This document shows, in pieces, positions 1 to 64,000 of a stretch of 64,000 nt of DNA. The stretch's first letter is position 1. Each line of letters opens with the position of its first letter. The DNA is from Lacinutrix sp. WUR7 (GTDB lineage Bacteria > Bacteroidota > Bacteroidia > Flavobacteriales > Flavobacteriaceae): the NCBI RefSeq assembly GCF_016864015.1, contig NZ_CP045067.1:2180001-2244000 (forward strand), given 5' to 3'. A program made the position numbers and the translations under genes. Under the pieces are notes generated by a model. It ran no database searches. It saw nothing but the letters and a program-made list of their open reading frames with translations, and was not told the origin of the DNA.

Positions 1-902
<902 letters not shown>

Positions 903-1002
903 ACGCCTGTTTTTTTAGAGTACATACAATACATTCATGTAATTTTTTCAATATGTTAAGATATTTATCTTTTTATATGCCGTAAAGGCTACTAAAAAGA
1001 AA

Positions 1003-1021
1003 TCCCGCAACAAATGCGGGA
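1003..1021 (+). other. hairpin in the 23S-5S spacer
   Basis: TCCCGCAACAAATGCGGGA can form a seven-base-pair stem with a short loop, about ten bases before the 5S start. No T-run follows, so it is more likely a processing element of the rRNA precursor than a terminator. This is inference from position and structure only. Confidence 0.5.
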
Positions 1022-1030
1022 CCAAAGCTT

Positions 1031-1136
1031 AAGGTGATTATAGCGATGGGGCTCACCTCTTACCATTCCGAACAGAGAAGTTAAGCCCATTTGCGCCGAT
1101 GGTACTACATTGTGGAAGAGTAGGTCGTCGCCTTTT
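1031..1136 (+). rRNA. 5S ribosomal RNA
   Basis: The sequence begins AAGGTGATTATAGC and contains the conserved ATTCCGAACAGAGAAGTTAAG core and the closing GAGTAGGTCGTCGCCTT strand, which pairs with the 5' end. Length of about 106 nt is normal for 5S RNA. It follows 23S by about 130 bases in the same orientation, as in a standard 16S-23S-5S operon. The exact ends are estimates. Confidence 0.95.
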
Positions 1137-1142
1137 TTAGAG

Positions 1143-1177
1143 AATCCTCAACATTTATTTGTTGAGGATTTTTTTTT
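1143..1177 (+). terminator. rRNA operon terminator
   Basis: AATCCTCAAC, a short loop, GTTGAGGATT and then a run of T form a textbook intrinsic terminator a few bases after 5S. It closes the rRNA operon. Confidence 0.9.
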
Positions 1178-1500
1178 GCGGTAATGTCAACAGAAAATTA
1201 TGGTTAAAACTGGATGATGTTGAAGAAACTTTTTATTGTTTAATTGTAGAAAATATTCTATATTTATATTTAGCTAAATAGATGGTTCAAAGTTGCTCGA
1301 ACGATAGCAGCGGCATCCTTTTTTTATTAGTACCTATAATTAAATAAGTAATTATAATATCGTCTAAATGGTGATATACGGAATATAGTTCCGCATTAAA
1401 AAAAGATATAGCGGATAGCGTGGTTTTTATTTTTCTTAAAAACGCGCCATAAAAACTAATCATTTTATTTATCTTCAAAATCTGTATTGAAAAAGGAATA
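1178..1500. other. 323-base non-coding stretch between the rRNA operon and the helicase gene
   Basis: I see no credible gene here. A minus-strand open frame over 1287-1691 runs into the helicase gene and looks like a chance reading. Two similar strings occur, GATAGCAGCGGCATCC followed by T7 (about 1303-1325) and GATATAGCGGATAGCGTGG followed by T5 (about 1406-1429). They may be related short repeats. No TAnnTTTG promoter was recognised close to the helicase start. Confidence 0.5.
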
Positions 1501-3936
1501 ATGGCAACAAATAAGGAATTAGATTTAGCTTGGGATTTTGTGAATAACACGGACAGAAATGTGTTTTTAACAGGAAAAGCAGGTACCGGTAAAACAACGT
1601 TTTTGCATAAGTTAAAGATGAATTCTTTAAAACGAATGGTAGTTGTAGCGCCAACTGGGGTAGCTGCTATTAATGCAAAAGGGGTTACCATTCATTCGTT
1701 TTTTCAAATGCCATTCGGACCTATTTTACCTAACGAAGATTTAAAAGGTTCTGGTGGTTTTAATAGAAAATTTGGGAAGACCAAAATCAATATTATTAAG
1801 TCTATGGATTTATTAGTGATTGATGAAATTAGTATGGTTCGTGCCGATTTATTAGACGGTATCGATAAAACGCTAAGAAGGTTTAGAAATAGAGATCAAG
1901 TTTTTGGAGGTGTGCAATTGTTAATGATTGGTGATTTACAACAATTATCTCCAGTGGTTAAAGAGAATGAATGGCAGTTATTAAAACCTTTTTATAATAA
2001 TGCTTTCTTTTTTAGTAGTCTTGCCTATCAACAAAGCGATGCGATAACCGTAGAATTAAAACATATTTACAGACAGGATAACCCGAAGTTTATAGATATT
2101 CTGAATGAGATTAGAACCAATACTTTATCTCAGGCTTCGGCAGATGAATTGAATAAAAGATATCAACCAGATTTTTCGCCTACCGAAGATGAGGGATATA
2201 TTTCATTAACTACACATAATAACAAAGCAGAGCGAACCAATCATTTAGAATTAGAGAAATTAAAAGGAAAGAAGGTAACGTATAACGCTTCGGTAGAAGG
2301 GAAGTTTCCGGAGTTTTCTTATCCTAATAAAGAAGAGCTCATCTTGAAAGTTGGTGCTCAGGTGATGTTTATTAAAAATGACAGCTCTACAGAGAAACGT
2401 TATTTTAATGGTAAAATAGGAAAGGTTATTTTACTAGATAAAGACGAAGTGGTTGTAAAATGTCCGGATGACGATTTTAATATTATCACTACTCCAGAGA
2501 TTTGGGAAAACATTAATTACGATGTAGATAAAGAAACCAAGGCGATTACAGAAAATAAAATTGGTTCGTATACCCAAATGCCTTTGCGTTTGGCCTGGTC
2601 CATTACCATTCATAAAAGTCAGGGTTTAACTTTTGAGAAAGCTATCATTGATGCGGAAGGTGCTTTTGCGCACGGACAAACCTATGTTGCGTTGAGTCGT
2701 TGTAAGAGTTTGGAAGGTTTGGTTTTAAAAAGTAAAATTAATTCCAGTCAGATTATTAGCGATAGTAATGTGATTTCGTTTAATAAAACAGCGGAAGAAA
2801 ACCAGCCAGACGAAGCTATATTAAATCAATCGAAGTCTGAATTTCAACTAAATTTGATTTCTGAAATTTTTGATTTCTATAAATTTCTGTATCCTGTGAA
2901 TCGTGTTTTGGATGTGTATTATAAAAATAGAGGAATCATAGAAGGAAATGTAGAAGCCCCTTTAGTTTCTATCAAAGACTGTGTTGCTAGTTTACTTAAA
3001 GTTGCGAATGGTTTTAAAGCACAGCTTAGAGATCTTTCTGAAGTTACGCAAATTCCAGAATCGAGTAAAGAAATTCAAGCACGTTTTGTAAAGGCTTTAG
3101 CCTATTACAAAATAGAAGTAACCACTAAGATTATTGAACCTTATAAGACGTTTGGTTTTGCCACAGATAATAAGGCTGTCGAAAGCGACTTTACCAAAGC
3201 TTTAGATTTATTTGAAGAATTATTAGCTACAAAACAATTATATTTTACTGGTTTAGCGGAGGGCTTTCAGGTAAAGCCATTTCTAGAATTACGAGCTAAA
3301 TCTGTTTTCTTAGCAAAAGAGGCACCAAAGAAACCTAGAAAAGCGGTTATAGATGGAACTACTAATGTGGAACTGTTTGAATTGCTTCGTGAGTTACGAA
3401 ACACGATTGCTAGTGAAAAGGAATTAATTCACTATCAAGTTTTCAATCAGAAGTCTTTATATGAAATGTGTGAAACCTTACCAACCAATAAAACCGAATT
3501 ACTACAAGTAAATGGTTTTGGTAAAACACGTGTGGAAAAATATGGAAGCCAAATTTTAAAAGTGATTCGTGACTATTGCGATGAAAATGATATTGAAACT
3601 TCTAAAAATGCAGAGATTTTTGAAGCGCCAGCGCCAAAACGACAAAAAGGAGATACCAAAAGAACCTCGTTAGAATTATTCCAATCTGGAAAAGCTATCG
3701 AACAAATCGCTATGGAAAGGGATTTAAATGTGAATACCATTGCTGGGCATTTAGCCAGTTTTTTAGATTCCGGTGAAGTTAAAATTTTGGATTTAATTTC
3801 CGAAAAGCATTATAAAGAGCTGAAGAAAATTATTCCAAAACAGAAGTTTGAAAATATTTCTGAATTAAAACATCAAATAGACGATAAGTACACGTATGGT
3901 GAAATACGATTGGTGTTAGGTGATTTAAAGAAATAA
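1501..3936 (+). CDS. PIF1-like helicase with HRDC domain
   Basis: 811 residues. The N-terminal half is an SF1B (PIF1/RecD-like) ATPase: Walker A GKAGTGKTT at residues 25-33, APTGVAA shortly after, Walker B with VIDEISM, and a C-terminal motor part with SITIHKSQGLTFEKAIID and VALSRC, the last motifs of UvrD/PIF1 motors. Around residues 622-695 there is an HRDC-type segment containing LLQVNGFGKTRVEKYG, followed by a helix-turn-helix-like tail near 725-770. Such proteins unwind DNA, typically at forks or structured DNA; the exact role of this Bacteroidota family is not settled. The ATG at 1501 directly follows an AAAAAGGAATA stretch and matches the start of the conserved domain. It stands alone between the rRNA terminator and a convergent gene cluster. 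Confidence 0.92.
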   Translation: MATNKELDLAWDFVNNTDRNVFLTGKAGTGKTTFLHKLKMNSLKRMVVVAPTGVAAINAKGVTIHSFFQMPFGPILPNEDLKGSGGFNRKFGKTKINIIKSMDLLVIDEISMVRADLLDGIDKTLRRFRNRDQVFGGVQLLMIGDLQQLSPVVKENEWQLLKPFYNNAFFFSSLAYQQSDAITVELKHIYRQDNPKFIDILNEIRTNTLSQASADELNKRYQPDFSPTEDEGYISLTTHNNKAERTNHLELEKLKGKKVTYNASVEGKFPEFSYPNKEELILKVGAQVMFIKNDSSTEKRYFNGKIGKVILLDKDEVVVKCPDDDFNIITTPEIWENINYDVDKETKAITENKIGSYTQMPLRLAWSITIHKSQGLTFEKAIIDAEGAFAHGQTYVALSRCKSLEGLVLKSKINSSQIISDSNVISFNKTAEENQPDEAILNQSKSEFQLNLISEIFDFYKFLYPVNRVLDVYYKNRGIIEGNVEAPLVSIKDCVASLLKVANGFKAQLRDLSEVTQIPESSKEIQARFVKALAYYKIEVTTKIIEPYKTFGFATDNKAVESDFTKALDLFEELLATKQLYFTGLAEGFQVKPFLELRAKSVFLAKEAPKKPRKAVIDGTTNVELFELLRELRNTIASEKELIHYQVFNQKSLYEMCETLPTNKTELLQVNGFGKTRVEKYGSQILKVIRDYCDENDIETSKNAEIFEAPAPKRQKGDTKRTSLELFQSGKAIEQIAMERDLNVNTIAGHLASFLDSGEVKILDLISEKHYKELKKIIPKQKFENISELKHQIDDKYTYGEIRLVLGDLKK

Positions 3937-3968
3937 AAGCTTCAAAAATTAAATTTTAAAGCTTTTAT
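3936..3968. terminator. bidirectional terminator between convergent genes
   Basis: AAAAGCTTCAAAA and TTTTAAAGCTTTT face each other over a short AT loop, with one mismatch in the stem. Located between the helicase stop and the convergent T9SS-protein stop, it can serve both strands. Confidence 0.7.
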
Positions 3969-3987
3969 TATCTAGACATGTTTGTAG

Positions 3988-4794
3988 TTATTTAACTATT
4001 AATTTTTTGGTGATTTTATTTCCTTCGGTTTTTATACTTACAAGATACATTCCTGTAGATAGTTTACTCACATTAAACGTGTTTTCTGGAGTTACAGAAA
4101 TTGAAATTTGTTTACCTAAAGTATCATGTATTTCTATTTTGTAATTAATAAGATTTTCAGGTACTTCAATTTTCACAATACTAGTTGCTGGATTAGGATG
4201 CATGGAAAATGTTCTCATTTCATTATCTTCAATGTCTAGAGTATCAAAATTATAAGAACTTGTTCCCGATAAAGCGGAAGCATTTGGGTCTACTACATTT
4301 GTAAAAAGAAACATAGAATCATCAATCATATCCGCTTGCATGAAACTTACTAAAGGAGTTATAGTCGTAGCTAAAACAGAATCATTAGCTAAAAGGCTAA
4401 TAGTTCCATTTGTTGGTGCTCCATTTACTTGAATGCTAACCATTGGTGTCTCTAATCCGCTTGAAGGAGATGGTAATGCAATAAGACTACCTAAAGTTTC
4501 TGTAATTAAATATCCATCTATGGAAGGTTGTGATACATTGGTACCATCAAAATAAGTGGCATTAGCTCCATTACCCAACGAAGAAGTTATAGTTGCTGTT
4601 ATTCCATCTGTTAGAATAATTGTAAATCCATAACTTTGCACTAATGTTGCAAAATCTGAAGAACTAATATTTGGCCTTGCAGAAATAGTATAGTTATAAC
4701 TACCATTATCTGTTAATGTATAGGTATAACCCTCTTGTGCATTAATAGGTAACGTTAATAAGTAAAAGAGAAATAATAATGTATATATTTTCAT
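3988..4794 (-). CDS. secreted protein with T9SS type A C-terminal sorting domain
   Basis: 268 residues when started at the ATG at 4794. The open frame extends upstream to 4866, but that would overlap the preceding gene by 53 bases and put a basic, non-signal stretch before the clear signal peptide (MKIYTLLFLFYLL... ending INAQ). The last 75 residues are a typical T9SS sorting domain: FSMHPNPATSIVKIEV, then IHDTLGK, then LSTGMYLVSIKTEGNKITKKLIVK. The middle 170 residues are Thr/Ser/Gly-rich and beta-strand-like, and I recognise no domain there. The protein should cross the outer membrane by the T9SS (porU and porV are further along) and be attached to or released from the surface. It is the last gene of a three-gene minus-strand set; function unknown. 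Confidence 0.85.
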   Translation of the reverse strand: MKIYTLLFLFYLLTLPINAQEGYTYTLTDNGSYNYTISARPNISSSDFATLVQSYGFTIILTDGITATITSSLGNGANATYFDGTNVSQPSIDGYLITETLGSLIALPSPSSGLETPMVSIQVNGAPTNGTISLLANDSVLATTITPLVSFMQADMIDDSMFLFTNVVDPNASALSGTSSYNFDTLDIEDNEMRTFSMHPNPATSIVKIEVPENLINYKIEIHDTLGKQISISVTPENTFNVSKLSTGMYLVSIKTEGNKITKKLIVK

Positions 4795-4813
4795 AATAAT
4801 TGTTTTTTTTAAT

Positions 4814-6220
4814 TTAATTTTCTGGTAATTGTTCTTTAATTTGATGGGTACTAAAATTAAATACATTTTCAGGATGGGCTAATACATTTTGTAAGATGAA
4901 AGGGGTATCTGGAGTTGTTCCAGTATACTGTATATTTCCATTCATATCTACATCATGAACATTATAACCAGTAGCTAAAAAAGTTGGAAAGTTTAATACA
5001 TTTCCTGGATCATTGAGCACTTCAGATAAAATACTTGGTGCGTCTGGGGTTGTTCCAGAATATTGAATAAGACTATCTCCATTTACATTACCAGCCCAAA
5101 GGGCATTAGCACCAGACAATAATGAAATTTGCGCATTATTACCAAAGGTTGCTGTAGCACTATTCGTAAAATCTATAAAAGTTGGGGATACCGACAAAGC
5201 AATTGGATTTTGTGTCATTACGCTTAAATGGTTTCTATGTCTCACTACTATATAATAAGGATCCGTGTATCCTTCTAAATATATATTGGATAAACCATCT
5301 ATATCTACAACATCTCCATCACGTTGTAATAAAGCAGATTTATCATCTACAATAAAAGTGTTATCCATATCGCTTCGAATTTCAATCCAAACCCAATCTA
5401 CAATATCGTCGTTAGATAATCCAGTTCCTAATGCACCTCCATTGTTTAAAACAGAGGAGTTATTTATTAACCTCATATCAGGATAGGGACTCATAAGTGG
5501 AATAAATCCATTTACACGTAAGTCATCATTCATTAAACTAGCATTTGGTGGATTAATTAAAGGACCTTGAAGAAATAACTTTATATTTAATCTTAAATCC
5601 ACTATTTGATTAGGATCTAGATAAACAAGTTCTTGAGCAACATTAAATCCATCGCCATTACCACCATTATAAAGTACTACAAGTGATAAATTATTTAGTG
5701 TTGTGTTTAGTAATGTTTCCTTGTCAAATCCATCACCATTACTACCTTCATAAAGAGCAGTAAGCGAAATATTTTCTAATGTTGTATTAAGTAATGTTTC
5801 CTTGTCAAATCCATCACCATTACTACCTTCATAAAGAACAGTAAGCGATATATTTTCTAATGTTGTATTAAGTAATGTTTCCTGGTCAAATCCGTCACCA
5901 TTACTACCTTCATAAAGAACAGAAAGCGAAACGTTTTCTAATGTAGTACTCACTAAAATAGCATTATCAAAACCATCACCATTACTACCTTCATATAATG
6001 CGGTTAGTACAATATTCTCTAGCGTTGTGCTTAATAATATTTTACTGCCATAGCCATCTCCGTTTGAACCTTCATATAATACTGCAAGCGAAATATTAGT
6101 CAGTGTAGTATTTAAATTTGTTTCACTATCATGACCATCGCCATTACCACCATTATACTGAGCAAATATCTGTGTGCATTGAAATACTATAAAAGATAAG
6201 ATTAAAAATATTTTTTTCAT
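4814..6220 (-). CDS. secreted repeat protein with 27-residue YEGSNGDG repeats
   Basis: 468 residues with a signal peptide (MKKIFLILSFIVFQCTQIFAQ). Residues 22-183 are six tandem 27-residue units on the pattern YEGSNGDGFDKETLLNTTLE, and a partial seventh starts at 184. Each has an Asn-Gly-Asp-Gly turn that resembles calcium-binding loops. The C-terminal part (about 270-455) is a surface-protein type region: DWVWIEIRSD, YYIVVRHRNHLSVM, and then two GNVNGD/DVDMNGN-(IQYxGTTPDxP) units that look like dockerin-type or calcium-loop repeats. No T9SS sorting domain is visible at the C-terminus; the partner gene 19 bases downstream carries one. It lies 11 bases after the 6232-7698 gene. Likely a surface or matrix protein; the precise role is unknown. 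Confidence 0.82.
   Translation of the reverse strand: MKKIFLILSFIVFQCTQIFAQYNGGNGDGHDSETNLNTTLTNISLAVLYEGSNGDGYGSKILLSTTLENIVLTALYEGSNGDGFDNAILVSTTLENVSLSVLYEGSNGDGFDQETLLNTTLENISLTVLYEGSNGDGFDKETLLNTTLENISLTALYEGSNGDGFDKETLLNTTLNNLSLVVLYNGGNGDGFNVAQELVYLDPNQIVDLRLNIKLFLQGPLINPPNASLMNDDLRVNGFIPLMSPYPDMRLINNSSVLNNGGALGTGLSNDDIVDWVWIEIRSDMDNTFIVDDKSALLQRDGDVVDIDGLSNIYLEGYTDPYYIVVRHRNHLSVMTQNPIALSVSPTFIDFTNSATATFGNNAQISLLSGANALWAGNVNGDSLIQYSGTTPDAPSILSEVLNDPGNVLNFPTFLATGYNVHDVDMNGNIQYTGTTPDTPFILQNVLAHPENVFNFSTHQIKEQLPEN
5618..6157 (-). repeat. tandem 81-bp coding repeats (six full, one partial)
   Basis: Six in-frame 81-bp units plus about 54 bases of a seventh encode the YEGSNGDG repeats of the 4814-6220 gene. 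The units nearest the 3' end of the array (about 5672-5915) are nearly identical at DNA level, while the 5' units have diverged. This suggests recent copy-number change at one end. Confidence 0.85.
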
Positions 6221-6231
6221 CTTTCTATATA

Positions 6232-7698
6232 TTAAGGTGCTGTTCTTGCTCCTCTAAACCCAAGACGATTATTTCCTCCTGAAATTACAGAAGCTCCATC
6301 ATATCTATCTGAAATTCTTATATATTCAGCACCATTTAACCAACTACCACCACGAAAACTATAACCATCTCCTGTAGTGCTGTTAGGCCAGTTAGAAACG
6401 GTTCCATTACCACTAGTACTACCAATAATACCATTTCCATGTAAACCAGTAAAACTTCTTCCTTGCGCAGTACCTACAGTTACGCATCTTTCATATAGGT
6501 TACCAGATAGTTCCATTATTCCATAATAACTTCCACCTGTTTCTTCTCTGTTATTGTTTACTGCACTTGCTGCGAAAATTCCATTTCTTAATGGTCCATT
6601 TATAGTTCCATCCGTAAGGCTGTACATAGCATTACCAGAGTTTGTTTCTGGGTTAGTAACACGTTCACTTGAAAATCCAGAATTCACAATAGTATAATCA
6701 TTACTTGCTATATTGGAACTTCCCCAAGCAAATTCACCTGGTTTGGGTAAGATAGGACCTCTGCATGCTTTTTCGTATTCTAATTCGGATAAAGGACGTA
6801 AGCCTGTCCAATCCATATATGCATTTATATCTGCAACATTTACAAAGGATACCGGTCTATCTGGAGCTGTAGTAGTTGCACTAGCAGAACCACCTGTCCA
6901 TGAAATGGTATTCCTATTTACAACGGCATCACTATTTTTGTGAGCTGTATCTGTAATATCTCTATTCGTTTTTTGAGTTTCCGTTAAACTGTTAAAGAAA
7001 CCCAACCATTGCGATTCTGTAGTTTCATATTTCATTGCATAAAATGCATTAAACCCTTTAGGATAGGAAGCAGATAAAGTTCCAGTTTGATCTCCTCCTC
7101 TTGCATTAGTAGCTGTGTAATATAAATTTCCAGAAGTATTTGCAATAGTTAAAGCATTTTCAGATTGTATGTGAAAAGAAGATGCTGTAGAAAAACCTCC
7201 AGAGTGAAATTTATTAGCTTCATCTCCAGTAGTTCCCCCAACGTAAAAAGAACCTTCAGGGACATATACCATTTCTACAGCAAATACTTGTATGTCGATA
7301 ATATCATTAGTGTCTGTAGAACCGAAATTCCAACGAATTTGGTTGTCTAGGAAGTTTACATTTCCACTTCCATCAGCATCTCTATATATTAAAGCGCCAA
7401 TACCATCAGAAGTTACCTCCATGGTTGCCCCAGCTGCAGGAGTAGAGTTGGCTTGGCTTAATATTGCATGAGTCCAAGTTCCATTATTAACTCTATATTT
7501 CATGAATACCCAAGCTGCATCCCAATTGGATGGACCAGAGCTAATTCTCCAAGAGTTCTCCCAAAAGAGATCAAATTCAACGTTTACCCAATTGGATACT
7601 TCATTTAGATTTTCAAGTGATATATTATTCACTTGGATGTTGTTCGCTTTTACTTGTAGAAAGGATGCAAATGCAAATAAAAAGATAATTTTTTTCAT
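6232..7698 (-). CDS. secreted formylglycine-enzyme-fold (SUMF1-like) protein, probably non-catalytic
   Basis: 488 residues with a signal peptide (MKKIIFLFAFASFLQVKANN). The first 140 residues are a beta-rich domain without a recognised family. From VYVPEGSFYVGG onward the FGE-sulfatase fold follows, with PVSFVNVADINAYMDWTGLRPLSELEYEKACRG and the closing SFRGGSWLNGAEY and RLGFRGART. The cysteine pair that active formylglycine-generating enzymes carry just before the final Arg-rich strand is absent, so sulfatase maturation is unlikely. In Bacteroidota this fold is common in surface and gliding proteins such as GldJ. First gene of a three-gene minus-strand set, and probably co-transcribed with the repeat protein 11 bases downstream. 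Confidence 0.82.
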   Translation of the reverse strand: MKKIIFLFAFASFLQVKANNIQVNNISLENLNEVSNWVNVEFDLFWENSWRISSGPSNWDAAWVFMKYRVNNGTWTHAILSQANSTPAAGATMEVTSDGIGALIYRDADGSGNVNFLDNQIRWNFGSTDTNDIIDIQVFAVEMVYVPEGSFYVGGTTGDEANKFHSGGFSTASSFHIQSENALTIANTSGNLYYTATNARGGDQTGTLSASYPKGFNAFYAMKYETTESQWLGFFNSLTETQKTNRDITDTAHKNSDAVVNRNTISWTGGSASATTTAPDRPVSFVNVADINAYMDWTGLRPLSELEYEKACRGPILPKPGEFAWGSSNIASNDYTIVNSGFSSERVTNPETNSGNAMYSLTDGTINGPLRNGIFAASAVNNNREETGGSYYGIMELSGNLYERCVTVGTAQGRSFTGLHGNGIIGSTSGNGTVSNWPNSTTGDGYSFRGGSWLNGAEYIRISDRYDGASVISGGNNRLGFRGARTAP

Positions 7699-8039
7699 GA
7701 TTTTAATGTTTGATTAATAGTTTTATATGATATTTAATAGCCTTCTAAAAGAAAGGTTAACATAATTAACCTTGGATAATTTTTTAAAATAGGTTTAGAG
7801 GTCTAATAAATGTTACTTTATTAAGTAAATAGGGGGGTGTTTTTTAGATGCTGATTAACAGCGCTTTAAAGGTATGAGAATCCTTTAGGAAATAGTTTTA
7901 TAATTGTATAACTGGTATTCAATTTTGTATATATGGTTCTATTTTACTTTTTTAAACATAAAAACAGCCTTACAAATTTAATTTGTAAGGCTGTTTTATA
8001 TTATTTAATGTACTATTATTTAGATAGGTATATAAATGA
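7699..8039. other. 341-base intergenic region with an inverted repeat and a terminator
   Basis: No gene is seen. It holds the upstream region of the minus-strand surface-protein set. An inverted repeat AAGGTTAA-N5-TTAACCTT lies at 7753-7773, about 55 bases before that start codon, which could be an operator or a short hairpin. The acyl-CoA dehydrogenase terminator is at 7961-7997. No clear TAnnTTTG box was found near the 7698 start. Confidence 0.55.
7961..7997 (-). terminator. terminator of the acyl-CoA dehydrogenase gene
   Basis: AAAACAGCCTTACAAAT and ATTTGTAAGGCTGTTTT form a near-perfect long stem with A/T runs on both sides. It lies just after the stop codon of the minus-strand acyl-CoA dehydrogenase. 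Confidence 0.88.
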
Positions 8040-9182
8040 TTACCCTTTAATCAAACCTCTAGAAATTACAATTTTTTGAATTTCAGAAGTACCTTCATAA
8101 ATTTGAGTAATTTTAGCATCACGCATCAAACGTTCTACATGGTATTCTTTTACAAAACCGTTTCCACCGTGAATCTGAACCGCTTCCACTGTATGTGTCA
8201 TAGCAACTTGAGACGCATATAATTTTGCCATTGCGCTAGACATATCGTAATTATTTCCTTGGTCTTTATCCCAAGCAGCTTTCATAACTAACATACGTGC
8301 AGCTTCAATTTCGGTATGCATATCTGCTAATTTAAAAGCAATCGCTTGATGGTTACAAATTTCTGTACCAAAAGCTTTACGTTCTTTAGAATATTTTAAA
8401 GCTAATTCGTAAGCACCAGCAGCAATTCCTAATGCTTGAGCAGCAATACCAATTCTTCCTCCAGATAAGGTTTTCATAGCAAATAAAAATCCAGATCCAT
8501 CTTCGCCAATTCTATTTTCTTTAGGTACTTTTACATCATTAAATTGTAAAGTATGTGTATCACTTCCGCGAATTCCTAATTTATCTTCTTTTGGTCCAAT
8601 ATCAAAACCAGGCATTCCTTTTTCAAGAATAAAAGCATTAATTCCATGTGAACCTTTATGGTTATCTGTTTGGGCAATTACTATATAAATTCCTGCACGT
8701 CCACCATTAGTAATCCAGTTTTTGGTACCGTTAATTAAGTAGTGATCTCCTTTATCTAAAGCAGTAGTTTTTTGCGAAGTTGCGTCACTACCAGCTTCTG
8801 GTTCACTTAAACAAAAGGCACCAATTTCTTCTCCAGTAGCAAGTTTTGTTAAGTATTTTTGTTTTTGATCTTCATTTGCATAAGCTTCTAAACCATAACA
8901 AACTAAAGAGTTGTTTACAGAAACCATTACAGAAGCAGAGGCATCAATTTTAGAAAGTTCTTCCATAATTAATACATAAGAAATGGCATCCATTCCACTT
9001 CCTCCATATTTTGGATCTACCATAATTCCCATAAAACCAAGATCTCCCATTTTCCTTACTAATTCTTGCGGAAAAGTTTGTGCATTGTCACGTTCAATAA
9101 CTCCTGGAAGTAATTCCGTTTGAGCAAAATCGCGAGCTGCATCGCGAATCATTATATGTTCTTCTGTTAAGCTAAAATCCAT
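8040..9182 (-). CDS. acyl-CoA dehydrogenase (short-chain/butyryl-CoA type)
   Basis: 380 residues, the usual length. FAD-dependent oxidation of acyl-CoA to trans-2-enoyl-CoA, with electrons passed to ETF. Visible family features: the flavin/substrate stretch AFCLSEPEAGSDA, NGTKNWITNGG, the C-terminal helical domain with ALKYSKERKAFG, QIHGGNGFVKEYHVER, and the catalytic Glu363 in QIYEGTSEIQKIVISR. Placement of the catalytic Glu in YEGT is that of short/medium-chain enzymes rather than isovaleryl-CoA dehydrogenase. Cytoplasmic, single gene with its own promoter (9220-9250) and terminator, divergent from anmK. Substrate chain length cannot be told from sequence. Confidence 0.95.
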   Translation of the reverse strand: MDFSLTEEHIMIRDAARDFAQTELLPGVIERDNAQTFPQELVRKMGDLGFMGIMVDPKYGGSGMDAISYVLIMEELSKIDASASVMVSVNNSLVCYGLEAYANEDQKQKYLTKLATGEEIGAFCLSEPEAGSDATSQKTTALDKGDHYLINGTKNWITNGGRAGIYIVIAQTDNHKGSHGINAFILEKGMPGFDIGPKEDKLGIRGSDTHTLQFNDVKVPKENRIGEDGSGFLFAMKTLSGGRIGIAAQALGIAAGAYELALKYSKERKAFGTEICNHQAIAFKLADMHTEIEAARMLVMKAAWDKDQGNNYDMSSAMAKLYASQVAMTHTVEAVQIHGGNGFVKEYHVERLMRDAKITQIYEGTSEIQKIVISRGLIKG

Positions 9183-9219
9183 AGTTCTAATTAAATGTTT
9201 TTATGATAAAAAATGAGTA

Positions 9220-9250
9220 CAAATATAACTTTTTAATAGCATATTTTCAA
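9220..9250 (-). promoter_or_regulatory. Bacteroidota-type promoter of the acyl-CoA dehydrogenase gene
   Basis: On the minus strand TTG (9250-9248), a 20-base spacer, then TATATTTG (9227-9220), 37 bases before the start codon. This matches the TTG-N17-23-TAnnTTTG consensus of the primary sigma factor of the phylum. Confidence 0.72.
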
Positions 9251-9273
9251 TAGAGATTACTATTTTTACAAAT

Positions 9274-10332
9274 ATGATAAAAAATGAATATAAAGTGCTT
9301 GGCGTAATGTCTGGAACATCATTAGATGGAATGGATTTAGCTTACATCACTTTTAATTTTGAAAACTCTTGGAAATTTAAAATTGAATGCTGTACAACCA
9401 TTGGTTATACGGAAGAATGGTTACAAACGCTTAAAGGTTTAGTGTCTAATTCTTTAGAAGAATTACAGCAGATTGACATTCATTACACGGCATATTTAGC
9501 AGAAGTAATTAATACTTTTATTGCAGCAAATAATATTGAAAGTATAGATGCTATATGTTCTCATGGACATACCGCATTGCACCAACCCGAGAAGGCTTTA
9601 ACCTATCAAATAGGAAATCTGAAAGAACTGGCTACTTTAACGAATAATAAAGTGGTTTGCGATTTTAGAGAGCAAGACGTAGCTCTTGGAGGTCAAGGTG
9701 CTCCTTTGGTACCTATTGGTGATCAATTATTATTTTCTGAATATGACTATTGTTTAAATCTGGGAGGATTTGCAAATATTTCTTCTTCAGAAAATGAAAA
9801 ACGCATAGCTTATGATATTTGTCCGGTAAACATAGTATTAAATAAATACGCAAATCAATTAGGTGTCCCTTATGATGATAAAGGTAAAATTGCAAAATCT
9901 GGAACCTATTTATTAAATTTAGGAAATGAATTAAGAAATTTGCCATACTATAAACAAAGACCACCAAAATCTTTAGGACTAGAATGGGTTGAAAAAGAAA
10001 TAACTCCAAGATTAGAAGCTTCAAAACGAAAAGAAGCAGATGTACTTCGCACATTTACAGAACATATTGCAAGTGAAATAGCAAAAAATGTTAATATTAG
10101 AAGTACTATTTTAGTAACTGGAGGCGGTACATATAATGACTATCTTTTATCTCGAATTTTATATAACAAGGAAATAAATCTTATTACACCTTCTAAAGAA
10201 ATTATAGAGTTTAAAGAAGCTTTAATTTTTGGGTTTTTAGGAGTTCTAAAAATGAGAGAAGAAATAAATTGTTTAGCAAGTGTAACAGGAGCGAAACAAG
10301 ATCATAGTTCAGGAAAAATTTATCTTCCTTAA
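9274..10332 (+). CDS. anmK: anhydro-N-acetylmuramic acid kinase
   Basis: 352 residues. AnmK opens and phosphorylates 1,6-anhydro-MurNAc to MurNAc-6-phosphate in cell-wall recycling. The family signature GVMSGTSLDGMD is at residues 10-21, CSHGHTALHQP and GQGAPLVPIGD follow, then the sugar-kinase/ASKHA elements NLGGFANIS and LVTGGGTYND, and FKEALIFGFLGVL near the C-terminus. Slightly shorter than the proteobacterial enzyme, as is usual in Bacteroidota. The ATG at 9274 sits 91 bases from the divergent acyl-CoA dehydrogenase start. The following gene is 71 bases away with a possible promoter of its own. Confidence 0.95.
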   Translation: MIKNEYKVLGVMSGTSLDGMDLAYITFNFENSWKFKIECCTTIGYTEEWLQTLKGLVSNSLEELQQIDIHYTAYLAEVINTFIAANNIESIDAICSHGHTALHQPEKALTYQIGNLKELATLTNNKVVCDFREQDVALGGQGAPLVPIGDQLLFSEYDYCLNLGGFANISSSENEKRIAYDICPVNIVLNKYANQLGVPYDDKGKIAKSGTYLLNLGNELRNLPYYKQRPPKSLGLEWVEKEITPRLEASKRKEADVLRTFTEHIASEIAKNVNIRSTILVTGGGTYNDYLLSRILYNKEINLITPSKEIIEFKEALIFGFLGVLKMREEINCLASVTGAKQDHSSGKIYLP

Positions 10333-10370
10333 AAAAAATATAAATATAATATAAAGCACTTTTTGTTTTT

Positions 10371-10378
10371 TATATTTG
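10371..10378 (+). promoter_or_regulatory. possible -7 promoter box before the amino-acid dehydrogenase
   Basis: TATATTTG fits TAnnTTTG and lies 25 bases before the ATG at 10404. No TTG is seen at the right distance upstream, so the promoter is only half-supported. Confidence 0.4.
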
Positions 10379-10403
10379 TTAACACTAACAACGAACCAAA
10401 TTA

Positions 10404-11630
10404 ATGAAAGATTTACTTAGTAAGTACGAAAATAAAGAACCTGAAATTGTATTTAATTGGAAAGATGCGGAAACAGATGCAGAGGGTTGGACAGTCATAA
10501 ACTCACTTCGTGGAGGTGCTGCAGGAGGAGGAACCAGAATGCGTAAAGGGCTGGATATGAATGAGGTTTTGTCTCTTGCAAAAACTATGGAAGTTAAATT
10601 TACCGTTTCTGGACCAGCAATTGGTGGTGCAAAATCAGGTATTAATTTCGATCCAAGTGACCCAAGAAAAAAAGGCGTTTTAGAACGTTGGTATCGCGCA
10701 GTTTCGCCTTTACTTAAAAGTTATTATGGCACAGGAGGCGATTTAAACGTGGACGAAATACATGAAGTAATTCCAATTACGGAAGAAAGTGGTGTTTGGC
10801 ATCCGCAAGAAGGTGTCTTTAACGGGCACTTTAAACCAACGGAAGCAGATAAAATTAATAGAATTGGACAGTTACGTCAAGGTGTAATTAAAGTGATTGA
10901 AAATCCGAATTTTTCGCCAAACGTGTCTAGAAAATATACCATTGCAGATATGATTACTGGTTTTGGTGTTGCCGAAGCTGTTAAACAATATTATGCTATT
11001 TATGGAGGAACTGTTGTCGGTAAAAAAGCTATCGTTCAAGGTTTTGGTAACGTAGGTTCTGCAGCAGCATTTTACCTTTCACAAATGGGAGCAAAAGTTG
11101 TTGGTATAATAGATCGTGCTGGTGGATTAATAAAAGAAGATGGTTTTTCTTTTGAAGAAATCACTGAATTGTTTTTAAATAAAGATGGAAACACATTAGT
11201 TTCAGATAAGCTTATTCCTTTTGAAGAAATAAATGATAAAATCTGGTCGCTAGAAACACAAATATTTGCACCTTGTGCAGCTTCTAGACTAATTACACAA
11301 GATCAAATAGATCAAATGATAAACACTGGATTAGAGGTTATTTCTTGTGGTGCAAATGTACCTTTTGCAGATAAAGAAATCTTTTTTGGTTCTATTATGG
11401 AACATACCGATAATCGCGTTAGTCTTATTCCAGATTTTATATCGAATTGTGGTATGGCAAGGGTTTTTGCTTACTTTATGGAACGTAAAGTGCAAATGAC
11501 TGATGAAGCTATATTTAATGATACTTCAGAAATCATCAAAAAAGCAATTCAAAATGTACACAATAAAAACCAATCAAAAACAGGAATTAGTGCAACCGCT
11601 TTCGAAATTGCATTAAGCCAACTTATATAA
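10404..11630 (+). CDS. Glu/Leu/Phe/Val dehydrogenase family protein
   Basis: 408 residues. NAD(P)-dependent oxidative deamination of an amino acid (probably Leu/Val or Glu) to its 2-oxo acid. The N-terminal domain has SLRGGAAGGGTRMRKGLD and the catalytic lysine K77 in GPAIGGAKSGI. TGGDLNVDE follows. The Rossmann part starts near residue 205 with VVGKKAIVQGFGNVGSAAA, and APCAASRLIT and VISCGANVPF form the later cofactor-domain motifs. The Bacteroidota branch is usually annotated only at family level and specificity cannot be read off. The nhaD gene starts nine bases after the stop, so the two are likely co-transcribed. Confidence 0.9.
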   Translation: MKDLLSKYENKEPEIVFNWKDAETDAEGWTVINSLRGGAAGGGTRMRKGLDMNEVLSLAKTMEVKFTVSGPAIGGAKSGINFDPSDPRKKGVLERWYRAVSPLLKSYYGTGGDLNVDEIHEVIPITEESGVWHPQEGVFNGHFKPTEADKINRIGQLRQGVIKVIENPNFSPNVSRKYTIADMITGFGVAEAVKQYYAIYGGTVVGKKAIVQGFGNVGSAAAFYLSQMGAKVVGIIDRAGGLIKEDGFSFEEITELFLNKDGNTLVSDKLIPFEEINDKIWSLETQIFAPCAASRLITQDQIDQMINTGLEVISCGANVPFADKEIFFGSIMEHTDNRVSLIPDFISNCGMARVFAYFMERKVQMTDEAIFNDTSEIIKKAIQNVHNKNQSKTGISATAFEIALSQLI

Positions 11631-11639
11631 CACAATTTT

Positions 11640-13049
11640 ATGGAAACAGTAATTATTTTAGTATTTGTATTAGGCTATTTAGCGATTACATTAGAACATA
11701 GCATTAAAATAGATAAGCTTATTCCTGCATTAGTCATGATGGCTATTAGTTGGGCTTTAATTTCTTTAGGAATCGATAGTTTTCCACAATGGTTTGACTC
11801 TGCAAAACATAGTTTATTAGATAACTTTGGATTGCTTGGCCATGAAGAAAAAATGCACATGATGGAAGAAACACTGTTGCACCATTTAGGTAAAACAGCA
11901 GAAATTTTAGTGTTCCTTTTAGGAGCAATGACCATTGTAGAAATTATAGATTATTTTGATGGATTCTCAACTATTAAAAGCTTTATTAAAACAAAAAAGA
12001 AATCTAAAATATTATGGATTTTCGCTTTTCTTGCTTTTGTACTTTCTGCAATTATAGATAACCTAACGGCAACCATCGTTTTAATTTCTATTCTTCAAAA
12101 AATAGTAAAAGATAGAGATGTTCGTATTTGGTATGCAGGTTTAATTATTATCGCGGCAAATGCTGGTGGCGCATGGTCTCCAATTGGTGATGTTACAACA
12201 ACCATGCTTTGGATTGGTAAAAAAGTGACTACCGGACATTTAATAGGTTACTTATTTATTCCATCCTTATTATGTATGTTAGTTCCTACTTTTATAGCTT
12301 CGTTTTTACCTGCTTTCAAAGGGAATTTAGAAACGGTAGAAGAAGATTCAGGGAAACCTAAAAGTAAGTATAGTGCAACTATGTTATACCTTGGTTTAGC
12401 AGGAATTGTTTCTGTACCAGTTTTTAAAACCGTGACGCATTTACCTCCTTATGTTGGTATGATGTTGGCTTTAGGTATTGTTGCCATTTTTGCCGAAATC
12501 TATAGTAATTCTAAGTTTAGTTTAACAGAATATGATGCTGAAGAAAGTGATGCAAACGCACACCATAGTCCAGTACATCATTCATTATCTAAAATAGAAA
12601 TGCCAAGTATTTTATTCTTTTTAGGAATTTTAATGGCTGTTGCAGCTTTAGAATCTTTAGGTATATTATTTGGTTTTGCAGAATCTTTACAAGACTCTAT
12701 GCCTATGTTAGGAACGGAATTGCATTACGCGTATGAACCAAATGGAGGTGTTTCAGATTTAGTAGTATTATTACTAGGTGTAGGTTCTGCGGTTATTGAT
12801 AATGTACCTTTAGTAGCAGCAAGTTTAGGTATGTTTCATGAACCTATAGATAATGAACTTTGGCACTTTATTGCATATTCTGCAGGAACAGGTGGTAGTA
12901 TGTTAATTATCGGTTCTGCAGCTGGAGTAGTTGCAATGGGAATGGAAAAAATAGATTTCTTTTGGTATGTGAAAAAAATATCTTGGTTGGCATTAATTGG
13001 TTTCCTTGTTGGAGCTGCCGCATTTATGGTTACAAGAACTTTATTTTAA
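11640..13049 (+). CDS. nhaD: sodium:proton antiporter NhaD
   Basis: 469 residues, an inner-membrane protein of about a dozen hydrophobic segments. NhaD exchanges Na+ (and Li+) for H+, which fits a marine host. Family signatures visible: AIIDNLTATIVLISIL, ANAGGAWSPIGDVTTTMLW, GSAVIDNVPLVAASLGM and GTGGSMLIIGSAAGVVAMG; the paired Asp-Asn (IDN) motifs in pseudo-symmetric halves are typical of the ion-transporter superfamily. A His/Glu-rich hydrophilic loop around residues 295-320 separates the halves. It follows the amino-acid dehydrogenase by nine bases. Confidence 0.93.
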   Translation: METVIILVFVLGYLAITLEHSIKIDKLIPALVMMAISWALISLGIDSFPQWFDSAKHSLLDNFGLLGHEEKMHMMEETLLHHLGKTAEILVFLLGAMTIVEIIDYFDGFSTIKSFIKTKKKSKILWIFAFLAFVLSAIIDNLTATIVLISILQKIVKDRDVRIWYAGLIIIAANAGGAWSPIGDVTTTMLWIGKKVTTGHLIGYLFIPSLLCMLVPTFIASFLPAFKGNLETVEEDSGKPKSKYSATMLYLGLAGIVSVPVFKTVTHLPPYVGMMLALGIVAIFAEIYSNSKFSLTEYDAEESDANAHHSPVHHSLSKIEMPSILFFLGILMAVAALESLGILFGFAESLQDSMPMLGTELHYAYEPNGGVSDLVVLLLGVGSAVIDNVPLVAASLGMFHEPIDNELWHFIAYSAGTGGSMLIIGSAAGVVAMGMEKIDFFWYVKKISWLALIGFLVGAAAFMVTRTLF

Positions 13050-13099
13050 TCAAAAGATAATTCTCGAGTTTTTTATTCGAGGATTCCATTAAAACTGTC

Positions 13100-13119
13100 A
13101 TTCTCGCGAAAGCAGGAAT
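13100..13119 (+). repeat. dispersed palindromic repeat, copy a
   Basis: ATTCTCGCGAAAGCAGGAAT, preceded by GTC and followed by CT, is a slightly degenerate copy of the ATTTCCGC-GAAR-GCGGAAAT palindromes found at 35084, 35418 (inverted), 37285 and 39396. Confidence 0.7.
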
Positions 13120-13120
13120 C

Positions 13121-13154
13121 TATAATAAAGATTCTTTTAAAAATCTTTATTATA
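13121..13154. repeat. perfect 12-bp inverted repeat upstream of exbB
   Basis: TATAATAAAGAT, a ten-base loop, ATCTTTATTATA. The stem is perfect but AT-only and lacks a T-run, so it could be a weak terminator for nhaD or a regulatory hairpin. It touches repeat copy a, and the two may form one element. Confidence 0.5.
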
Positions 13155-13202
13155 CTTAAGTAAAAATATCAACGTTAATACATTAGTCAAAACAATTTTT
13201 TT

Positions 13203-13904
13203 ATGTTAAATACAATATTACAAGATGCACAAGAAGGTGCAGAATTATTAGTAGATGGAGAATCTGCTAAAAAAACACTTTCCATAATAGAACTTATATC
13301 TAGTGGTGGTACAGCAGGAATAGTAATTATTGCCTTGCTTTTTGTACTACTTATCGTTGCTATCTATATTTATTTTGAAAGATTATTTGCCATAAAAGCG
13401 GCGTCACAAGTAGATGCAAATTTTATGAATCAAATTAAAGACCATGTTTCTAATGGTAAAGTGGATGCAGCACAAATGTTATGTGTACAACAAAACTCTC
13501 CCGTTTCTAGGTTAATAGGAAAAGGAATAAGTAGAATTGGGAAACCGTTGGAAGATATAAATACAGCTATTGAAAACGCAGGAAGATTAGAGATTTACGG
13601 ACTAGAAAAAAACGTAAGTGTATTAGCTACTATTTCTGGAGCAGCACCAATGATTGGTTTTCTTGGTACTGTAATAGGTATGATACTTTCTATTTTCGAA
13701 ATAGCAAATTCCGGAGGTTCTATAGATATTAAAACACTAGCGGATGGTTTATACACCGCAATGACAACTACAGTTGGAGGACTAATTGTTGGAATTATAG
13801 CCTATGTAGCATATAATCATTTAGTGGTGAAAACAGATAAAGTAGTGTATCAAATGGAAGCTAATTCTTTAGAGTTTCTTGATCACTTAAACGAGCCAGT
13901 ATAA
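13203..13904 (+). CDS. exbB: MotA/TolQ/ExbB proton channel protein
   Basis: 233 residues. ExbB forms the pentameric proton channel that energises TonB for uptake through outer-membrane receptors. Three membrane segments are visible: about residues 30-55 (GGTAGIVIIALLFVLLIVAIYIY), 142-162 (ISGAAPMIGFLGTVIGM) and 185-205 (TTTVGGLIVGIIAYVAY). The conserved MotA/ExbB core GFLGTVIGM...LADGLYTAMTTTVGGL is intact. The next gene is exbD (89 bases on), then two TonB-like genes: a full energy-transduction set. Confidence 0.93.
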   Translation: MLNTILQDAQEGAELLVDGESAKKTLSIIELISSGGTAGIVIIALLFVLLIVAIYIYFERLFAIKAASQVDANFMNQIKDHVSNGKVDAAQMLCVQQNSPVSRLIGKGISRIGKPLEDINTAIENAGRLEIYGLEKNVSVLATISGAAPMIGFLGTVIGMILSIFEIANSGGSIDIKTLADGLYTAMTTTVGGLIVGIIAYVAYNHLVVKTDKVVYQMEANSLEFLDHLNEPV

Positions 13905-13993
13905 AATATTTTCGCGGTTTATTGGAATGGAAAAGTTCTATAAGTCGATGAATAAATTAGTATTAAATTTTTTAATCCTTTCAATAAATACAT

Positions 13994-14386
13994 ATGAATT
14001 TAAGAGGAAGAAATAAAGTAACACCAGAGTTTAATATGTCTTCTATGACAGACATCGTATTTCTGTTGCTCATATTTTTTATGATTGCATCTACATTGGT
14101 TTCGGCGGAAGCTATAGATTTATTATTACCAAAATCTAGTAGTAAAACTACCCAAACTAAAAACGTATCTGTTAGTGTAGATAAAGATGTAAATTATTAT
14201 GTAGATATGAAAAAAGTATCTAAAGAAAATTTAGAAGCAGAAGTTTTAGCAAAAGTAGGAGATACAGATTCGCCATCTATTACCATTCGTTCAGATCAAG
14301 ATGTTGAAATGAAAAACGTGGTCTTTATAATGGACATTGCTAATAGAAATAAAATTAAGTCTACACTTGCAGTAAAATCACAATAA
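13994..14386 (+). CDS. exbD: biopolymer transporter ExbD
   Basis: 130 residues. One membrane segment near residues 18-38 with the conserved proton-carrying Asp in MSSMTDIVFLLLIFFMIAS, then a small periplasmic domain (TIRSDQDVEMKNVVFIMDIANRNKI) as in the ExbD/TolR family. It partners ExbB in the channel. The ATG at 13994 places a short basic cytoplasmic tail (NLRGRNKVTPEF) before the membrane helix, which is normal for ExbD. It is 60 bases before the first TonB-like gene. Confidence 0.93.
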   Translation: MNLRGRNKVTPEFNMSSMTDIVFLLLIFFMIASTLVSAEAIDLLLPKSSSKTTQTKNVSVSVDKDVNYYVDMKKVSKENLEAEVLAKVGDTDSPSITIRSDQDVEMKNVVFIMDIANRNKIKSTLAVKSQ

Positions 14387-14446
14387 TCTATTCGTGTAAT
14401 TTGGCATACAGATTGCAATTGTAAGTGTAACAACGATTATAAGTAT

Positions 14447-15715
14447 ATGAAATATTTCACAACCAAACATGAGAAGAATTCTGCGAAAATTACAACATTA
14501 ATAATGTTGATTTTTGTTTTGTTGCTTTTTGTAGTTGGTCAAGAATATCAGGAAGAACCAGAAGAATTTGGCGTAGCAATAAACTTTGGTAGTGCTGCCC
14601 CAGCTGGAGGAAATGTACAGCCTAATAAACCAATAGTAGAAGAAAAATCCCCTGAGGAACCTACAGAAAATGAAATTGATGAAGAAGCAATAGCGGAGGA
14701 AGCTGCAAAAGCCGAAGAGGCAGAGGAAGCAGCGAAAGCAGAAGAAGCAGCTATAGCGGAAGAAGAAGCCAAAGCAGAGGAAGAGAGAATTAATGAAGAG
14801 TTGCTAAAAGAAGAGCAACTAAAAGAAGAAAAAGCAGCAGAAGAAAAAGCGCTTAAAGAAAAAGAAGATGCTAAAAAAGAAGCAGCGGAAGCAGAAAAAA
14901 TATTAAAAGAGGAAGCAGAAGAAGCAGCGCGTTTAAAAACAGAAAAAGAAGCAAAACAAAAAGAAATAGCCGATGCCAAAGCAAAAGCGGCAAAAGCGGC
15001 AAAGGAAGCAAAAGAAGCTAAAGATGCAAAGGAGGCTAAAGAAGCCAAAGATGCAAAAGATAAAGCAGCAGCTAAAGCAAAAGCGGAAGCAGCAGAAAAA
15101 TTAAAAAAAGAAAACGAAGCGAAAGCCAAAGCAGCAGCAGACGCAAAAGCAGCGGCGGCAAAAGCAAAAGCAGCTTCAGATGCTAAAGCAGCGGCGGCTA
15201 AAGCAAAAGCAGCTTCAGATGCTAAAGCGGCAGCACAGGCAAAAGCCAATGCGGAAGCAAAAGCTAGGGCCGCGGCAAAAGCAGCAGCGGATGCCAAAGC
15301 GGCTGGAGAAGCTAAAGCAGCAGCAGATGCGGCAGCTAAAGCCAAAGCAAATGCTGGAGGAGGTGAAACTTCCTTTGCATTGATTGAGAATGTACCAATT
15401 TATCCGGGTTGTGAAGGCGGAACTAATGCGACTAGAAAACAATGTATGAGTGATAAAATAAAAGAGTTTATCATGAATAATTTTGATACGGACTTAGCTG
15501 CAGATTTAACTGGGGTTCAAAAAATCAATATCTCATTTAAAATTAATACTTCAGGTAATGTGGTAAGTATCGGTGCAAGAGCTGCAGATCCTAAATTAGA
15601 AGCAGAAGCAAAACGAGTGACTAGATTGCTTCCTAAAATGAAACCAGGTATGCAACAAGGTAGTCCAGTAACAGTTTCCTATGGCTTGCCAATTAGAATT
15701 AAATTAAAAGAATAA
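14447..15715 (+). CDS. TonB-like energy transducer with very long Ala/Lys/Glu linker
   Basis: 422 residues. A short cytoplasmic stretch (MKYFTTKHEKNSAK), one membrane helix at about 15-35, then residues 75-305 are almost only Ala, Lys, Glu, Asp: a very long helical or coiled linker that spans the periplasm. The C-terminal 110 residues form a TonB-type domain: IENVPIYPGCEG, KEFIMNNFDTDLA, KINISFKINTSGNVVSI, VTVSYGLPIRIKL. PIYPGCEG-type TonB tails are typical of Bacteroidota. The N-terminal 60 residues closely match the next gene, so the two are paralogues. The linker DNA is internally repetitive (GCAAAAGC-type units), and an open frame on the other strand (14548-15345) is only its shadow. Confidence 0.88.
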   Translation: MKYFTTKHEKNSAKITTLIMLIFVLLLFVVGQEYQEEPEEFGVAINFGSAAPAGGNVQPNKPIVEEKSPEEPTENEIDEEAIAEEAAKAEEAEEAAKAEEAAIAEEEAKAEEERINEELLKEEQLKEEKAAEEKALKEKEDAKKEAAEAEKILKEEAEEAARLKTEKEAKQKEIADAKAKAAKAAKEAKEAKDAKEAKEAKDAKDKAAAKAKAEAAEKLKKENEAKAKAAADAKAAAAKAKAASDAKAAAAKAKAASDAKAAAQAKANAEAKARAAAKAAADAKAAGEAKAAADAAAKAKANAGGGETSFALIENVPIYPGCEGGTNATRKQCMSDKIKEFIMNNFDTDLAADLTGVQKINISFKINTSGNVVSIGARAADPKLEAEAKRVTRLLPKMKPGMQQGSPVTVSYGLPIRIKLKE

Positions 15716-15749
15716 CTTGTTTTCTTCGTAGTACAAGAATAAAATTTAA

Positions 15750-16598
15750 ATGAAATACTTTAACACCAAACACGAAAAAGATTCGGCAAAAATAACAACG
15801 CTTGTAGCGTTAATCGTGTTATTGCTCATTTTTGTGGTAGGTCCAAAATATATGGATCCTCCAGAAGAGTATGGTGTTGCTGTAAATTTTGGTACTACAG
15901 ATTTTGGAAGTGGTAATGTACAACCTACAAAACCAATAAAATCGGAAGATTTAAATATTGATCGACCAGCAGAAGTAGTGCCAACTGAAGCAGAACCTAC
16001 AAAAGCTACAGAAGCTACAGAAGAAGTTTTAACCCAAGAAACCGAAGAAGCTATTGCCATACAAAAACAAAAAGACGCAGTAAAAAAAGCTAAAGCTATT
16101 GCAGATGCTAAAGCAAAAGCCGAAGCAGATAGAATTGCAAAAGAAAAAAGGGAGCAAGAAGAGAAAAAGAAAAAGTTAGATGCTCTAATTGGTGGAGTTA
16201 GTAACTCCGAAGGAAGTGAAACCGGAGGTGAAGGTGATGATGACAAAGCAGGAGACAAAGGACAATTAAATGGCGATCCGTATGCGCCAAGCTATTTTGG
16301 AAACACAGGATCTGGAAATGGAGGAGTAGGTTATGGCCTAAACGGAAGAGGGAAACCTTCTAAACAAGTATTTAAACAAGACTGTAATGAGTCTGGAATG
16401 GTCATTGTGAAAATAGTAGTAAACAGAAGTGGTAATGTAGTGGAAGCAGAAGCAGGAGTAAAAGGAACCACAAATACAGCAGATTGTTTGCTAGAACCAG
16501 CAAAAAAAATCGCCTTATCTCATAAATGGCGAGCAGACAATAAAGCACCGGCAAAACAAGTAGGTTTTGTAAAAGTTAACTTCAATTTAGGGCAATAA
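15750..16598 (+). CDS. second TonB-like energy transducer
   Basis: 282 residues. The N-terminus (MKYFNTKHEKDSAK, membrane helix to about residue 33, then PPEEYGVAVNFGTTDFGSGNVQPTKPI) copies the layout of the preceding gene almost residue for residue. The linker is much shorter (about 90-145, Lys/Glu-rich) and is followed by a Gly-rich stretch. The C-terminal part is a different TonB/TolA-like domain: SKQVFKQDCNESGMVIVKIVVNRSGNV and LSHKWRADNKAPAKQVGFVKVNFNL. Probably a duplicated transducer that serves other receptors. The folC ATG begins one base after its stop codon, so translation is likely coupled. Confidence 0.86.
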   Translation: MKYFNTKHEKDSAKITTLVALIVLLLIFVVGPKYMDPPEEYGVAVNFGTTDFGSGNVQPTKPIKSEDLNIDRPAEVVPTEAEPTKATEATEEVLTQETEEAIAIQKQKDAVKKAKAIADAKAKAEADRIAKEKREQEEKKKKLDALIGGVSNSEGSETGGEGDDDKAGDKGQLNGDPYAPSYFGNTGSGNGGVGYGLNGRGKPSKQVFKQDCNESGMVIVKIVVNRSGNVVEAEAGVKGTTNTADCLLEPAKKIALSHKWRADNKAPAKQVGFVKVNFNLGQ

Positions 16599-16599
16599 A

Positions 16600-17817
16600 A
16601 TGACATATCAAGATACTGTAAATTGGATGTTTTCCCAACTACCAATGTATCAACAACAAGGTAAAACCGCATTTAAAGTAGATTTAAGTAATACGGTAAT
16701 CCTTGCAAAACATTTAAAGAATCCAGAAACTAAAATTAAAACCATTCATGTTGCTGGAACTAACGGAAAAGGTTCTACAAGTCACATGTTAGCCTCTATA
16801 TTACAAGAAGCTGGTTATACGGTTGGATTATACACTTCGCCGCATTTAAAAGATTTTAGAGAGCGTATTAAGATTAATGGTAAAGAAGTCAGCAAACAGT
16901 TTGTAATTGGTTTTATTAAACGAAACAAAACATTTTTTGAAAAGCATTCCCTTTCCTTTTTTGAAATGACCGTTGGCATGGCTTTCGATTATTTTGCAAA
17001 ACAAAAAGTAGATATTGCCATTATAGAAGTTGGTTTAGGCGGACGATTAGATTCTACCAATATTATTACTCCAGAAGTTTCTGTAATTACAAACATAGGA
17101 TTAGATCATACCCAGTTTTTAGGAAATACCTTGCCCGCTATTGCGGAAGAAAAAGGAGGAATCATTAAAAAGAATATTCCTGTTGTTATTGGCGAAACAC
17201 AAGACGAAACTAAAACCGTTTTTAATCGTATTGCAGCGGAAGCTTCTTCCAAAATATATTATGCAGATCAATTAGTTTCTCAAATTTTTAAAAGCGACTT
17301 AAAAGGAAGCTATCAAGAAAAGAACATAAAAACAGTTTTACAGACCATAACCCTATTGCAAAAACAAGGTTGGAAGATTACCAGTAACCATATTAAAGAA
17401 GGATTACTAAAGGTAGTGCAAAACACAGGTTTAAAAGGAAGATGGCAAACCTTGCAAGATGACCCAAAGGTTATTTGTGATACGGCTCATAATAAAGAAG
17501 GACTTGCTTATGTGATGAAACAATTACACGAAGAGGATTGTGATGCACTTCATATTGTTTTTGGAGTGGTAAATGATAAAGATTTGGACTCGATAATTGC
17601 TCTTTTGCCTAAAAAGGCGACTTATTATTTTTGTAAACCAAATATTCCTCGCGGAAAAAATGCGGAAGAGTTGTTCAGCTATTTTAAAGAAAAAAACTAT
17701 GTTGGAAACGTATATAATTCTGTAAATGAAGCATATAAACAAGCTTTAAAATCGGCTGGAAAAGACGATGTTATTTATGTTGGAGGGAGTACTTTTGTAG
17801 TTGCAGAAATTATTTAA
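16600..17817 (+). CDS. folC: bifunctional dihydrofolate/folylpolyglutamate synthase
   Basis: 405 residues. Adds glutamate to dihydropteroate and folates. The Mur-ligase-type P-loop TIHVAGTNGKGSTSHML is at about residues 47-63, followed by GLYTSPHLKDFRERI, EVGLGGRLDSTNII, SVITNIGLDHTQFLGNTL and the C-terminal glutamate-ligase part with CDTAHNKEGL and VFGVVNDKDLDSI. All ATP and folate motifs are intact and the length is usual. It starts one base after the second TonB-like gene. Two tRNA genes with their own promoters follow. Confidence 0.95.
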   Translation: MTYQDTVNWMFSQLPMYQQQGKTAFKVDLSNTVILAKHLKNPETKIKTIHVAGTNGKGSTSHMLASILQEAGYTVGLYTSPHLKDFRERIKINGKEVSKQFVIGFIKRNKTFFEKHSLSFFEMTVGMAFDYFAKQKVDIAIIEVGLGGRLDSTNIITPEVSVITNIGLDHTQFLGNTLPAIAEEKGGIIKKNIPVVIGETQDETKTVFNRIAAEASSKIYYADQLVSQIFKSDLKGSYQEKNIKTVLQTITLLQKQGWKITSNHIKEGLLKVVQNTGLKGRWQTLQDDPKVICDTAHNKEGLAYVMKQLHEEDCDALHIVFGVVNDKDLDSIIALLPKKATYYFCKPNIPRGKNAEELFSYFKEKNYVGNVYNSVNEAYKQALKSAGKDDVIYVGGSTFVVAEII

Positions 17818-17834
17818 AAAAAACTTTAAAAAAG

Positions 17835-17866
17835 TTTTTGAGAATCCAAAAACTAATCTATATTTG
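17835..17866 (+). promoter_or_regulatory. promoter of the first tRNA-Val gene
   Basis: TTTTTG (17835-17840), an 18-base spacer and TATATTTG (17859-17866) match the Bacteroidota consensus exactly. The same promoter precedes the second tRNA copy. Confidence 0.85.
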
Positions 17867-17939
17867 CAATCCCAAACAATAGGGCTTTAGTCAAAAGCGA
17901 TTAAAGATAAGGTTACCGAAACCTTAAAAAAAATATTTC

Positions 17940-18017
17940 GGGCGACTAGCTCAGTTGGTTCAGAGCACTTGGTTTACACCCAAGGGGTCAGGGGTTCGAA
18001 TCCCTTGTCGCCCACCA
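17940..18017 (+). tRNA. tRNA-Val(TAC), copy 1, CCA encoded
   Basis: Starts GGGCGACTAGCTCAGTTGG. The anticodon arm is CTTGG-TTTACAC-CCAAG with anticodon TAC, the T-arm contains GGTTCGAATC, and the acceptor end GTCGCCC pairs with the 5' GGGCGAC. The discriminator A (18014) is followed by CCA in the genome. A leader hairpin AAGGTTACCGAAACCTT lies just upstream and a terminator follows. Confidence 0.96.
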
Positions 18018-18025
18018 AAAATAAA

Positions 18026-18057
18026 AATCCTGATACTTATGTATCGGGATTTTTTGT
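18026..18057 (+). terminator. terminator of tRNA-Val copy 1
   Basis: AATCCTGATAC, loop, GTATCGGGATT and a T-run directly after the tRNA. The stem has one G-T pair. Confidence 0.85.
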
Positions 18058-18183
18058 TTTTATAAAGATTGTATTTAAGTTTTTCTTTTCTCGAAAATAA
18101 ATAGACAGTAAAGCGAAGTAATACTGCCCATTTAATTTAGGTTTACTTTAGTTTTAAAGAATTTAAAATAGGTAATACTGTTG

Positions 18184-18345
18184 CTAGATATCTAAAACTC
18201 CTGATAAATCTATGCCTTCACATTTATGAAGTAATAAGCTGTCGTTTGTAAGTTTTATAAAATTATTTCCTAAATATTTGAAAGACTTGCAATTACATGT
18301 CTTTTCCTTTGTAAAGAGATTTTTACCTATTAGATAGTCATTCTT
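18184..18345 (-). pseudogene. possible gene remnant between the two tRNA copies
   Basis: The minus strand stays open for more than 50 codons, ending in a stop at 18184-18186. The reading (for example NDYLIGKNLFTKEKTC, then LTNDSLLLHKCEGIDLSGVLDI) looks more protein-like than chance AT-rich sequence. There is no start codon or plausible upstream region, and the frame runs on into the promoter of tRNA copy 2. It may be the tail of a gene cut off when the tRNA cassette was duplicated, or chance. Confidence 0.25.
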
Positions 18346-18379
18346 TTTTTTAATAAAGTAGCAATGTTGTTGTAAAAAG

Positions 18380-18411
18380 TTTTTGAGAATCCAAAAACAG
18401 GTGTATATTTG
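18380..18411 (+). promoter_or_regulatory. promoter of the second tRNA-Val gene
   Basis: TTTTTG (18380-18385), 18-base spacer, TATATTTG (18404-18411). It is identical in boxes, spacing and most of the spacer (GAGAATCCAAAAAC) to the copy before the first tRNA gene. Confidence 0.85.
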
Positions 18412-18484
18412 CAGTCCTGTTAAAAGGGACTCAAGACAAAAGTAGTTTAGAGTATAGGTTACCGAAACCTAACAAAAATATTTC

Positions 18485-18559
18485 GGGCGACTAGCTCAGT
18501 TGGTTCAGAGCACTTGGTTTACACCCAAGGGGTCAGGGGTTCGAATCCCTTGTCGCCCA
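18485..18559 (+). tRNA. tRNA-Val(TAC), copy 2, CCA not encoded
   Basis: The 75-nt body matches copy 1 base for base by eye, with anticodon TAC. After the discriminator A (18559) the genome reads CTTT, so CCA must be added by the CCA enzyme, unlike copy 1. The leader again carries GGTTACCGAAACC. Confidence 0.96.
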
Positions 18560-18569
18560 CTTTAAAAGA

Positions 18570-18599
18570 AATCCTGATACATAAGTGTCAGGATTTTTT
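18570..18599 (+). terminator. terminator of tRNA-Val copy 2
   Basis: AATCCTGATAC, loop, GTGTCAGGATT, then T6. It is the same stem as after copy 1 with compensatory drift. Confidence 0.85.
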
Positions 18600-18685
18600 G
18601 TTTTAAAAAGAACGGAGTTAGAAGCACTTTCTTATATAATATATGCGTTTTTGAATTACAGATTTTTAAGCGCTTGTTACCAATA

Positions 18686-18715
18686 AAAAAAGCTTCTCTT
18701 TTAAGAGAAGCTTTT
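18686..18715 (-). terminator. terminator of murF
   Basis: AAAAAGCTTCTCTT, TT/AA centre, AAGAGAAGCTTTTT. It forms a strong stem with T-runs on both strands, 28 bases after the murF stop on the minus strand. Confidence 0.85.
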
Positions 18716-18743
18716 TGTTTTATGCTTTTATAAATAGATAATA

Positions 18744-20024
18744 CTATTGCATGAGATCTAAAGTTCTTTCTAAAGCCATTCCGCGAGATCCTTTTATTAA
18801 AAGTGTTGCGTTTTCTGGTTTTTCAAAACTGTTTTTAAATGCTTCAAAAGAGATGTTTTTATGCAGTTTATTAGAAATTGTTTCCGTGTTAAAGAAATTT
18901 GCACCTACTAGATATATTATGTCAAAGTTTAAATCGATAGCCAATTGCGCTATGTTTTCATGTTCTTTTCCGGCTTCCGTTCCTAATTCAAACATATCTC
19001 CTAAAATAACAATTTTGTTATCGTCTTTTAAATTAGAAAAATTTGTCAATGCCGCTTGCATGCTTGATGGGTTTGCGTTGTATGCGTCTAGTATTATTTT
19101 GTTGTTTCCTAATTCAATGATTTGCGACCTATTATTTTGTGGTATATAATTTTCAATTCCTGTTTTGATGTCTTTTAAAGGGATATCAAAATATTTTGCA
19201 ATACTAGTTGCGGCACAAAGGTTCGTGAAGTTATATGCACCTATTAGGTTAGAGTTGATGGTATAATCTTCCACTTTTAGTTTTACAAAAGGATTTGCCT
19301 CTAAAAGTTCTATCCTGTAGTATGCTGCATTAGTTTGTGAAAATCCGAACTTTTTATTGGAACTGCTTAGTTTTTCAACTTGAATAGCATCATCCGCATT
19401 AAAAAAAACATGCTTGTTATTTTTTAGTAAGTAATTATATAATTCTGTTTTGCCTTTAACTACGCCTTCCATACTACCAAAGCCTTCTAAATGTGCTTTG
19501 CCAAAGTTTGTAATGTAGCCATAATCAGGCTGTGTAATATTACATAGAAAGTCAATCTCATTTAAATGATTTGCACCCATTTCTACAATACCAATTTCAG
19601 TATTGGTGTTCATAGATAATAAGGTTAAAGGAACGCCAATATGGTTGTTTAAATTACCTACTGTGGCTACCGTTTTATATTTTTGAGAAAGTGCTGCGTT
19701 TATTAGTTCTTTGGTGGTTGTTTTTCCGTTACTACCTGTTAAAGCAATGATTTTAACTTTTAGGTAATTTCTGTGATAGGTTGCTAATTTTTGTAGTGTT
19801 TTTAAAACGTTGTCGACAAGTATGGTTTGCGGATGGATATGATATGTTTCTTCATCAATTATAACAAATTTAGCGCCATTTTCTAGTGCTTGCTTAGCAA
19901 AAGTATTCCCATTAAAATTATCGCCTTTTAAAGCGAAAAACATACTGTCTTTTTTTATTTTTCTTGTATCTGTACTTACGGTATTACTTTGTAAGAACAG
20001 CTTGTGTAATTGTGCTATTTTCAT
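18744..20024 (-). CDS. murF: UDP-N-acetylmuramoyl-tripeptide--D-alanyl-D-alanine ligase
   Basis: 426 residues. MurF adds D-Ala-D-Ala to the peptidoglycan precursor in the cytoplasm. Visible: N-terminal substrate domain with STDTRKIKKDSMFFALKGDNFNGN, the ATP loop ALTGSNGKTTTKELI near residue 93-107, TVGNLNNHIGVPLTLL, EMGANHLNEIDFL, and the C-terminal domain with ILDAYNANPSSMQAAL and VILGDMFELG. The length is normal and all motifs are present. It lies downstream of gldJ on the same strand, but a terminator at 20127-20162 separates them. Confidence 0.96.
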   Translation of the reverse strand: MKIAQLHKLFLQSNTVSTDTRKIKKDSMFFALKGDNFNGNTFAKQALENGAKFVIIDEETYHIHPQTILVDNVLKTLQKLATYHRNYLKVKIIALTGSNGKTTTKELINAALSQKYKTVATVGNLNNHIGVPLTLLSMNTNTEIGIVEMGANHLNEIDFLCNITQPDYGYITNFGKAHLEGFGSMEGVVKGKTELYNYLLKNNKHVFFNADDAIQVEKLSSSNKKFGFSQTNAAYYRIELLEANPFVKLKVEDYTINSNLIGAYNFTNLCAATSIAKYFDIPLKDIKTGIENYIPQNNRSQIIELGNNKIILDAYNANPSSMQAALTNFSNLKDDNKIVILGDMFELGTEAGKEHENIAQLAIDLNFDIIYLVGANFFNTETISNKLHKNISFEAFKNSFEKPENATLLIKGSRGMALERTLDLMQ

Positions 20025-20126
20025 GTGCTTTGTTTATTCTTTTTTACTGTCACATGCTGTTCGCTACTAATTATTCCCTTAAGCGATAACATTTTTTAAC
20101 ATGCTCGTTTCATAAAATAAATGTAT

Positions 20127-20162
20127 AAAAAAAAGTCCTGACAATTGTCAGGACTTTTTTTA
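20127..20162 (-). terminator. terminator of gldJ
   Basis: AAAAAAGTCCTGACAATTGTCAGGACTTTTTTT lies 17 bases after the gldJ stop codon on the minus strand. The stem is a perfect 12 bp. Confidence 0.9.
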
Positions 20163-20178
20163 TTTTATAAAAGAATTA

Positions 20179-21858
20179 TTAATTCTTAGTTTTTTGTTTT
20201 CCTTTAGATTTTGAACCTACACGAGACATTGCACATCTAAATCCAATATAGTCGGTAGCCATATCTTGTGGGAAGTAACGTCTTTGTGCTGGATCTAACC
20301 AGTACTCTCTGTCTTTCCAAGAACCACCTTTGTAAACTCTTACTTCATCATTAATTAAAGAAGTACGTTTAGTAGATTGGTCATACTCACGTATCATAGT
20401 TCCAGTAGAATCTGTTTCTACATTATGCTTTGGTGAGTTATACATTTTTCTTGTTATTTCTGAGCTTTCATCTTCAGTTCCTTCTTCTTCATCAAAAGAA
20501 TCTGCATATTGTCTAGAAGAGCGTTTATCACCATCTCTAAAGTTACGGTTATCACTTCTGTCAAAATTCGTTCTTAAGTATGTTTCGTTTTCATCTACAC
20601 CAACTTGTGCAATTTCACCAGGAAGGTTTCTTGCTACAATTTTTCCGTTAGATAAAGTATCGTATACTATTTCATCAGAAGTAACAATTTTTACTGTTCC
20701 ATCATCATTAATTGCGTTTTTTGTATAGACATTTCCTCTATAGTAGTTAAAGTCATTAAACTCATCATCTACAATAGGTCTGTAAACATCGGCAACCCAT
20801 TCTGCAACGTTTCCAGCCATATCATATAAACCGTAATCGTTTGGTGCGAATGACATTACTTGTTTGGTTATATCTGCTCCATCATCACTCCATCCAGCAA
20901 TACCACCATAATCACCTTTACCTTGTTTAAAGTTAGCCATTTGGTCACCACGAACTTTACGTTTACCAGTACGTGTGTATTGTCCACTCCAAGGGTATTT
21001 TTTTCTTCCTCTATATGTGTTATAACTTCTAATATCTGACATTCCTAAAGCAGCATATTCCCATTCTGCTTCTGTTGGTAGTCTGTACATAGGTGAAATT
21101 ACACCAGTTTCTCTTGTAGCGTATTTGTTAATAGTATCTCCAGTCGCTGTAGTTTGAACACGACGTCTTGATCTTTCTGGATTAATAATACTATCATTTC
21201 CACCATATGTTTGGGTTGGCGCATTGATATAAGTGTCTGTATTAAAGTTAGCATCCGCAGTCGCTGTTAATTTAGCATCTCTAGTTAACCAACCAGCTTG
21301 TTCTAAATTTAACTCATTATATCTGTCAGATCTCCAGTTAGCAAATTCAACTGCTTGAATCCAGCTAACTCCAACAACAGGATATTCTGCATATGCAGGA
21401 TGACGCAAGTAATTGTTTGTCATAACCTCGTTATAACCTAAACGGTTTCTCCATACTAATGTATCTGGAGCTGCACCATTATAAATTGCTTTAAAGTTTT
21501 CTTCTGATGGAGGATAAGTTGATTTTAACCAATATAAATATTCTGAATACATAAAGTTTGTAACTTCAGATTCATCCATATAAAAAGATTGAATGTGTTG
21601 TTGATTAGGTGTGTTGTTCCAATCATGCATTACATCATCTTGTACTTTACCCATGGTAAATGTACCACCTTCAACAAAAACTAATCCAGGAGCAGTTTCC
21701 TGTTCTTTAAATTTTTCATTGTATTGGAAACCACCTTCTTTAGAATTGATTTTCCAACCTGTTGCTCTAGATGTATTTTTAGAACTAGATCTTTTACAGC
21801 TAACTGCAGTTACAGATACTGCTAAGATTAATAATAATACTACTTTTTTCATGTTCAT
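20179..21858 (-). CDS. gldJ: gliding motility lipoprotein GldJ
   Basis: 559 residues (557 if the second ATG, at 21852, is used; the two cannot be told apart). A lipoprotein signal ends in TAVSC. The body is a SUMF1/FGE-like fold: APGLVFVEGGTFTMG, DESEVTNFMYSEYLYWL, the MYRLPTEAEWEYAALGM motif, NDYGLYDMAGNVAEWVADVYRP, and the closing YKGGSWKDREYW and DYIGFRCAMS. The length, lipobox and insertion-rich FGE fold are those of GldJ, which is needed for gliding and for stability of GldK and the T9SS in Flavobacteriaceae. The neighbourhood (murF on one side, porU and porV on the other) is the known gldJ setting. It is not a sulfatase-maturing enzyme. Confidence 0.93.
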   Translation of the reverse strand: MNMKKVVLLLILAVSVTAVSCKRSSSKNTSRATGWKINSKEGGFQYNEKFKEQETAPGLVFVEGGTFTMGKVQDDVMHDWNNTPNQQHIQSFYMDESEVTNFMYSEYLYWLKSTYPPSEENFKAIYNGAAPDTLVWRNRLGYNEVMTNNYLRHPAYAEYPVVGVSWIQAVEFANWRSDRYNELNLEQAGWLTRDAKLTATADANFNTDTYINAPTQTYGGNDSIINPERSRRRVQTTATGDTINKYATRETGVISPMYRLPTEAEWEYAALGMSDIRSYNTYRGRKKYPWSGQYTRTGKRKVRGDQMANFKQGKGDYGGIAGWSDDGADITKQVMSFAPNDYGLYDMAGNVAEWVADVYRPIVDDEFNDFNYYRGNVYTKNAINDDGTVKIVTSDEIVYDTLSNGKIVARNLPGEIAQVGVDENETYLRTNFDRSDNRNFRDGDKRSSRQYADSFDEEEGTEDESSEITRKMYNSPKHNVETDSTGTMIREYDQSTKRTSLINDEVRVYKGGSWKDREYWLDPAQRRYFPQDMATDYIGFRCAMSRVGSKSKGKQKTKN

Positions 21859-22123
21859 ACTTTTAAAGTAAGCTACTTGTTAATTTAGTGACGCAATATA
21901 AGAATTAAAGCCAATACTACAAGATAAATTGTAAAAATTGATTAAAAATAATTGCAGTTCACCCTAGTTATTAAACCTTATAACGATGTTTTTTATAATT
22001 TCATCGTTCATTTGTAATGCTAATAACGAACATTTTTATAAAATAGTATTGTACTTTCGATTGGTTTTTTTAAAATTGTTTGATTTTTAATAATAACATA
22101 CAATTATTCACGTTATTTATGCA

Positions 22124-25100
22124 ATGAAAAAGAAAATACTTATACTCACAATTCTATTGCCGTTTTTAATGTTTGCTCAGCAGCAAACATTTAAAATTAC
22201 TTGGCAAGACTATAAAACGATAGCCAACGAAAAATTCTCTATAGAGGTTCCTTCCTTTGATACAGAGCATTTTAATTATAGTTTAAAGGATGGTTTACAG
22301 TTTGTAGCACAATGGAAAACCTCTAGTCTTATTAATGAGACTTCTGTAACTTTATCTAAGGTAAGTTACGCTAGTATAGCATTAAATGATTTAAAAGGTG
22401 TAGATCTTAAAACGATTCCTAATAAGTTAAAATATAGTTTGTCTAATTCTATAGCTAGAGATAAGCGTAATGCTTATTTAATTGTTTCTCCTATAATTAA
22501 GGAAAACGGGGTATATAAAAAAATAACATCGTTTACTGTAAATTATAAGAATAGTAATGGTTCTAGATTTTCTAATGCTTCAAAAGTAGCAATTACAAAT
22601 TCTGTTTTGAGTTCTGGGGAATGGTACCGATTTTATGTAGATACTACTGGGGTATTTAAAATTTCAAAAAACTTTTTAAGTTCTTTAGGTGTTAATGTGA
22701 ATAGTGTTGACCCTAGAAACATTAAATTATTTGGTAATGGAGGAGAAATGATACATTATTCTAATGCTGCCGAACAGCATTTTGACATTAAAGAAAACGC
22801 CATACGGGTTGTAGGTGAAAATGATGGAACATTTAATAATGAAGATTATATTTTGTTTTATGCAAGAGGGCCAAGGGGATATGATGATGAAAGTAAAACC
22901 AACCTAAACTTATATACAGATAAAACATACTTTTATATAAACATAAGTAATGGCCAAGGTAAAAGGGTGCAACCTTTTATTCAACCTACAGGTATTGTTG
23001 ATTTAGAAATTAATCAATTTCAAGATTATCAATTTCATGAAGTAGATGAGCATAATCTAGGAAATGTAGGAAGAAGATGGTTTGGTGATAAATTTGATAT
23101 TGAAAGCAGTAAAACATTCACTTTTAGTTTTCCGGATTTAGTTTCCAGTGTGCCAGCAGTACTTAAAGTACTAGTTGCTTCAGATGCTGAATCGGCTTCA
23201 AGCATGCAAATAGATGTAAATGGGAATGCCGTAACAAACTTAAATATAGCGGAAGTTGGAAGTCCGAATCTTGCTGTTGAAGCGGACTTTAATGGAAATA
23301 TAAATCTTAATTCTTCAGAAATTTCTGTTAATCTAAATTATGATAACGGTGGTATCCCAAGCTCTAATGCGTATTTAGATTATATTTCAATAGAGGCAAC
23401 TCGTGCATTAAATTTTTCTGGTAATCAATTTGTTTTCAAAAATAATGAAGTGGTTCAAACTTCAGGAATTGGAAGGTATACATTAACTAATGCTACAAAT
23501 GTTTCCGAAGTTTGGGACATTACAGACAGGTATAACATTACTACAGTCGTTAATACAGATGCAAGTGCAAGTTTAAGTTTTACATCGACCTTAGGTAGTT
23601 TCAAACAGTATGCTGTTGTAACTAATGCAGATGTATATCAGCCAAAAAAAGATGCTAGTACTTCAGTAACAAATCAAGATTTAAAAGGAACCATCTTTTT
23701 AAATAATCAAGGAGATTTTCAAGATATAGATTATTTAATTGTAACACCTAGTTACCTTTTAACCCAAGCGGAAAGACTTGCCGATATAAACAGACAACAA
23801 TATGGTTTAAATGTAAAAGTAGAAACATTAGATAATATATATAAGGAGTTTAGTACTGGCAATCAAGACATAGGTGCTATTAGGAATTTTGTCAAGTATA
23901 TTTACGATAATGCAAGTACACCAGAAAATAAAATAAAATATTTATGCCTTTTTGGTGATGGATCTATAGATTATAAAGATAGATTCCCAAACAATACGAA
24001 TGTTGTTCCTTCTTGGCACGCAATAGAAAGTTTTAATTTAACAAACTCTTTTGTTTCTGATGACTTTTATGGAATGATGGATGAAAATGAAGGAACCATG
24101 GAACCTTCAGAAAAACTAGATATAGCTGTTGGTAGAATTCTAGTAAACTCATCGCAACAAGCAAAACAGGTTGTAGATAAAATTATATCCTATCACAATG
24201 AAGCAAGTTATGGTAGCTGGAGAAATAATTTTGTAGTGGTGTCTGATGATGTAGACGAATCCTGGGAAAGAGTACTTCAAGAAACCACCGATGAATTAGC
24301 GAATACGATAGCTGAAAAGAAGCCGTTTTTAAATCCAATAAAAATACATTCTGATGCTTATTTACAGGAAGCTTCAGCAGGTGGAAATCGTTATCCTAAG
24401 GTAAATGAGGCACTAATTAGTGCTATAGAAAATGGTGCACTAGTAGTTAATTACTTTGGTCATGGAGGTGAAGATGGACTTGCGCATGAACATATTTTCG
24501 AAAAGCCAGATGCACAAGATTTAAATAATGTTTGTAGGTTAAATTGTTTCGTTACGGTAACCTGTGAATATACTAGGTTTGATAACCCGTTCAGACCAAC
24601 AGCTGGAGAATATACTTTTTGGAATCCAACAGGAGGTGCGACAGCTTTAGTAACTACAACAAGACAAATTTTTGTAAGTGTAGGTATCACTTTTAATGAA
24701 GTTTTAGGAGAATATATGTTTTCTTATAATGATACAGATGATTATGAAGATGATGAATATCCTTCCATTGCCGAAGCGCTTAGATTAACAAAAAACGATC
24801 CTTCAATTTCTAATATATCACAAAGAAGATTAGTGTTTTTTATTGGAGATCCAGCAATGAAATTAACCTTTGCTAAACCTAATATAAGACTAACTAAAAT
24901 TAATGATGTACTTATAGAAGACGAAACAGATACTTTGGAAGCTTTAGGACATGTAAAATTATCAGGGGAGGTAACCGATGTCGCAGGTAATGTACTAACA
25001 AACTATAACGGCATTTTATCGACAACTATTTATGATAAAGAAATAGAAAGAAGAACTCTAGGAAATGATAGAACGAGTGATGGAGGTCAACTAATTTATT

Positions 25101-26002
25101 TGGATTTTAAAACACTTGGTGAAATCATTTTTAGAGGACAAGCGTCAATTACCAATGGATTGTTTGAGTTCGACTTTGTAGTGCCTAAAGATATTGGTAT
25201 TCCGGTAGGTTTTGGTAAAGCGAGTTTTTATGCGAAATCCGAAATTCCATTTCTTCAAGACCAAACAGGAGCAAGTGTAGGAACTATTAAAATAGGAGGA
25301 ATCAATGCGGATGCACCAGAAGATAATACGGGGCCTTTAGTTATACTTTATATGAATGACGAAAGTTTTGTTTCTGGTGGTATAACCAATGAATCTCCTT
25401 CGTTATTAGTAAAATTAGAAGACGAAAACGGAATTAATACTGCCAGCGGTATTGGTCATGATATTGTTGCAATTATAGATGGAGACGAAACAAACCCTTT
25501 TGTATTAAATGATTATTATCAAACAGAAGTGGATGATTATACTAAAGGATTAGTAAATTACCCTTTTAGAGAGTTAGAACCAGGTTTACATACCTTAACA
25601 CTTAAAGCTTGGGATGTTTATAATAACTCATCTACACAAGAAATTCAATTTGTGGTGTATGATGAAGATGAAAAACTAGTAATTAAAAATGTATTAAATT
25701 ACCCAAATCCTTTTGTAAATTATACAGAGTTTTGGTTTAATCACAATAGTTCAGAGCCTTTAGACGTTTTAGTACAGATATTCACTGTTTCGGGGAAGTT
25801 AGTAAGAACATTAAACGGACAAACCAATACATCCGAATGTTGTGGTAAAGGAGCATCTGCTTTATCTAGAGATATTGTTTGGGATGGACGAGACGATTTT
25901 GGAGACAAAATAGGTAAAGGAGTCTATGTGTACAAACTAACCGTGCGCTCAAATACCCTAAATAAAAAGGTCGAAAAAATAGAGAAACTTGTAATACTAT
26001 AA
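22124..26002 (+). CDS. porU: type IX secretion system sortase PorU
   Basis: 1292 residues with a signal peptide (MKKKILILTILLPFLMFAQ). PorU is the surface cysteine protease that removes the C-terminal sorting domain from T9SS cargo and links the protein to the cell surface. The gingipain-type C25 domain is clear: DYLIVTPSYLLTQAERLADIN, LCLFGDGSIDYKDR, the catalytic His780 in NYFGHGGEDGLAHE and catalytic Cys814 in FVTVTCEYTRFDNP, 34 residues apart. The C-terminus has its own sorting-domain-like end (NVLNYPNPFVNYTEFWF, then KGVYVYKLTVRS), as known for PorU. It is followed after 34 bases by porV, its partner in the attachment complex. Confidence 0.96.
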   Translation: MKKKILILTILLPFLMFAQQQTFKITWQDYKTIANEKFSIEVPSFDTEHFNYSLKDGLQFVAQWKTSSLINETSVTLSKVSYASIALNDLKGVDLKTIPNKLKYSLSNSIARDKRNAYLIVSPIIKENGVYKKITSFTVNYKNSNGSRFSNASKVAITNSVLSSGEWYRFYVDTTGVFKISKNFLSSLGVNVNSVDPRNIKLFGNGGEMIHYSNAAEQHFDIKENAIRVVGENDGTFNNEDYILFYARGPRGYDDESKTNLNLYTDKTYFYINISNGQGKRVQPFIQPTGIVDLEINQFQDYQFHEVDEHNLGNVGRRWFGDKFDIESSKTFTFSFPDLVSSVPAVLKVLVASDAESASSMQIDVNGNAVTNLNIAEVGSPNLAVEADFNGNINLNSSEISVNLNYDNGGIPSSNAYLDYISIEATRALNFSGNQFVFKNNEVVQTSGIGRYTLTNATNVSEVWDITDRYNITTVVNTDASASLSFTSTLGSFKQYAVVTNADVYQPKKDASTSVTNQDLKGTIFLNNQGDFQDIDYLIVTPSYLLTQAERLADINRQQYGLNVKVETLDNIYKEFSTGNQDIGAIRNFVKYIYDNASTPENKIKYLCLFGDGSIDYKDRFPNNTNVVPSWHAIESFNLTNSFVSDDFYGMMDENEGTMEPSEKLDIAVGRILVNSSQQAKQVVDKIISYHNEASYGSWRNNFVVVSDDVDESWERVLQETTDELANTIAEKKPFLNPIKIHSDAYLQEASAGGNRYPKVNEALISAIENGALVVNYFGHGGEDGLAHEHIFEKPDAQDLNNVCRLNCFVTVTCEYTRFDNPFRPTAGEYTFWNPTGGATALVTTTRQIFVSVGITFNEVLGEYMFSYNDTDDYEDDEYPSIAEALRLTKNDPSISNISQRRLVFFIGDPAMKLTFAKPNIRLTKINDVLIEDETDTLEALGHVKLSGEVTDVAGNVLTNYNGILSTTIYDKEIERRTLGNDRTSDGGQLIYLDFKTLGEIIFRGQASITNGLFEFDFVVPKDIGIPVGFGKASFYAKSEIPFLQDQTGASVGTIKIGGINADAPEDNTGPLVILYMNDESFVSGGITNESPSLLVKLEDENGINTASGIGHDIVAIIDGDETNPFVLNDYYQTEVDDYTKGLVNYPFRELEPGLHTLTLKAWDVYNNSSTQEIQFVVYDEDEKLVIKNVLNYPNPFVNYTEFWFNHNSSEPLDVLVQIFTVSGKLVRTLNGQTNTSECCGKGASALSRDIVWDGRDDFGDKIGKGVYVYKLTVRSNTLNKKVEKIEKLVIL

Positions 26003-26018
26003 TATTAATTTATATTTG
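25989..26018 (+). promoter_or_regulatory. possible porV promoter overlapping the porU end
   Basis: TTG (25989-25991), 19-base spacer, TATATTTG (26011-26018), 18 bases before the preferred porV start. The TTG lies inside the porU coding region. If active, it would make porV transcription partly independent of porU. Confidence 0.5.
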
Positions 26019-26036
26019 TTAAATAAAAGATACCAA

Positions 26037-27275
26037 ATGAAGAAGTCAATTTTAACTATAGCATGCTTATTATTAATTGCTAAAATAAATGCCCAAACTA
26101 CTGTAATTGCAGATTCTAACGATTCTAGGGTGATAACAACAGGGATGCCATTTTTGCTTATAGCAGCAGATGCACGTGCAGCAGGAATGGGGGATATGGG
26201 TGTTGCAACATCTGTAGATACGTATTCTCAACAATGGAATTCGTCTAAATACGCATTTGCTACAGATGCACAAGGAGTAGGTGTAAGTTATACGCCATAT
26301 TTAAGTCAGTTAGTGAATGATATTTTCTTAGGAAACTTAACCTATTATAATAAATTAAATGAGAGAAGTGCCTTTTCTGCAAGTTTAAGATATTTCTCTT
26401 TAGGTGAAATTGAATTCGTTGAAACAGAAGAGTCTATTCCTTATATTGAAAAACCTTATGAATTATCTGTTGATGCAGCTTATGCATTAAAATTAAGCGA
26501 GCAATTTTCCATGTCTGTTGGGATGAGATATATTCGTTCCGATTTGAGATTAACTAACTATGATGCAGATGCAGAAGCAGCAAGTACCTTTGGTGTAGAC
26601 ATTTCAGGATATTACCAAAGTGAAGAAGAAGCATATGATAGCTTTAACGGTAGAACGCGTTTAGGCTTTGCCATTCAAAATATTGGTCCAAGATTTAAAT
26701 ACTCAGAAGCTGGCGTAGAAAACTTTCAACCAACAACCTTACGTTTAGGGGGAGGTTTCGATTTTATATTAGACGATTACAATAAAGTTTCCGTAACAGG
26801 AGAGGTTACTAAATTATTAGTGCCAACGCCTCCAGTAACAGGAAAAGAATATAACTATGTAGATGATAATGGAAATGGGCAATATGACGATGGAGAAGAA
26901 ACAACGGAAACAAATCCTGGAACTTCTGTTATTATTGATGGTAAAGATCCAGATGTAAGCTTTATTTCTGGTATGTTTCAATCTTTTGGAGATGCTCCAG
27001 GAGGTTTTAGTGAAGAGATTAAAGAATTTACATATGCCATTGGTGCAGAATATTCTTATCAAGACTCCTTTGCTTTTAGAGCAGGATATTTTAACGAGGC
27101 TGAAGAAAAAGGAGCAAGAAAGTATTTTGCTCTAGGTGCAGGGTTTAAATTTAGTTCCGTAACTGTAGATTTATCGTATTTATTCGGTGCATCTAAAGTG
27201 CCAAGTCCTTTAGAAAATACATTGCGTTTTTCTCTAGCTTTTAATCTTGGCGCAGATACGTATACAGAATATTAA
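26037..27275 (+). CDS. porV: type IX secretion outer-membrane protein PorV (LptO)
   Basis: 412 residues from the ATG at 26037. A TTG seven codons upstream would add MLNKRYQ before the signal peptide MKKSILTIACLLLIAKINAQ and is rejected. The mature protein is an outer-membrane barrel of the PorV/FadL-like type: MPFLLIAADARAAGMGDMGVAT, QQWNSSKYAFA, repeated amphipathic strands with aromatic residues, and a C-terminal barrel strand NTLRFSLAFNLGA. PorV is the shuttle that binds sorting domains at the T9SS translocon and hands cargo to PorU. The porU-porV pair followed by a terminator is conserved in flavobacteria. Confidence 0.95.
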   Translation: MKKSILTIACLLLIAKINAQTTVIADSNDSRVITTGMPFLLIAADARAAGMGDMGVATSVDTYSQQWNSSKYAFATDAQGVGVSYTPYLSQLVNDIFLGNLTYYNKLNERSAFSASLRYFSLGEIEFVETEESIPYIEKPYELSVDAAYALKLSEQFSMSVGMRYIRSDLRLTNYDADAEAASTFGVDISGYYQSEEEAYDSFNGRTRLGFAIQNIGPRFKYSEAGVENFQPTTLRLGGGFDFILDDYNKVSVTGEVTKLLVPTPPVTGKEYNYVDDNGNGQYDDGEETTETNPGTSVIIDGKDPDVSFISGMFQSFGDAPGGFSEEIKEFTYAIGAEYSYQDSFAFRAGYFNEAEEKGARKYFALGAGFKFSSVTVDLSYLFGASKVPSPLENTLRFSLAFNLGADTYTEY

Positions 27276-27297
27276 TATTAATTATAGAAATACCATT

Positions 27298-27328
27298 AAA
27301 ACTATTGCCAAAAGCAATAGTTTTTTTG
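27298..27328 (+). terminator. terminator after porV
   Basis: AAACTATTGCC, AAA loop, GCAATAGTTTTTTT: a clean intrinsic terminator 22 bases after the porV stop. The rest of 27329-27606 is AT-rich, and I see no further gene or clear promoter in it. Confidence 0.88.
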
Positions 27329-27606
27329 TCTAATAACAAATGAGTTTTAAAAGGATTGATAATAAACTTGATTTATATTTCTCTTTAAATAAATTAGAAA
27401 TTGAAGAAATGTAGGCAGCATAGCTTTATTTTAAAATATAATTTAAAGGAAGTAGAAGCCATTTTAATCGATTATTTTAAAATTCTTTTGGTATAATACA
27501 GTTTCATATCTTTAAACCATATAAATAGCAAGACTAAAAGCGTAATCCTAGTAGAAAAGATTATTTGGTATTGTCTTTATATATTAAAAAGAATAAAAAT
27601 AGACAG

Positions 27607-28089
27607 ATGAAAGAAATAAAAATAGAATCTACCCTAACTGTTTTTGATGATTTTAATGAATTACCAAAAAACATTGCTTCGTTAATGGAGCAAGCAATGG
27701 AAGCTAGATTAAATGCTTATGCACCTTATTCTCAATTTCTTGTTGGTGCTGCAATAGCATTAGAAAATGGAGAGGTAGTAACAGGAAGTAATCAAGAAAA
27801 TGCATCGTATCCATCTGGATTATGTGCCGAGCGTACCGCTATTTATTACGCAGGAGCAAAATATCCTGGCGTTGCCATGAAAACAATGGCAATAGTAGCA
27901 GGGTCTTTAAAAAATAAAACTACAGAGCCAATTCCACCTTGTGGAGCATGCAGACAAGCCATTGCAGAATACGAAGTAAAACAAGAGGATTCCATAGAAC
28001 TTTATTTTATGGGAGAAACAGGAAAAGTAGTAAAATCTAATTCCCTTGCTAATTTGTTACCTTTAGTATTTGATAAATCGGTTCTATAG
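27607..28089 (+). CDS. cdd: cytidine deaminase
   Basis: 160 residues from the ATG at 27607. An upstream TTG at 27565 would add a basic stretch absent from the family. The enzyme hydrolyses cytidine and deoxycytidine to uridine. Zinc ligands are Cys73 in the CAER motif (with catalytic Glu75), Cys112 and Cys115 in PPCGACRQAI. Substrate residues YSQFLVGAAI and GSNQENASYPSGLCAER are intact. A somewhat longer N-terminus (about 25 residues) than in the compact tetrameric enzymes is usual in Bacteroidota. It stands alone between the porV terminator and pdhA. Confidence 0.95.
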   Translation: MKEIKIESTLTVFDDFNELPKNIASLMEQAMEARLNAYAPYSQFLVGAAIALENGEVVTGSNQENASYPSGLCAERTAIYYAGAKYPGVAMKTMAIVAGSLKNKTTEPIPPCGACRQAIAEYEVKQEDSIELYFMGETGKVVKSNSLANLLPLVFDKSVL

Positions 28090-28284
28090 ACCTTTCGAAA
28101 TCGATTTCGAAAAACTTTACGATTTTCAGCCTTTTTTATTCCTAACTAAAGTATTACTTTTGTTAGTGCAACTTATTTTTGAAAATTTATTTTTATAAAT
28201 ATTTCAATATAGGAAAGCAGCAAATGCCAATTCAATTTTGGTAAAAAAAACAATTTTTATAATTTCTTTAAAGTAGCACTACCA

Positions 28285-29283
28285 ATGCAAAAAATCACCA
28301 AAGAAGTATACCTTAAATGGTATGAAGATATGTTATTCTGGCGAAAGTTTGAAGACAAACTAGCAGCAGTATACATTCAACAAAAAGTAAGAGGTTTTCT
28401 TCACCTTTATAATGGTCAAGAAGCAGTATTAGCAGGAGCTTTACATGCAATGGATCTTTCTAAAGATAAAATGATTACTGCATATAGAAATCACGTGCAA
28501 CCTATTGGAATGGGTGTAGACCCAAAACGCATAATGGCAGAGCTTTATGGTAAAGCAACAGGGACTTCTCAAGGTCTTGGTGGATCCATGCATATCTTTT
28601 CTAAAGAAAAAGGTTTTTATGGTGGTCATGGTATTGTTGGTGGTCAAATACCTTTAGGAGCAGGAATGGCTTTTGGAGATAAATACCACGAAACTGGCGC
28701 TGTAACTATTTGTTGTTTTGGTGATGGAGCTGCTAGACAAGGTTCTTTACACGAAACATTTAACATGGCAATGCTATGGAAATTACCAGTAGTTTTTGTT
28801 TGTGAAAACAATGGGTACGCTATGGGGACTTCTGTAGAACGTACAGCTAACCATACCGATATCTGGAAACTAGGATTAGGTTATGAAATGCCTTGCGGAC
28901 CAGTAGATGGTATGAACCCAATAAAAGTTGCCGAAGCTTTTGACGAAGCCCTAGAACGTGCTCGTCGTGGTGACGGACCAACATTTTTAGAATTAAAAAC
29001 ATATCGTTATAGAGGACACTCTATGAGTGATGCACAACATTACAGAACAAAAGACGAAGTAGAAGAATACAAAAAAATAGATCCTATTACGCAAGTAAAA
29101 GAAGTTATTTTAGAAAAAGAGTACGCTACAGAAGACGACATTGCAGCTATTGCTAAGCGAGTAAAAACATTAGTAAATGAATGTGAGAAATTTGCAGAAG
29201 AATCTCCATATCCAGACAAAAGCGTAATGTACGATGTCGTTTACGAACAAGAAGATTATCCATTTATACAACATAAATTATAA
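28285..29283 (+). CDS. pdhA: pyruvate dehydrogenase E1 component, alpha subunit
   Basis: 332 residues. The thiamine-diphosphate-dependent alpha subunit decarboxylates pyruvate and passes the acetyl group to E2. Family motifs: HLYNGQEAVLAGA, the GGSMHIFSKEKGFYGGHGIVGGQ stretch, TPP/Mg motif CCFGDGAARQGSLHETFN...WKLPVVFVCENNGYAMGT, and the phosphorylation-loop region YRYRGHSMSDAQHYRTKDEV. The E2 gene starts three bases after the stop (pdhC). The E1 beta and E3 genes are not in the window. A possible -7 box TACTTTTG lies at 28155-28162. Confidence 0.95.
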   Translation: MQKITKEVYLKWYEDMLFWRKFEDKLAAVYIQQKVRGFLHLYNGQEAVLAGALHAMDLSKDKMITAYRNHVQPIGMGVDPKRIMAELYGKATGTSQGLGGSMHIFSKEKGFYGGHGIVGGQIPLGAGMAFGDKYHETGAVTICCFGDGAARQGSLHETFNMAMLWKLPVVFVCENNGYAMGTSVERTANHTDIWKLGLGYEMPCGPVDGMNPIKVAEAFDEALERARRGDGPTFLELKTYRYRGHSMSDAQHYRTKDEVEEYKKIDPITQVKEVILEKEYATEDDIAAIAKRVKTLVNECEKFAEESPYPDKSVMYDVVYEQEDYPFIQHKL

Positions 29284-29286
29284 GCT

Positions 29287-30879
29287 ATGGCAGAAATAAT
29301 AAATATGCCTCGACTGAGTGACACGATGGAAGAAGGTACCGTTGCAACGTGGCTTAAAAAAGTAGGAGATAAAATTGAAGAAGGAGATATTCTAGCTGAA
29401 ATTGAAACGGACAAAGCTACTATGGAGTTTGAGTCTTTTCACGAAGGTGTTTTATTGTACATTGGAGTTCAAGAAGGCGAAACTACTAAAGTAGACGAGC
29501 TTTTAGCAATTATTGGTGAAGAAGGAGAAGATATTTCTGGAATAATTTCAGGTGCAAAAACCGAAGAGAAAGTAGAAGAAGAACCTGCAACAGAAACAAA
29601 AACAGAATCGGCAACAGATGTTGCAATTCCTGAAGGTGTAACAGTAGTTACTATGCCAAGATTAAGTGACACGATGGAAGAAGGTACTGTTGCTACTTGG
29701 TTGAAAAAAGTTGGTGATGTTGTTGAAGAAGGAGATATTCTTGCCGAAATTGAAACAGACAAAGCAACCATGGAGTTTGAGTCTTTTCAATCAGGAACTT
29801 TATTATATATAGGTTTAAACGAAGGAGATTCTGCTAAAGTAGATTCACTTTTAGCTATAATTGGCCCTAAAGGAACCGATGTTTCTGAAATTGCCAAAAA
29901 CTTTAATGCACCAGGTACTTCAGATAAAAAAGAAGAAGCGCCTAAACCTTCGGAAACTAAAAAAGAAGCTCCTAAAAAGGAAGCATCGAAACCAATTCAG
30001 ACTTCAAACGCTAATTTAAATGCTAATGGACGCGTATTCGTTTCTCCGCTAGCCAAGAAAATGGCAGATGAAAAAGGAATAAACTTATCACAAGTACAAG
30101 GCTCTGGGGAAAAGGGAAGAATTGTAAAACGCGATATAGAAAACTTTACACCTGCAGCAGCTACTACTTCGGTTGGTAAATTTGTACCAACAGGACAAGA
30201 AGATTTTGATACTATACCAAATTCAAACATGCGTAAAGCAATTGCTAAAAACTTGGCGAAGTCTAAGTTTACAGCGCCACATTACTATTTAAATGTGGAG
30301 TTTGATATGGAAAATGCAATGGCATTTAGAAAGCAATACAATTCTATTCCAGATACAAAAATATCGTATAACGATATGATTGTTAAAGCATGTGCTTTAG
30401 CATTAAAACAGCATCCGCAAGTAAACTCACAGTGGTTTGATGATAGAATGCAATTAAATAACCATGTACATATTGGTGTTGCAGTTGCTGTACCAGATGG
30501 TTTATTAGTTCCTGTCGTAAAATTTGCTAATGAGCAAAGCTTAACACAAATTGGTGCAGCCGTAAGAGAATATGCTGGTAAAGCAAGAAATAAAAAACTG
30601 GCTTTAGATGAAATGGAAGGAAGTACTTTTACAATTTCTAACTTAGGAATGTTTGGTATAGAAAGTTTTACATCTATTATTAATCAACCTAATTCTGCAA
30701 TTCTTTCTGTTGGAAATATTGTTGAAAAACCAGTAGTTAAAGAAGGACAAATAGTTGTTGGTAATACCATGAAATTAACACTTGCTTGTGACCATAGAAC
30801 AGTAGATGGAGCAACTGGTGCACAGTTTTTACAAACTTTAAAAGAGTATATTGAAAATCCTGTAACGATGTTAGTTTAA
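29287..30879 (+). CDS. pdhC: pyruvate dehydrogenase E2, dihydrolipoamide acetyltransferase
   Basis: 530 residues. Two lipoyl domains in tandem (about 1-78 and 120-198), each with the lipoylated lysine in ETDKATMEF, joined by Glu/Thr/Pro-rich linkers. A peripheral-subunit-binding domain sits near 250-285 (VFVSPLAKKMADEKGINLSQVQGSGEKGRIVKRDI). The catalytic domain follows from about 305, with SPFP-type core replaced by NSNMRKAIAKNLAKSK and the catalytic His503/Asp507 in CDHRTVDGA. It transfers acetyl from E1 to CoA. It is three bases after pdhA, so translationally coupled. The two lipoyl domains are very similar to each other at DNA and protein level. Confidence 0.95.
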   Translation: MAEIINMPRLSDTMEEGTVATWLKKVGDKIEEGDILAEIETDKATMEFESFHEGVLLYIGVQEGETTKVDELLAIIGEEGEDISGIISGAKTEEKVEEEPATETKTESATDVAIPEGVTVVTMPRLSDTMEEGTVATWLKKVGDVVEEGDILAEIETDKATMEFESFQSGTLLYIGLNEGDSAKVDSLLAIIGPKGTDVSEIAKNFNAPGTSDKKEEAPKPSETKKEAPKKEASKPIQTSNANLNANGRVFVSPLAKKMADEKGINLSQVQGSGEKGRIVKRDIENFTPAAATTSVGKFVPTGQEDFDTIPNSNMRKAIAKNLAKSKFTAPHYYLNVEFDMENAMAFRKQYNSIPDTKISYNDMIVKACALALKQHPQVNSQWFDDRMQLNNHVHIGVAVAVPDGLLVPVVKFANEQSLTQIGAAVREYAGKARNKKLALDEMEGSTFTISNLGMFGIESFTSIINQPNSAILSVGNIVEKPVVKEGQIVVGNTMKLTLACDHRTVDGATGAQFLQTLKEYIENPVTMLV

Positions 30880-30905
30880 AACATAGTTTGCATTTCATAA
30901 CATGT

Positions 30906-30932
30906 GATTCTGAGTACAATCGAAGAATCTCA
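30906..30932 (+). repeat. GATTCTGAG-type dispersed repeat (single copy here)
   Basis: GATTCTGAGTACAATCGAAGAATCTCA contains inverted GATTCT/AGAATC arms and resembles the short GATTCTGAGC...CGAAGAATCTC intergenic repeats I recall from many flavobacterial genomes. Only one copy is seen in this window. Confidence 0.45.
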
Positions 30933-30940
30933 ATAAAACA

Positions 30941-30974
30941 AAAGCCTAATTCATTTATTTGAGTTAGGTTTTTT
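30941..30974 (+). terminator. terminator after pdhC
   Basis: AAGCCTAATTCA, short loop, TTGAGTTAGGTTTTTT: an imperfect stem with T-run after the pdhA-pdhC pair. Confidence 0.7.
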
Positions 30975-31032
30975 ATCTTTAAACTCTAAATATTGTTAAC
31001 TAAACGAAATACCCATTTTCAAGGGAATAACT

Positions 31033-32067
31033 ATGAGAAAAATACTAGCATTACTAATTTTAGTTTCCATTTTAAGTTGTGGATCTTCAAAAGTAGTTAC
31101 CAATACAGAATCTACTTCAGAAAGTGCAATGCTATCCCATAATGTAAAACCTATAGAAGCATCCATTTCTTTGGAGTCCATTCAAAAAAGTATGGAGTAT
31201 TTGGCTTCCGATGAACTAGAAGGAAGAGCAACAGGAAGTGTTGGTATTGAAAAAGCTGCTTTGTTTATAGAAACGTTCTTAAAAGATAATAATATCAAAC
31301 CTTACTTTGAAACTTATAGAGATGATTTTGAAATCGTAAAAAAAGAAAGTAAAGATGGCGTAACCAATAATGAAACTATAAAAGGATTTAATATTGTTGG
31401 AGTAGTTGAAGGTAATGACCCAAAATTAAAAAACGAATATATTATTTTAGGTGGCCATTATGACCATATTGGTTTTGCTAAAGAAGTAGATGGAGATATT
31501 ATTGCTAACGGAGCAAATGACGATGCATCAGGAACCATAGCGGCAATGGAACTTGCTGCTTATTTTGCTAAAACAAAAACTAATAAACGCAGTATTTTAG
31601 TGACACTTTATTCTGCGGAAGAAATGGGGTTAAAAGGTTCTGCGCATTTAGCAAAAAGACTTAAGGAAGCGGGATTAAATGCCTATACCATGATTAATTT
31701 TGAAATGATTGGCGTTCCAAGAACAGCAGATAATGTGATGGCATATATGAGTGGCTTTGAACGCTCTAATTTTGCCGAAACTTTAAATCGATATGCGGGT
31801 GAAGAAATCATTGGGTTTTTCCCGAAAGCTAAGGAGTTTAATTTATTTATGAGATCGGATAATTTTCCATTTTATAATGAATTGAATATTCCTGCACATG
31901 CTATTTCAACATTCGATTTTACAAACTTTGAATATTATCATCATGTAGATGATGAGGCTAGCGAAATGGATTATGAGCACATGTCTAGTTTTATGAATAA
32001 AATGATTCCTGCACTAAAAGGAATGATGAATGCACCAACTAAAGAAGTTAAACTGAAAGATGAGTAA
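31033..32067 (+). CDS. M28 family zinc aminopeptidase, lipoprotein
   Basis: 344 residues. A lipoprotein signal MRKILALLILVSILSC puts it in the cell envelope. The zinc peptidase core is intact: YIILGGHYDHIG (His ligand), IIANGANDDASGTIAAMELA (Asp ligand), LVTLYSAEEMGLKGS (catalytic and ligand Glu), INFEMIGVPR and the C-terminal His in FEYYHHVDDEA. It probably releases N-terminal amino acids from peptides outside the cytoplasm. The next gene overlaps its end by eight bases, so the two are co-translated. Confidence 0.92.
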   Translation: MRKILALLILVSILSCGSSKVVTNTESTSESAMLSHNVKPIEASISLESIQKSMEYLASDELEGRATGSVGIEKAALFIETFLKDNNIKPYFETYRDDFEIVKKESKDGVTNNETIKGFNIVGVVEGNDPKLKNEYIILGGHYDHIGFAKEVDGDIIANGANDDASGTIAAMELAAYFAKTKTNKRSILVTLYSAEEMGLKGSAHLAKRLKEAGLNAYTMINFEMIGVPRTADNVMAYMSGFERSNFAETLNRYAGEEIIGFFPKAKEFNLFMRSDNFPFYNELNIPAHAISTFDFTNFEYYHHVDDEASEMDYEHMSSFMNKMIPALKGMMNAPTKEVKLKDE

Positions 32068-32743
32068 AAACATAATAATTACAGGAACAAGTAGAGGGAT
32101 TGGGTTCGAATTAGTACACCTTTTTGCAAATGAAGGACATAATGTATTGGCGTTATCGCGAAATGCACAACCCGTAAATAATTTACATTTTGAAAATATT
32201 ACTTCCATGTCTTTTGATTTAGGAAAAACGGAAGACTATAAAAAAGTAGCGGCATTTATTGAAACCGAATGGAAGCAAGTAGATGTTTTGATTAATAATG
32301 CCGGAACCTTATTAAATCAGCCTTTTGCCGAAACGACAATGGAAGATTTTGAAAACGTTTATAGAACCAACGTTTTTGGTGTTGCAGAAATGACTAGAAC
32401 TGTTTTACCATTTATGAAACAAGAAAGTCATGTGGTAACTATTAGTTCTATGGGAGGCGTTCAAGGGAGTATGAAATTTCCTGGACTTGCAGCATATAGC
32501 TCTAGTAAAGGAGCAGTGATTACCTTAACAGAACTGCTTGCCGAAGAATATAAAGAAACAGGTCCGCAATTTAATGTATTGGCTTTAGGGGCTGTTCAAA
32601 CCGAAATGTTAAAAGAAGCTTTTCCAGATTATCAAGCACCAACAACAGCTGCACAAATGGCAGCATATATTCACGACTTTGCGCTTACAGGCAATAAATT
32701 ATATAATGGAAAAATGCTACAGGTTTCCAATTCTACACCTTAA
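32060..32743 (+). CDS. short-chain dehydrogenase/reductase
   Basis: 227 residues. Classical SDR: nucleotide loop IIITGTSRGIGFELVHLF at residues 5-22, DVLINNAGTL, the catalytic Ser in VVTISSMGG, and Tyr-Lys in AAYSSSKGAVITLT. NAD(P)H-dependent reduction or oxidation of a small alcohol or carbonyl; substrate unknown. The start overlaps the peptidase stop by eight bases (ATGAGTAA arrangement). Short for the family, ending soon after the substrate loop, but with all catalytic residues. Confidence 0.92.
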   Translation: MSKNIIITGTSRGIGFELVHLFANEGHNVLALSRNAQPVNNLHFENITSMSFDLGKTEDYKKVAAFIETEWKQVDVLINNAGTLLNQPFAETTMEDFENVYRTNVFGVAEMTRTVLPFMKQESHVVTISSMGGVQGSMKFPGLAAYSSSKGAVITLTELLAEEYKETGPQFNVLALGAVQTEMLKEAFPDYQAPTTAAQMAAYIHDFALTGNKLYNGKMLQVSNSTP

Positions 32744-32781
32744 TTTATAGGGGCAAGGAAAAGATATTACAGATAATTTAT

Positions 32782-33006
32782 TTATTCTATGATTTCGTAG
32801 TCAATACTTAGTTTACGTAAAGATCGTAAAGCCGAACCAGAGTTTTTATCGTGTACCTCAATATCTACAGCATCACCTTCTAGAAGTATGTCTGTTAGTT
32901 CATTTGCTAAAGATTCACTTATGCTAGAAGAAACTTCTGCTATACATTTGGCTATCGCTCTTTTATCTGGTCGCTGTGCATCACAAGACAATAAGTTTAA
33001 TTTCAT
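32782..33006 (-). CDS. small conserved-looking protein of unknown function
   Basis: 74 residues, MKLNLLSCDAQRPDKRAIAK to LRSLRKLSIDYEIIE. Mixed helix/strand with a balanced acidic-basic composition and a good codon pattern. Its C-terminal helix-strand (SALRSLRKLSIDYEII) resembles the small ribosomal L7/L12-like tail found in short proteins of Bacteroidota, a weak impression only. It lies alone, convergent with the short-chain dehydrogenase gene. I do not recognise a named family. The region 33007-33150 upstream shows no clear promoter. Confidence 0.7.
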   Translation of the reverse strand: MKLNLLSCDAQRPDKRAIAKCIAEVSSSISESLANELTDILLEGDAVDIEVHDKNSGSALRSLRKLSIDYEIIE

Positions 33007-33150
33007 AATTATAATTTATTAAGATAAAACCAGAGTTGGCGTTAGACTTTTGTTGAACTGATAAAATAAAATGTGAAAATTTATTTTAGTTACTTATATC
33101 AGAAGTTAAACGAAGTTAGCTGATTTTTGTTAGAAAGCCAAGCTTTATTC

Positions 33151-33603
33151 TTACTGCAAACTACGTAAACCTTCATAAACAACAATGCTTACTGCATTTG
33201 CTAAGTTTAAACTTCTTACATGTTCACTGTATAAAGGAATTTTAAATAACTTGTCTTTATTGTTTTCTGTAATAGCTTTAGGTAATCCAGCAGACTCTTT
33301 TCCAAAGACTAAAAACATATTATCTTGAAATGCAATATCCCAATGGTTCTGTATTCCGTGACTAGATAAAAATACCATTTCCGCATCTTTATTTTTAGAA
33401 AGAAAATCTTCTATATTATCGTAGTAATGTAAGTTGAGGTGTTGCCAATAATCTAATCCGGCACGTTTTAAACGCGCATCTGTGATTTCGAAACCAAAAG
33501 GCTTTACTAAGTGTAAATTGGATCCAGAAGCTAATGCTAATCGACCAATATTTCCGGTATTGTTTGGTATTTCTGGTTCTATGAGTACGATGTTAAGCGG
33601 CAT
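33151..33603 (-). CDS. trmL: tRNA (cytidine/uridine-34-2'-O)-methyltransferase
   Basis: 150 residues, the typical length of TrmL, a SPOUT-class enzyme that methylates the wobble ribose of tRNA-Leu. Motifs: EPEIPNNTGNIGRLALA, HLVKPFGFEI, AGLDYW, and the knot elements LVFGKESAGLPKA and LYSEHVRSLNLANAVSIVVYE. Its start overlaps the preceding small membrane-protein gene by 11 bases. It seems to be the last gene of the trp transcription unit, after trpA, the acetyltransferase and the membrane protein. Confidence 0.94.
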   Translation of the reverse strand: MPLNIVLIEPEIPNNTGNIGRLALASGSNLHLVKPFGFEITDARLKRAGLDYWQHLNLHYYDNIEDFLSKNKDAEMVFLSSHGIQNHWDIAFQDNMFLVFGKESAGLPKAITENNKDKLFKIPLYSEHVRSLNLANAVSIVVYEGLRSLQ

Positions 33604-33817
33604 TTTTTGAAAGAAGTTTTAAAATAATTAATCGAATAAGCAATATAAAAGGGAAGCCGTGTAAAATCACATCAAACCAATCCATAAGCTGCATACCTTC
33701 AGCTCCTCCAATAATCCATTTTAATTTCCCAAGGATATGTGGTTCTGGTACAAAAGGAGCTAAACCTAATGTTAAACAAAGTACAGCTATTACTTTCCAA
33801 TCGTTTAGTAATTTCAT
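33593..33817 (-). CDS. small membrane protein of unknown function
   Basis: 74 residues with two hydrophobic segments (VIAVLCLTLGLAPFVPEP and about 50-68, FPFILLIRLIILKLL) and a short conserved-looking centre GKLKWIIGGAEGMQLMDWFD. The type (MKLLNDWK, EPH, GG.GM..MDW.D) is one I have seen in other Bacteroidota as an uncharacterised protein. It overlaps trmL by 11 bases and follows the acetyltransferase by seven, so it is a real co-transcribed gene. Inner-membrane location is likely; function unknown. Confidence 0.8.
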   Translation of the reverse strand: MKLLNDWKVIAVLCLTLGLAPFVPEPHILGKLKWIIGGAEGMQLMDWFDVILHGFPFILLIRLIILKLLSKNAA

Positions 33818-33824
33818 AATTTTC

Positions 33825-34289
33825 TTATTTAAGAGACATTCTCATTTCTACCATATTTTTAATGAAACCACTTTTTTCATAGGCTCTAATTGCTGGTGCA
33901 TTATCGTGATATACGTCTAATCTCGCTTCATAAACGCCATTGGTTTTTGCCCAAGTTTTTAAAGCTTCTGTAATGGTTTGAATGACACCTTGACCTCTAT
34001 AATTTGGATGTACATACATAAAGCCTAAATACACATGTTGTTCGTGTGTGTGATATGGTTTAGAATCCATGATTTTTGCATATCCCGAGCCAATAACAAC
34101 ATTGTTATGCGCTGCGACATGTACTTCTACTGTTTTCGAAAGGATTAATTCTTTCAGATCATAATAGCTAATCGGATCTGGTTTTAATGTAACATCAAAA
34201 GGTCGTTCTGCTAAAACAATACCTTGCTCAAATTCTAATAGCGTAGGTAAATCTTCTAATGTAGCCGATCTATAGGTAATGTTGTCCAT
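33825..34289 (-). CDS. GNAT-family N-acetyltransferase
   Basis: 154 residues. Acetyl-CoA-dependent transferase fold: IVLAERPFDVTL near the N-terminus, strand VHVAAHNNVVIGSGYAKI, the pyrophosphate-binding loop VHPNYRGQGVIQTITEALKTWA, then LDVYHDNAPAIRAYEKSGF. The substrate is unknown. It begins eight bases after the trpA stop codon on the same strand, so it is probably read from the trp promoter. The association with trp is conserved here by position only. Confidence 0.9.
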   Translation of the reverse strand: MDNITYRSATLEDLPTLLEFEQGIVLAERPFDVTLKPDPISYYDLKELILSKTVEVHVAAHNNVVIGSGYAKIMDSKPYHTHEQHVYLGFMYVHPNYRGQGVIQTITEALKTWAKTNGVYEARLDVYHDNAPAIRAYEKSGFIKNMVEMRMSLK

Positions 34290-34297
34290 TGGATTTT

Positions 34298-35065
34298 CTA
34301 TTTGTTTAGTATGTTTTTCACAAAACTATCAATTTCATTAACTCCTTTATTAGTGAGGTGTTTTATAAATGCAGAACCAATAATCGCACCTTTTGCATGC
34401 GAAGTTGCTTGTGTAAAGGTTTCATTATTTGAAATTCCAAAACCAATAATTTGCGGATTATTAAGTTTCATATCTGCAATACGTTTAAAGTAACTCGTTT
34501 GTTCTTCTCCAAAACCAGAGCTGCTTCCTGTTACACTTGCACTACTTACCATATAAATAAAACCATTGGAAATAGAATCTATAAAGTTAATACGTTCTAC
34601 AGAAGTTTGTGGTGTTATTAAAAACACATTTATTAATCCGTATTTTTCAAAAATAGCTTTGTAGTCGTCGTTATATACATCGACCGGTAAATCCGGAATT
34701 ATTAATCCGTCGATACCAACTTCTTGACATTTTTTACAGAAAGCCTCTACACCATATTGCAACATTGGGTTGAAGTATCCCATAATAATTAACGGAATAG
34801 AAACGGTTTTACGGATATCTTTTAACTGATTAAAAAGTACTTCGGTAGTCATGCCGTTTTTTAAAGCTTGTGTAGAACTCGCTTGAATAGTTGGTCCGTC
34901 TGCTAAAGGATCACTAAATGGTAATCCTATTTCTACCATGTCTACACCACTTTTTTCTAAGTTTTGTAGGATAGTTGCTGTATCTTCTAAACTAGGATAA
35001 CCTGCTGTGAAGTATATAGAAAGTAATTTCTTGTCTTCTTGTAATTTCTGATTGATTCTGTTCAT
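34298..35065 (-). CDS. trpA: tryptophan synthase alpha subunit
   Basis: 255 residues from the ATG at 35065. A longer frame to 35146 reads through a palindromic repeat and overlaps the GIY-YIG gene, so it is rejected. TrpA splits indole-glycerol phosphate into indole and glyceraldehyde-3-phosphate. Catalytic Glu in DMVEIGLPFSDP and Asp in PLADGPTIQ are present, as are LIIMGYFNPMLQYG, GLIIPDLPVD, and the phosphate loop FIYMVSSASVTGSSSGF with GFGISN. Last biosynthetic gene of the operon. It is separated from trpB by a GIY-YIG gene and two palindromes, which is unusual because trpB and trpA are normally adjacent. Confidence 0.95.
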   Translation of the reverse strand: MNRINQKLQEDKKLLSIYFTAGYPSLEDTATILQNLEKSGVDMVEIGLPFSDPLADGPTIQASSTQALKNGMTTEVLFNQLKDIRKTVSIPLIIMGYFNPMLQYGVEAFCKKCQEVGIDGLIIPDLPVDVYNDDYKAIFEKYGLINVFLITPQTSVERINFIDSISNGFIYMVSSASVTGSSSGFGEEQTSYFKRIADMKLNNPQIIGFGISNNETFTQATSHAKGAIIGSAFIKHLTNKGVNEIDSFVKNILNK

Positions 35066-35083
35066 TGAATGATATTTTTTTTC

Positions 35084-35103
35084 ATTTCCGCGAAGGCGGA
35101 AAT
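35084..35103 (+). repeat. dispersed palindromic repeat, copy b (left flank of GIY-YIG)
   Basis: ATTTCCGC-GAAG-GCGGAAAT, a perfect 8-bp stem with GAAG loop, preceded by TTTTTC and followed by CTTTT. The inverted counterpart is copy c at 35418-35437, on the other side of the GIY-YIG gene. Confidence 0.85.
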
Positions 35104-35118
35104 CTTTTAAATATTTGT

Positions 35119-35403
35119 TTATACTAAATCGGATAAGTCGTTCCAATCTGGATTCATATCATTTATCAAATTTTCTTTCCATTCCCGATTCCATTTCTTT
35201 ATTTGTCTTTCTCTTTTAATAGAATTGTTTACATATTTAGTAGTTTCAAAATAGACAAGTTTATCTACGTTGTATCTTCCTGTAAAAGTTTTTAAACTAT
35301 TGTTTTTATGCTGATTCAGTCTTATCTTTAATTGCTTAGATCGACCAACATATAAAACCGTATGGTTTTTATTAGTTAATATGTATACGTAATGTAAATC
35401 CAT
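35119..35403 (-). CDS. GIY-YIG nuclease-domain protein in the trp operon
   Basis: 94 residues, a single GIY-YIG domain of the URI/UvrC-N type: HYVYILTNKNHTVLYVGRS carries the two signature strands, Arg in LKIRLNQHK, and Glu in the SIKRERQIKKWNREWKENLI helix. All residues expected for catalysis look intact. Single-domain proteins of this kind are common in flavobacteria, often in several copies; their role is unclear (repair, or element mobility). It is read in the trp direction, 40 bases after trpB and 53 before trpA, and is framed by two inverted copies of the same palindrome. A second, broken family member lies at 44216-44461. It seems to be an insertion into the operon. Confidence 0.9.
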   Translation of the reverse strand: MDLHYVYILTNKNHTVLYVGRSKQLKIRLNQHKNNSLKTFTGRYNVDKLVYFETTKYVNNSIKRERQIKKWNREWKENLINDMNPDWNDLSDLV

Positions 35404-35417
35404 TTATAATTAATGAG

Positions 35418-35437
35418 ATTTCCGCCTTCGCGGAAAT
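35418..35437 (-). repeat. dispersed palindromic repeat, copy c (right flank of GIY-YIG, inverted)
   Basis: ATTTCCGC-CTTC-GCGGAAAT is the exact reverse complement of copy b, and the match extends several bases on each side (AGATTT...AAATGAAAAA against TTTTTCATTT...AAATCT). Lies between trpB and the GIY-YIG start. Confidence 0.85.
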
Positions 35438-35443
35438 GAAAAA

Positions 35444-36625
35444 CTAAAACTTAAAATAATCGATGTAATTCTGTAAATCCTTATCTCCACGACCAGATAA
35501 ACTCAGCACCACAATATCTTCTGGTTGAAACTTTTTCTGCTCGAAAACAGCAAGTGCGTGCGAGCTTTCAATAGCAGGAATGATACCTTCTAACTTACAT
35601 AATTGCAATCCGGCCTTCATCGCTTGATCGTCTGTAATCGCAATAAATTCTGCGCGACCAGTTTTATATAAATGGGCATGCATTGGTCCGACACCAGGAT
35701 AATCTAATCCTGCTGAAATGGAATATGGCTCTGTTATTTGTCCGTCGTTGGTTTGCATCAACAAGGTCTTACTACCATGTATAACACCTTCCTTTCCTAA
35801 TACCGAAGTTGCAGCACTTTCGCCAGAATCTACACCTAAACCGGCAGCTTCTACAGCTATTAGTTTGACGTCTGTGTCTTGTAAAAAGTGATAATATGCA
35901 CCAGCGGCATTACTTCCGCCACCAACACAAGCGACTACATAATCGGGTTGTGTTTTGCCTTCGTGTTCTTGTAATTGCCATTTAATTTCCTCGGAAACTA
36001 CAGATTGAAAACGAGCTACCATGTCTGGATATGGATGCGGACCAACAACACTTCCAATAATATAATGTGTGTCTACCGGATTGTTAATCCAATCGCGAAT
36101 AGCTTCGTTAGTTGCATCTTTAAGGGTTCTACTTCCTGATAATGCAGGAATAACCGTTGCGCCTAACATTTTCATTCTAGCAACGTTTGGTGCTTGTCTT
36201 GCAATGTCAATTTCTCCCATATACACAATACACTCTAAGCCCATTAATGCACAAACTGTTGCTGTGGCAACACCATGTTGTCCTGCTCCGGTTTCGGCAA
36301 TAATACGATGCTTGCCCAAACGTTGTGCCATTAGAATTTGCCCGATGGTATTGTTGATTTTATGCGCTCCGGTATGGTTTAAATCTTCGCGCTTTAGATA
36401 CACTTTCGTGTTGTATTTCTCAGAAAGACGTTTTGCAAAATAGAGCGGAGAAGGTCTACCAACATAATCTTTTAAAAGTTGGTCAAACTCTTTTATAAAG
36501 TCGGGTTCTGCCATCACTTTTAAATAGTTTTGACGTAACTCTTCTACATTAGGATACAGCATTTCTGGAATGTATGCACCACCAAATTCGCCGTAGTATC
36601 CTTTTTCGTTAATATTATAATTCAT
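35444..36625 (-). CDS. trpB: tryptophan synthase beta subunit
   Basis: 393 residues, the usual length. PLP enzyme that condenses indole with serine to tryptophan. The PLP lysine is in [15 protein letters not shown]. Also visible: [15 protein letters not shown] at the N-terminus, [64 protein letters not shown] and GVGPMHAHL with the late LSGRGDKDL phosphate site. It starts 20 bases after the trpF stop. The trpA partner is displaced by about 380 bases because of the GIY-YIG insertion. Confidence 0.97.
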
Positions 36626-36645
36626 GGTTTTTCAATATTCTATTC

Positions 36646-37281
36646 CTAACGGATATAGTTGTTAATAGCCAATTGGTGTTTAAATTCTTTTAGTTTACTA
36701 AGATCTTTTACACCTGGTAATTTTTCAAATTTGCTGTTTAAATCGAGAGTACAACATAAATCGGATTCTGGACGCTTTAAGAATAATAGTAAAGGTTCTA
36801 TTTCTTCAGGCCCAATTCCGCCACTCAAGAAGTATGGTTTTTTAGAAGGGTATTTTTTAAATACATTCCAGTTAAACGGATATCCATTTCCTCCTGGTTC
36901 TTTGCCTTTGGTATCGAAAAGGAAATATTTACAAACATCTTCATAAGGTTCTAAAACGCTAAAATCGAATTGATTCTTTACCGAAAATACTTTTATAACG
37001 AATACATCATATTCCTTTAACTGTTCGCAAAATTCTGGAGATTCATCGCCGTGTAATTGTACACCTTGTAAATCATATTGTTCAATTTTTTCTACAATAT
37101 AGTTGAGCGATGCATTTACAAAAACTCCAATTTTCTCAATGCTTTCTGGTAATTCAGGAATTTCGGTATTTAGGTATCGAGGTGATTTTTCATAAAATAT
37201 AAAACCTAGATAGTCTGGTTGTATTTCTGCAACATCTAAAATGTTGTTTTCGGATTTCATTCCGCATATTTTTAGTTTCAT
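36646..37281 (-). CDS. trpF: phosphoribosylanthranilate isomerase
   Basis: 211 residues. Converts phosphoribosylanthranilate to CdRP. The N-terminal KICGMKS with the catalytic Cys, LGFIFYEKSPRYL, GVFVNAS, GVQLHGDESPEFC, KVFSV, LFDTKGKEPGGNGYPFNW and YFLSGGIGPEEI with LDLNSKFEKLPGVKD at the end give the complete set of motifs. A TIM barrel of normal size. It lies between trpC and trpB. The 159-base spacer toward trpC contains two repeat elements. Confidence 0.95.
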   Translation of the reverse strand: MKLKICGMKSENNILDVAEIQPDYLGFIFYEKSPRYLNTEIPELPESIEKIGVFVNASLNYIVEKIEQYDLQGVQLHGDESPEFCEQLKEYDVFVIKVFSVKNQFDFSVLEPYEDVCKYFLFDTKGKEPGGNGYPFNWNVFKKYPSKKPYFLSGGIGPEEIEPLLLFLKRPESDLCCTLDLNSKFEKLPGVKDLSKLKEFKHQLAINNYIR

Positions 37282-37284
37282 TTT

Positions 37285-37304
37285 ATTCTCGCGAAAGCGG
37301 GAAT
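37285..37304 (+). repeat. dispersed palindromic repeat, copy d
   Basis: ATTCTCGC-GAAA-GCGGGAAT forms an 8-bp stem with one T-G pair. It is the same family as copies a, b, c and e, and sits directly before the trpF start codon on the operon side. Confidence 0.8.
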
Positions 37305-37393
37305 CTCACCACGCTTCTTAATTAATTTGATTATTACTTTTTTTAATATATTTTTTGTCTTGGACAAATGGTATCATTTCTTGATACATTTTG

Positions 37394-37440
37394 GCTTCTT
37401 GATACAATTCCGATAAAAACCTAAATCACTCGAAGAGACA
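37394..37440. repeat. partial copy R3 of the ~100-bp long-hairpin repeat
   Basis: GCTTCTTGATACAATTC followed by AAATCACTCGAAGAGACA matches the right half of repeats R1 (38270-38372) and R2 (39448-39548). It abuts the trpC stop codon. The left half is degenerate or missing (possible GTATCATTTCTTGATAC relic at about 37371-37387). Confidence 0.6.
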
Positions 37441-38223
37441 TTACTTTAATTCTTCAATAAATTGTTTTGCGCTTTCGCCAGCGTTTTCTGTTTTCATAAA
37501 GTTTTCTCCAATTAAGAATCCTTTATAGCCATAAGGTTGTAACTCTTTGATGGCTGCTACAGAGCTAATTCCGCTTTCAGATACTTTTACAAAATCGTTA
37601 GGTATTAATGCACTTAGTTTTTTACTAGTTTCTAAGCTGACTTCAAACGTTTTTAAATTTCTATTATTAACACCTAACATATCTAGGCTAGGCATAATAG
37701 ATTTGTGTAATTCCTCTTCATTGTGAACCTCTAAAAGCACGTCTAAAGATACGCTTTTTGCAAATTCTGAAAACTGCTTAATTTCTTCTCTGGTGAGAAT
37801 GGCTGCTATTAATAAAATTACATCTGCGCCATACGCTTTAGCTTCCAGAATTTGATAGGTGTCTATGATGAATTCTTTACGAAGCAAAGGTAAATTACAA
37901 CTTGCTCTTGCGGTAAGTAAATCGTCTAAAGAACCTCCAAAGTATTTACCATCGGTTAAAACAGACATGCCGCAAACTCCTGCATCTTCATATCCTTGTG
38001 CAACATCAAAAACGTTTAAATCGTGATTGATGACTTGTTTGGATGGCGAACGACGCTTGTGTTCTGCTATAATTCCGGTAGTGCTATTTCTTAAGTTTTT
38101 TGCTAAGGAAATGGTTTGTCTTTCAAACAAAATAGATTGCTCTAATTGTTTGGTAGGAATTAGTTGCTTGCGAAGGTTAACTTCGATGCGTTTATCTTTT
38201 ACTATTTTGGTTAATATATCCAT
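37441..38223 (-). CDS. trpC: indole-3-glycerol phosphate synthase
   Basis: 260 residues. Closes CdRP to indole-glycerol phosphate with loss of CO2. Motifs: IIAEHKRRSPSKQVI with the catalytic Lys/Glu region, DAGVCGMSVLTDGKYFGGSL, LPLLRKEFIIDTYQI, GADVILLIAAIL, LLEVHNEEEL, LGVNNRNLKTFEV, SESGISS and the final GFLIGENFM. Length normal for a single-function enzyme (not fused to trpF). The spacers on both sides carry repeats: R1 upstream and R3 plus palindrome d downstream. Confidence 0.96.
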   Translation of the reverse strand: MDILTKIVKDKRIEVNLRKQLIPTKQLEQSILFERQTISLAKNLRNSTTGIIAEHKRRSPSKQVINHDLNVFDVAQGYEDAGVCGMSVLTDGKYFGGSLDDLLTARASCNLPLLRKEFIIDTYQILEAKAYGADVILLIAAILTREEIKQFSEFAKSVSLDVLLEVHNEEELHKSIMPSLDMLGVNNRNLKTFEVSLETSKKLSALIPNDFVKVSESGISSVAAIKELQPYGYKGFLIGENFMKTENAGESAKQFIEELK

Positions 38224-38269
38224 ATTTTTTTCCCATAAAAATGGGAATTTATTTTATTATACTGTATTT

Positions 38270-38372
38270 CGTCAGTTCGAGTGATTTCGATTTTTTTTAT
38301 CGAAATTGTATCGAGAACATATTATCTTCTCGATACAATTTGTTCGTACCTCTCAAATTACTCGAAGTGACA
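38270..38372. repeat. long-hairpin repeat R1 between trpD and trpC
   Basis: About 103 bp. The outer arms TTCGAGTGATTT and AAATTACTCGAA pair, and inner arms ATTGTATCGAGAA (38305-38317) and TTCTCGATACAAT (38327-38339) pair perfectly. The ends read GTCAG and GTGAC. The same layout is seen in R2, with a partial copy R3. It looks like a non-coding MITE- or REP-type element. Confidence 0.82.
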
Positions 38373-38383
38373 TTTAAACTTAC

Positions 38384-39376
38384 CTATTTACTCAATGCAA
38401 CCAATGCATCCAAACTCGCTTTTGCTTTTCCGCTTAGTAGTGATTCTTTTGCTAGTTCAAATCCGGTTTGATGATCTATTTGTTTTACCGTCGCAATTGC
38501 TAATCCAGCATTGGCGCAAACCACATTATTTTGTGCTTCGGTTCCTTTTCCTTTTATAACATTTAAAAATATTTTTGCAGAAGACTTTACGGTATCGCCA
38601 CCAAAAATATCACTTTGACTAATTTGTATTACGTTTAAGTCTTTTGGCGTTAACATGCTTTCTGAGGTTTTGGAAATAATTTTAGTATTCCCAGTTAATG
38701 AAATCTCATCATAGCCATCTAATGCATGTACAATGTTATAATTGGTGTCTGTTTCCTGATATAAATAGCCGTAAATACGTTGTAATTCTAAATTGAAAAC
38801 ACCAACTAATTGGTTTTTAGGAAACGAAGGATTTACCATTGGTCCTAACATATTAAAAAAGGTTTTCACGCCTAGTTCTTTACGGATTGGTGCCACATTT
38901 TTCATGGCAGGATGGAATAATGGTGCATGTAAAACACATATTCCTGCTGTTTCAATAGAATGTTTTAAAAAATCTTCTTGGTTTGAGAATTTTATACCTA
39001 AAGCTTCCATTACGTTTGAAGATCCTGAAGCCGAAGATACACCGTAATTACCATGTTTAGCAACATGTACGCCAGCTCCAGCAGTTACAAAGGATGCTAG
39101 TGTAGAAATGTTGAAGGTGTTTTTTCCGTCTCCACCAGTTCCGCATAAATCAATGGCATTATAATCGGATAAGTTTACAGGAATACACAACTCAAGTAAT
39201 GCATCTCTAAATCCTTTTAATTCTTCGGTGGTAATGCTTCGCATCATGTACACCGTTAAGAAAGATGCAATCTGACTTTGGTTATAATCGCCTTTTGATA
39301 TATTTACTAAAACCTGTTTCGCCTCTTCTGTAGAGATGTTTTCGTGGTTTATTAGTCTGTTTAATATTTGTTTCAT
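38384..39376 (-). CDS. trpD: anthranilate phosphoribosyltransferase
   Basis: 330 residues from the ATG at 39376. The frame opens seven codons earlier (39397), but that ATG lies inside palindrome e, so the inner start is preferred. Transfers phosphoribosyl from PRPP to anthranilate. Glycine-rich PRPP loop DLCGTGGDGKNTFNIST, KHGNYGVSSASGSSNVMEALG, PLFHPAMKNVAPIRKELGVKTFFNMLGPMVNP and DEISLTGNTKI are all intact. Stand-alone trpD, not fused to trpG. The upstream spacer to trpG is 241 bases because of repeats R2 and e. Confidence 0.95.
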   Translation of the reverse strand: MKQILNRLINHENISTEEAKQVLVNISKGDYNQSQIASFLTVYMMRSITTEELKGFRDALLELCIPVNLSDYNAIDLCGTGGDGKNTFNISTLASFVTAGAGVHVAKHGNYGVSSASGSSNVMEALGIKFSNQEDFLKHSIETAGICVLHAPLFHPAMKNVAPIRKELGVKTFFNMLGPMVNPSFPKNQLVGVFNLELQRIYGYLYQETDTNYNIVHALDGYDEISLTGNTKIISKTSESMLTPKDLNVIQISQSDIFGGDTVKSSAKIFLNVIKGKGTEAQNNVVCANAGLAIATVKQIDHQTGFELAKESLLSGKAKASLDALVALSK

Positions 39377-39395
39377 TGATAAATTTTTATTTATC

Positions 39396-39415
39396 ATTTC
39401 CGCGAAAGCGGAAAT
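39396..39415 (+). repeat. dispersed palindromic repeat, copy e
   Basis: ATTTCCGC-GAAA-GCGGAAAT, perfect 8-bp stem, followed by CTTTTAAAT as in copy b. Located right before the trpD start codon. Confidence 0.85.
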
Positions 39416-39447
39416 CTTTTAAATGGATCTTTTGTTATTTTTTTTTC

Positions 39448-39548
39448 GTCCGTTCGAGTGATTTCAGTTTTTCATTGCAATGGTATAGAGAACTAATAAA
39501 GCTTCTCGATACTATTTTTTCATGCTTCAAAAATCACTCGAAGTGACA
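39448..39548. repeat. long-hairpin repeat R2 between trpG and trpD
   Basis: About 101 bp. The outer arms TTCGAGTGATTT and AAATCACTCGAA pair exactly, and inner arms GTATAGAGAA and TTCTCGATAC pair with one mismatch. The ends GTCCG and GTGACA match R1. It lies about 30 bases from palindrome e. Confidence 0.82.
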
Positions 39549-39617
39549 CCTTATCTTCCTTTTTATATTCAAGATTCATTGGAGTAAGTACTGCTTACTG
39601 CAACTGCATACTGAACA

Positions 39618-40187
39618 CTAGTTTTTAACCCAATTCTCTAATATCTGTTTTCCGTTAGGTGTTAAAACCGATTCTGGATGGTATTGTACACCGCGAACAT
39701 CATAAAATTTATGACGTAGCGACATTATTTGTCCGTTTTCATCTAAAGAAGTCGCTTCTAATTCTTCAGGTAAATTAGGATCTACAACCCAAGAATGGTA
39801 TCTACCAACGGGGAATGTTTTTTCTAATCCTTCAAATAAAGATTCGTCATCCACGGTTACTTTTATATTGGTAGCAACGCCGTGGTACACTTCTTCTAGG
39901 TTAATTATTTTTCCTCCAAAAACTTCTCCAATAGCTTGTTGTCCTAAACAAACACCTAAAATGCTTTTTGTTGGTGCGTATGTTTTTATGATCTGTTTTA
40001 ATAAACCTGCTTCCTCTGGAACTCCTGGACCTGGAGAAAGTACAATTTTATCAAAAGCATCTACTTCCTCTAAAGTCAGTTTGTCGTTTCTTTTTACGGT
40101 TACTTCACAATTTAAATCTTCTAAATAGTGCACTAAATTGTAGGTGAAGCTGTCGTAGTTGTCTATTACTAATACTTTTGTTTTCAT
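39618..40187 (-). CDS. trpG: anthranilate synthase glutamine amidotransferase subunit
   Basis: 189 residues. Provides ammonia from glutamine to TrpE. Class I amidotransferase: VLVIDNYDSFTYNLVHYLE, LSPGPGVPEEAG, catalytic Cys in LGVCLGQQAIGE, GRYHSWVVD, and catalytic His/Glu in YHPESVLTPNG. Length normal. The ATG overlaps the trpE stop by four bases (ATGA), a classic coupled pair. It is not fused to trpE or trpD. It could also serve folate synthesis (pabA), as single-copy TrpG often does. Confidence 0.96.
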   Translation of the reverse strand: MKTKVLVIDNYDSFTYNLVHYLEDLNCEVTVKRNDKLTLEEVDAFDKIVLSPGPGVPEEAGLLKQIIKTYAPTKSILGVCLGQQAIGEVFGGKIINLEEVYHGVATNIKVTVDDESLFEGLEKTFPVGRYHSWVVDPNLPEELEATSLDENGQIMSLRHKFYDVRGVQYHPESVLTPNGKQILENWVKN

Positions 40188-41590
40188 CGGTCAATTTTTT
40201 CTGCTATTTCTATAGCTTTTGTTAATGCACCTAATTTGTTATATACTTCTTGTAATTCGTTTTCTGGACTGGATTTGGAAACAATTCCGGCACCAGCTTG
40301 CCAATGTAATTGATGGTCTTTACTTAAAAAGGTTCGAATCATAATGGCATGATTAAAGTTACCTTCAAAATCCATAAAACCAATAGCTCCTCCATAAAAA
40401 GAACGACTCGTTTTTTCGTATTTTTCAATAAGTTGCATGGCTTTATGTTTTGGTGCGCCGCTTAAAGTTCCTGCAGGAAACGTATCTGCAACCACTTGCA
40501 TGGTAGAAACATTTTTGTGTTTTTCGCCAATCACCTTACTAACTAAATGAATGACATGGGAGAAAAATTGAACCTCTCTGTAGGTTTCTACTTTTACTTG
40601 GCTTCCGTTTCTGCTTAAATCGTTTCTAGCTAAATCCACTAGCATCACGTGTTCTGCATTTTCTTTATCGTCAACGGCAAGTTGTTTTGCTAATTCTGCA
40701 TCTTTTTCATCATTTCCAGTACGTTTAAAAGTACCAGCAATTGGATGAATTTCTGCTTTACCATTAGAAACTATTAATTGCGCTTCTGGCGAGCTTCCGA
40801 AAATCTTGAAATCGCCATAATCGAAATAAAATAAGTAAGGAGAAGGGTTTACGTTTCGTAAAGCACGATATACATTAAATTCATCCCCTTTAAAATCTTG
40901 TGAGAATTTTTTAGAAAGCACTAGTTGAAATACATCGCCTCGTGCACAGTGTTTTTTTGCTAATTCTACATGCGATTTATATTCTTCATCACTAAGATTA
41001 GAATGAATATCTCCATTTTTTGAAAATTTATACGATGCAAAATTCTTCGCTTTTATAAGCTGCAGTATTTCGTCTATATTATTTTCTGTATCATGACAAT
41101 GCGCAAAAATATAAGCTTCGTTTTTAAAGTGATTAATTGCTATGATGTTTTGATATACAGCATAATATATTTCTGGAATTTCTATAGAATTTTCTTTTTT
41201 TGAAATTTCTACATCCTCAAAATACTTAACAGCATCATAAGCAGTATATCCAAAAATACCATTATTAATAAATTTAAATTTCTCTTCTGAGTTTACTTTA
41301 AAACGTTGTGTGAATTTGTGAATTTCTTCGGTAACAGAAACGTTTTTGGTGTAGTTTTTTTTGAAACTTCCATCCGGAAAATGTTGTTCTATCTCATCGT
41401 TTTCGACTTTAATAGACGCAATAGGATTAAAACAGATATAGGAGAAACTATTATCGTTAGCATGATAATCACTACTTTCTAACAATATACTGTTAGGATA
41501 TTTATCTCTTATTTTAAGATAAATACTAACAGGAGTAATGGTATCTGCTAATATTTTTTTGTGATGTGTATAAAGACTGAATGTTTTCAT
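40184..41590 (-). CDS. trpE: anthranilate synthase component I
   Basis: 468 residues. Makes anthranilate from chorismate with TrpG. The N-terminal LLESSDYH element (residue 35 on) is the site that binds tryptophan for feedback inhibition, which favours trpE over pabB. The catalytic region is intact: NPSPYLFYFDYGDFKIFGSSPEAQ, IHPIAGTFKRTG, HVMLVDLARNDLSRNG, TFPAGTLSGAPKHKAMQLI and YGGAIGFMDFEGNFNHAIMIRTF, then the Mg-binding end with AGAGIVSKSSPENEL. First structural gene of the operon, preceded by a promoter, leader peptide and terminator. Confidence 0.96.
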   Translation of the reverse strand: MKTFSLYTHHKKILADTITPVSIYLKIRDKYPNSILLESSDYHANDNSFSYICFNPIASIKVENDEIEQHFPDGSFKKNYTKNVSVTEEIHKFTQRFKVNSEEKFKFINNGIFGYTAYDAVKYFEDVEISKKENSIEIPEIYYAVYQNIIAINHFKNEAYIFAHCHDTENNIDEILQLIKAKNFASYKFSKNGDIHSNLSDEEYKSHVELAKKHCARGDVFQLVLSKKFSQDFKGDEFNVYRALRNVNPSPYLFYFDYGDFKIFGSSPEAQLIVSNGKAEIHPIAGTFKRTGNDEKDAELAKQLAVDDKENAEHVMLVDLARNDLSRNGSQVKVETYREVQFFSHVIHLVSKVIGEKHKNVSTMQVVADTFPAGTLSGAPKHKAMQLIEKYEKTSRSFYGGAIGFMDFEGNFNHAIMIRTFLSKDHQLHWQAGAGIVSKSSPENELQEVYNKLGALTKAIEIAEKIDR

Positions 41591-41603
41591 TAAGGTTATA
41601 AAT

Positions 41604-41639
41604 TAAAAAAAGGCTTGTCGTGAATGACAAGCCTTTTTT
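41604..41639 (-). promoter_or_regulatory. trp attenuator: terminator hairpin just before trpE
   Basis: On the minus strand AAAAAAGGCTTGTC, loop ATTCAC, GACAAGCCTTTTTTT: a strong 14-bp stem with T7, ending 15 bases before the trpE ATG and after the Trp-rich leader. The loop and stem edge TTCACGA (41624-41618) is the exact complement of TCGTGAA (41679-41673) at the end of the leader peptide, which gives a ready-made antiterminator pairing. A terminator in this place, between promoter and first gene, is the mark of attenuation. Confidence 0.88.
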
Positions 41640-41668
41640 GATATTTTGGTTAAATATACGGTATAGCG

Positions 41669-41731
41669 TTAGTTCACGAAGATTGTTTTTCGAGAGTTCC
41701 ACCACCAAGTATTATTTAAAATTGTGCTCAA
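41669..41731 (-). CDS. trpL: trp leader peptide with three consecutive Trp codons
   Basis: 20 codons with start TTG at 41731-41729: MSTILNNTWWWNSRKTIFVN. The three TGG codons are at 41707-41699 and the TAA stop at 41671-41669. The frame has no ATG and a stop lies two codons upstream, so TTG is the only usual start codon available. The putative promoter ends 17 bases upstream and the terminator follows about 30 bases after the stop. Ribosome stalling at the Trp codons would leave the stop-proximal TCGTGAA free to pair with TTCACGA in the terminator. A longer frame over 41526-41708 in another register is not the leader. Confidence 0.78.
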   Translation of the reverse strand: MSTILNNTWWWNSRKTIFVN

Positions 41732-41748
41732 TTGTTATTAATTTAGGT

Positions 41749-41779
41749 CAAAGATATAAATCTAAATATAAACTACCAA
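41749..41779 (-). promoter_or_regulatory. trp operon promoter
   Basis: On the minus strand TTG (41779-41777), 20-base spacer, TATCTTTG (41756-41749): a match to TTG-N17-23-TAnnTTTG. Transcription would begin a few bases before the TTG start of the leader peptide, so the untranslated part is very short. Confidence 0.72.
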
Positions 41780-41784
41780 TGTTT

Positions 41785-41816
41785 TATAAAAAAAACTACC
41801 ATTTTCATGGTAGTTT
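41785..41816 (-). terminator. terminator upstream of the trp promoter (minus strand)
   Basis: On the minus strand AAACTACCAT, GAAA loop, ATGGTAGTTT followed by a run of eight T. No gene that it would terminate is seen to the right on the minus strand. It may insulate the trp promoter or end a transcript I cannot see. The string AACTACCA recurs at 41771-41778. Confidence 0.65.
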
Positions 41817-42011
41817 GTATCGTTACTAGTTTGTAAAGAGTAATTGTTGGCTATTAATCGAATCTCATCTAGTAACATTATTTTAGTTAGCTCTAAGTTA
41901 AAAAATATTTTCGTTACTAGCTAGTTTTAAAGCGCTAATAAATATAAAAGTCCAATTAAACTTTTGTTAAAGGCACTTGTGCTTCTTTTTGTAATGTATA
42001 TTTTTATGATT

Positions 42012-42545
42012 ATGAATTTAAGAGTTTTATTTGTCGCCTTTATTTTACTTGTAAGTTGTAAACAAGAAAATAAAACGCAGGAGGTTTCTTCTAATCTAGA
42101 AAAGCAGAATGTTAGTATAGAGAAACCAGATTTGGAAGTATATAATTTTAATGAATTGGAAAAGTTTTTGAATCTTAAAGACGATAAAACCTATGTTGTA
42201 AACTTTTGGGCAACTTGGTGCGCTCCTTGTATTAAAGAGTTACCTCATTTTGAAGAAATAAAGGAAGCTTATAAAAGTAAAAATGTAGAAGTATTATTGG
42301 TAAGTTTAGATTTTCCGAAACAATACGATAAAAAATTAATACCATTTATAGTGAAAAATAAATTAAAATCTAAAGTGGTTGCCTTAAACGACCCGGATTC
42401 TAATGCATGGATTCCTAAGGTAAGCGAAGAATGGTCTGGAGCAATACCGGCAACATTGATTTATAACCAAGATAAACGTGCGTTTTATGAACGTTCTTTT
42501 AGTTATGAGGAGTTAAAAACGGAAGTGGATAAATTCCTAAATTAG
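42012..42545 (+). CDS. TlpA-like thioredoxin lipoprotein
   Basis: 177 residues from the ATG at 42012, chosen because it gives a normal lipoprotein signal (MNLRVLFVAFILLVSC, lipid Cys16). A TTG-started extension would add a second hydrophobic stretch. The thioredoxin fold has VVNFWATWCAPCIKELPHF with redox Cys70/Cys73, LLVSLDFPKQYDKKL and the cis-Pro region WSGAIPATLIYN. It should reduce disulfides in the periplasm, for example in cytochrome maturation or repair. First of four adjacent plus-strand genes with thiol or sulfur chemistry. Confidence 0.9.
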   Translation: MNLRVLFVAFILLVSCKQENKTQEVSSNLEKQNVSIEKPDLEVYNFNELEKFLNLKDDKTYVVNFWATWCAPCIKELPHFEEIKEAYKSKNVEVLLVSLDFPKQYDKKLIPFIVKNKLKSKVVALNDPDSNAWIPKVSEEWSGAIPATLIYNQDKRAFYERSFSYEELKTEVDKFLN

Positions 42546-42654
42546 AAATTTTCACCTTTTAATTCCGCTTTAAGCGAAAACGACAATAAAAAAAAACGTT
42601 AACCTATTGGAGGAGATAGCCTTGCAATAAATAAATTTATCAAAAATAATAATT

Positions 42655-43275
42655 ATGAAAAAGTCCATTAAAATAGTTTCTGCATTAGTGATAGTATTGC
42701 TTGTAAGTGCATTCACTTTAAATAAAACGAATTTAAATCCAGGTTACCAAGTTGGAGATATAGCAACAGACTTCTCTTTAGAAAATATAGATGGTAAAAT
42801 GGTTTCTTTAGCAGATTTTAAGGAATCGAAAGGATTTATTGTGATTTTTACATGCAATACTTGTCCGTATGCAGTTGCCTACGAAGATAGAGTAGAAGCA
42901 TTAAATAAAAAATATGCAGATAAAGGATATCCAGTAATTGCTATTATGCCTAATAATCCAGATGTAAAACCTGGAGATAGATTAGAGGCTATGCAAGCAA
43001 GAGCAAAAGCAAAAGGGTTTACGTTTCCTTATTTAATGGATAGCGGACAAAAAATATATCCGCAATACGGAGCAACAAAAACACCACACGTTTATATTCT
43101 TCAAAAAACGAAGAAAGGAAACGAAGTAAAGTATATTGGAGCAATAGATGATAATTATCAAGACGAAGCTGCTGTAAACAAAAAGTATGTGGAGAATGCA
43201 GTGGATGCTTTATTAAGCGGAAAAGAAATTAAAGAAAAGCAAACAAGAGCAATTGGATGTTCTATTAAAGTGTAA
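42655..43275 (+). CDS. secreted redoxin (AhpC/TSA-thioredoxin family)
   Basis: 206 residues with a signal-type N-terminus (MKKSIKIVSALVIVLLVSAF). Fold and motifs of the peroxiredoxin-like thioredoxin group: VGDIATDFSLENIDGKMVSL, FIVIFTCNTCPYAVAYEDR with Cys67/Cys70, IAIMPNNPDVKPGD, MDSGQKIYPQYGATKTPHVYIL. Proteins of this kind are widespread in Bacteroidota; likely a periplasmic thiol reductase or peroxidase. 109 bases after the TlpA-like gene, and followed by its own terminator. Confidence 0.9.
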   Translation: MKKSIKIVSALVIVLLVSAFTLNKTNLNPGYQVGDIATDFSLENIDGKMVSLADFKESKGFIVIFTCNTCPYAVAYEDRVEALNKKYADKGYPVIAIMPNNPDVKPGDRLEAMQARAKAKGFTFPYLMDSGQKIYPQYGATKTPHVYILQKTKKGNEVKYIGAIDDNYQDEAAVNKKYVENAVDALLSGKEIKEKQTRAIGCSIKV

Positions 43276-43293
43276 AATACACTTAAAATGAAG

Positions 43294-43331
43294 AAAAAAA
43301 ATCTGAAGTAGTAATACTTCGGATTTTTTTT
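43294..43331 (+). terminator. terminator after the redoxin gene
   Basis: AAAAAAATCTGAAGTA, short loop, TACTTCGGATTTTTTTT, 18 bases after the stop codon. Confidence 0.85.
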
Positions 43332-43353
43332 CGTCTACTAAATAAAGAAATCT

Positions 43354-43361
43354 TAATTTTG
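43354..43361 (+). promoter_or_regulatory. possible -7 box before the rhodanese pair
   Basis: TAATTTTG fits TAnnTTTG, 14 bases before the ATG at 43376. A -33 TTG is not visible at the right distance, since the terminator occupies the space. Confidence 0.35.
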
Positions 43362-43375
43362 TAAAAAAATAAAAA

Positions 43376-43687
43376 ATGGCAGATTTAACACAACAAGAAT
43401 GGCAAGAAGCATTACAGCAAGATGAAAATGCAGTAATATTAGATGTTAGAACAGAAGAAGAAACAGACGAAGGTATTATACCAAATGCAATAGTAATAGA
43501 CATTTATCAGCCGCAAGAATTCATGAGTAAAGTAGAGGCCTTAGATAAAACTAAGACCTTTTACGTATATTGTAGATCGGGAGGAAGAAGTGCACAAGCT
43601 TGTGCAATCATGAATCAACTTGGTATAGAAAAGGCACACAATCTACTTGGTGGATTTAATGAATGGACGGGAGACGTAACTAAATAA
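43376..43687 (+). CDS. single-domain rhodanese
   Basis: 103 residues, cytoplasmic (no signal). Rhodanese fold: AVILDVRTEEETDEGIIPNAIVIDI, then the active loop VYCRSGGRSAQAC with catalytic Cys66 and NLLGGFNEW. It transfers sulfane sulfur or acts as a sulfur carrier. It pairs with the envelope rhodanese 12 bases downstream. A Gly-rich CRSGGRS loop of six residues favours sulfur rather than phosphate chemistry. Confidence 0.93.
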   Translation: MADLTQQEWQEALQQDENAVILDVRTEEETDEGIIPNAIVIDIYQPQEFMSKVEALDKTKTFYVYCRSGGRSAQACAIMNQLGIEKAHNLLGGFNEWTGDVTK

Positions 43688-43699
43688 AAATAAGAACCA

Positions 43700-44089
43700 A
43701 TGAAACATTTATCCATACTATTAATTACAGTACTAACTTTAAGTGTTTTTAGCTGTAAAGAAACAGATAAAACGAATATTGAAGTGGTATCTACCCAAGA
43801 GATGCAGGCACTTTTAAAAATGGATAAAATACAGTTGGTAGATGTAAGAACTCCAAAGGAATTTAAAAGTGGTTATATAGAAACAGCTCAGAATATAGAT
43901 TTCTTTTCTCCTACTTTTGATGCAGATATTTTAAAGCTAGATAAAGATAAACCAGTATTATTATATTGTAAGTCTGGAGGAAGAAGTGCTAAATGTGCTG
44001 AAAAACTACAACTAGCAGGATTTACTAAAATCTACGATTTAGAAGGCGGCATATCCCGATGGAAACATGAAGGGTTGGCTGTTAAGTAA
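43700..44089 (+). CDS. rhodanese-like lipoprotein
   Basis: 129 residues with a lipoprotein signal (MKHLSILLITVLTLSVFSC, Cys19). Rhodanese domain with IQLVDVRTPKEFKSGYIETAQNIDFF and active loop LLYCKSGGRSAKCAEKL (catalytic Cys90), then DLEGGISRWK. Same loop as the cytoplasmic copy just upstream, so the pair covers both sides of the inner membrane. Co-transcribed with the preceding gene, with a terminator at 44136-44167. Confidence 0.93.
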   Translation: MKHLSILLITVLTLSVFSCKETDKTNIEVVSTQEMQALLKMDKIQLVDVRTPKEFKSGYIETAQNIDFFSPTFDADILKLDKDKPVLLYCKSGGRSAKCAEKLQLAGFTKIYDLEGGISRWKHEGLAVK

Positions 44090-44135
44090 TGAGCTGTCCA
44101 GAAATAGTTTGGCCGATTTAATAAATTATAATAGA

Positions 44136-44167
44136 AAACCAGAGAAATTAACTTCTCTGGTTTTTTT
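44136..44167 (+). terminator. terminator after the rhodanese pair
   Basis: AAACCAGAGAA, TTAAC loop, TTCTCTGGTTTTTTT: a clean intrinsic terminator. Confidence 0.88.
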
Positions 44168-44215
44168 ATGTTTTCAAATTGGATGATTTTTTGTGTTCTA
44201 GTTTATATTTAAATT

Positions 44216-44461
44216 TTAAATCAACCTCTTATTCCTAAAAGCAATTCCAGAACCCGTTTTTAACTAGCGTTCAAAATCGTAAGCTTTTTGTTTGTCTATA
44301 AATTGAGATAAATGAACTAACTCAACAGGAAGTTTGTCTTTTGTATAATGTACTTCTTTATTCTTATGTGCTTTTAATCTATTCTTGATGTTCGTAATAA
44401 AACCCGTATAATAGGTTTCATTATTACATTTTAAAATATAAACAGCATAAGGTAATTCCAT
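44216..44461 (-). pseudogene. GIY-YIG nuclease gene broken by one amber codon
   Basis: From ATG at 44461 the frame reads MELPYAVYILKCNNETYYTG, Arg in IKNRLKAHK, and VELVHLSQFIDKQKAYDFER, then TAG at 44266-44264. In the same frame the sequence continues LKTGSGIAFRNKRLI and stops at 44216. The family normally has a Tyr at the stop position (FE.YLKTGSG.AF), so TAC or TAT to TAG is the simplest explanation. Full length would be 81 residues plus stop, normal for this URI-type group. It is distinct from the intact gene at 35119-35403 (different subgroup, with the GSG.AF tail). Truncation removes the last helix, so it is probably inactive. Confidence 0.85.
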
Positions 44462-45333
44462 ATCTCTAAATTAAGGAAAGTATTCTGCTTCGATTCTTTA
44501 ATTTTGAAACTTTATCAAAAAGATGGACGAGTCCACCGAAGCCCTAAAGATTTAATATCCAATAAGAATTAAACATAAAAAAGCCCTACTTCGCTTCAAA
44601 AAAAAATGAAGCTTCGTAGGGCGAAGGTGGAGTCGGAGAGAATAACTTTGTTGTTCTCTAGTGACTTAAAAGGTGCAATTACAACTGCCTGTCTTTACAA
44701 GACAGAGGATTAAAAACAAAGAAATCCGTTCAAGCAAACTTGACGGATTTCTTTTGTTTTCATTCACAACGCAGTTGTGAGTGTTGTGGAAGTCGAGCGA
44801 CAGAGTTCGAACTTTTTAAATGAAGATATTAATGCAATTATTAATTAACCTATGACCTGTTTAGTATGGGTTTGAATCCTATTTGGGTCACTAGAACGCT
44901 GTTAACCCTATTAAATACTAGTATTTAAAGGGGTTTTAGGGTCTTAACCTTGAAATCAAAAATTAACAATAAGTTGTTTATAACTAATGAGTTGAAGGTT
45001 TGAACTTTTATGTTATTTTGATAACTCGATTTAACACTTAGTTTAGGATATATAGTTAGAAGTAGATATGTATTATAATCTCTCAACTCAATGTCTATTT
45101 TTTTGTTGCAAGTCCACTATATTACGATTGACGTGGAATTGAATGAAGATAGTGTGGTACATTTTGAAAAGACTATCAATTTAAATCTATAATTAATCAC
45201 ATATTTTTTCTAATTTTAAGAACTTGAGTGAATAATTGTTTTTTATTAAGTAAAACTGTTTGAATTTGTTAATTTTAGCCATCCATGATAAACAGAAATC
45301 TTCGTTGATTGTTATAGTATAATAAAATTGCAT
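44462..45333. other. 872-base non-coding stretch with hairpins and tRNA-like pieces
   Basis: No convincing gene. Contents: a long imperfect hairpin 44583-44622 (GCCCTAC and GTAGGGC arms with CTTC/GAAG further in); GGTGGAGTCGGAGAGA at 44626-44641, which reads as a tRNA acceptor end on the minus strand; GCAATTACAACTGC at 44675-44688; CTGTCTTTACAAGACAG at 44689-44705, an anticodon-arm-like stem on the minus strand; a terminator at 44718-44754; the palindrome AGTTCGAACT at 44804-44813; and a T-arm-like ATGGG-TTTGAAT-CCTAT plus TTGGGTCA at 44866-44890. From 44940 to the regulator gene it is AT-rich with nothing recognisable. It looks like debris of tRNA or tmRNA genes or an old integration site. 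Confidence 0.5.
44718..44754 (+). terminator. strong hairpin terminator with no visible gene
   Basis: AAAGAAATCCGTTCAAG, CAAA loop, CTTGACGGATTTCTTT, then TGTTTT. It would end a plus-strand transcript covering the tRNA-like pieces at 44583-44705, but no gene is seen there. Confidence 0.7.
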
Positions 45334-48300
45334 ATGGCTAATAAAAACTTCATAGTATTTGTTTTGATTCTGTGTTTTGTCTCTTGCTTATTTGCTCAAG
45401 AAGCACCTCTTAACTATTCTCAGAAGTTAACAATAACCCAAGGTTTGGCTCATAATGGAGTAACTTCAATGTTAGAAGATTCTAAAGGTTTTTTATGGTT
45501 TGGTACTTACGAGGGTATTAATAAGTATGATGGTTACGAGCTAAAAACAATTAAGAACACTGTAGATAATAATATTCTAACAAGTAATAGAGTAAGAGCA
45601 TTAAATCAAGACGCACAAAATAATATTTGGATCGGAACAGATGAAGGCGTTACAATTTATGAATATGATCTAGATAATTATAGAAAACTTACATCTCACG
45701 CATTAAGTAAGGCTGGTTTTCAATCTTTAAAAATTAGAGATATAATCATTAATAAGACTAATGGTTTAAGTATTTGTGTAACAGAAAGTAATGGCTTGTT
45801 TGTTTTTAATAGCAAGGATTACACATTTATAGGTCATTATGTTCCAGAACAGAAAAGTGATTTTACTTTTTTTAAAGGCTTGCAAGTTGATAAATCTAAT
45901 TATTTAATTAGTACTTCACAAGGTTTACTGGTTTTTGATTTTGAAGCCAAAACATTTAAAAATATTTTAGAGAAAGACATTACTTATAGTAATTCTATTA
46001 CAAAACTTGATGATAATTCTTTTCTTATTACACTTTTTGATGGTGTCGCTATTATTGAAAAAAATAAGAATTCTAAAGATAAATCATTCCGTTTAAAACG
46101 TAAAGATTTAAGTGACTACCAGTTTAATAGTGCTGTTGTAGATACAAAAAACAACTTGTGGTTAGGTACTTTAAATAAAGGTTTAATTTCTATTGAAGAT
46201 GTTGAGAATTTTAAATCTCAGGACAATTTTAATATAAAAACTTTTAATGACGGTTTACCTATTTTAAGAGCTAGTAGTCTAATGTCAACTTCAAATAATA
46301 ATTGTTGGTTTTCAACTTTTAATGAAGGTGTATATAGGTTTGATACCAATAAAAATCCGTTTTGTAATTTTCGTACTAACTCTAGTTTTACTACTAGTTT
46401 AGGTTCAGCTAGCGTGACTCATATTACTTCAATCGATAAAAATAGAGTCTATTTAACTTCTTCTCTTGGAGGTTTAACGATATTAAACACCCAAAGTAAT
46501 ACGTTTGAAAGGCTCCCATTTCAAATTTCTAAAACCGATTTGTCTTTAATATCAGCAGTATATGTTGATTCTAAAGAAAATGTATGGTTAAGGTTTAGAG
46601 ATGAAAATGGATTAAGACGAATTACTAATGGAAGCAAGACTATAGAAAAAGTAGAGGGTATTGTTTTTAGCAACAACACTAATTTTGCATTACGATCATT
46701 TACTGAAGATAAATTTGGAAATATATGGATTGCATCTAATACTAATGTCTATAAAATTGTTTTAAAGGCCAATAATGCATTAAAAACGTTTGAAAAATTA
46801 AGTGATAATAAATTTTTTAAAGGTGAAACAACTCTAATTACTAGACGTGTTTATGCAGATCCTGTTTATGATTTTGTTTGGGTAGGCTCACAGTCTAAAG
46901 GTTTAATTAAAATAGAAAATAATAAAGGCGTATCAGTAAAAGCATCTACTATAGAGTCTTTTACACATGATAAATTAAACGAAAATTCTATTTCTAGTAA
47001 CTTTGTAACTTCAATAATAAGATTACCTAATAACGACTTGTGGATAGGTACAGAAGGTGGTGGAATTTGTAAAGTGCTAAATTCTAATACAACACCAACT
47101 TTTATTTCGTTTACAGAAAAAAATGGATTGTCTAATAATGTAGTAAAAAGTATAGTTTACGACAATAATTATAATTTGTGGGTCGCTACAAATATTGGCT
47201 TAAACTTATTTAATACTCAAAAAAGAGAATTTAGAAAATTCAATAATTCAGATGGCTTAGCTTTTGAGGACTTTTGGTATGCTTCTAGTCGTCAAGAAAA
47301 TAGTATGTTATTGTTGTCTGGTCTTGATGGGGTTATTAGCTTTAATCCAAATGATGTACCAAATGCAGAACCACTTCCGAAGATTACATTCGAAAATTTT
47401 AAAATTTTCAATAAAAAAATTATTCCGGGAAATACTATTAATAAAAGAGTGTTGCTTTCTAAAAGTATTTCTGAAGTTGATAAAATCACCCTAAAGCATA
47501 ACGAAAATGTTTTTTCTATAGATTTTACAAGTTTACATTTTTTAAATCCAAAAAACCATGGTATAAAGTACCGATTACTCCCTTTTAACGAGCAATGGAT
47601 AGAGGTGCCATCAAACCAGAAAACAATCTCTTATAACGGTTTACAACCTGGTTCGTATAAATTAAGCGTCATGGCTTCTAATTCATTAAACGATTGGACA
47701 GAACCAAAAACCTTGAATATTGAAATTAAACCGTCAAAATGGAATACTAATTTAGCTTATTTGGTTTATGCTTTTTTAGGACTACTTGCAGCATATACTA
47801 TTGTTCGGGTTATTGTTAAAATTCAAAGCTTAAATCATAAGGTAGAAATAGAACAATTTGAAAAAGATAAAGTAGAAGAAGTTAATGAAGCCAAATTAAG
47901 GTTTTTTGCAAATATTTCTCACGAAATTAAAACACCTTTAACGCTAATTTCAAGGCCATTAGATTTACTTAAAAAATCTTTTAGAAATAATCCAGATGCT
48001 AATGAAAAGTTAGATTTAATAACAAGGCAGTCTAAAAAAATACAACAGTTAATAGAACAGGTTCAAGATTTTAGAAAAGCAGATGCAAATATGCTTAAAA
48101 TGCACTATTCGCGATTTAATTTTGATACTTTTATTAAAGATATAATTGTAGATTTTAAGTTTTTGGCGGATAATGACAGTAAGCAAATAGAGTTTATTGG
48201 TGACGACTCTATAACTATTGTTTCAGCTGACAGAGATAAGTTAGAAAAAATATTTAATAATTTACTTAATAATGCTTTTAAGTATACAAGTACAGACGAT

Positions 48301-49455
48301 TTAATAAAGGTAGAGTACACCAAAGAAAACGACAAAGACTTAATTTTAAAAGTTACAGACACAGGAAAAGGAATAGATAGCGCAGATCTGGCGCATGTTT
48401 TCGAACGTTTTTATCAATCGCAAAATAAGGATAATACACATATTAGTGGGTCCGGAATTGGTTTAGCATTCTCAAAGCGATTAGTAGAAATGCATTACGG
48501 TTTTATTACTGCAGATAGTATTAAAAACGAAGGAACAACTATCACTGTTCGATTACCAATAGTAAAGAAACATCTACCTACAGATGTGTTGGATGAAATA
48601 GATTTACCAAAAGAAAAAGAGGTATCTGTAAGTTCTACAATTATTCAGGAAAATACAGCGTTAGATATTGTTAGTTCTGGAGATTTTAAAGATTCTGTTA
48701 TTTTTTATGCTGAAGATAATTTAGAGATGAGAAATTTTGTTTCTAATTTACTCGCTAATTATTTTGTGGTAAAATCATTTAGAAACGGTAAAGAGTGTTT
48801 TGAAGCCATGGAAAATGAGTGGCCAGATATTGTAATTAGTGATGTGCAAATGCCAGAAATGAACGGATTAGACCTATGTCTAAGAATTAAATCAGATTTA
48901 AAAACTAGTCATATTCCTGTTATTTTATTAACAGCACTTACAAACATAGAAGACCATCTTCAAGGCATTAGAGATGGAGCGGATGCTTATATTAAAAAAC
49001 CTTTTAATGTTCAGCATTTAATTACTAATGTAGAATCATTATTAACCATTAGAAAGCAACTAAGAGAGCGTTATCAAGTTGGTATTCCATTAACTAAAGA
49101 GAATAATAAGAACAACAGAAATGATAATGCATTTTTAGAAAAACTCTATAGCTTATTTGAAGAAAACTTAGATAATCAAGAATTCGATTTAAATAATCTT
49201 GCTAGAGAATTATATCTTAATCGTACACACTTTTATCAAAAAGTAAAAGTACTTACTAATCAAACGCCTTTCGAGTTGTTAAAAATGTATAGACTTAAAA
49301 AAGCGGCAGACCTTTTAGCTCAAAAAGGATTATCTGTAAACGAAGTTTTTACAATGACGGGTTTTAAAAGCAGAACACATTTTACTAAAGTCTTTAAGGA
49401 GAAGTACGAAACATCTCCTGGAAAGTATGCCTCAGAGTCAAAGAAAAATTACTAA
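45334..49455 (+). CDS. hybrid two-component system sensor-regulator (HTCS)
   Basis: 1373 residues from the ATG at 45334 (a TTG two codons upstream is less likely). Signal sequence MANKNFIVFVLILCFVSCLFAQ, then a long periplasmic sensor of Reg_prop propeller blades (SKGFLWFGTYEGINKYDGYE, NNIWIGTDEG, NNLWLGTLNKGL, NDLWIGTEGGGI, YNLWVATNIGL), a Y_Y_Y domain near 720-795 and a membrane helix near 806-830. The cytoplasmic part has a histidine kinase with His863 in ISHEIKTPLTL, NNAFKYT, DTGKGI and GSGIGLAF, a receiver domain with Asp1170 in ISDVQMPEMNGLD, and a C-terminal AraC-type DNA-binding domain. Such proteins sense oligosaccharides and switch on polysaccharide-utilisation loci; this one directly precedes the sulfatase locus. 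Confidence 0.97.
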   Translation: MANKNFIVFVLILCFVSCLFAQEAPLNYSQKLTITQGLAHNGVTSMLEDSKGFLWFGTYEGINKYDGYELKTIKNTVDNNILTSNRVRALNQDAQNNIWIGTDEGVTIYEYDLDNYRKLTSHALSKAGFQSLKIRDIIINKTNGLSICVTESNGLFVFNSKDYTFIGHYVPEQKSDFTFFKGLQVDKSNYLISTSQGLLVFDFEAKTFKNILEKDITYSNSITKLDDNSFLITLFDGVAIIEKNKNSKDKSFRLKRKDLSDYQFNSAVVDTKNNLWLGTLNKGLISIEDVENFKSQDNFNIKTFNDGLPILRASSLMSTSNNNCWFSTFNEGVYRFDTNKNPFCNFRTNSSFTTSLGSASVTHITSIDKNRVYLTSSLGGLTILNTQSNTFERLPFQISKTDLSLISAVYVDSKENVWLRFRDENGLRRITNGSKTIEKVEGIVFSNNTNFALRSFTEDKFGNIWIASNTNVYKIVLKANNALKTFEKLSDNKFFKGETTLITRRVYADPVYDFVWVGSQSKGLIKIENNKGVSVKASTIESFTHDKLNENSISSNFVTSIIRLPNNDLWIGTEGGGICKVLNSNTTPTFISFTEKNGLSNNVVKSIVYDNNYNLWVATNIGLNLFNTQKREFRKFNNSDGLAFEDFWYASSRQENSMLLLSGLDGVISFNPNDVPNAEPLPKITFENFKIFNKKIIPGNTINKRVLLSKSISEVDKITLKHNENVFSIDFTSLHFLNPKNHGIKYRLLPFNEQWIEVPSNQKTISYNGLQPGSYKLSVMASNSLNDWTEPKTLNIEIKPSKWNTNLAYLVYAFLGLLAAYTIVRVIVKIQSLNHKVEIEQFEKDKVEEVNEAKLRFFANISHEIKTPLTLISRPLDLLKKSFRNNPDANEKLDLITRQSKKIQQLIEQVQDFRKADANMLKMHYSRFNFDTFIKDIIVDFKFLADNDSKQIEFIGDDSITIVSADRDKLEKIFNNLLNNAFKYTSTDDLIKVEYTKENDKDLILKVTDTGKGIDSADLAHVFERFYQSQNKDNTHISGSGIGLAFSKRLVEMHYGFITADSIKNEGTTITVRLPIVKKHLPTDVLDEIDLPKEKEVSVSSTIIQENTALDIVSSGDFKDSVIFYAEDNLEMRNFVSNLLANYFVVKSFRNGKECFEAMENEWPDIVISDVQMPEMNGLDLCLRIKSDLKTSHIPVILLTALTNIEDHLQGIRDGADAYIKKPFNVQHLITNVESLLTIRKQLRERYQVGIPLTKENNKNNRNDNAFLEKLYSLFEENLDNQEFDLNNLARELYLNRTHFYQKVKVLTNQTPFELLKMYRLKKAADLLAQKGLSVNEVFTMTGFKSRTHFTKVFKEKYETSPGKYASESKKNY

Positions 49456-49536
49456 TTACTTTGCTTATAGTTGTATAAATTTACTCATAAATACAAACAA
49501 TTAACCATAAGGAACATGTTTTTTGTTATTCATAAA

Positions 49537-49544
49537 TACATTTG
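49537..49544 (+). promoter_or_regulatory. possible -7 box before the T9SS cargo gene
   Basis: TACATTTG fits TAnnTTTG, 33 bases before the ATG at 49577. No TTG at the usual distance, as expected if an activator such as the HTCS is needed. Confidence 0.35.
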
Positions 49545-49576
49545 ATTTAATTAATAACCATATTAAAACAAATATT

Positions 49577-50326
49577 ATGAAAACAACTTTACTTAAAAAA
49601 ACATTTATGGCATTAGCACTTGTAGTTTGTACTACATCTTTTGCTCAAATTGATTACACATTCGATACTGACGATGAAGGTTTTTCAGTAACCGGTCCAG
49701 GTAGTTCATCAAGTCACTCTGCAACTACAGGTGTTTTAACAGCAACAACAGGCAGTGGAGGAAGTAACTTGCAGCTTAGAAAAAGTGCTAATGATATTGG
49801 TAATCCAACTACTTTAACAACTGTTCTTCTTGATTTTAAAAACAACTCTAATGCTAATAGTTTAGTACTTCAAACGGTATCTGGAGGTGTAACCACTATA
49901 GAAACAATAGCTATTACTGCTGCAGACATAGCTGAACAATCTTACCAAATTGATGTTCCTGCAGGAAGCACAACATGGATTGGAAGTTTTCAATTAAGAT
50001 TACGTTTTGTAAATACAGCTGGTAATCTAGATGGTGGATCAATAGAGGTTAACCGAATTCAGATTGTAGACCCTAGTACTTTAAGTATAGAAGAAAACAC
50101 ATTAAGTGCATTTAACTTGTACCCAAATCCAGTAAAAAACATATTAAACATTTCTACTAATAATACTATTAGCAATGTAGCTGTTTACGATTTACTTGGT
50201 AAAGAAGTAATATCTTCTAATACAGTTAAAAATACTTTAGATGTATCTACACTATCTAATGGTGTTTATGTTATTAAATTGACATCTAATAAAGGAGTTG
50301 CAACAAAGAGATTTGTTAAAGAGTAA
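49577..50326 (+). CDS. T9SS-exported beta-rich protein, possible carbohydrate-binding module
   Basis: 249 residues from the ATG at 49577, which starts a clear signal peptide (MKTTLLKKTFMALALVVCTTSFAQ). A longer frame from 49523 adds an unlikely N-terminus. Residues 25-170 form a beta-sandwich-like domain (IDYTFDTDDEGFSVTGPGSS, LVLQTVSGGVTTIETIAIT, FQLRLRFVNTAGNLDGGSIEVNRIQIVD), a pattern I associate with carbohydrate-binding or jelly-roll domains. The last 75 residues are a T9SS type A sorting domain (FNLYPNPVKNILNIST, VYDLLGKEVI, LSNGVYVIKLTSNKGVATKRFVKE). First gene after the HTCS and closed by its own terminator. Probably helps bind the polysaccharide at the surface; no enzyme motif seen. 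Confidence 0.85.
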   Translation: MKTTLLKKTFMALALVVCTTSFAQIDYTFDTDDEGFSVTGPGSSSSHSATTGVLTATTGSGGSNLQLRKSANDIGNPTTLTTVLLDFKNNSNANSLVLQTVSGGVTTIETIAITAADIAEQSYQIDVPAGSTTWIGSFQLRLRFVNTAGNLDGGSIEVNRIQIVDPSTLSIEENTLSAFNLYPNPVKNILNISTNNTISNVAVYDLLGKEVISSNTVKNTLDVSTLSNGVYVIKLTSNKGVATKRFVKE

Positions 50327-50351
50327 ATTTCTTTAAATATTATGTTTTATT

Positions 50352-50380
50352 AAAAAGACCGCTTATTAGCGGTCTTTTTG
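50352..50380 (+). terminator. terminator after the T9SS cargo gene
   Basis: AAAAAGACCGCTTATTAGCGGTCTTTTTG, a compact perfect stem 26 bases after the stop codon. Confidence 0.9.
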
Positions 50381-50523
50381 TTGTTTTTAGTCTAGAATTA
50401 TTCACAAAGACATTATATTTATTTCAGCATACATTAATCGCAATTTGTAATAAGATATTTACAGTAATAAACCATATGTTCAATTCATAAATAATAACAA
50501 CACGAATGATAAAATCCTGCAAC

Positions 50524-53364
50524 ATGAAAACATTAAAACATTTCTGTTTCATTGTAATTTCACTTACGCTAATTAATTGTTCTTCTGCACAAGATAGCAA
50601 GCAAATAGCAAAAAATCCAGAACAAGGTTTACTTAGCATTGAAACTGGTTTAACAATTACCAAAGTAAGAACTGCAGTAAACAAAAATCAAACCTATATA
50701 GCAGCAACTAGTTATGAAGGAACTATTGTAGCAGTAAGTTATAGTGGAAATATTTTATGGAAAAACAAACTATCTGGTTATATGAACCATGATATTTGGG
50801 CAGCAGATATTAATAATGATGGTAACGATGAAATTTTAGCAGCCAATGCAGATGGTTCTGTGTACTGCTTAGATAACAAAGGTGATTTACTTTGGCAATT
50901 TAAACAGAATGACGCACCAATGTATTCAGTATGTGTTGTTAATAAAGACAACAAAGCGTATGTGGTTTGTGGTGGTTTCGATAATAGTTTTTACTACGTA
51001 TCTCCAAAAGGAGAATTGGTAAACGAAATAGCTTCAAAAACATATTCTATAGAAAAACCATTTGGTAATTCACATAAAGAATTACCTCCATCTGGTTTAC
51101 ATGTTGCCAATTTTTTAAGACCAGGAAAGCTTAATGGAAAAGACATTTTAATTGTTAATGGTGTTCAAAATAGTATGAATGGCGATGGATCAATCTATTT
51201 ATTTAACCCTTTAGACAAGTTGCCTTTTGAAACTGTTAGTGTAAAAAAACGTGGACCTTATGGAGACTTAAGAGTTGTTGATGCTAATGCAGATGGTAGT
51301 AGTGAAATTTTATTAGGACGTACTGGAGCTAAAGCTAAAGGAATGACGTTCCGTATTATGGATATAAAAGCCCCTAATAATCAAAGCGTTCAAGATTTAA
51401 GTAAAGCTAAAGATAAAGAATCTTTGAAAAGAGGCATGTATCGTGTTATACAACCAGAAGTTATAGATAACAACGGTAAACCAGCTTATATGGCTTTATT
51501 TGGAAGTAATATAGTTCTCTCTAATATTGGAGAACCGCAAGGTAATGCGGAAGTAATACCAACACGATTTTCTTTTAATGATATGTTTAAAGATCCTAAT
51601 GCTAACAAAGTAATATTGGCTAGTGCACAAAGTGGAGGTAGTGCTGTTCATATTATTGATTTTGATAATAACGATTGGAAAAGCGATTATAAAAAATTGA
51701 ATCCACCAGGTAAAATACAGGAGATTCTATCTAATTCTGCAGATATCAAACAAAATTTAAAAAGCTTTAAAAAACCTTCATATCAAAAAGAATCTGCTCC
51801 AGTATATTTCATGTCAGAAAATAGAAAAAAGCAAGGTGTTGGAGCAAAAATTGATAAAATTGAGGCTAAATATAATAATCCAATTTTCTTAACGGGAGGA
51901 AACTTTGATAAAGAAAAATGGGATCGTTCTTCAATGACAAGTGAGAAATATAGAAATAAGCGTGACCGCAGAATGAAATATATTTTATCTCAAGATGAAG
52001 TGTTAGAGATTATTAAGAAAAAGCATCAAAAATCTAATGGTAAAGGTATTTCATATTGGGGAGGACACGGTAACGATCCATTTATGTATCAAGTAGAAAC
52101 TACTAAAAAAGGTATGGATTTTGCCAATGGAAATAAAACAGTATTAATTTACCCAGAAGTTGTTGATGCTTCAGAGGAATTTAAATATGTTATGAATGAA
52201 ATGTATTGGCCTTTAGCAAATCATGCTAAGACCAGAAATGGTAATTTGTACATGCGTAACAAGCATTTGTTTTGGCAAGCAGATGTTTACATGCCAATGT
52301 GGAAGCCTTTAGTTTCTGGTAAATATGCAAACGTATTTGTGCCTGCAATGGAGGAAACAACAGATAAGTCTATGGAGCTAAGTTTTACTTCAAGACTAGG
52401 ACTTTGGGCTAGTGGATCTGTAGATAGTTGGGGTGTACGTGGAGCTAGAGATAATACTAGTTTTGATCGTTTACGTCAGCATTCTAACCAAACGTTGCCA
52501 AACCATTTTTTAAGAACCATGGTATATTCTATTGCCAGTGGTGCACAGTATATCGATAACTTTCCAGTAGATCAAGAGTATATGAGTTTACTTTGGGATT
52601 TAATAGCCGAAGGTGCATTATACGTTCCAGAACGTTCTGATATTTTAAGTTTTTCGCCTGTACATTTAAGTATTAATAATCCTAATGAAGAGTACGTAAC
52701 AAGCTCAAGCAATGTAAAATGGTTAACGTTTTTTAAAAAGGAAGGAGATAATTTAGATGACTTTGCATTTAGTAGATTAAATGGGACTTGGCCAGGTGCA
52801 CCTTTAACCGAATGGGATTTTTCAAGGTATGCTGCAGGAGCAAAGGAGAGACGCTTAAATTTTATTCCGAAGTATAATAATGGTATGGTATTAATAACAC
52901 CACCTCAAAACGGCGTTTTTGCAGACAAAGAAGCAGTTAGAAAACCTTTAGTAGAAAATATACATCCTTGGTATAAAAATATTATGAAAGAATACCATAC
53001 AGATGGTAAAAACTATATGTCACCAGATGGTAAAACCACTTACAAACCAAGTGAGTATTATAAGGTTATTGAAGAGGATATTATAAATAGCGCATCTAAA
53101 CTACCATTATCAGTTTCTGGAAACGTAGGTTGGGTTGTAGCACAAACAGGACCTAAACATTTACGATTAACTATTGTAGAGAATGGATACATTAATCCTA
53201 ATGCAGAGACAGCTACAGTTAAAATTAATAACATTAAAGTAGTAAAGATTAAAGATATTTTGAATAATGAAGAATTTAAAGTAAATACAGATTCTGAAAT
53301 CAAAATTGAGATCCCTTTAGGTGGTTTTCGTTTTATTGATATTGAGCTTGAAAAGGAATTATAA
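50524..53364 (+). CDS. large lipoprotein with N-terminal beta-propeller; candidate lambda-carrageenase (GH150-like)
   Basis: 946 residues from the ATG at 50524 (lipobox LINC, Cys19; an upstream ATG adds six residues that spoil the signal). Residues 30-400 are a PQQ/FG-GAP-like propeller (DINNDGNDEILAANADGSVY, DANADGSSEILLGR). A Lys-rich linker near 410-470 leads to a catalytic-type region (GGHGNDPFMYQVETTKKGMD, LIYPEVVDASEEFKYVMNEMYW, LGLWASGSVDSWGVRGARDN, IASGAQYIDNFP) and a final beta-sandwich (VGWVVAQTGPKHLRLTIVENG). A propeller, linker and large second domain in about 940 residues is the layout I recall for GH150 lambda-carrageenase. GH98-like barrel enzymes are an alternative. The sulfatases and GH110-like gene next to it agree. 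Family is by recollection, not by search. Confidence 0.55.
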   Translation: MKTLKHFCFIVISLTLINCSSAQDSKQIAKNPEQGLLSIETGLTITKVRTAVNKNQTYIAATSYEGTIVAVSYSGNILWKNKLSGYMNHDIWAADINNDGNDEILAANADGSVYCLDNKGDLLWQFKQNDAPMYSVCVVNKDNKAYVVCGGFDNSFYYVSPKGELVNEIASKTYSIEKPFGNSHKELPPSGLHVANFLRPGKLNGKDILIVNGVQNSMNGDGSIYLFNPLDKLPFETVSVKKRGPYGDLRVVDANADGSSEILLGRTGAKAKGMTFRIMDIKAPNNQSVQDLSKAKDKESLKRGMYRVIQPEVIDNNGKPAYMALFGSNIVLSNIGEPQGNAEVIPTRFSFNDMFKDPNANKVILASAQSGGSAVHIIDFDNNDWKSDYKKLNPPGKIQEILSNSADIKQNLKSFKKPSYQKESAPVYFMSENRKKQGVGAKIDKIEAKYNNPIFLTGGNFDKEKWDRSSMTSEKYRNKRDRRMKYILSQDEVLEIIKKKHQKSNGKGISYWGGHGNDPFMYQVETTKKGMDFANGNKTVLIYPEVVDASEEFKYVMNEMYWPLANHAKTRNGNLYMRNKHLFWQADVYMPMWKPLVSGKYANVFVPAMEETTDKSMELSFTSRLGLWASGSVDSWGVRGARDNTSFDRLRQHSNQTLPNHFLRTMVYSIASGAQYIDNFPVDQEYMSLLWDLIAEGALYVPERSDILSFSPVHLSINNPNEEYVTSSSNVKWLTFFKKEGDNLDDFAFSRLNGTWPGAPLTEWDFSRYAAGAKERRLNFIPKYNNGMVLITPPQNGVFADKEAVRKPLVENIHPWYKNIMKEYHTDGKNYMSPDGKTTYKPSEYYKVIEEDIINSASKLPLSVSGNVGWVVAQTGPKHLRLTIVENGYINPNAETATVKINNIKVVKIKDILNNEEFKVNTDSEIKIEIPLGGFRFIDIELEKEL

Positions 53365-53482
53365 TGGATTCGTATGGATAGATACATTTTATGTATTAGT
53401 AAATACAAATGTCACCTAATGTTTTACTTAATTTATTGAACATTTTAAATACTAATGAATTAGTCTAAATAGATTCAGCATT

Positions 53483-53517
53483 AAAGCCGAAATAACATTA
53501 CGCTATTCCGGCTTTTT
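53483..53517 (+). terminator. terminator before the first sulfatase gene
   Basis: AAAGCCGAAATA and TATTCCGGCTTTTT pair with one mismatch and are followed by T5. Confidence 0.8.
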
Positions 53518-53547
53518 ATTTCATTAGAAATCTCTTAAAACAACCAA

Positions 53548-55020
53548 ATGAAAACATATAGTTTCAAAATAATTCTACTTGCAATAATTATCAGTTTCAA
53601 TAGCTGTGATACCAAGCAAAAGGAAGTAGCTGTAAATAACACGAACAATAGAGATCAACCAAACATTATCCTTTTTGTATCAGACGACCACGGGACGGAT
53701 GCATTAGGAGCTTATGGAAATCCTATAATCAAAACACCAAACTTAGATAAGTTAGCTGCAGAAGGCACCAAATTTACAAACGCGTATTGCACCAGCGCAA
53801 GTTGTGCTGCTAGTCGTTCTGTTATTCTCTCTGGTCAGTTTGGTCATGCTACAGGTTCTTATGGGCATGTACACGATTATCATCATTTTAGTACTTATGA
53901 TAGTATTAAATCACTTCCCGTATTACTTAGTAAAGCTGGTTATGAAACAGCTCGAATTGGAAAATATCATGTTGCACCAGAAAAAGTATATCATTTTAAT
54001 CAAGTATTAGAGGCAGATCCAAGAAACACCGTTGAAATGGCAGAACAATGTGCAGATGTGCTAAACTCAGACAAACCATTCTTCCTATATTTCTGTACAG
54101 ACGATCCACATAGAGGTCAGCCATTTACTCCCGATCCTTGGGATGCGCCAAACAGTTTTGGAAACAAAAAAGAAGGCTATAAAGATGTTGAAACTATTAC
54201 TTATAAACCTGAAGATGTTTTAGTACCAGCATTTTTACCAGACACCAAACAAACACGAGAAGAAATTGCAGAATACTACCAAAGTGTATCGCGTATAGAT
54301 CAAGGTTTTGGAAAATTAATGCAAATGTTAAAAGACACTGGTAAAGCAGAAAATACAATCGTATTTTATATTTCTGATAACGGAATGGCATTTCCTGGAG
54401 CAAAAACTACAGTGCACGAACCAGGAATTAAATTACCATGTATTATAAAAGACCCAACTAAAGATGCTAAGGGAATTACTAGTGACGCTATGATTTCTTG
54501 GGTAGATTTAACACCAACCATTCTAGATATGGCTAAGGTCGATTTTGAGCCAAATAAATTTCACGGAAATTCTTTTAACGATGTTATAGGAAAAGAAAAA
54601 GTTGAAGGTTGGGACGAAATATATGCCTCACACACATTCCACGAAATTACCATGTATTACCCAATGCGTGTGGTAAGAAGTGATAATTATAAACTTATTT
54701 GGAACATAGCTTACCAACTAGAATACCCATTTGCATCAGATTTGTGGGCGTCGTCTACATGGCAAGCTATTTACAGAAATGACATCGAGTATTTTGGACC
54801 TAAAAAAGTAAAAGATTATTTATTCAGACCAGAGTTTGAGTTATACGATTTAAGTAAAGATCCAAACGAATCTAATAATCTAGCAACAAATGAAGCTTTT
54901 AAAGAGGTGTTAGAAACTATGCAAACCAAAATGAAAGCCTTTCAAACCAAAACTAAAGATCCTTGGATGATTATGTGGAGTCATGATGCATCCTTACAAG
55001 GAAGTGGAGTGAATTTATAA
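53548..55020 (+). CDS. S1-family sulfatase, lipoprotein (1 of 4)
   Basis: 490 residues. Lipoprotein signal ends FNSC (Cys20). Alkaline-phosphatase-type sulfatase: metal site ILFVSDDHGTDALGAYGNP, the formylglycine site C86-A-A-S-R90 in TSASCAASRSVILSG, RIGKYHVAPEKVY, FFLYFCTDDPHRGQPF, VFYISDNGMAFPGAKTTVHEPG. Cys rather than Ser means aerobic-type maturation by a formylglycine-generating enzyme, or the anaerobic maturase, is needed; neither is in the window. The C-A-A-S-R variant (Ala in place of Pro) is accepted by known sulfatases. Substrate position cannot be told. Preceded by a terminator, so it may start a new transcript. Confidence 0.95.
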   Translation: MKTYSFKIILLAIIISFNSCDTKQKEVAVNNTNNRDQPNIILFVSDDHGTDALGAYGNPIIKTPNLDKLAAEGTKFTNAYCTSASCAASRSVILSGQFGHATGSYGHVHDYHHFSTYDSIKSLPVLLSKAGYETARIGKYHVAPEKVYHFNQVLEADPRNTVEMAEQCADVLNSDKPFFLYFCTDDPHRGQPFTPDPWDAPNSFGNKKEGYKDVETITYKPEDVLVPAFLPDTKQTREEIAEYYQSVSRIDQGFGKLMQMLKDTGKAENTIVFYISDNGMAFPGAKTTVHEPGIKLPCIIKDPTKDAKGITSDAMISWVDLTPTILDMAKVDFEPNKFHGNSFNDVIGKEKVEGWDEIYASHTFHEITMYYPMRVVRSDNYKLIWNIAYQLEYPFASDLWASSTWQAIYRNDIEYFGPKKVKDYLFRPEFELYDLSKDPNESNNLATNEAFKEVLETMQTKMKAFQTKTKDPWMIMWSHDASLQGSGVNL

Positions 55021-55030
55021 GTTTATTTTT

Positions 55031-55057
55031 CCTGACAGGTTTCCAAAACCTGTAAGG
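55031..55057 (+). repeat. CCTGACAGGTTT hairpin between sulfatase and GH110-like gene
   Basis: CCTGACAGGTTT, CCA, AAACCTGTAAGG: a palindrome with near-perfect arms, similar to the CCTGTCAGGTTT intergenic repeats I recall from Bacteroidota. It may act as a weak terminator, since TATTTT follows. Single copy here. Confidence 0.5.
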
Positions 55058-55094
55058 TATTTTAGAAAAAAATAGTTTATCGTTAAAATATAAT

Positions 55095-56909
55095 ATGAAA
55101 AAAATTAAACATATCAGTCTACTTATCATTTTCAGTCTATTAATGTCATGTAATTCAAACGCTACGGAAATTATTGACATAGTTCATTCTGAAGGAGACA
55201 TGACAATGACAATTCGAGAAGCTATTAAAAACGCCAAAGAAAAAGATATCAAACTTGTTTTCGAAAAAGGCACTTACACCTTCAAAACAGATTACGCTAT
55301 TGGTAAGTACATGTATGTTACAAATCATAGTAATGGGTTCAAAAAAATAATTTTCAATTTTGATGGATTTAACTCTGTTGAAATTGAAGGAAATGGGTCA
55401 GAATTTATTTTTAATGGACAAGCCATGCCTTTCGATTTTGAGGAGTGTAATAAAATTAGAGTTAGCAATATTGTTATAGATTGGGATATTCCTTTCAGTT
55501 TTCAAGGTGATATTATTGAAATTAATAAAGCCGAAGAATGGTTCGATTTAAAACCATATACCGAAGGATTTTCTTGGGAACTAAAAAAAGGTAAAATTAC
55601 ATTTCCAAATATTAATGGTTTTAGCTATTCAGAATTAGGAAGCACATTATCACACAATAAAGAAACCAAAGCAGTCGATTATGGTGCTTGGGACATGTCT
55701 CTACATCCAGATTCTGTTGAAAAACAACCAAACGGATTATTGCGTTTTTACGTTAAAGGAATAAAACATTATCCTCGCGTAGGTTCTATTTTACAATCTA
55801 AAGGTGATCATGATAATAATAGATACGCACCTGCATTTTTAACCAGAAATTCAAAAGACATTGTATTTGATAAAGTAATAATTCATCACGCTTTAGGAAT
55901 GGGTTTTTTGTTTGAAAGATCGGAAAACATTAAAATCATAAACTCTGGAATTTATATAAGAGAAGGTTCAGACCGAATGATATCTGCAACTGCAGATGCT
56001 ACACATTTTGCCAATTGTAAAGGTGATATTTTAATAGAAAATTGCCGAATAGAAGGTATGTACGACGATGGTACAAACGTCCATGGAACCTATGTAGCAG
56101 TAGATAAAATTATCGATAGTAAAACGGTGAGAGTTGCATTAAAGCACAAACAGCAAAAGGGATTTCAGTTTGCAGGAGTTAATGATGAGGTTTGGTTTAT
56201 TAAACAACCAAATCCGCAACGAAGAGAAACCAATTCTGTAACAAAAGTTAAAGTTATTAATGATGATTATACAGATTTAACCTTTACTTCCAAAATCCCA
56301 ACAGATTTGAAAGTAGGAGATATTTTAGAAAATAAAACATGGAATCCAAACTTTACAATGCGCGGAAATACCATTAGGGATCATAGGGCAAGAAATATTA
56401 TTATTAAAACACCAAAGAAAATAATTATTGAAGACAATGATTTGTCATCAATGATGTCTTCAATTATGTTACGAGGAGAAACTTTTTTTTGGTACGAGTC
56501 TGGTAATGTCGAAGATGTGCTAATTAGAAATAATAGATTTATCCATTGCGCTTATGGTGGCGCAGAACATGCCATTTTAAAAGTGTCACCAAGACTAGGC
56601 AAAACCTTTGATGATTCTGTGCTTTACGATAGAAATATAATCTTTGAAAACAACACCATTGAAACTTTCGATAACCGAATTATTTGGGCAGATAGAGTAG
56701 ATGGATTAATAGTGAGAAACAATACTATTAAACAAACCTTTACTGAAAAACAACAATATCCTGATGCGTTTATGTTCGATTTAATTAATTGTAATAATGT
56801 CGAAATTAGTAATAATACATACGAAGGTAATTCCAAAAATGTATTGAAAGCAGATGCGGTTTCACAAAAGACATTAAAGTTTAATAGCAATAAAGGATTA
56901 AAAAAATAA
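55095..56909 (+). CDS. GH110-like alpha-1,3-galactosidase, beta-helix lipoprotein
   Basis: 604 residues. Lipobox SLLMSC (Cys19). Right-handed parallel beta-helix repeats throughout (for example IIEDNDL, VLIRNNRFIHC, IIFENNTIETF, LIVRNNTIKQTF, VEISNNTYEG). Features that recall GH110: VIDWDIPFSFQGDII near 120-135, ADATHFANC (300-308), GMYDDGTNVHGTY with the Asp324-Asp325 pair (322-333), RARNIIIKTPKKIIIEDN and FFWYESGNVEDVLIRNN. The DD pair is a plausible catalytic base site as I remember the family; unverified. GH110 enzymes release terminal alpha-1,3-linked galactose, known from blood-group B antigens and from lambda-carrageenan oligosaccharides. The esterase-like gene follows after three bases. 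Confidence 0.72.
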   Translation: MKKIKHISLLIIFSLLMSCNSNATEIIDIVHSEGDMTMTIREAIKNAKEKDIKLVFEKGTYTFKTDYAIGKYMYVTNHSNGFKKIIFNFDGFNSVEIEGNGSEFIFNGQAMPFDFEECNKIRVSNIVIDWDIPFSFQGDIIEINKAEEWFDLKPYTEGFSWELKKGKITFPNINGFSYSELGSTLSHNKETKAVDYGAWDMSLHPDSVEKQPNGLLRFYVKGIKHYPRVGSILQSKGDHDNNRYAPAFLTRNSKDIVFDKVIIHHALGMGFLFERSENIKIINSGIYIREGSDRMISATADATHFANCKGDILIENCRIEGMYDDGTNVHGTYVAVDKIIDSKTVRVALKHKQQKGFQFAGVNDEVWFIKQPNPQRRETNSVTKVKVINDDYTDLTFTSKIPTDLKVGDILENKTWNPNFTMRGNTIRDHRARNIIIKTPKKIIIEDNDLSSMMSSIMLRGETFFWYESGNVEDVLIRNNRFIHCAYGGAEHAILKVSPRLGKTFDDSVLYDRNIIFENNTIETFDNRIIWADRVDGLIVRNNTIKQTFTEKQQYPDAFMFDLINCNNVEISNNTYEGNSKNVLKADAVSQKTLKFNSNKGLKK

Positions 56910-56912
56910 ACG

Positions 56913-57809
56913 ATGAAAAAATATATTTTCATTTTTGTAATGGTATTCATTTTTACAGGATGTAAAACAAAGAATGTTGAAACTAAAACTGAGGATAAAA
57001 AAGAGGTGCAAGTCGTTTTATTAGCAGGACAATCAAACATGCAAGGTGCAGGAGATTTTGATCAATTAGATCCTTCAGAAATTAAAAGAATTGAAAAGAT
57101 TTCAAGTCGAGTTTCACTAAGTTTTAATGGTGGTAAGGCAAAACCATTATCTTATTATGATAATAAACCATCAGAAAAATATGAGTTTACAAAACGCTTT
57201 GGGCCAGAAATTTTTATAGGTTTAACCTTAGCTGAAAATAATCCTGACCAAGAATTCTTATTAATAAAATGTTCACAAGGCGGAACGGCTTTATATGGCG
57301 CTTGGAATCCTAATTGGACAGCCGAAAAAGCAAAAGCTGTTGAAAAACCAAAGAAACAAAATATTAAGCTTTATAATATGCATATTCAAGATGTTAGGGC
57401 CAATCTAAAAGCATTAGAAACTCAAAATAAAACCTATAAAATTATTGGTTTGGCTTGGATGCAAGGTGAAAACGATGCGGCTAAAGAGATTAGCGCAACA
57501 ACCTATGAAGCAAATCTAAAACTATTAGCCCAAAGTTATAGAGATGAATTTGGTGTCGAAAATATGCCATTTGTTATCGGACAAATTAACTCTAGATATG
57601 GTAAGTTTAAAAAACTAGGGCCTGCAATGGTAAGAAAAGCAATGGAGGATGTTGTTAATTTAGATGCAAACGCAGACATTATTAAAACAACGACAGATGC
57701 TAATTGGAGCGATTATCCAAAACATACAGATAATGTGCATTACAATGCAGAAGGACAAAGACGCTTGGGAATCGCATTTGGAGAGAAATTAATTATTTTA
57801 AACAAATAG
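56913..57809 (+). CDS. SASA-type carbohydrate esterase, lipoprotein
   Basis: 298 residues. Lipobox FIFTGC (Cys17). SGNH-hydrolase of the sialate O-acetylesterase-like (SASA) group: catalytic Ser41 in LAGQSNMQGAGDFDQL, KCSQGGTALYGAWNPNW, WMQGENDAA, and the C-terminal Asp273-x-x-His276 in TDNVHYNAEGQRRLG. It probably removes acetyl groups from a glycan in the periplasm or at the surface. Three bases after the GH110-like gene and five before the next sulfatase, so tightly co-transcribed. Family-level function only; the exact ester is unknown. Confidence 0.85.
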   Translation: MKKYIFIFVMVFIFTGCKTKNVETKTEDKKEVQVVLLAGQSNMQGAGDFDQLDPSEIKRIEKISSRVSLSFNGGKAKPLSYYDNKPSEKYEFTKRFGPEIFIGLTLAENNPDQEFLLIKCSQGGTALYGAWNPNWTAEKAKAVEKPKKQNIKLYNMHIQDVRANLKALETQNKTYKIIGLAWMQGENDAAKEISATTYEANLKLLAQSYRDEFGVENMPFVIGQINSRYGKFKKLGPAMVRKAMEDVVNLDANADIIKTTTDANWSDYPKHTDNVHYNAEGQRRLGIAFGEKLIILNK

Positions 57810-57814
57810 ATAAA

Positions 57815-59344
57815 ATGAAAAAGGGTTTACTACTTGTAATAATTATTGCTTTTTTCTCGTGTAAAACGGAAAAATCTTCTAATGTTGAAACTTTTAAAAA
57901 ACCAAATATTGTTTTCGTTTTAGTAGACGATTTGGGTTATGCAGATGTCGGATTTAACGGTTCTAAATATTTTCAAACACCAAATTTGGATGCCCTTGCT
58001 AAAGAAAGTTTAGTTTTAGATAATGCCTACATGTATCCAACTTGTTCTCCATCTCGAACTGCAATTTTTACAGGAAAACAATCGTTTAGAACAGGCGTTT
58101 ATACCGTTCCGGTTTTAGAAAAAGGAACAGCCGAAGAAAATATTTTTTCACGATGGACAGTCGGAAAAGAACATCCAATCTATGCAGAACCTTTAGCAGA
58201 AGCTGGTTATAAATCTATTCATATTGGAAAATATCATATCGTTGGCCCATATCCTGAAAAAGAATTAGCCATGCCGTTTCCGTTTCAACAAAAACTAACA
58301 CAACCAGAACCAGGAGATTATTCTTGGGTAGAAACACATAAAAAACCGGAAATTGCTCAATATTATCCAGAAGGACGTGGTTTTATAAAAAATGTTGGAG
58401 GTACTTTTAGAGGTGATCCAGGTTTTGAGGAAGGTGGTTACAAAAGTGTTGCTGGTGGTTATTGGGCACCTTTTAGTAATCCATTTATAAGAGAAAAGGC
58501 AAATGATGATTGGTTAACAGACCGATTAACAGACGAGGCTATTGACTTTATGAAATCGCATAAAACCGAACCGTTTTTAATCAACTTAAATTATTACGCA
58601 GTCCACAGAGCCATTAGGTCTAGAAGTGACGCTTTGTACGAGAAATATAAAAACAAACCTGTCGATTCTGTTTTAGGTCAAGGTATTGGTAGAAATGCTA
58701 AACTAAGAGATTTAGCCATAAAATATGCTACAATGGTGGAGTCTGTTGATGATAATATAAAACGTGTATTAGATTTTTTAGATGAAAGTGGTCTAAGAGA
58801 AAATACTATTATCATTTTCACATCAGATAATGGTTACCACAGGATGGCAAGTGCAAACAAGCAATTAAGAGGTGCAAAAGGCGATATTTACGAAGGTGGA
58901 ATAAAAGTACCTATGTTAGTGAACTGGCCTGAAAAAGTAACACCAAGACGAAGTGATGTTGCGGTAACTGCTTTAGATATTTTTCCAACGTTAATGGATT
59001 TATCTAAAACGGAAGATTACGATAGTTCTGAATTAGATGGAGCTTCAATAATACCATTATTTAAAAGTGATGATAAATCACTTAACGAAAGACCATTATT
59101 TTGGCATTTGGCAAGTCGTTATAAACACGGAACCTGTTCTGTAATACGAAAAGGAGATTATAAATTAATTCAATTTTTAACTGATGGAAAATTAGAATTA
59201 TACAATTTGAAAAATGATGCTTCAGAAAGTAAAAACCTTTCAGAAATGGAGTTAGGAAAATCTAAAGTATTGCTGTCGGAATTAGTAGCATGGCGAAAAG
59301 CAAATAACGTGCCTTTACCACCAAATTCTGTTTTAGAGTTTTAA
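57815..59344 (+). CDS. S1-family sulfatase, lipoprotein (2 of 4)
   Basis: 509 residues. Lipobox FFSC (Cys16). The most canonical sulfatase of the locus: metal site IVFVLVDDLGYADVGFNGS, formylglycine motif C77-S-P-S-R81 in YPTCSPSRTAIFTG, HIGKYHIVGP, LINLNYYAVHRAI, FTSDNGYHRMAS, GAKGDIYEGGIKVPMLVNWP. It is close in type to arylsulfatase-A-like enzymes of algal-polysaccharide loci. Cys-type maturation required. It starts five bases after the esterase gene and is followed at 61 bases by another sulfatase, so part of the same unit. Confidence 0.95.
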   Translation: MKKGLLLVIIIAFFSCKTEKSSNVETFKKPNIVFVLVDDLGYADVGFNGSKYFQTPNLDALAKESLVLDNAYMYPTCSPSRTAIFTGKQSFRTGVYTVPVLEKGTAEENIFSRWTVGKEHPIYAEPLAEAGYKSIHIGKYHIVGPYPEKELAMPFPFQQKLTQPEPGDYSWVETHKKPEIAQYYPEGRGFIKNVGGTFRGDPGFEEGGYKSVAGGYWAPFSNPFIREKANDDWLTDRLTDEAIDFMKSHKTEPFLINLNYYAVHRAIRSRSDALYEKYKNKPVDSVLGQGIGRNAKLRDLAIKYATMVESVDDNIKRVLDFLDESGLRENTIIIFTSDNGYHRMASANKQLRGAKGDIYEGGIKVPMLVNWPEKVTPRRSDVAVTALDIFPTLMDLSKTEDYDSSELDGASIIPLFKSDDKSLNERPLFWHLASRYKHGTCSVIRKGDYKLIQFLTDGKLELYNLKNDASESKNLSEMELGKSKVLLSELVAWRKANNVPLPPNSVLEF

Positions 59345-59405
59345 ATTAAACCAATTTTAGAATTATAAGTCAAAAGAACATAATCTTGTGTAAAATTAGA
59401 ATAAT

Positions 59406-60917
59406 ATGAATTCAAAGTTTTTAAAATTATCAGTTTTCGTTTGTTGTTTCATGGTATTGTCTTGTAATGCACAAAAAGGAAATAAAACAACCATAACAAC
59501 AGAGAAAAATATTAAAAAGAAACCTAACCTTATCATTATCCATACAGACGAGCATAATTTTAGAACCATAAGTGCGTATCAAAAATTATTATCAGAAGAG
59601 CAAGCTTTTGTTTGGGGAAAAGGGAATAATACCACGACACCAAATATTGATAAATTGGCAAGTCAAGGTGCTATAAGCACAAGCTATTATGCTGCTTCAC
59701 CAGTATGTACACCTTCAAGAGCATCTTTGGTAACAGGTTTATATCCACAAGCAACTGGTGCTCCAAAAAACGGATTACATTTAAGTGAGGATGTTCCAAC
59801 CTTTGCAACCATTTTAAGAGACCAAGGTTATGCCACTTCTTATGTTGGTAAATGGCATTTGGCAGGTCATGATAAATATAGTTTCGGAATAAAGTATAAA
59901 GCAGGATTTGAAGACAATCGTTTTATGATGCGTGGTGGTCATGCACCATATTTCAAACTTTCTAAAGACGGTTCCGTTATAACAGGAATTAATGAAAAAG
60001 TCGCGGCTAAATTACCTGAGGAAGAAATCATTCATGTAACGGACTTCTTTACAGATAAAACACTCGAAATTCTTGAGCGCGATAAAGACAAACCATTTGC
60101 TATCATGTTATCTATTCCAGATCCGCACACACCAGATGTTGCGCGTCCGCCTTACGATGTTATGTACAAGGATTTAAAGATTGAAGCACCAAAAACAATG
60201 TCGCCAGAATACACAGCCATTAAACCATCTTGGGCAACAGATAAAACCAAGAACGAAACTATTGGCAGTAAATCTTTTGAAAATAATAAAGAAAAAAATG
60301 CCTTAAAGCAATATTTTGGAATGGTGAGTCATATCGATGATAGTGTTGGACGTATTCTTAAATTTTTGGATGATAATAATTTAGTAGAGAACACCATAAT
60401 TATTTTCACTTCCGATCATGGAGATATGTTTTTTGAACACAACCGAAGAAATAAAGGTGTGCCATATGAAGCGTCTTCTAGAATTCCATTTTTGATTCGT
60501 TATCCTAAAAAAATACCATCTGAAAAAGTGATTAACACCGCATATACAAATGTAGATTTTACACCAACAATATTAAGCCTGATGGATGTAAAAACAGATG
60601 TGGAATTTCATGGTTTAGATACTTCTAAAGATTTTACAAATTCAGAAAAAGTAGTAAATAGCGATAGAATTACATATTACGCCAAGTCAGGTGGTTGGTG
60701 GGTAACAGCTGTTAGTGATCGTTATAAATTGGTTATTGATAAAAATGAGAAACCGTATTTATTCGATTTAGAAAAAGATCCAGATGAGCTAATAAACTTT
60801 TACTACGATAAAGCGTATTCAGAAATAGCAAAAATGATGCAAACAGAATTGTTTAAACAATTAAACAAGTATGATGAGCCTGGATTAAAGGCGAAACAAG
60901 GGTACGTTACTGAATAA
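59406..60917 (+). CDS. S1-family sulfatase, lipoprotein (3 of 4)
   Basis: 503 residues. Lipobox VLSC (Cys20). Formylglycine motif C101-T-P-S-R105 in ASPVCTPSRASLVTG, YVGKWHLAGHDKYSFG, MLSIPDPHTPDVARPPYDV, IFTSDHGDMFFEHN, PYEASSRIPFLIRYP. The first metal site is unusual: IIIHTDEHNFRTIS has Asp-Glu where most relatives have Asp-Asp. A 25-residue stretch before TPNIDKLASQG is also longer than normal. All other catalytic residues are present. Gene order places it within the same operon-like run. Confidence 0.94.
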   Translation: MNSKFLKLSVFVCCFMVLSCNAQKGNKTTITTEKNIKKKPNLIIIHTDEHNFRTISAYQKLLSEEQAFVWGKGNNTTTPNIDKLASQGAISTSYYAASPVCTPSRASLVTGLYPQATGAPKNGLHLSEDVPTFATILRDQGYATSYVGKWHLAGHDKYSFGIKYKAGFEDNRFMMRGGHAPYFKLSKDGSVITGINEKVAAKLPEEEIIHVTDFFTDKTLEILERDKDKPFAIMLSIPDPHTPDVARPPYDVMYKDLKIEAPKTMSPEYTAIKPSWATDKTKNETIGSKSFENNKEKNALKQYFGMVSHIDDSVGRILKFLDDNNLVENTIIIFTSDHGDMFFEHNRRNKGVPYEASSRIPFLIRYPKKIPSEKVINTAYTNVDFTPTILSLMDVKTDVEFHGLDTSKDFTNSEKVVNSDRITYYAKSGGWWVTAVSDRYKLVIDKNEKPYLFDLEKDPDELINFYYDKAYSEIAKMMQTELFKQLNKYDEPGLKAKQGYVTE

Positions 60918-61013
60918 AAAACAAAATGTATTTATTCTAGGAGACATTGAATAAATCGAGAAGCACATTATTTATCTATTGTCATATTATCTTAGTTAAA
61001 AATTAGTTTTATT

Positions 61014-62354
61014 ATGATTAAAAAGAAATTGAATTATCACGTTTTTGGTTTTAAAATATTATTTTTTTCTTTGTGTTTAAGTATATCATCTTGTTCTAAA
61101 GACGAAGTTGCTCCACAACAAGAAATTGTACAAGAAGAGGAAGAAGAGGTAGAACAAAACAATTTTCCCAGATTAACAGATAACGAAGATCGTTTCTATA
61201 CAGATAACATTCCTAATAGCGAAACCACACTACAACTAAGTGGTATCCATAGCGCAGCAGATAGTAATTTGCTAAATCAAGAAATTTTAAATCTTTCAAA
61301 TGCAGGTGGTGGAATAATTAAAATTACAGGAGGAACATATTACTTACTTGATGTAAAATTAAGATCGAATGTGCAACTTAAATTTGATGCAGATGTTATT
61401 ATTCAACCAGATTTAAGCGGAAATACCTTAAATAAAAACTTAAATATTTTCGACATTGGAAACGAGTTTTTGGTTCAAAATTCAGCGATTACAAATAGCC
61501 AACAAAATAGCGTAGATTCAAGCACATGGTTTACAGTGGTTATTCCAACAGGAGATTATAGAGGTGTGCGAGTAGCTGAGTTTAGTTATGCTCATAATTT
61601 TCAAATGTCTGGTTTAAAAATTGAAGACACTAACTCTGTTTTTTCGAGTATTGTGTTAAATCTATCAGATAGTAATAGCAAAGATGAAATTTCTAACAAT
61701 GGCATTATAAAAGATATTATAGCTACAGATAGTCATGTTGGATATGGGATTGTTCAAATTCAAGCAGGAATAACAATTTTGTTTAAAAATCTTGATGGTG
61801 AAGGTGGAAGTACATTAAGAGTAGAAACTGGTGTATCAACCATTAATATGGACAATCAATTAACTGTTGACGATGTTGTTGGTCGTAATATAATAGGTCG
61901 ATTTGGTGATGGTGTGTTAACATTTTCTCCTCATAGAGTAGATCAAGGTCGTGTGGATGTAGAAAATATTGTGGCAATCAATTCAACTTATGCAGTACGT
62001 TTGGCTGCTGGTTTTTTAGATAATTCAGGAACATTAGATAATATTGGGACTTTTAACAATTTGTCTTACGTTGGGAATATTACGTGTACAGGTGGAAATG
62101 GAGCACAAATAAAATCTAAAGATTATCCGTTTTTTAACTGTGTGGATAGACAGATTATAATTGATAGTCCATGGAATGTAGATGAAGAAAGTAAATCAGG
62201 TAAATCCATTGGTGTTTTTAGAGACAATTCAAGCCAAGCAAGTGGATGTGAAGATGGGTGTTATGAGGTTAATATTGAAAATATTAATATAACTAACGAT
62301 GATTTTGAAAATGGAGCAGATTACATAATTAACAGTATGAAAATAAATTGCTAG
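61014..62354 (+). CDS. beta-helix lipoprotein, possibly GH82-like (iota-carrageenase type)
   Basis: 446 residues. Lipobox SISSC (Cys27), then an acidic linker (EEEEEVEQ). From about residue 60 a right-handed beta-helix: NAGGGIIKITGGTYYLLDVKLRS, VQLKFDADVIIQPD, NFQMSGLKIEDTNS, GYGIVQIQAGITILFKNLDGEGG, TLRVETGVST, VENIVAINSTYAVRLAAGF. The VQIQ...LRVET spacing reminds me of GH82, where a Gln and a Glu 23 residues later belong to the active site, but an Asp expected two residues after the Glu is Gly here. It could be an inactive or altered GH82 relative, a different beta-helix hydrolase or a lyase. C-terminal Cys-rich piece SGCEDGCYE. Function open. Confidence 0.65.
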   Translation: MIKKKLNYHVFGFKILFFSLCLSISSCSKDEVAPQQEIVQEEEEEVEQNNFPRLTDNEDRFYTDNIPNSETTLQLSGIHSAADSNLLNQEILNLSNAGGGIIKITGGTYYLLDVKLRSNVQLKFDADVIIQPDLSGNTLNKNLNIFDIGNEFLVQNSAITNSQQNSVDSSTWFTVVIPTGDYRGVRVAEFSYAHNFQMSGLKIEDTNSVFSSIVLNLSDSNSKDEISNNGIIKDIIATDSHVGYGIVQIQAGITILFKNLDGEGGSTLRVETGVSTINMDNQLTVDDVVGRNIIGRFGDGVLTFSPHRVDQGRVDVENIVAINSTYAVRLAAGFLDNSGTLDNIGTFNNLSYVGNITCTGGNGAQIKSKDYPFFNCVDRQIIIDSPWNVDEESKSGKSIGVFRDNSSQASGCEDGCYEVNIENINITNDDFENGADYIINSMKINC

Positions 62355-62385
62355 TACAACTGGATAAAAATAAAAAACGTAAATA

Positions 62386-63915
62386 ATGAAAATTACATCA
62401 TATAAATTAATTCTTTTTTTAGTTATTAATTCAATGCTTTTTTCGTGTAATACACAAAAAGAGAAAGTAAAGGAACAAAAGCAACCAAATATTCTTTGGA
62501 TTTTTGCGGAAGATTTATCGCCTTTTATGGGATGTTATGGTGATTCAATTAATAAAAATGCAACACCTGCTATAGATAAACTAGCTTCAGAAGGTGTACT
62601 GTTTAATCGTGCGTACACAACAGCTCCTGTATGTTCTGCAGCACGTTCGGCATTAATTACTGGGGTTATGCAAACAACAACTGGAACACATAACCACAGG
62701 TCTAGTAGAGTGCCAGATGTGGTTGTGCCAGAAGCGTTACGTATAAATCTGCCTGATGGCATGAAAACAATACCTGAATTGATGCGAGAAGCAGGATATT
62801 TCACCTTTAATAATGGAAAAGACGATTATAATTTTCATTACAATAGAAGAGATTTATACACTGTAAGTACAAAAGACGATTATAAACCAGGAATGAATGG
62901 ATGGCAAGGAAACTTTCCTAAGCATAAAATGTCTGCAACCCAAGATGCTTGGAGTTCAAGACCAGATAAAAACCAACCTTGGTTTGGACAAATTCAAATA
63001 GATGGAGGAAAAGCGCATGCTAAATACGTTAGAGAAGGAGAAGTTTTAGCTGATAATGCCGTTCCTGTTCCTCCATATTTTCCAAACATTCCATCACAGC
63101 AAAGTGCATGGACAGATCATTATAATGCCAATCGTGGTGCAGATGTTAATGTAGAAACCATTTTAAAACAATTAGAAGCAGATGGCGAATTAGAAAACAC
63201 TATTATTTTCTTTTTCTCAGATCACGGAAGTCCAGTGTCATTGCGTCACAAGCAATTTTGTTACGAAGGTGGTATGTTAGTACCATTAATGATTAAAGGA
63301 AATCTTCCAGCTTTAAAATCTGGAACAATTAGAAACGATTTAGTGTCGCTTTTAGATATTTCGGCAACTACTTTAGCTATGGGGAAAGCCAAAATGCCTG
63401 AGTATTTAGATGGTCAAGATTTATTTTCAGAAACGTTTAGCAACCAAGAATATGTAATTGGAGCAAGAGATCGTTGCGATTATACTATTGATAGAATTAG
63501 AACTGTAGTTTCTGAAGATTATCGATATATTAAAAACTTTTATCCTAACAGACCAATGATGCAAGCTGGTTACAGAGATAAAAAAGCAATTGTAAAAGAT
63601 TTAAAAAAGGCTTTCAAAGAAGGAAAACTAACACCATATCAAGCAGAACATTGGTTTGGAGTAAGACCTATTGAAGAATTATACGATTTAAAAGCAGATC
63701 CACATCAAATAAACAATCTTGCTACTAATCTAGAATTTGCTACAATTCTTAAAGAACATAGAGATGTATTAGAAAACTGGATTAAAGAAACGGATGATAA
63801 AGGGCAATATCCTGAAGATGCAGCGCAATTAGAAGCAACTTATAATTTGTGGAAAGACAGACCTCGTTTTAAAAACGCGAAGGTTAACCCAGAGTATGAT
63901 CAGTTTAAAAAATAA
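62386..63915 (+). CDS. S1-family sulfatase, lipoprotein (4 of 4)
   Basis: 509 residues. Lipobox LFSC (Cys21). Metal site ILWIFAEDLSPFMGCYGDS (Glu-Asp in place of Asp-Asp), formylglycine motif C83-S-A-A-R87 in APVCSAARSALITG, followed by THNHRSSR, FFFSDHGSPVSLRHKQFCYEGGMLVPLMIKG, and the late LYDLKADPHQINNLATN. The C-x-A-x-R motif variant is shared with sulfatase 1 and contrasts with the C-x-P-x-R of sulfatases 2 and 3. Such enzymes with an AEDLSP start often act on algal galactans or glycosaminoglycans; the position attacked is not readable. It ends 85 bases before the window edge, and no further gene is visible in that remainder. Confidence 0.94.
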   Translation: MKITSYKLILFLVINSMLFSCNTQKEKVKEQKQPNILWIFAEDLSPFMGCYGDSINKNATPAIDKLASEGVLFNRAYTTAPVCSAARSALITGVMQTTTGTHNHRSSRVPDVVVPEALRINLPDGMKTIPELMREAGYFTFNNGKDDYNFHYNRRDLYTVSTKDDYKPGMNGWQGNFPKHKMSATQDAWSSRPDKNQPWFGQIQIDGGKAHAKYVREGEVLADNAVPVPPYFPNIPSQQSAWTDHYNANRGADVNVETILKQLEADGELENTIIFFFSDHGSPVSLRHKQFCYEGGMLVPLMIKGNLPALKSGTIRNDLVSLLDISATTLAMGKAKMPEYLDGQDLFSETFSNQEYVIGARDRCDYTIDRIRTVVSEDYRYIKNFYPNRPMMQAGYRDKKAIVKDLKKAFKEGKLTPYQAEHWFGVRPIEELYDLKADPHQINNLATNLEFATILKEHRDVLENWIKETDDKGQYPEDAAQLEATYNLWKDRPRFKNAKVNPEYDQFKK

Positions 63916-64000
63916 GTTAAGATTTTTTTACAGAGCCATTCAACTTGTAAGTATAGCTTAAAACAATATAGCGACCTAAACTTTGAGACGTAGTTTCTTC

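Follow-up and report, generated by a model that had tools for sequence, protein, structure and literature searches.

Does the short stretch ahead of trpE in this genome hold a complete attenuator, by which the supply of tryptophan would decide over the trp operon, and has such a design been described before? An earlier note, made from the letters alone, had claimed a promoter, a Trp-rich leader peptide, a terminator and an antiterminator pairing at this place. In the window (the whole 64-kb stretch of DNA that was analysed), these elements were found on the minus strand: the promoter TTG-N20-TATCTTTG at 41779–41749, the 20-codon reading frame with TGG TGG TGG, the 14-bp hairpin followed by seven T upstream of trpE, and the exact complementarity of TCGTGAA (41679–41673) to TTCACGA (41624–41618). 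One detail needs correcting, as the T run is separated from the trpE ATG by 14 bases and not by 15. Comparison with relatives argues for the attenuation reading of the note, and we consider it very probable that transcription of the trp operon is attenuated here by a ribosome-mediated mechanism and that the locus belongs to the Bacteroid-trp RNA family. Its features are these:

41779–41777 and 41756–41749, minus strand: predicted promoter, with TTG in the −33 region, a 20-nt gap and the −7 box TATCTTTG (from the sequence and the boxes of relatives)
41731–41669, minus strand: leader peptide ORF with a TTG start, 20 codons (MSTILNNTWWWNSRKTIFVN) and the stop TAA at 41671–41669
41707–41699, minus strand: three consecutive Trp codons (TGG)
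41650–41719, minus strand: protector hairpin (1:2), from folding and the swap test; the Rfam model also has a hairpin here
41679–41673, minus strand: antiterminator strand (segment 2), TCGTGAA
41624–41618, minus strand: antiterminator partner TTCACGA, made up of the last five loop bases and the first two bases of the terminator 3' arm
41639–41605, minus strand: intrinsic terminator (3:4) with a 14-bp stem (5' arm 41639–41626, 3' arm 41619–41606), a 6-nt loop (41625–41620) and a run of seven T (41611–41605)
41626–41751, minus strand: match to RF01692 (Bacteroid-trp), 61 bits at a gathering score of 49
41590–41588, minus strand: trpE ATG, 14 bases after the T run
40184–41590, minus strand: trpE (ORF and Pfam)
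39618–40187, minus strand: trpG (ORF and Pfam)
38384–39397, minus strand: trpD (ORF and Pfam)
37441–38223, minus strand: trpC (ORF and Pfam)
36646–37281, minus strand: trpF (ORF and Pfam)
35444–36625, minus strand: trpB (ORF and Pfam)
35119–35403, minus strand: ORF of 94 aa with a GIY-YIG domain, between trpB and trpA (ORF and Pfam)
34298–35146, minus strand: trpA as the listed ORF, its true start probably lying further in

According to Pfam searches of the listed ORFs, the genes follow the order trpEGDCFBA (34298–41590, minus strand), and the whole cluster would form one transcript. The elements ahead of it are confirmed as genuine and not a product of chance. TGGTGGTGG occurs once in the window, at the Trp run, where 0.09 occurrences are expected and eight of 100 shuffles contained at least one. 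Besides, the 148-nt leader reaches a folding energy of −34.2 kcal/mol (z −5.5), which none of 200 shuffles equalled.

Whether this exact design was already on record, the earlier note could not say. In outline it was, since the locus is a member of a catalogued family. In a scan with Rfam 15, the window matched RF01692 "Bacteroid-trp" over the full model (1–131) with 61 bits at a cut-off of 49; this match, the only one to RF01692 in the genome, ends 35 nt before the trpE ATG of trpEGDCFBA. Together with the promoter type, the Rfam matches point to a member of the Bacteroidetes. Bacteroid-trp is listed in Table 1 of Weinberg et al. 2010 (PMC2864571). For Flavobacterium psychrophilum, the element has been described as conserved 5' of the trp operon and likened to the E. 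coli leader (PMC6414381), and its transcriptome gave strong clues for leader-peptide attenuation ahead of amino-acid operons (PMC9723704). The window shares with RF01692 the whole-model match, the position before trpE and the Trp codons within a conserved hairpin. However, the Rfam model stops at the terminator 5' arm, which it leaves unpaired, and therefore lacks helices 2:3 and 3:4, whereas the window adds a closed terminator and an antiterminator pairing. For the latter we found no earlier description in the openly readable literature, and we do not claim priority. Our additions to the catalogued motif are modest. They comprise two pairings, antiterminator and protector, along with the tests made of them, the near-leaderless start and, from a related family, a tandem version. 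Elsewhere in the window, the plus strand carries a Flavo-1 RNA match at 1290–1429 (47.2 bits at a cut-off of 42), just behind a 5S rRNA gene.

The elements are retained by the relatives. Of 60 genomes from among the window's kin (own included), 42 had a TrpE match above 400 bits; the upstream region could be read in 41 of them, that of G003 being cut by a contig end. An in-frame Trp run and, as called by script, a terminator precede trpE in all 41, with three TGG in 37 genomes and two in the remaining four (G010, G026, G038, G050). What the earlier note had named as a refutation, relatives that retain trpE without a Trp run or a terminator, was thus met with in none of the 41 readable genomes (own included). 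Rfam under-detects the element, as RF01692 was matched (E ≤ 0.001) in 29 of the same 60 genomes (own included) as against the 41 that carry the parts. In a wider phylum sample, TrpE was found at E ≤ 1e-60 in 139 of 158 genomes, and we added 49 further upstream regions: all 15 new members of the window's family (by inference the Flavobacteriaceae), all 17 class members and 17 loci from other classes, the last being one per each of 17 families out of 104 loci. A stricter script, which required a run (two TGG, or TGG-N3-TGG), a start codon, a short ORF and a terminator together, passed 47 of 48 loci in the family (own included), 8/8 in the order, 16/17 in the class and 8/17 of the more distant ones, three of the latter passes (G108, G153, G204) being doubtful. 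Three TGG were present in 45, 6, 11 and 5 of these passing loci, respectively. The script missed G022 of the family, G066 and, among the distant loci, G161. By eye, each has its three Trp codons and fails only because its terminator is imperfect; the swap and folding tests do not include these loci.

Tandem Trp-run-plus-terminator units precede trpE in two of the three genomes searched from a related family within the order (G037:C26:123-267 (L122) and G052:C169:4845-5004 (L121)), each unit with three TGG and, by eye, a terminator of its own. In the window's family, a pattern search for two such runs in tandem hit nine of 100 genomes, with sequence starts that resemble coding sequence.

The pairing of TCGTGAA with TTCACGA, central to the earlier claim, withstood comparison: it covaries between families, and own partners beat swapped ones in the family and in order plus class. 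In 63 of the 71 family, order and class loci, the longest complementary segment begins 14–21 nt past the last Trp codon (19 nt in the case of the window's TCGTGAA). The partner within the family consists of the terminator loop and the opening bases of the 3' arm; several class members (G061, G091, G183) follow the textbook antiterminator and use the terminator 5' arm. A weaker second helix joins 41671–41665 to the terminator 5' arm in the window's nascent-chain fold. The family register leaves 89.2% of cells paired, as against 50% or less in slid versions. The family shares one antiterminator motif that varies little, both sides having changed in three of 316 cells (a number reached by none of 500 shuffles), and 203 of 500 shuffles equalled or exceeded its covariation score. 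Most of the covariation comes from between families, where the partners change to GTGAGA/TCTCAC (G008), GAGAAGC/GCTTCTC (G049, G050), GTGGCA/TGCCAC (G122), TGAATCGG/CCGATTCA (G107) and TGCCGGGT/ACCCGGCA (G095).

When antiterminator partners were swapped between loci, none of 20,000 permutations did as well as the native combinations in the family (n = 47; mean −12.6 kcal/mol for own and −11.8 for swapped partners) or in order plus class (n = 24; −14.9 and −11.5 kcal/mol), and 333 of 20,000 did so in other classes (n = 8). Controls with reversed hairpins gave p values of 1e-9 for the family, a weaker 0.018 for order plus class and a failing 0.16 for other classes; with reversed leaders, the values were 2e-9, 0.007 and 0.03. 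Single loci are less clear-cut. With shuffled leaders as the yardstick, z −1.5 was missed by 15 of 47 loci in the family, including the window's own (z −1.4), and by seven of 24 order-plus-class loci, and in G038 we saw no convincing antiterminator (5 bp, z −0.1).

The other two helices have their own marks of conservation. Across 46 family members (own included), the terminator stem is paired in 99.8% of cells (63% or less in slid versions), and seven of its 14 pairs have changed on both sides. The RNAalifold consensus of the 46 family members contains the terminator only, the protector hairpin being absent from it. In the window, the core of the protector pairs 41695–41694 and 41692–41689 with 41675–41674 and 41680–41677, which hides the antiterminator strand, and its outer helix takes in the Trp codons. 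We tested the protector by taking the first 13 nt after the Trp codons against the stretch 14–30 nt after them, which holds strand 2. None of 20,000 swaps was as good in the family or in order plus class, and 243 of 20,000 were in other classes, a weak result. The partners form series such as CTTACG/CGTGAG, TTTACG/CGTGAA and ATTACG/CGTGAT. All three helices come with conserved parts and with own-partner preference or covariation.

We next consider how these helices compete. The nascent RNA was folded up to the terminator apex with the ribosome edge 7 nt past the Trp codons, with the edge past the stop, or with no ribosome, these edges being assumed. For the window, 11.5 leader-terminator pairs are expected when the ribosome stalls on the Trp codons, 0.2 when it sits at the stop and 0.03 without it. 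Stalling gave more pairs than the stop state in 47/47 family, 8/8 order, 15/16 class and 7/8 other loci, an outcome that owes something to the set-up, in which strand 2 is lost to the stop state. Shuffled leaders lowered the pairs of the stall state from 12.2 to 4.9 in the family and from 9.8 to 5.2 in the class, with 47/47 and 15/16 loci above their own shuffled mean; reversed leaders gave 7.0 and 8.3, by which control the class result is the weaker one. At equilibrium, the full-length terminator of the window prevails whatever the ribosome state (pair probability 0.92–0.97 across the three), and the switch must therefore be kinetic. The attenuation decision in E. coli is likewise a kinetic one.

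Among other explanations, the one that survives best, improbable as we hold it to be, is that TCGTGA and TCACGA form a loop pseudoknot that stabilises the terminator and has no part in antitermination. As the family partner lies mostly in the terminator loop and includes few stem bases, terminator and pairing might indeed coexist. Yet, the second helix occupies the terminator 5' arm in the window's nascent-chain fold, and the 5' arm itself supplies the longest partner in the class-level relatives G061, G091 and G183. TCGTGA is also the strand that the protector hairpin hides, and a pro-terminator role would presumably give the wrong response to Trp.

Still less likely is another kind of Trp sensor. 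T-boxes, sites for TRAP-type proteins and riboswitches regulate trp genes in other phyla, which is what would recommend them here. At this locus, however, what is conserved are codons and helices that exclude one another, and RF01692 alone reaches the Rfam cut-off; T-boxes, other riboswitches and the enterobacterial leader were rejected, none of them doing so. A sub-threshold match to Thr_leader covers the terminator and little else. In line with the earlier statement that the sequence is unrelated to enterobacterial trpL, no such leader appears among the Rfam matches up to E 1.

Returning to the attenuator, the locus would thus work like E. coli trpL, with no sequence relationship seen among the Rfam matches. 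Both have a short Trp-rich leader ORF, three mutually exclusive helices and a terminator before trpE; the window differs in its three Trp codons and in the main antiterminator helix of its family, which sits at the terminator apex and not at the 5' arm. Another point of comparison is Sinorhizobium meliloti, which belongs to a different phylum from the window's genome. Its trpL is leaderless, the translation of its leader peptide beginning at or close to the first RNA base (PMC7298713), and resembles the window in having the leader peptide start at or near the RNA 5' end. The window itself has a predicted untranslated leader of 13 nt, and 33 of 67 genomes one of 7 nt or less.

These lengths derive from the promoter boxes. 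By itself, the −7 box is not unusual, as the window contains 26 matches to TATNTTTG where 32 would be expected; it gains weight only through its position and through the TAnnTTTG boxes that precede the leader ORF in relatives. As the sigma-A box of F. psychrophilum spans −12 to −5 of the start site (PMC9723704), the first RNA base of the window is predicted at about 41744, some 13 nt ahead of the TTG. A promoter box was obtained for 68 of the 71 loci in family, order and class (exceptions: G037, G052, G203) and a start codon for 67 of these (exception: G107), which is ATG in 62 and TTG in five (G000, G001, G002, G004, G020). The start lies eight codons before the first Trp in 46 of the 67, and the window's TTG takes the place of the relatives' ATG at just this distance, in line with the earlier proposal of a TTG start near the 5' end. 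The distances from box to start fall into two groups, 4–11 nt (33/67) and 14–21 nt (30/67), and the four loci beyond (G009, G079, G130, G183) have a script-chosen box 26–35 nt before the start codon that may be wrong. A spacing of 4–11 nt predicts an untranslated leader of 0–7 nt and almost leaderless translation. Bacteria of this kind are described as lacking Shine-Dalgarno sequences (PMC9723704).

Given these relatives, there is hardly any room for the notion that the Trp run is a short ORF arisen by chance and that the terminator does no more than stop transcription coming from upstream: a single genome with a common −7 box would be compatible with it, but Trp run and terminator precede trpE in 41 of 41 readable genomes (own included; 47/48 in the family by the stricter script), on which ground chance was rejected, and in 46 of 67 loci the start stays eight codons ahead of the first Trp.

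Just 5' of the trp promoter lies a second terminator-like hairpin (41788–41816, minus strand), ACTACCAT-GAAA-ATGGTAGT followed by a T run. The gene next to it is divergent, and by eye a similar hairpin stands at the same place in the plus-strand relatives G011, G021 and G030. It may be the leftover of a changed neighbour.

For the attenuator, sequence and folding yield a Trp-codon ORF, an intrinsic terminator and mutually exclusive pairings, the pairings being weak in other classes. Helices 1:2, 2:3 and 3:4 together make up the classic attenuator scheme, for which we infer stalling, the order of events and the response to Trp as follows. RNA polymerase would begin about 13 nt 5' of the TTG, and a ribosome would take up the leader peptide at once. 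If charged tRNA-Trp is short, the ribosome would stall on the three Trp codons and cover part of the protector's 5' side, leaving TCGTGAA free to pair with TTCACGA in the apex of the terminator still to form. The weaker second helix would then enter the terminator 5' arm, so that the terminator could not nucleate and trpE would be transcribed. With plentiful Trp, the ribosome would reach the stop beside TCGTGAA and hide it, and the terminator would form. The same outcome is expected without translation, when the protector hairpin would hide TCGTGAA.

It is quite possible, if still tentative, that Bacteroid-trp is a complete three-helix attenuator throughout the class (probably Bacteroidia) and combines two unusual traits absent from the catalogued model. 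As the first of these, the antiterminator of the family would capture mainly the loop and apex of the terminator and block nucleation, instead of sequestering a whole arm. The second would be a nearly leaderless RNA whose start codon usually lies eight codons before the first Trp.

In summary, the element precedes trpE in nearly all sampled members of the family (47/48 by script) and is widespread in the class. Leaderless mRNAs make up 5.5% in F. psychrophilum (PMC9723704) and 5' UTRs below 10 nt about 3.7% in B. thetaiotaomicron (PMC7366714), and against these genome-wide figures the leader ORFs predicted to be near-leaderless (33/67) stand out. With the two added pairings, antiterminator and protector, what was a catalogued motif becomes a testable mechanism that makes predictions for compensatory mutations.
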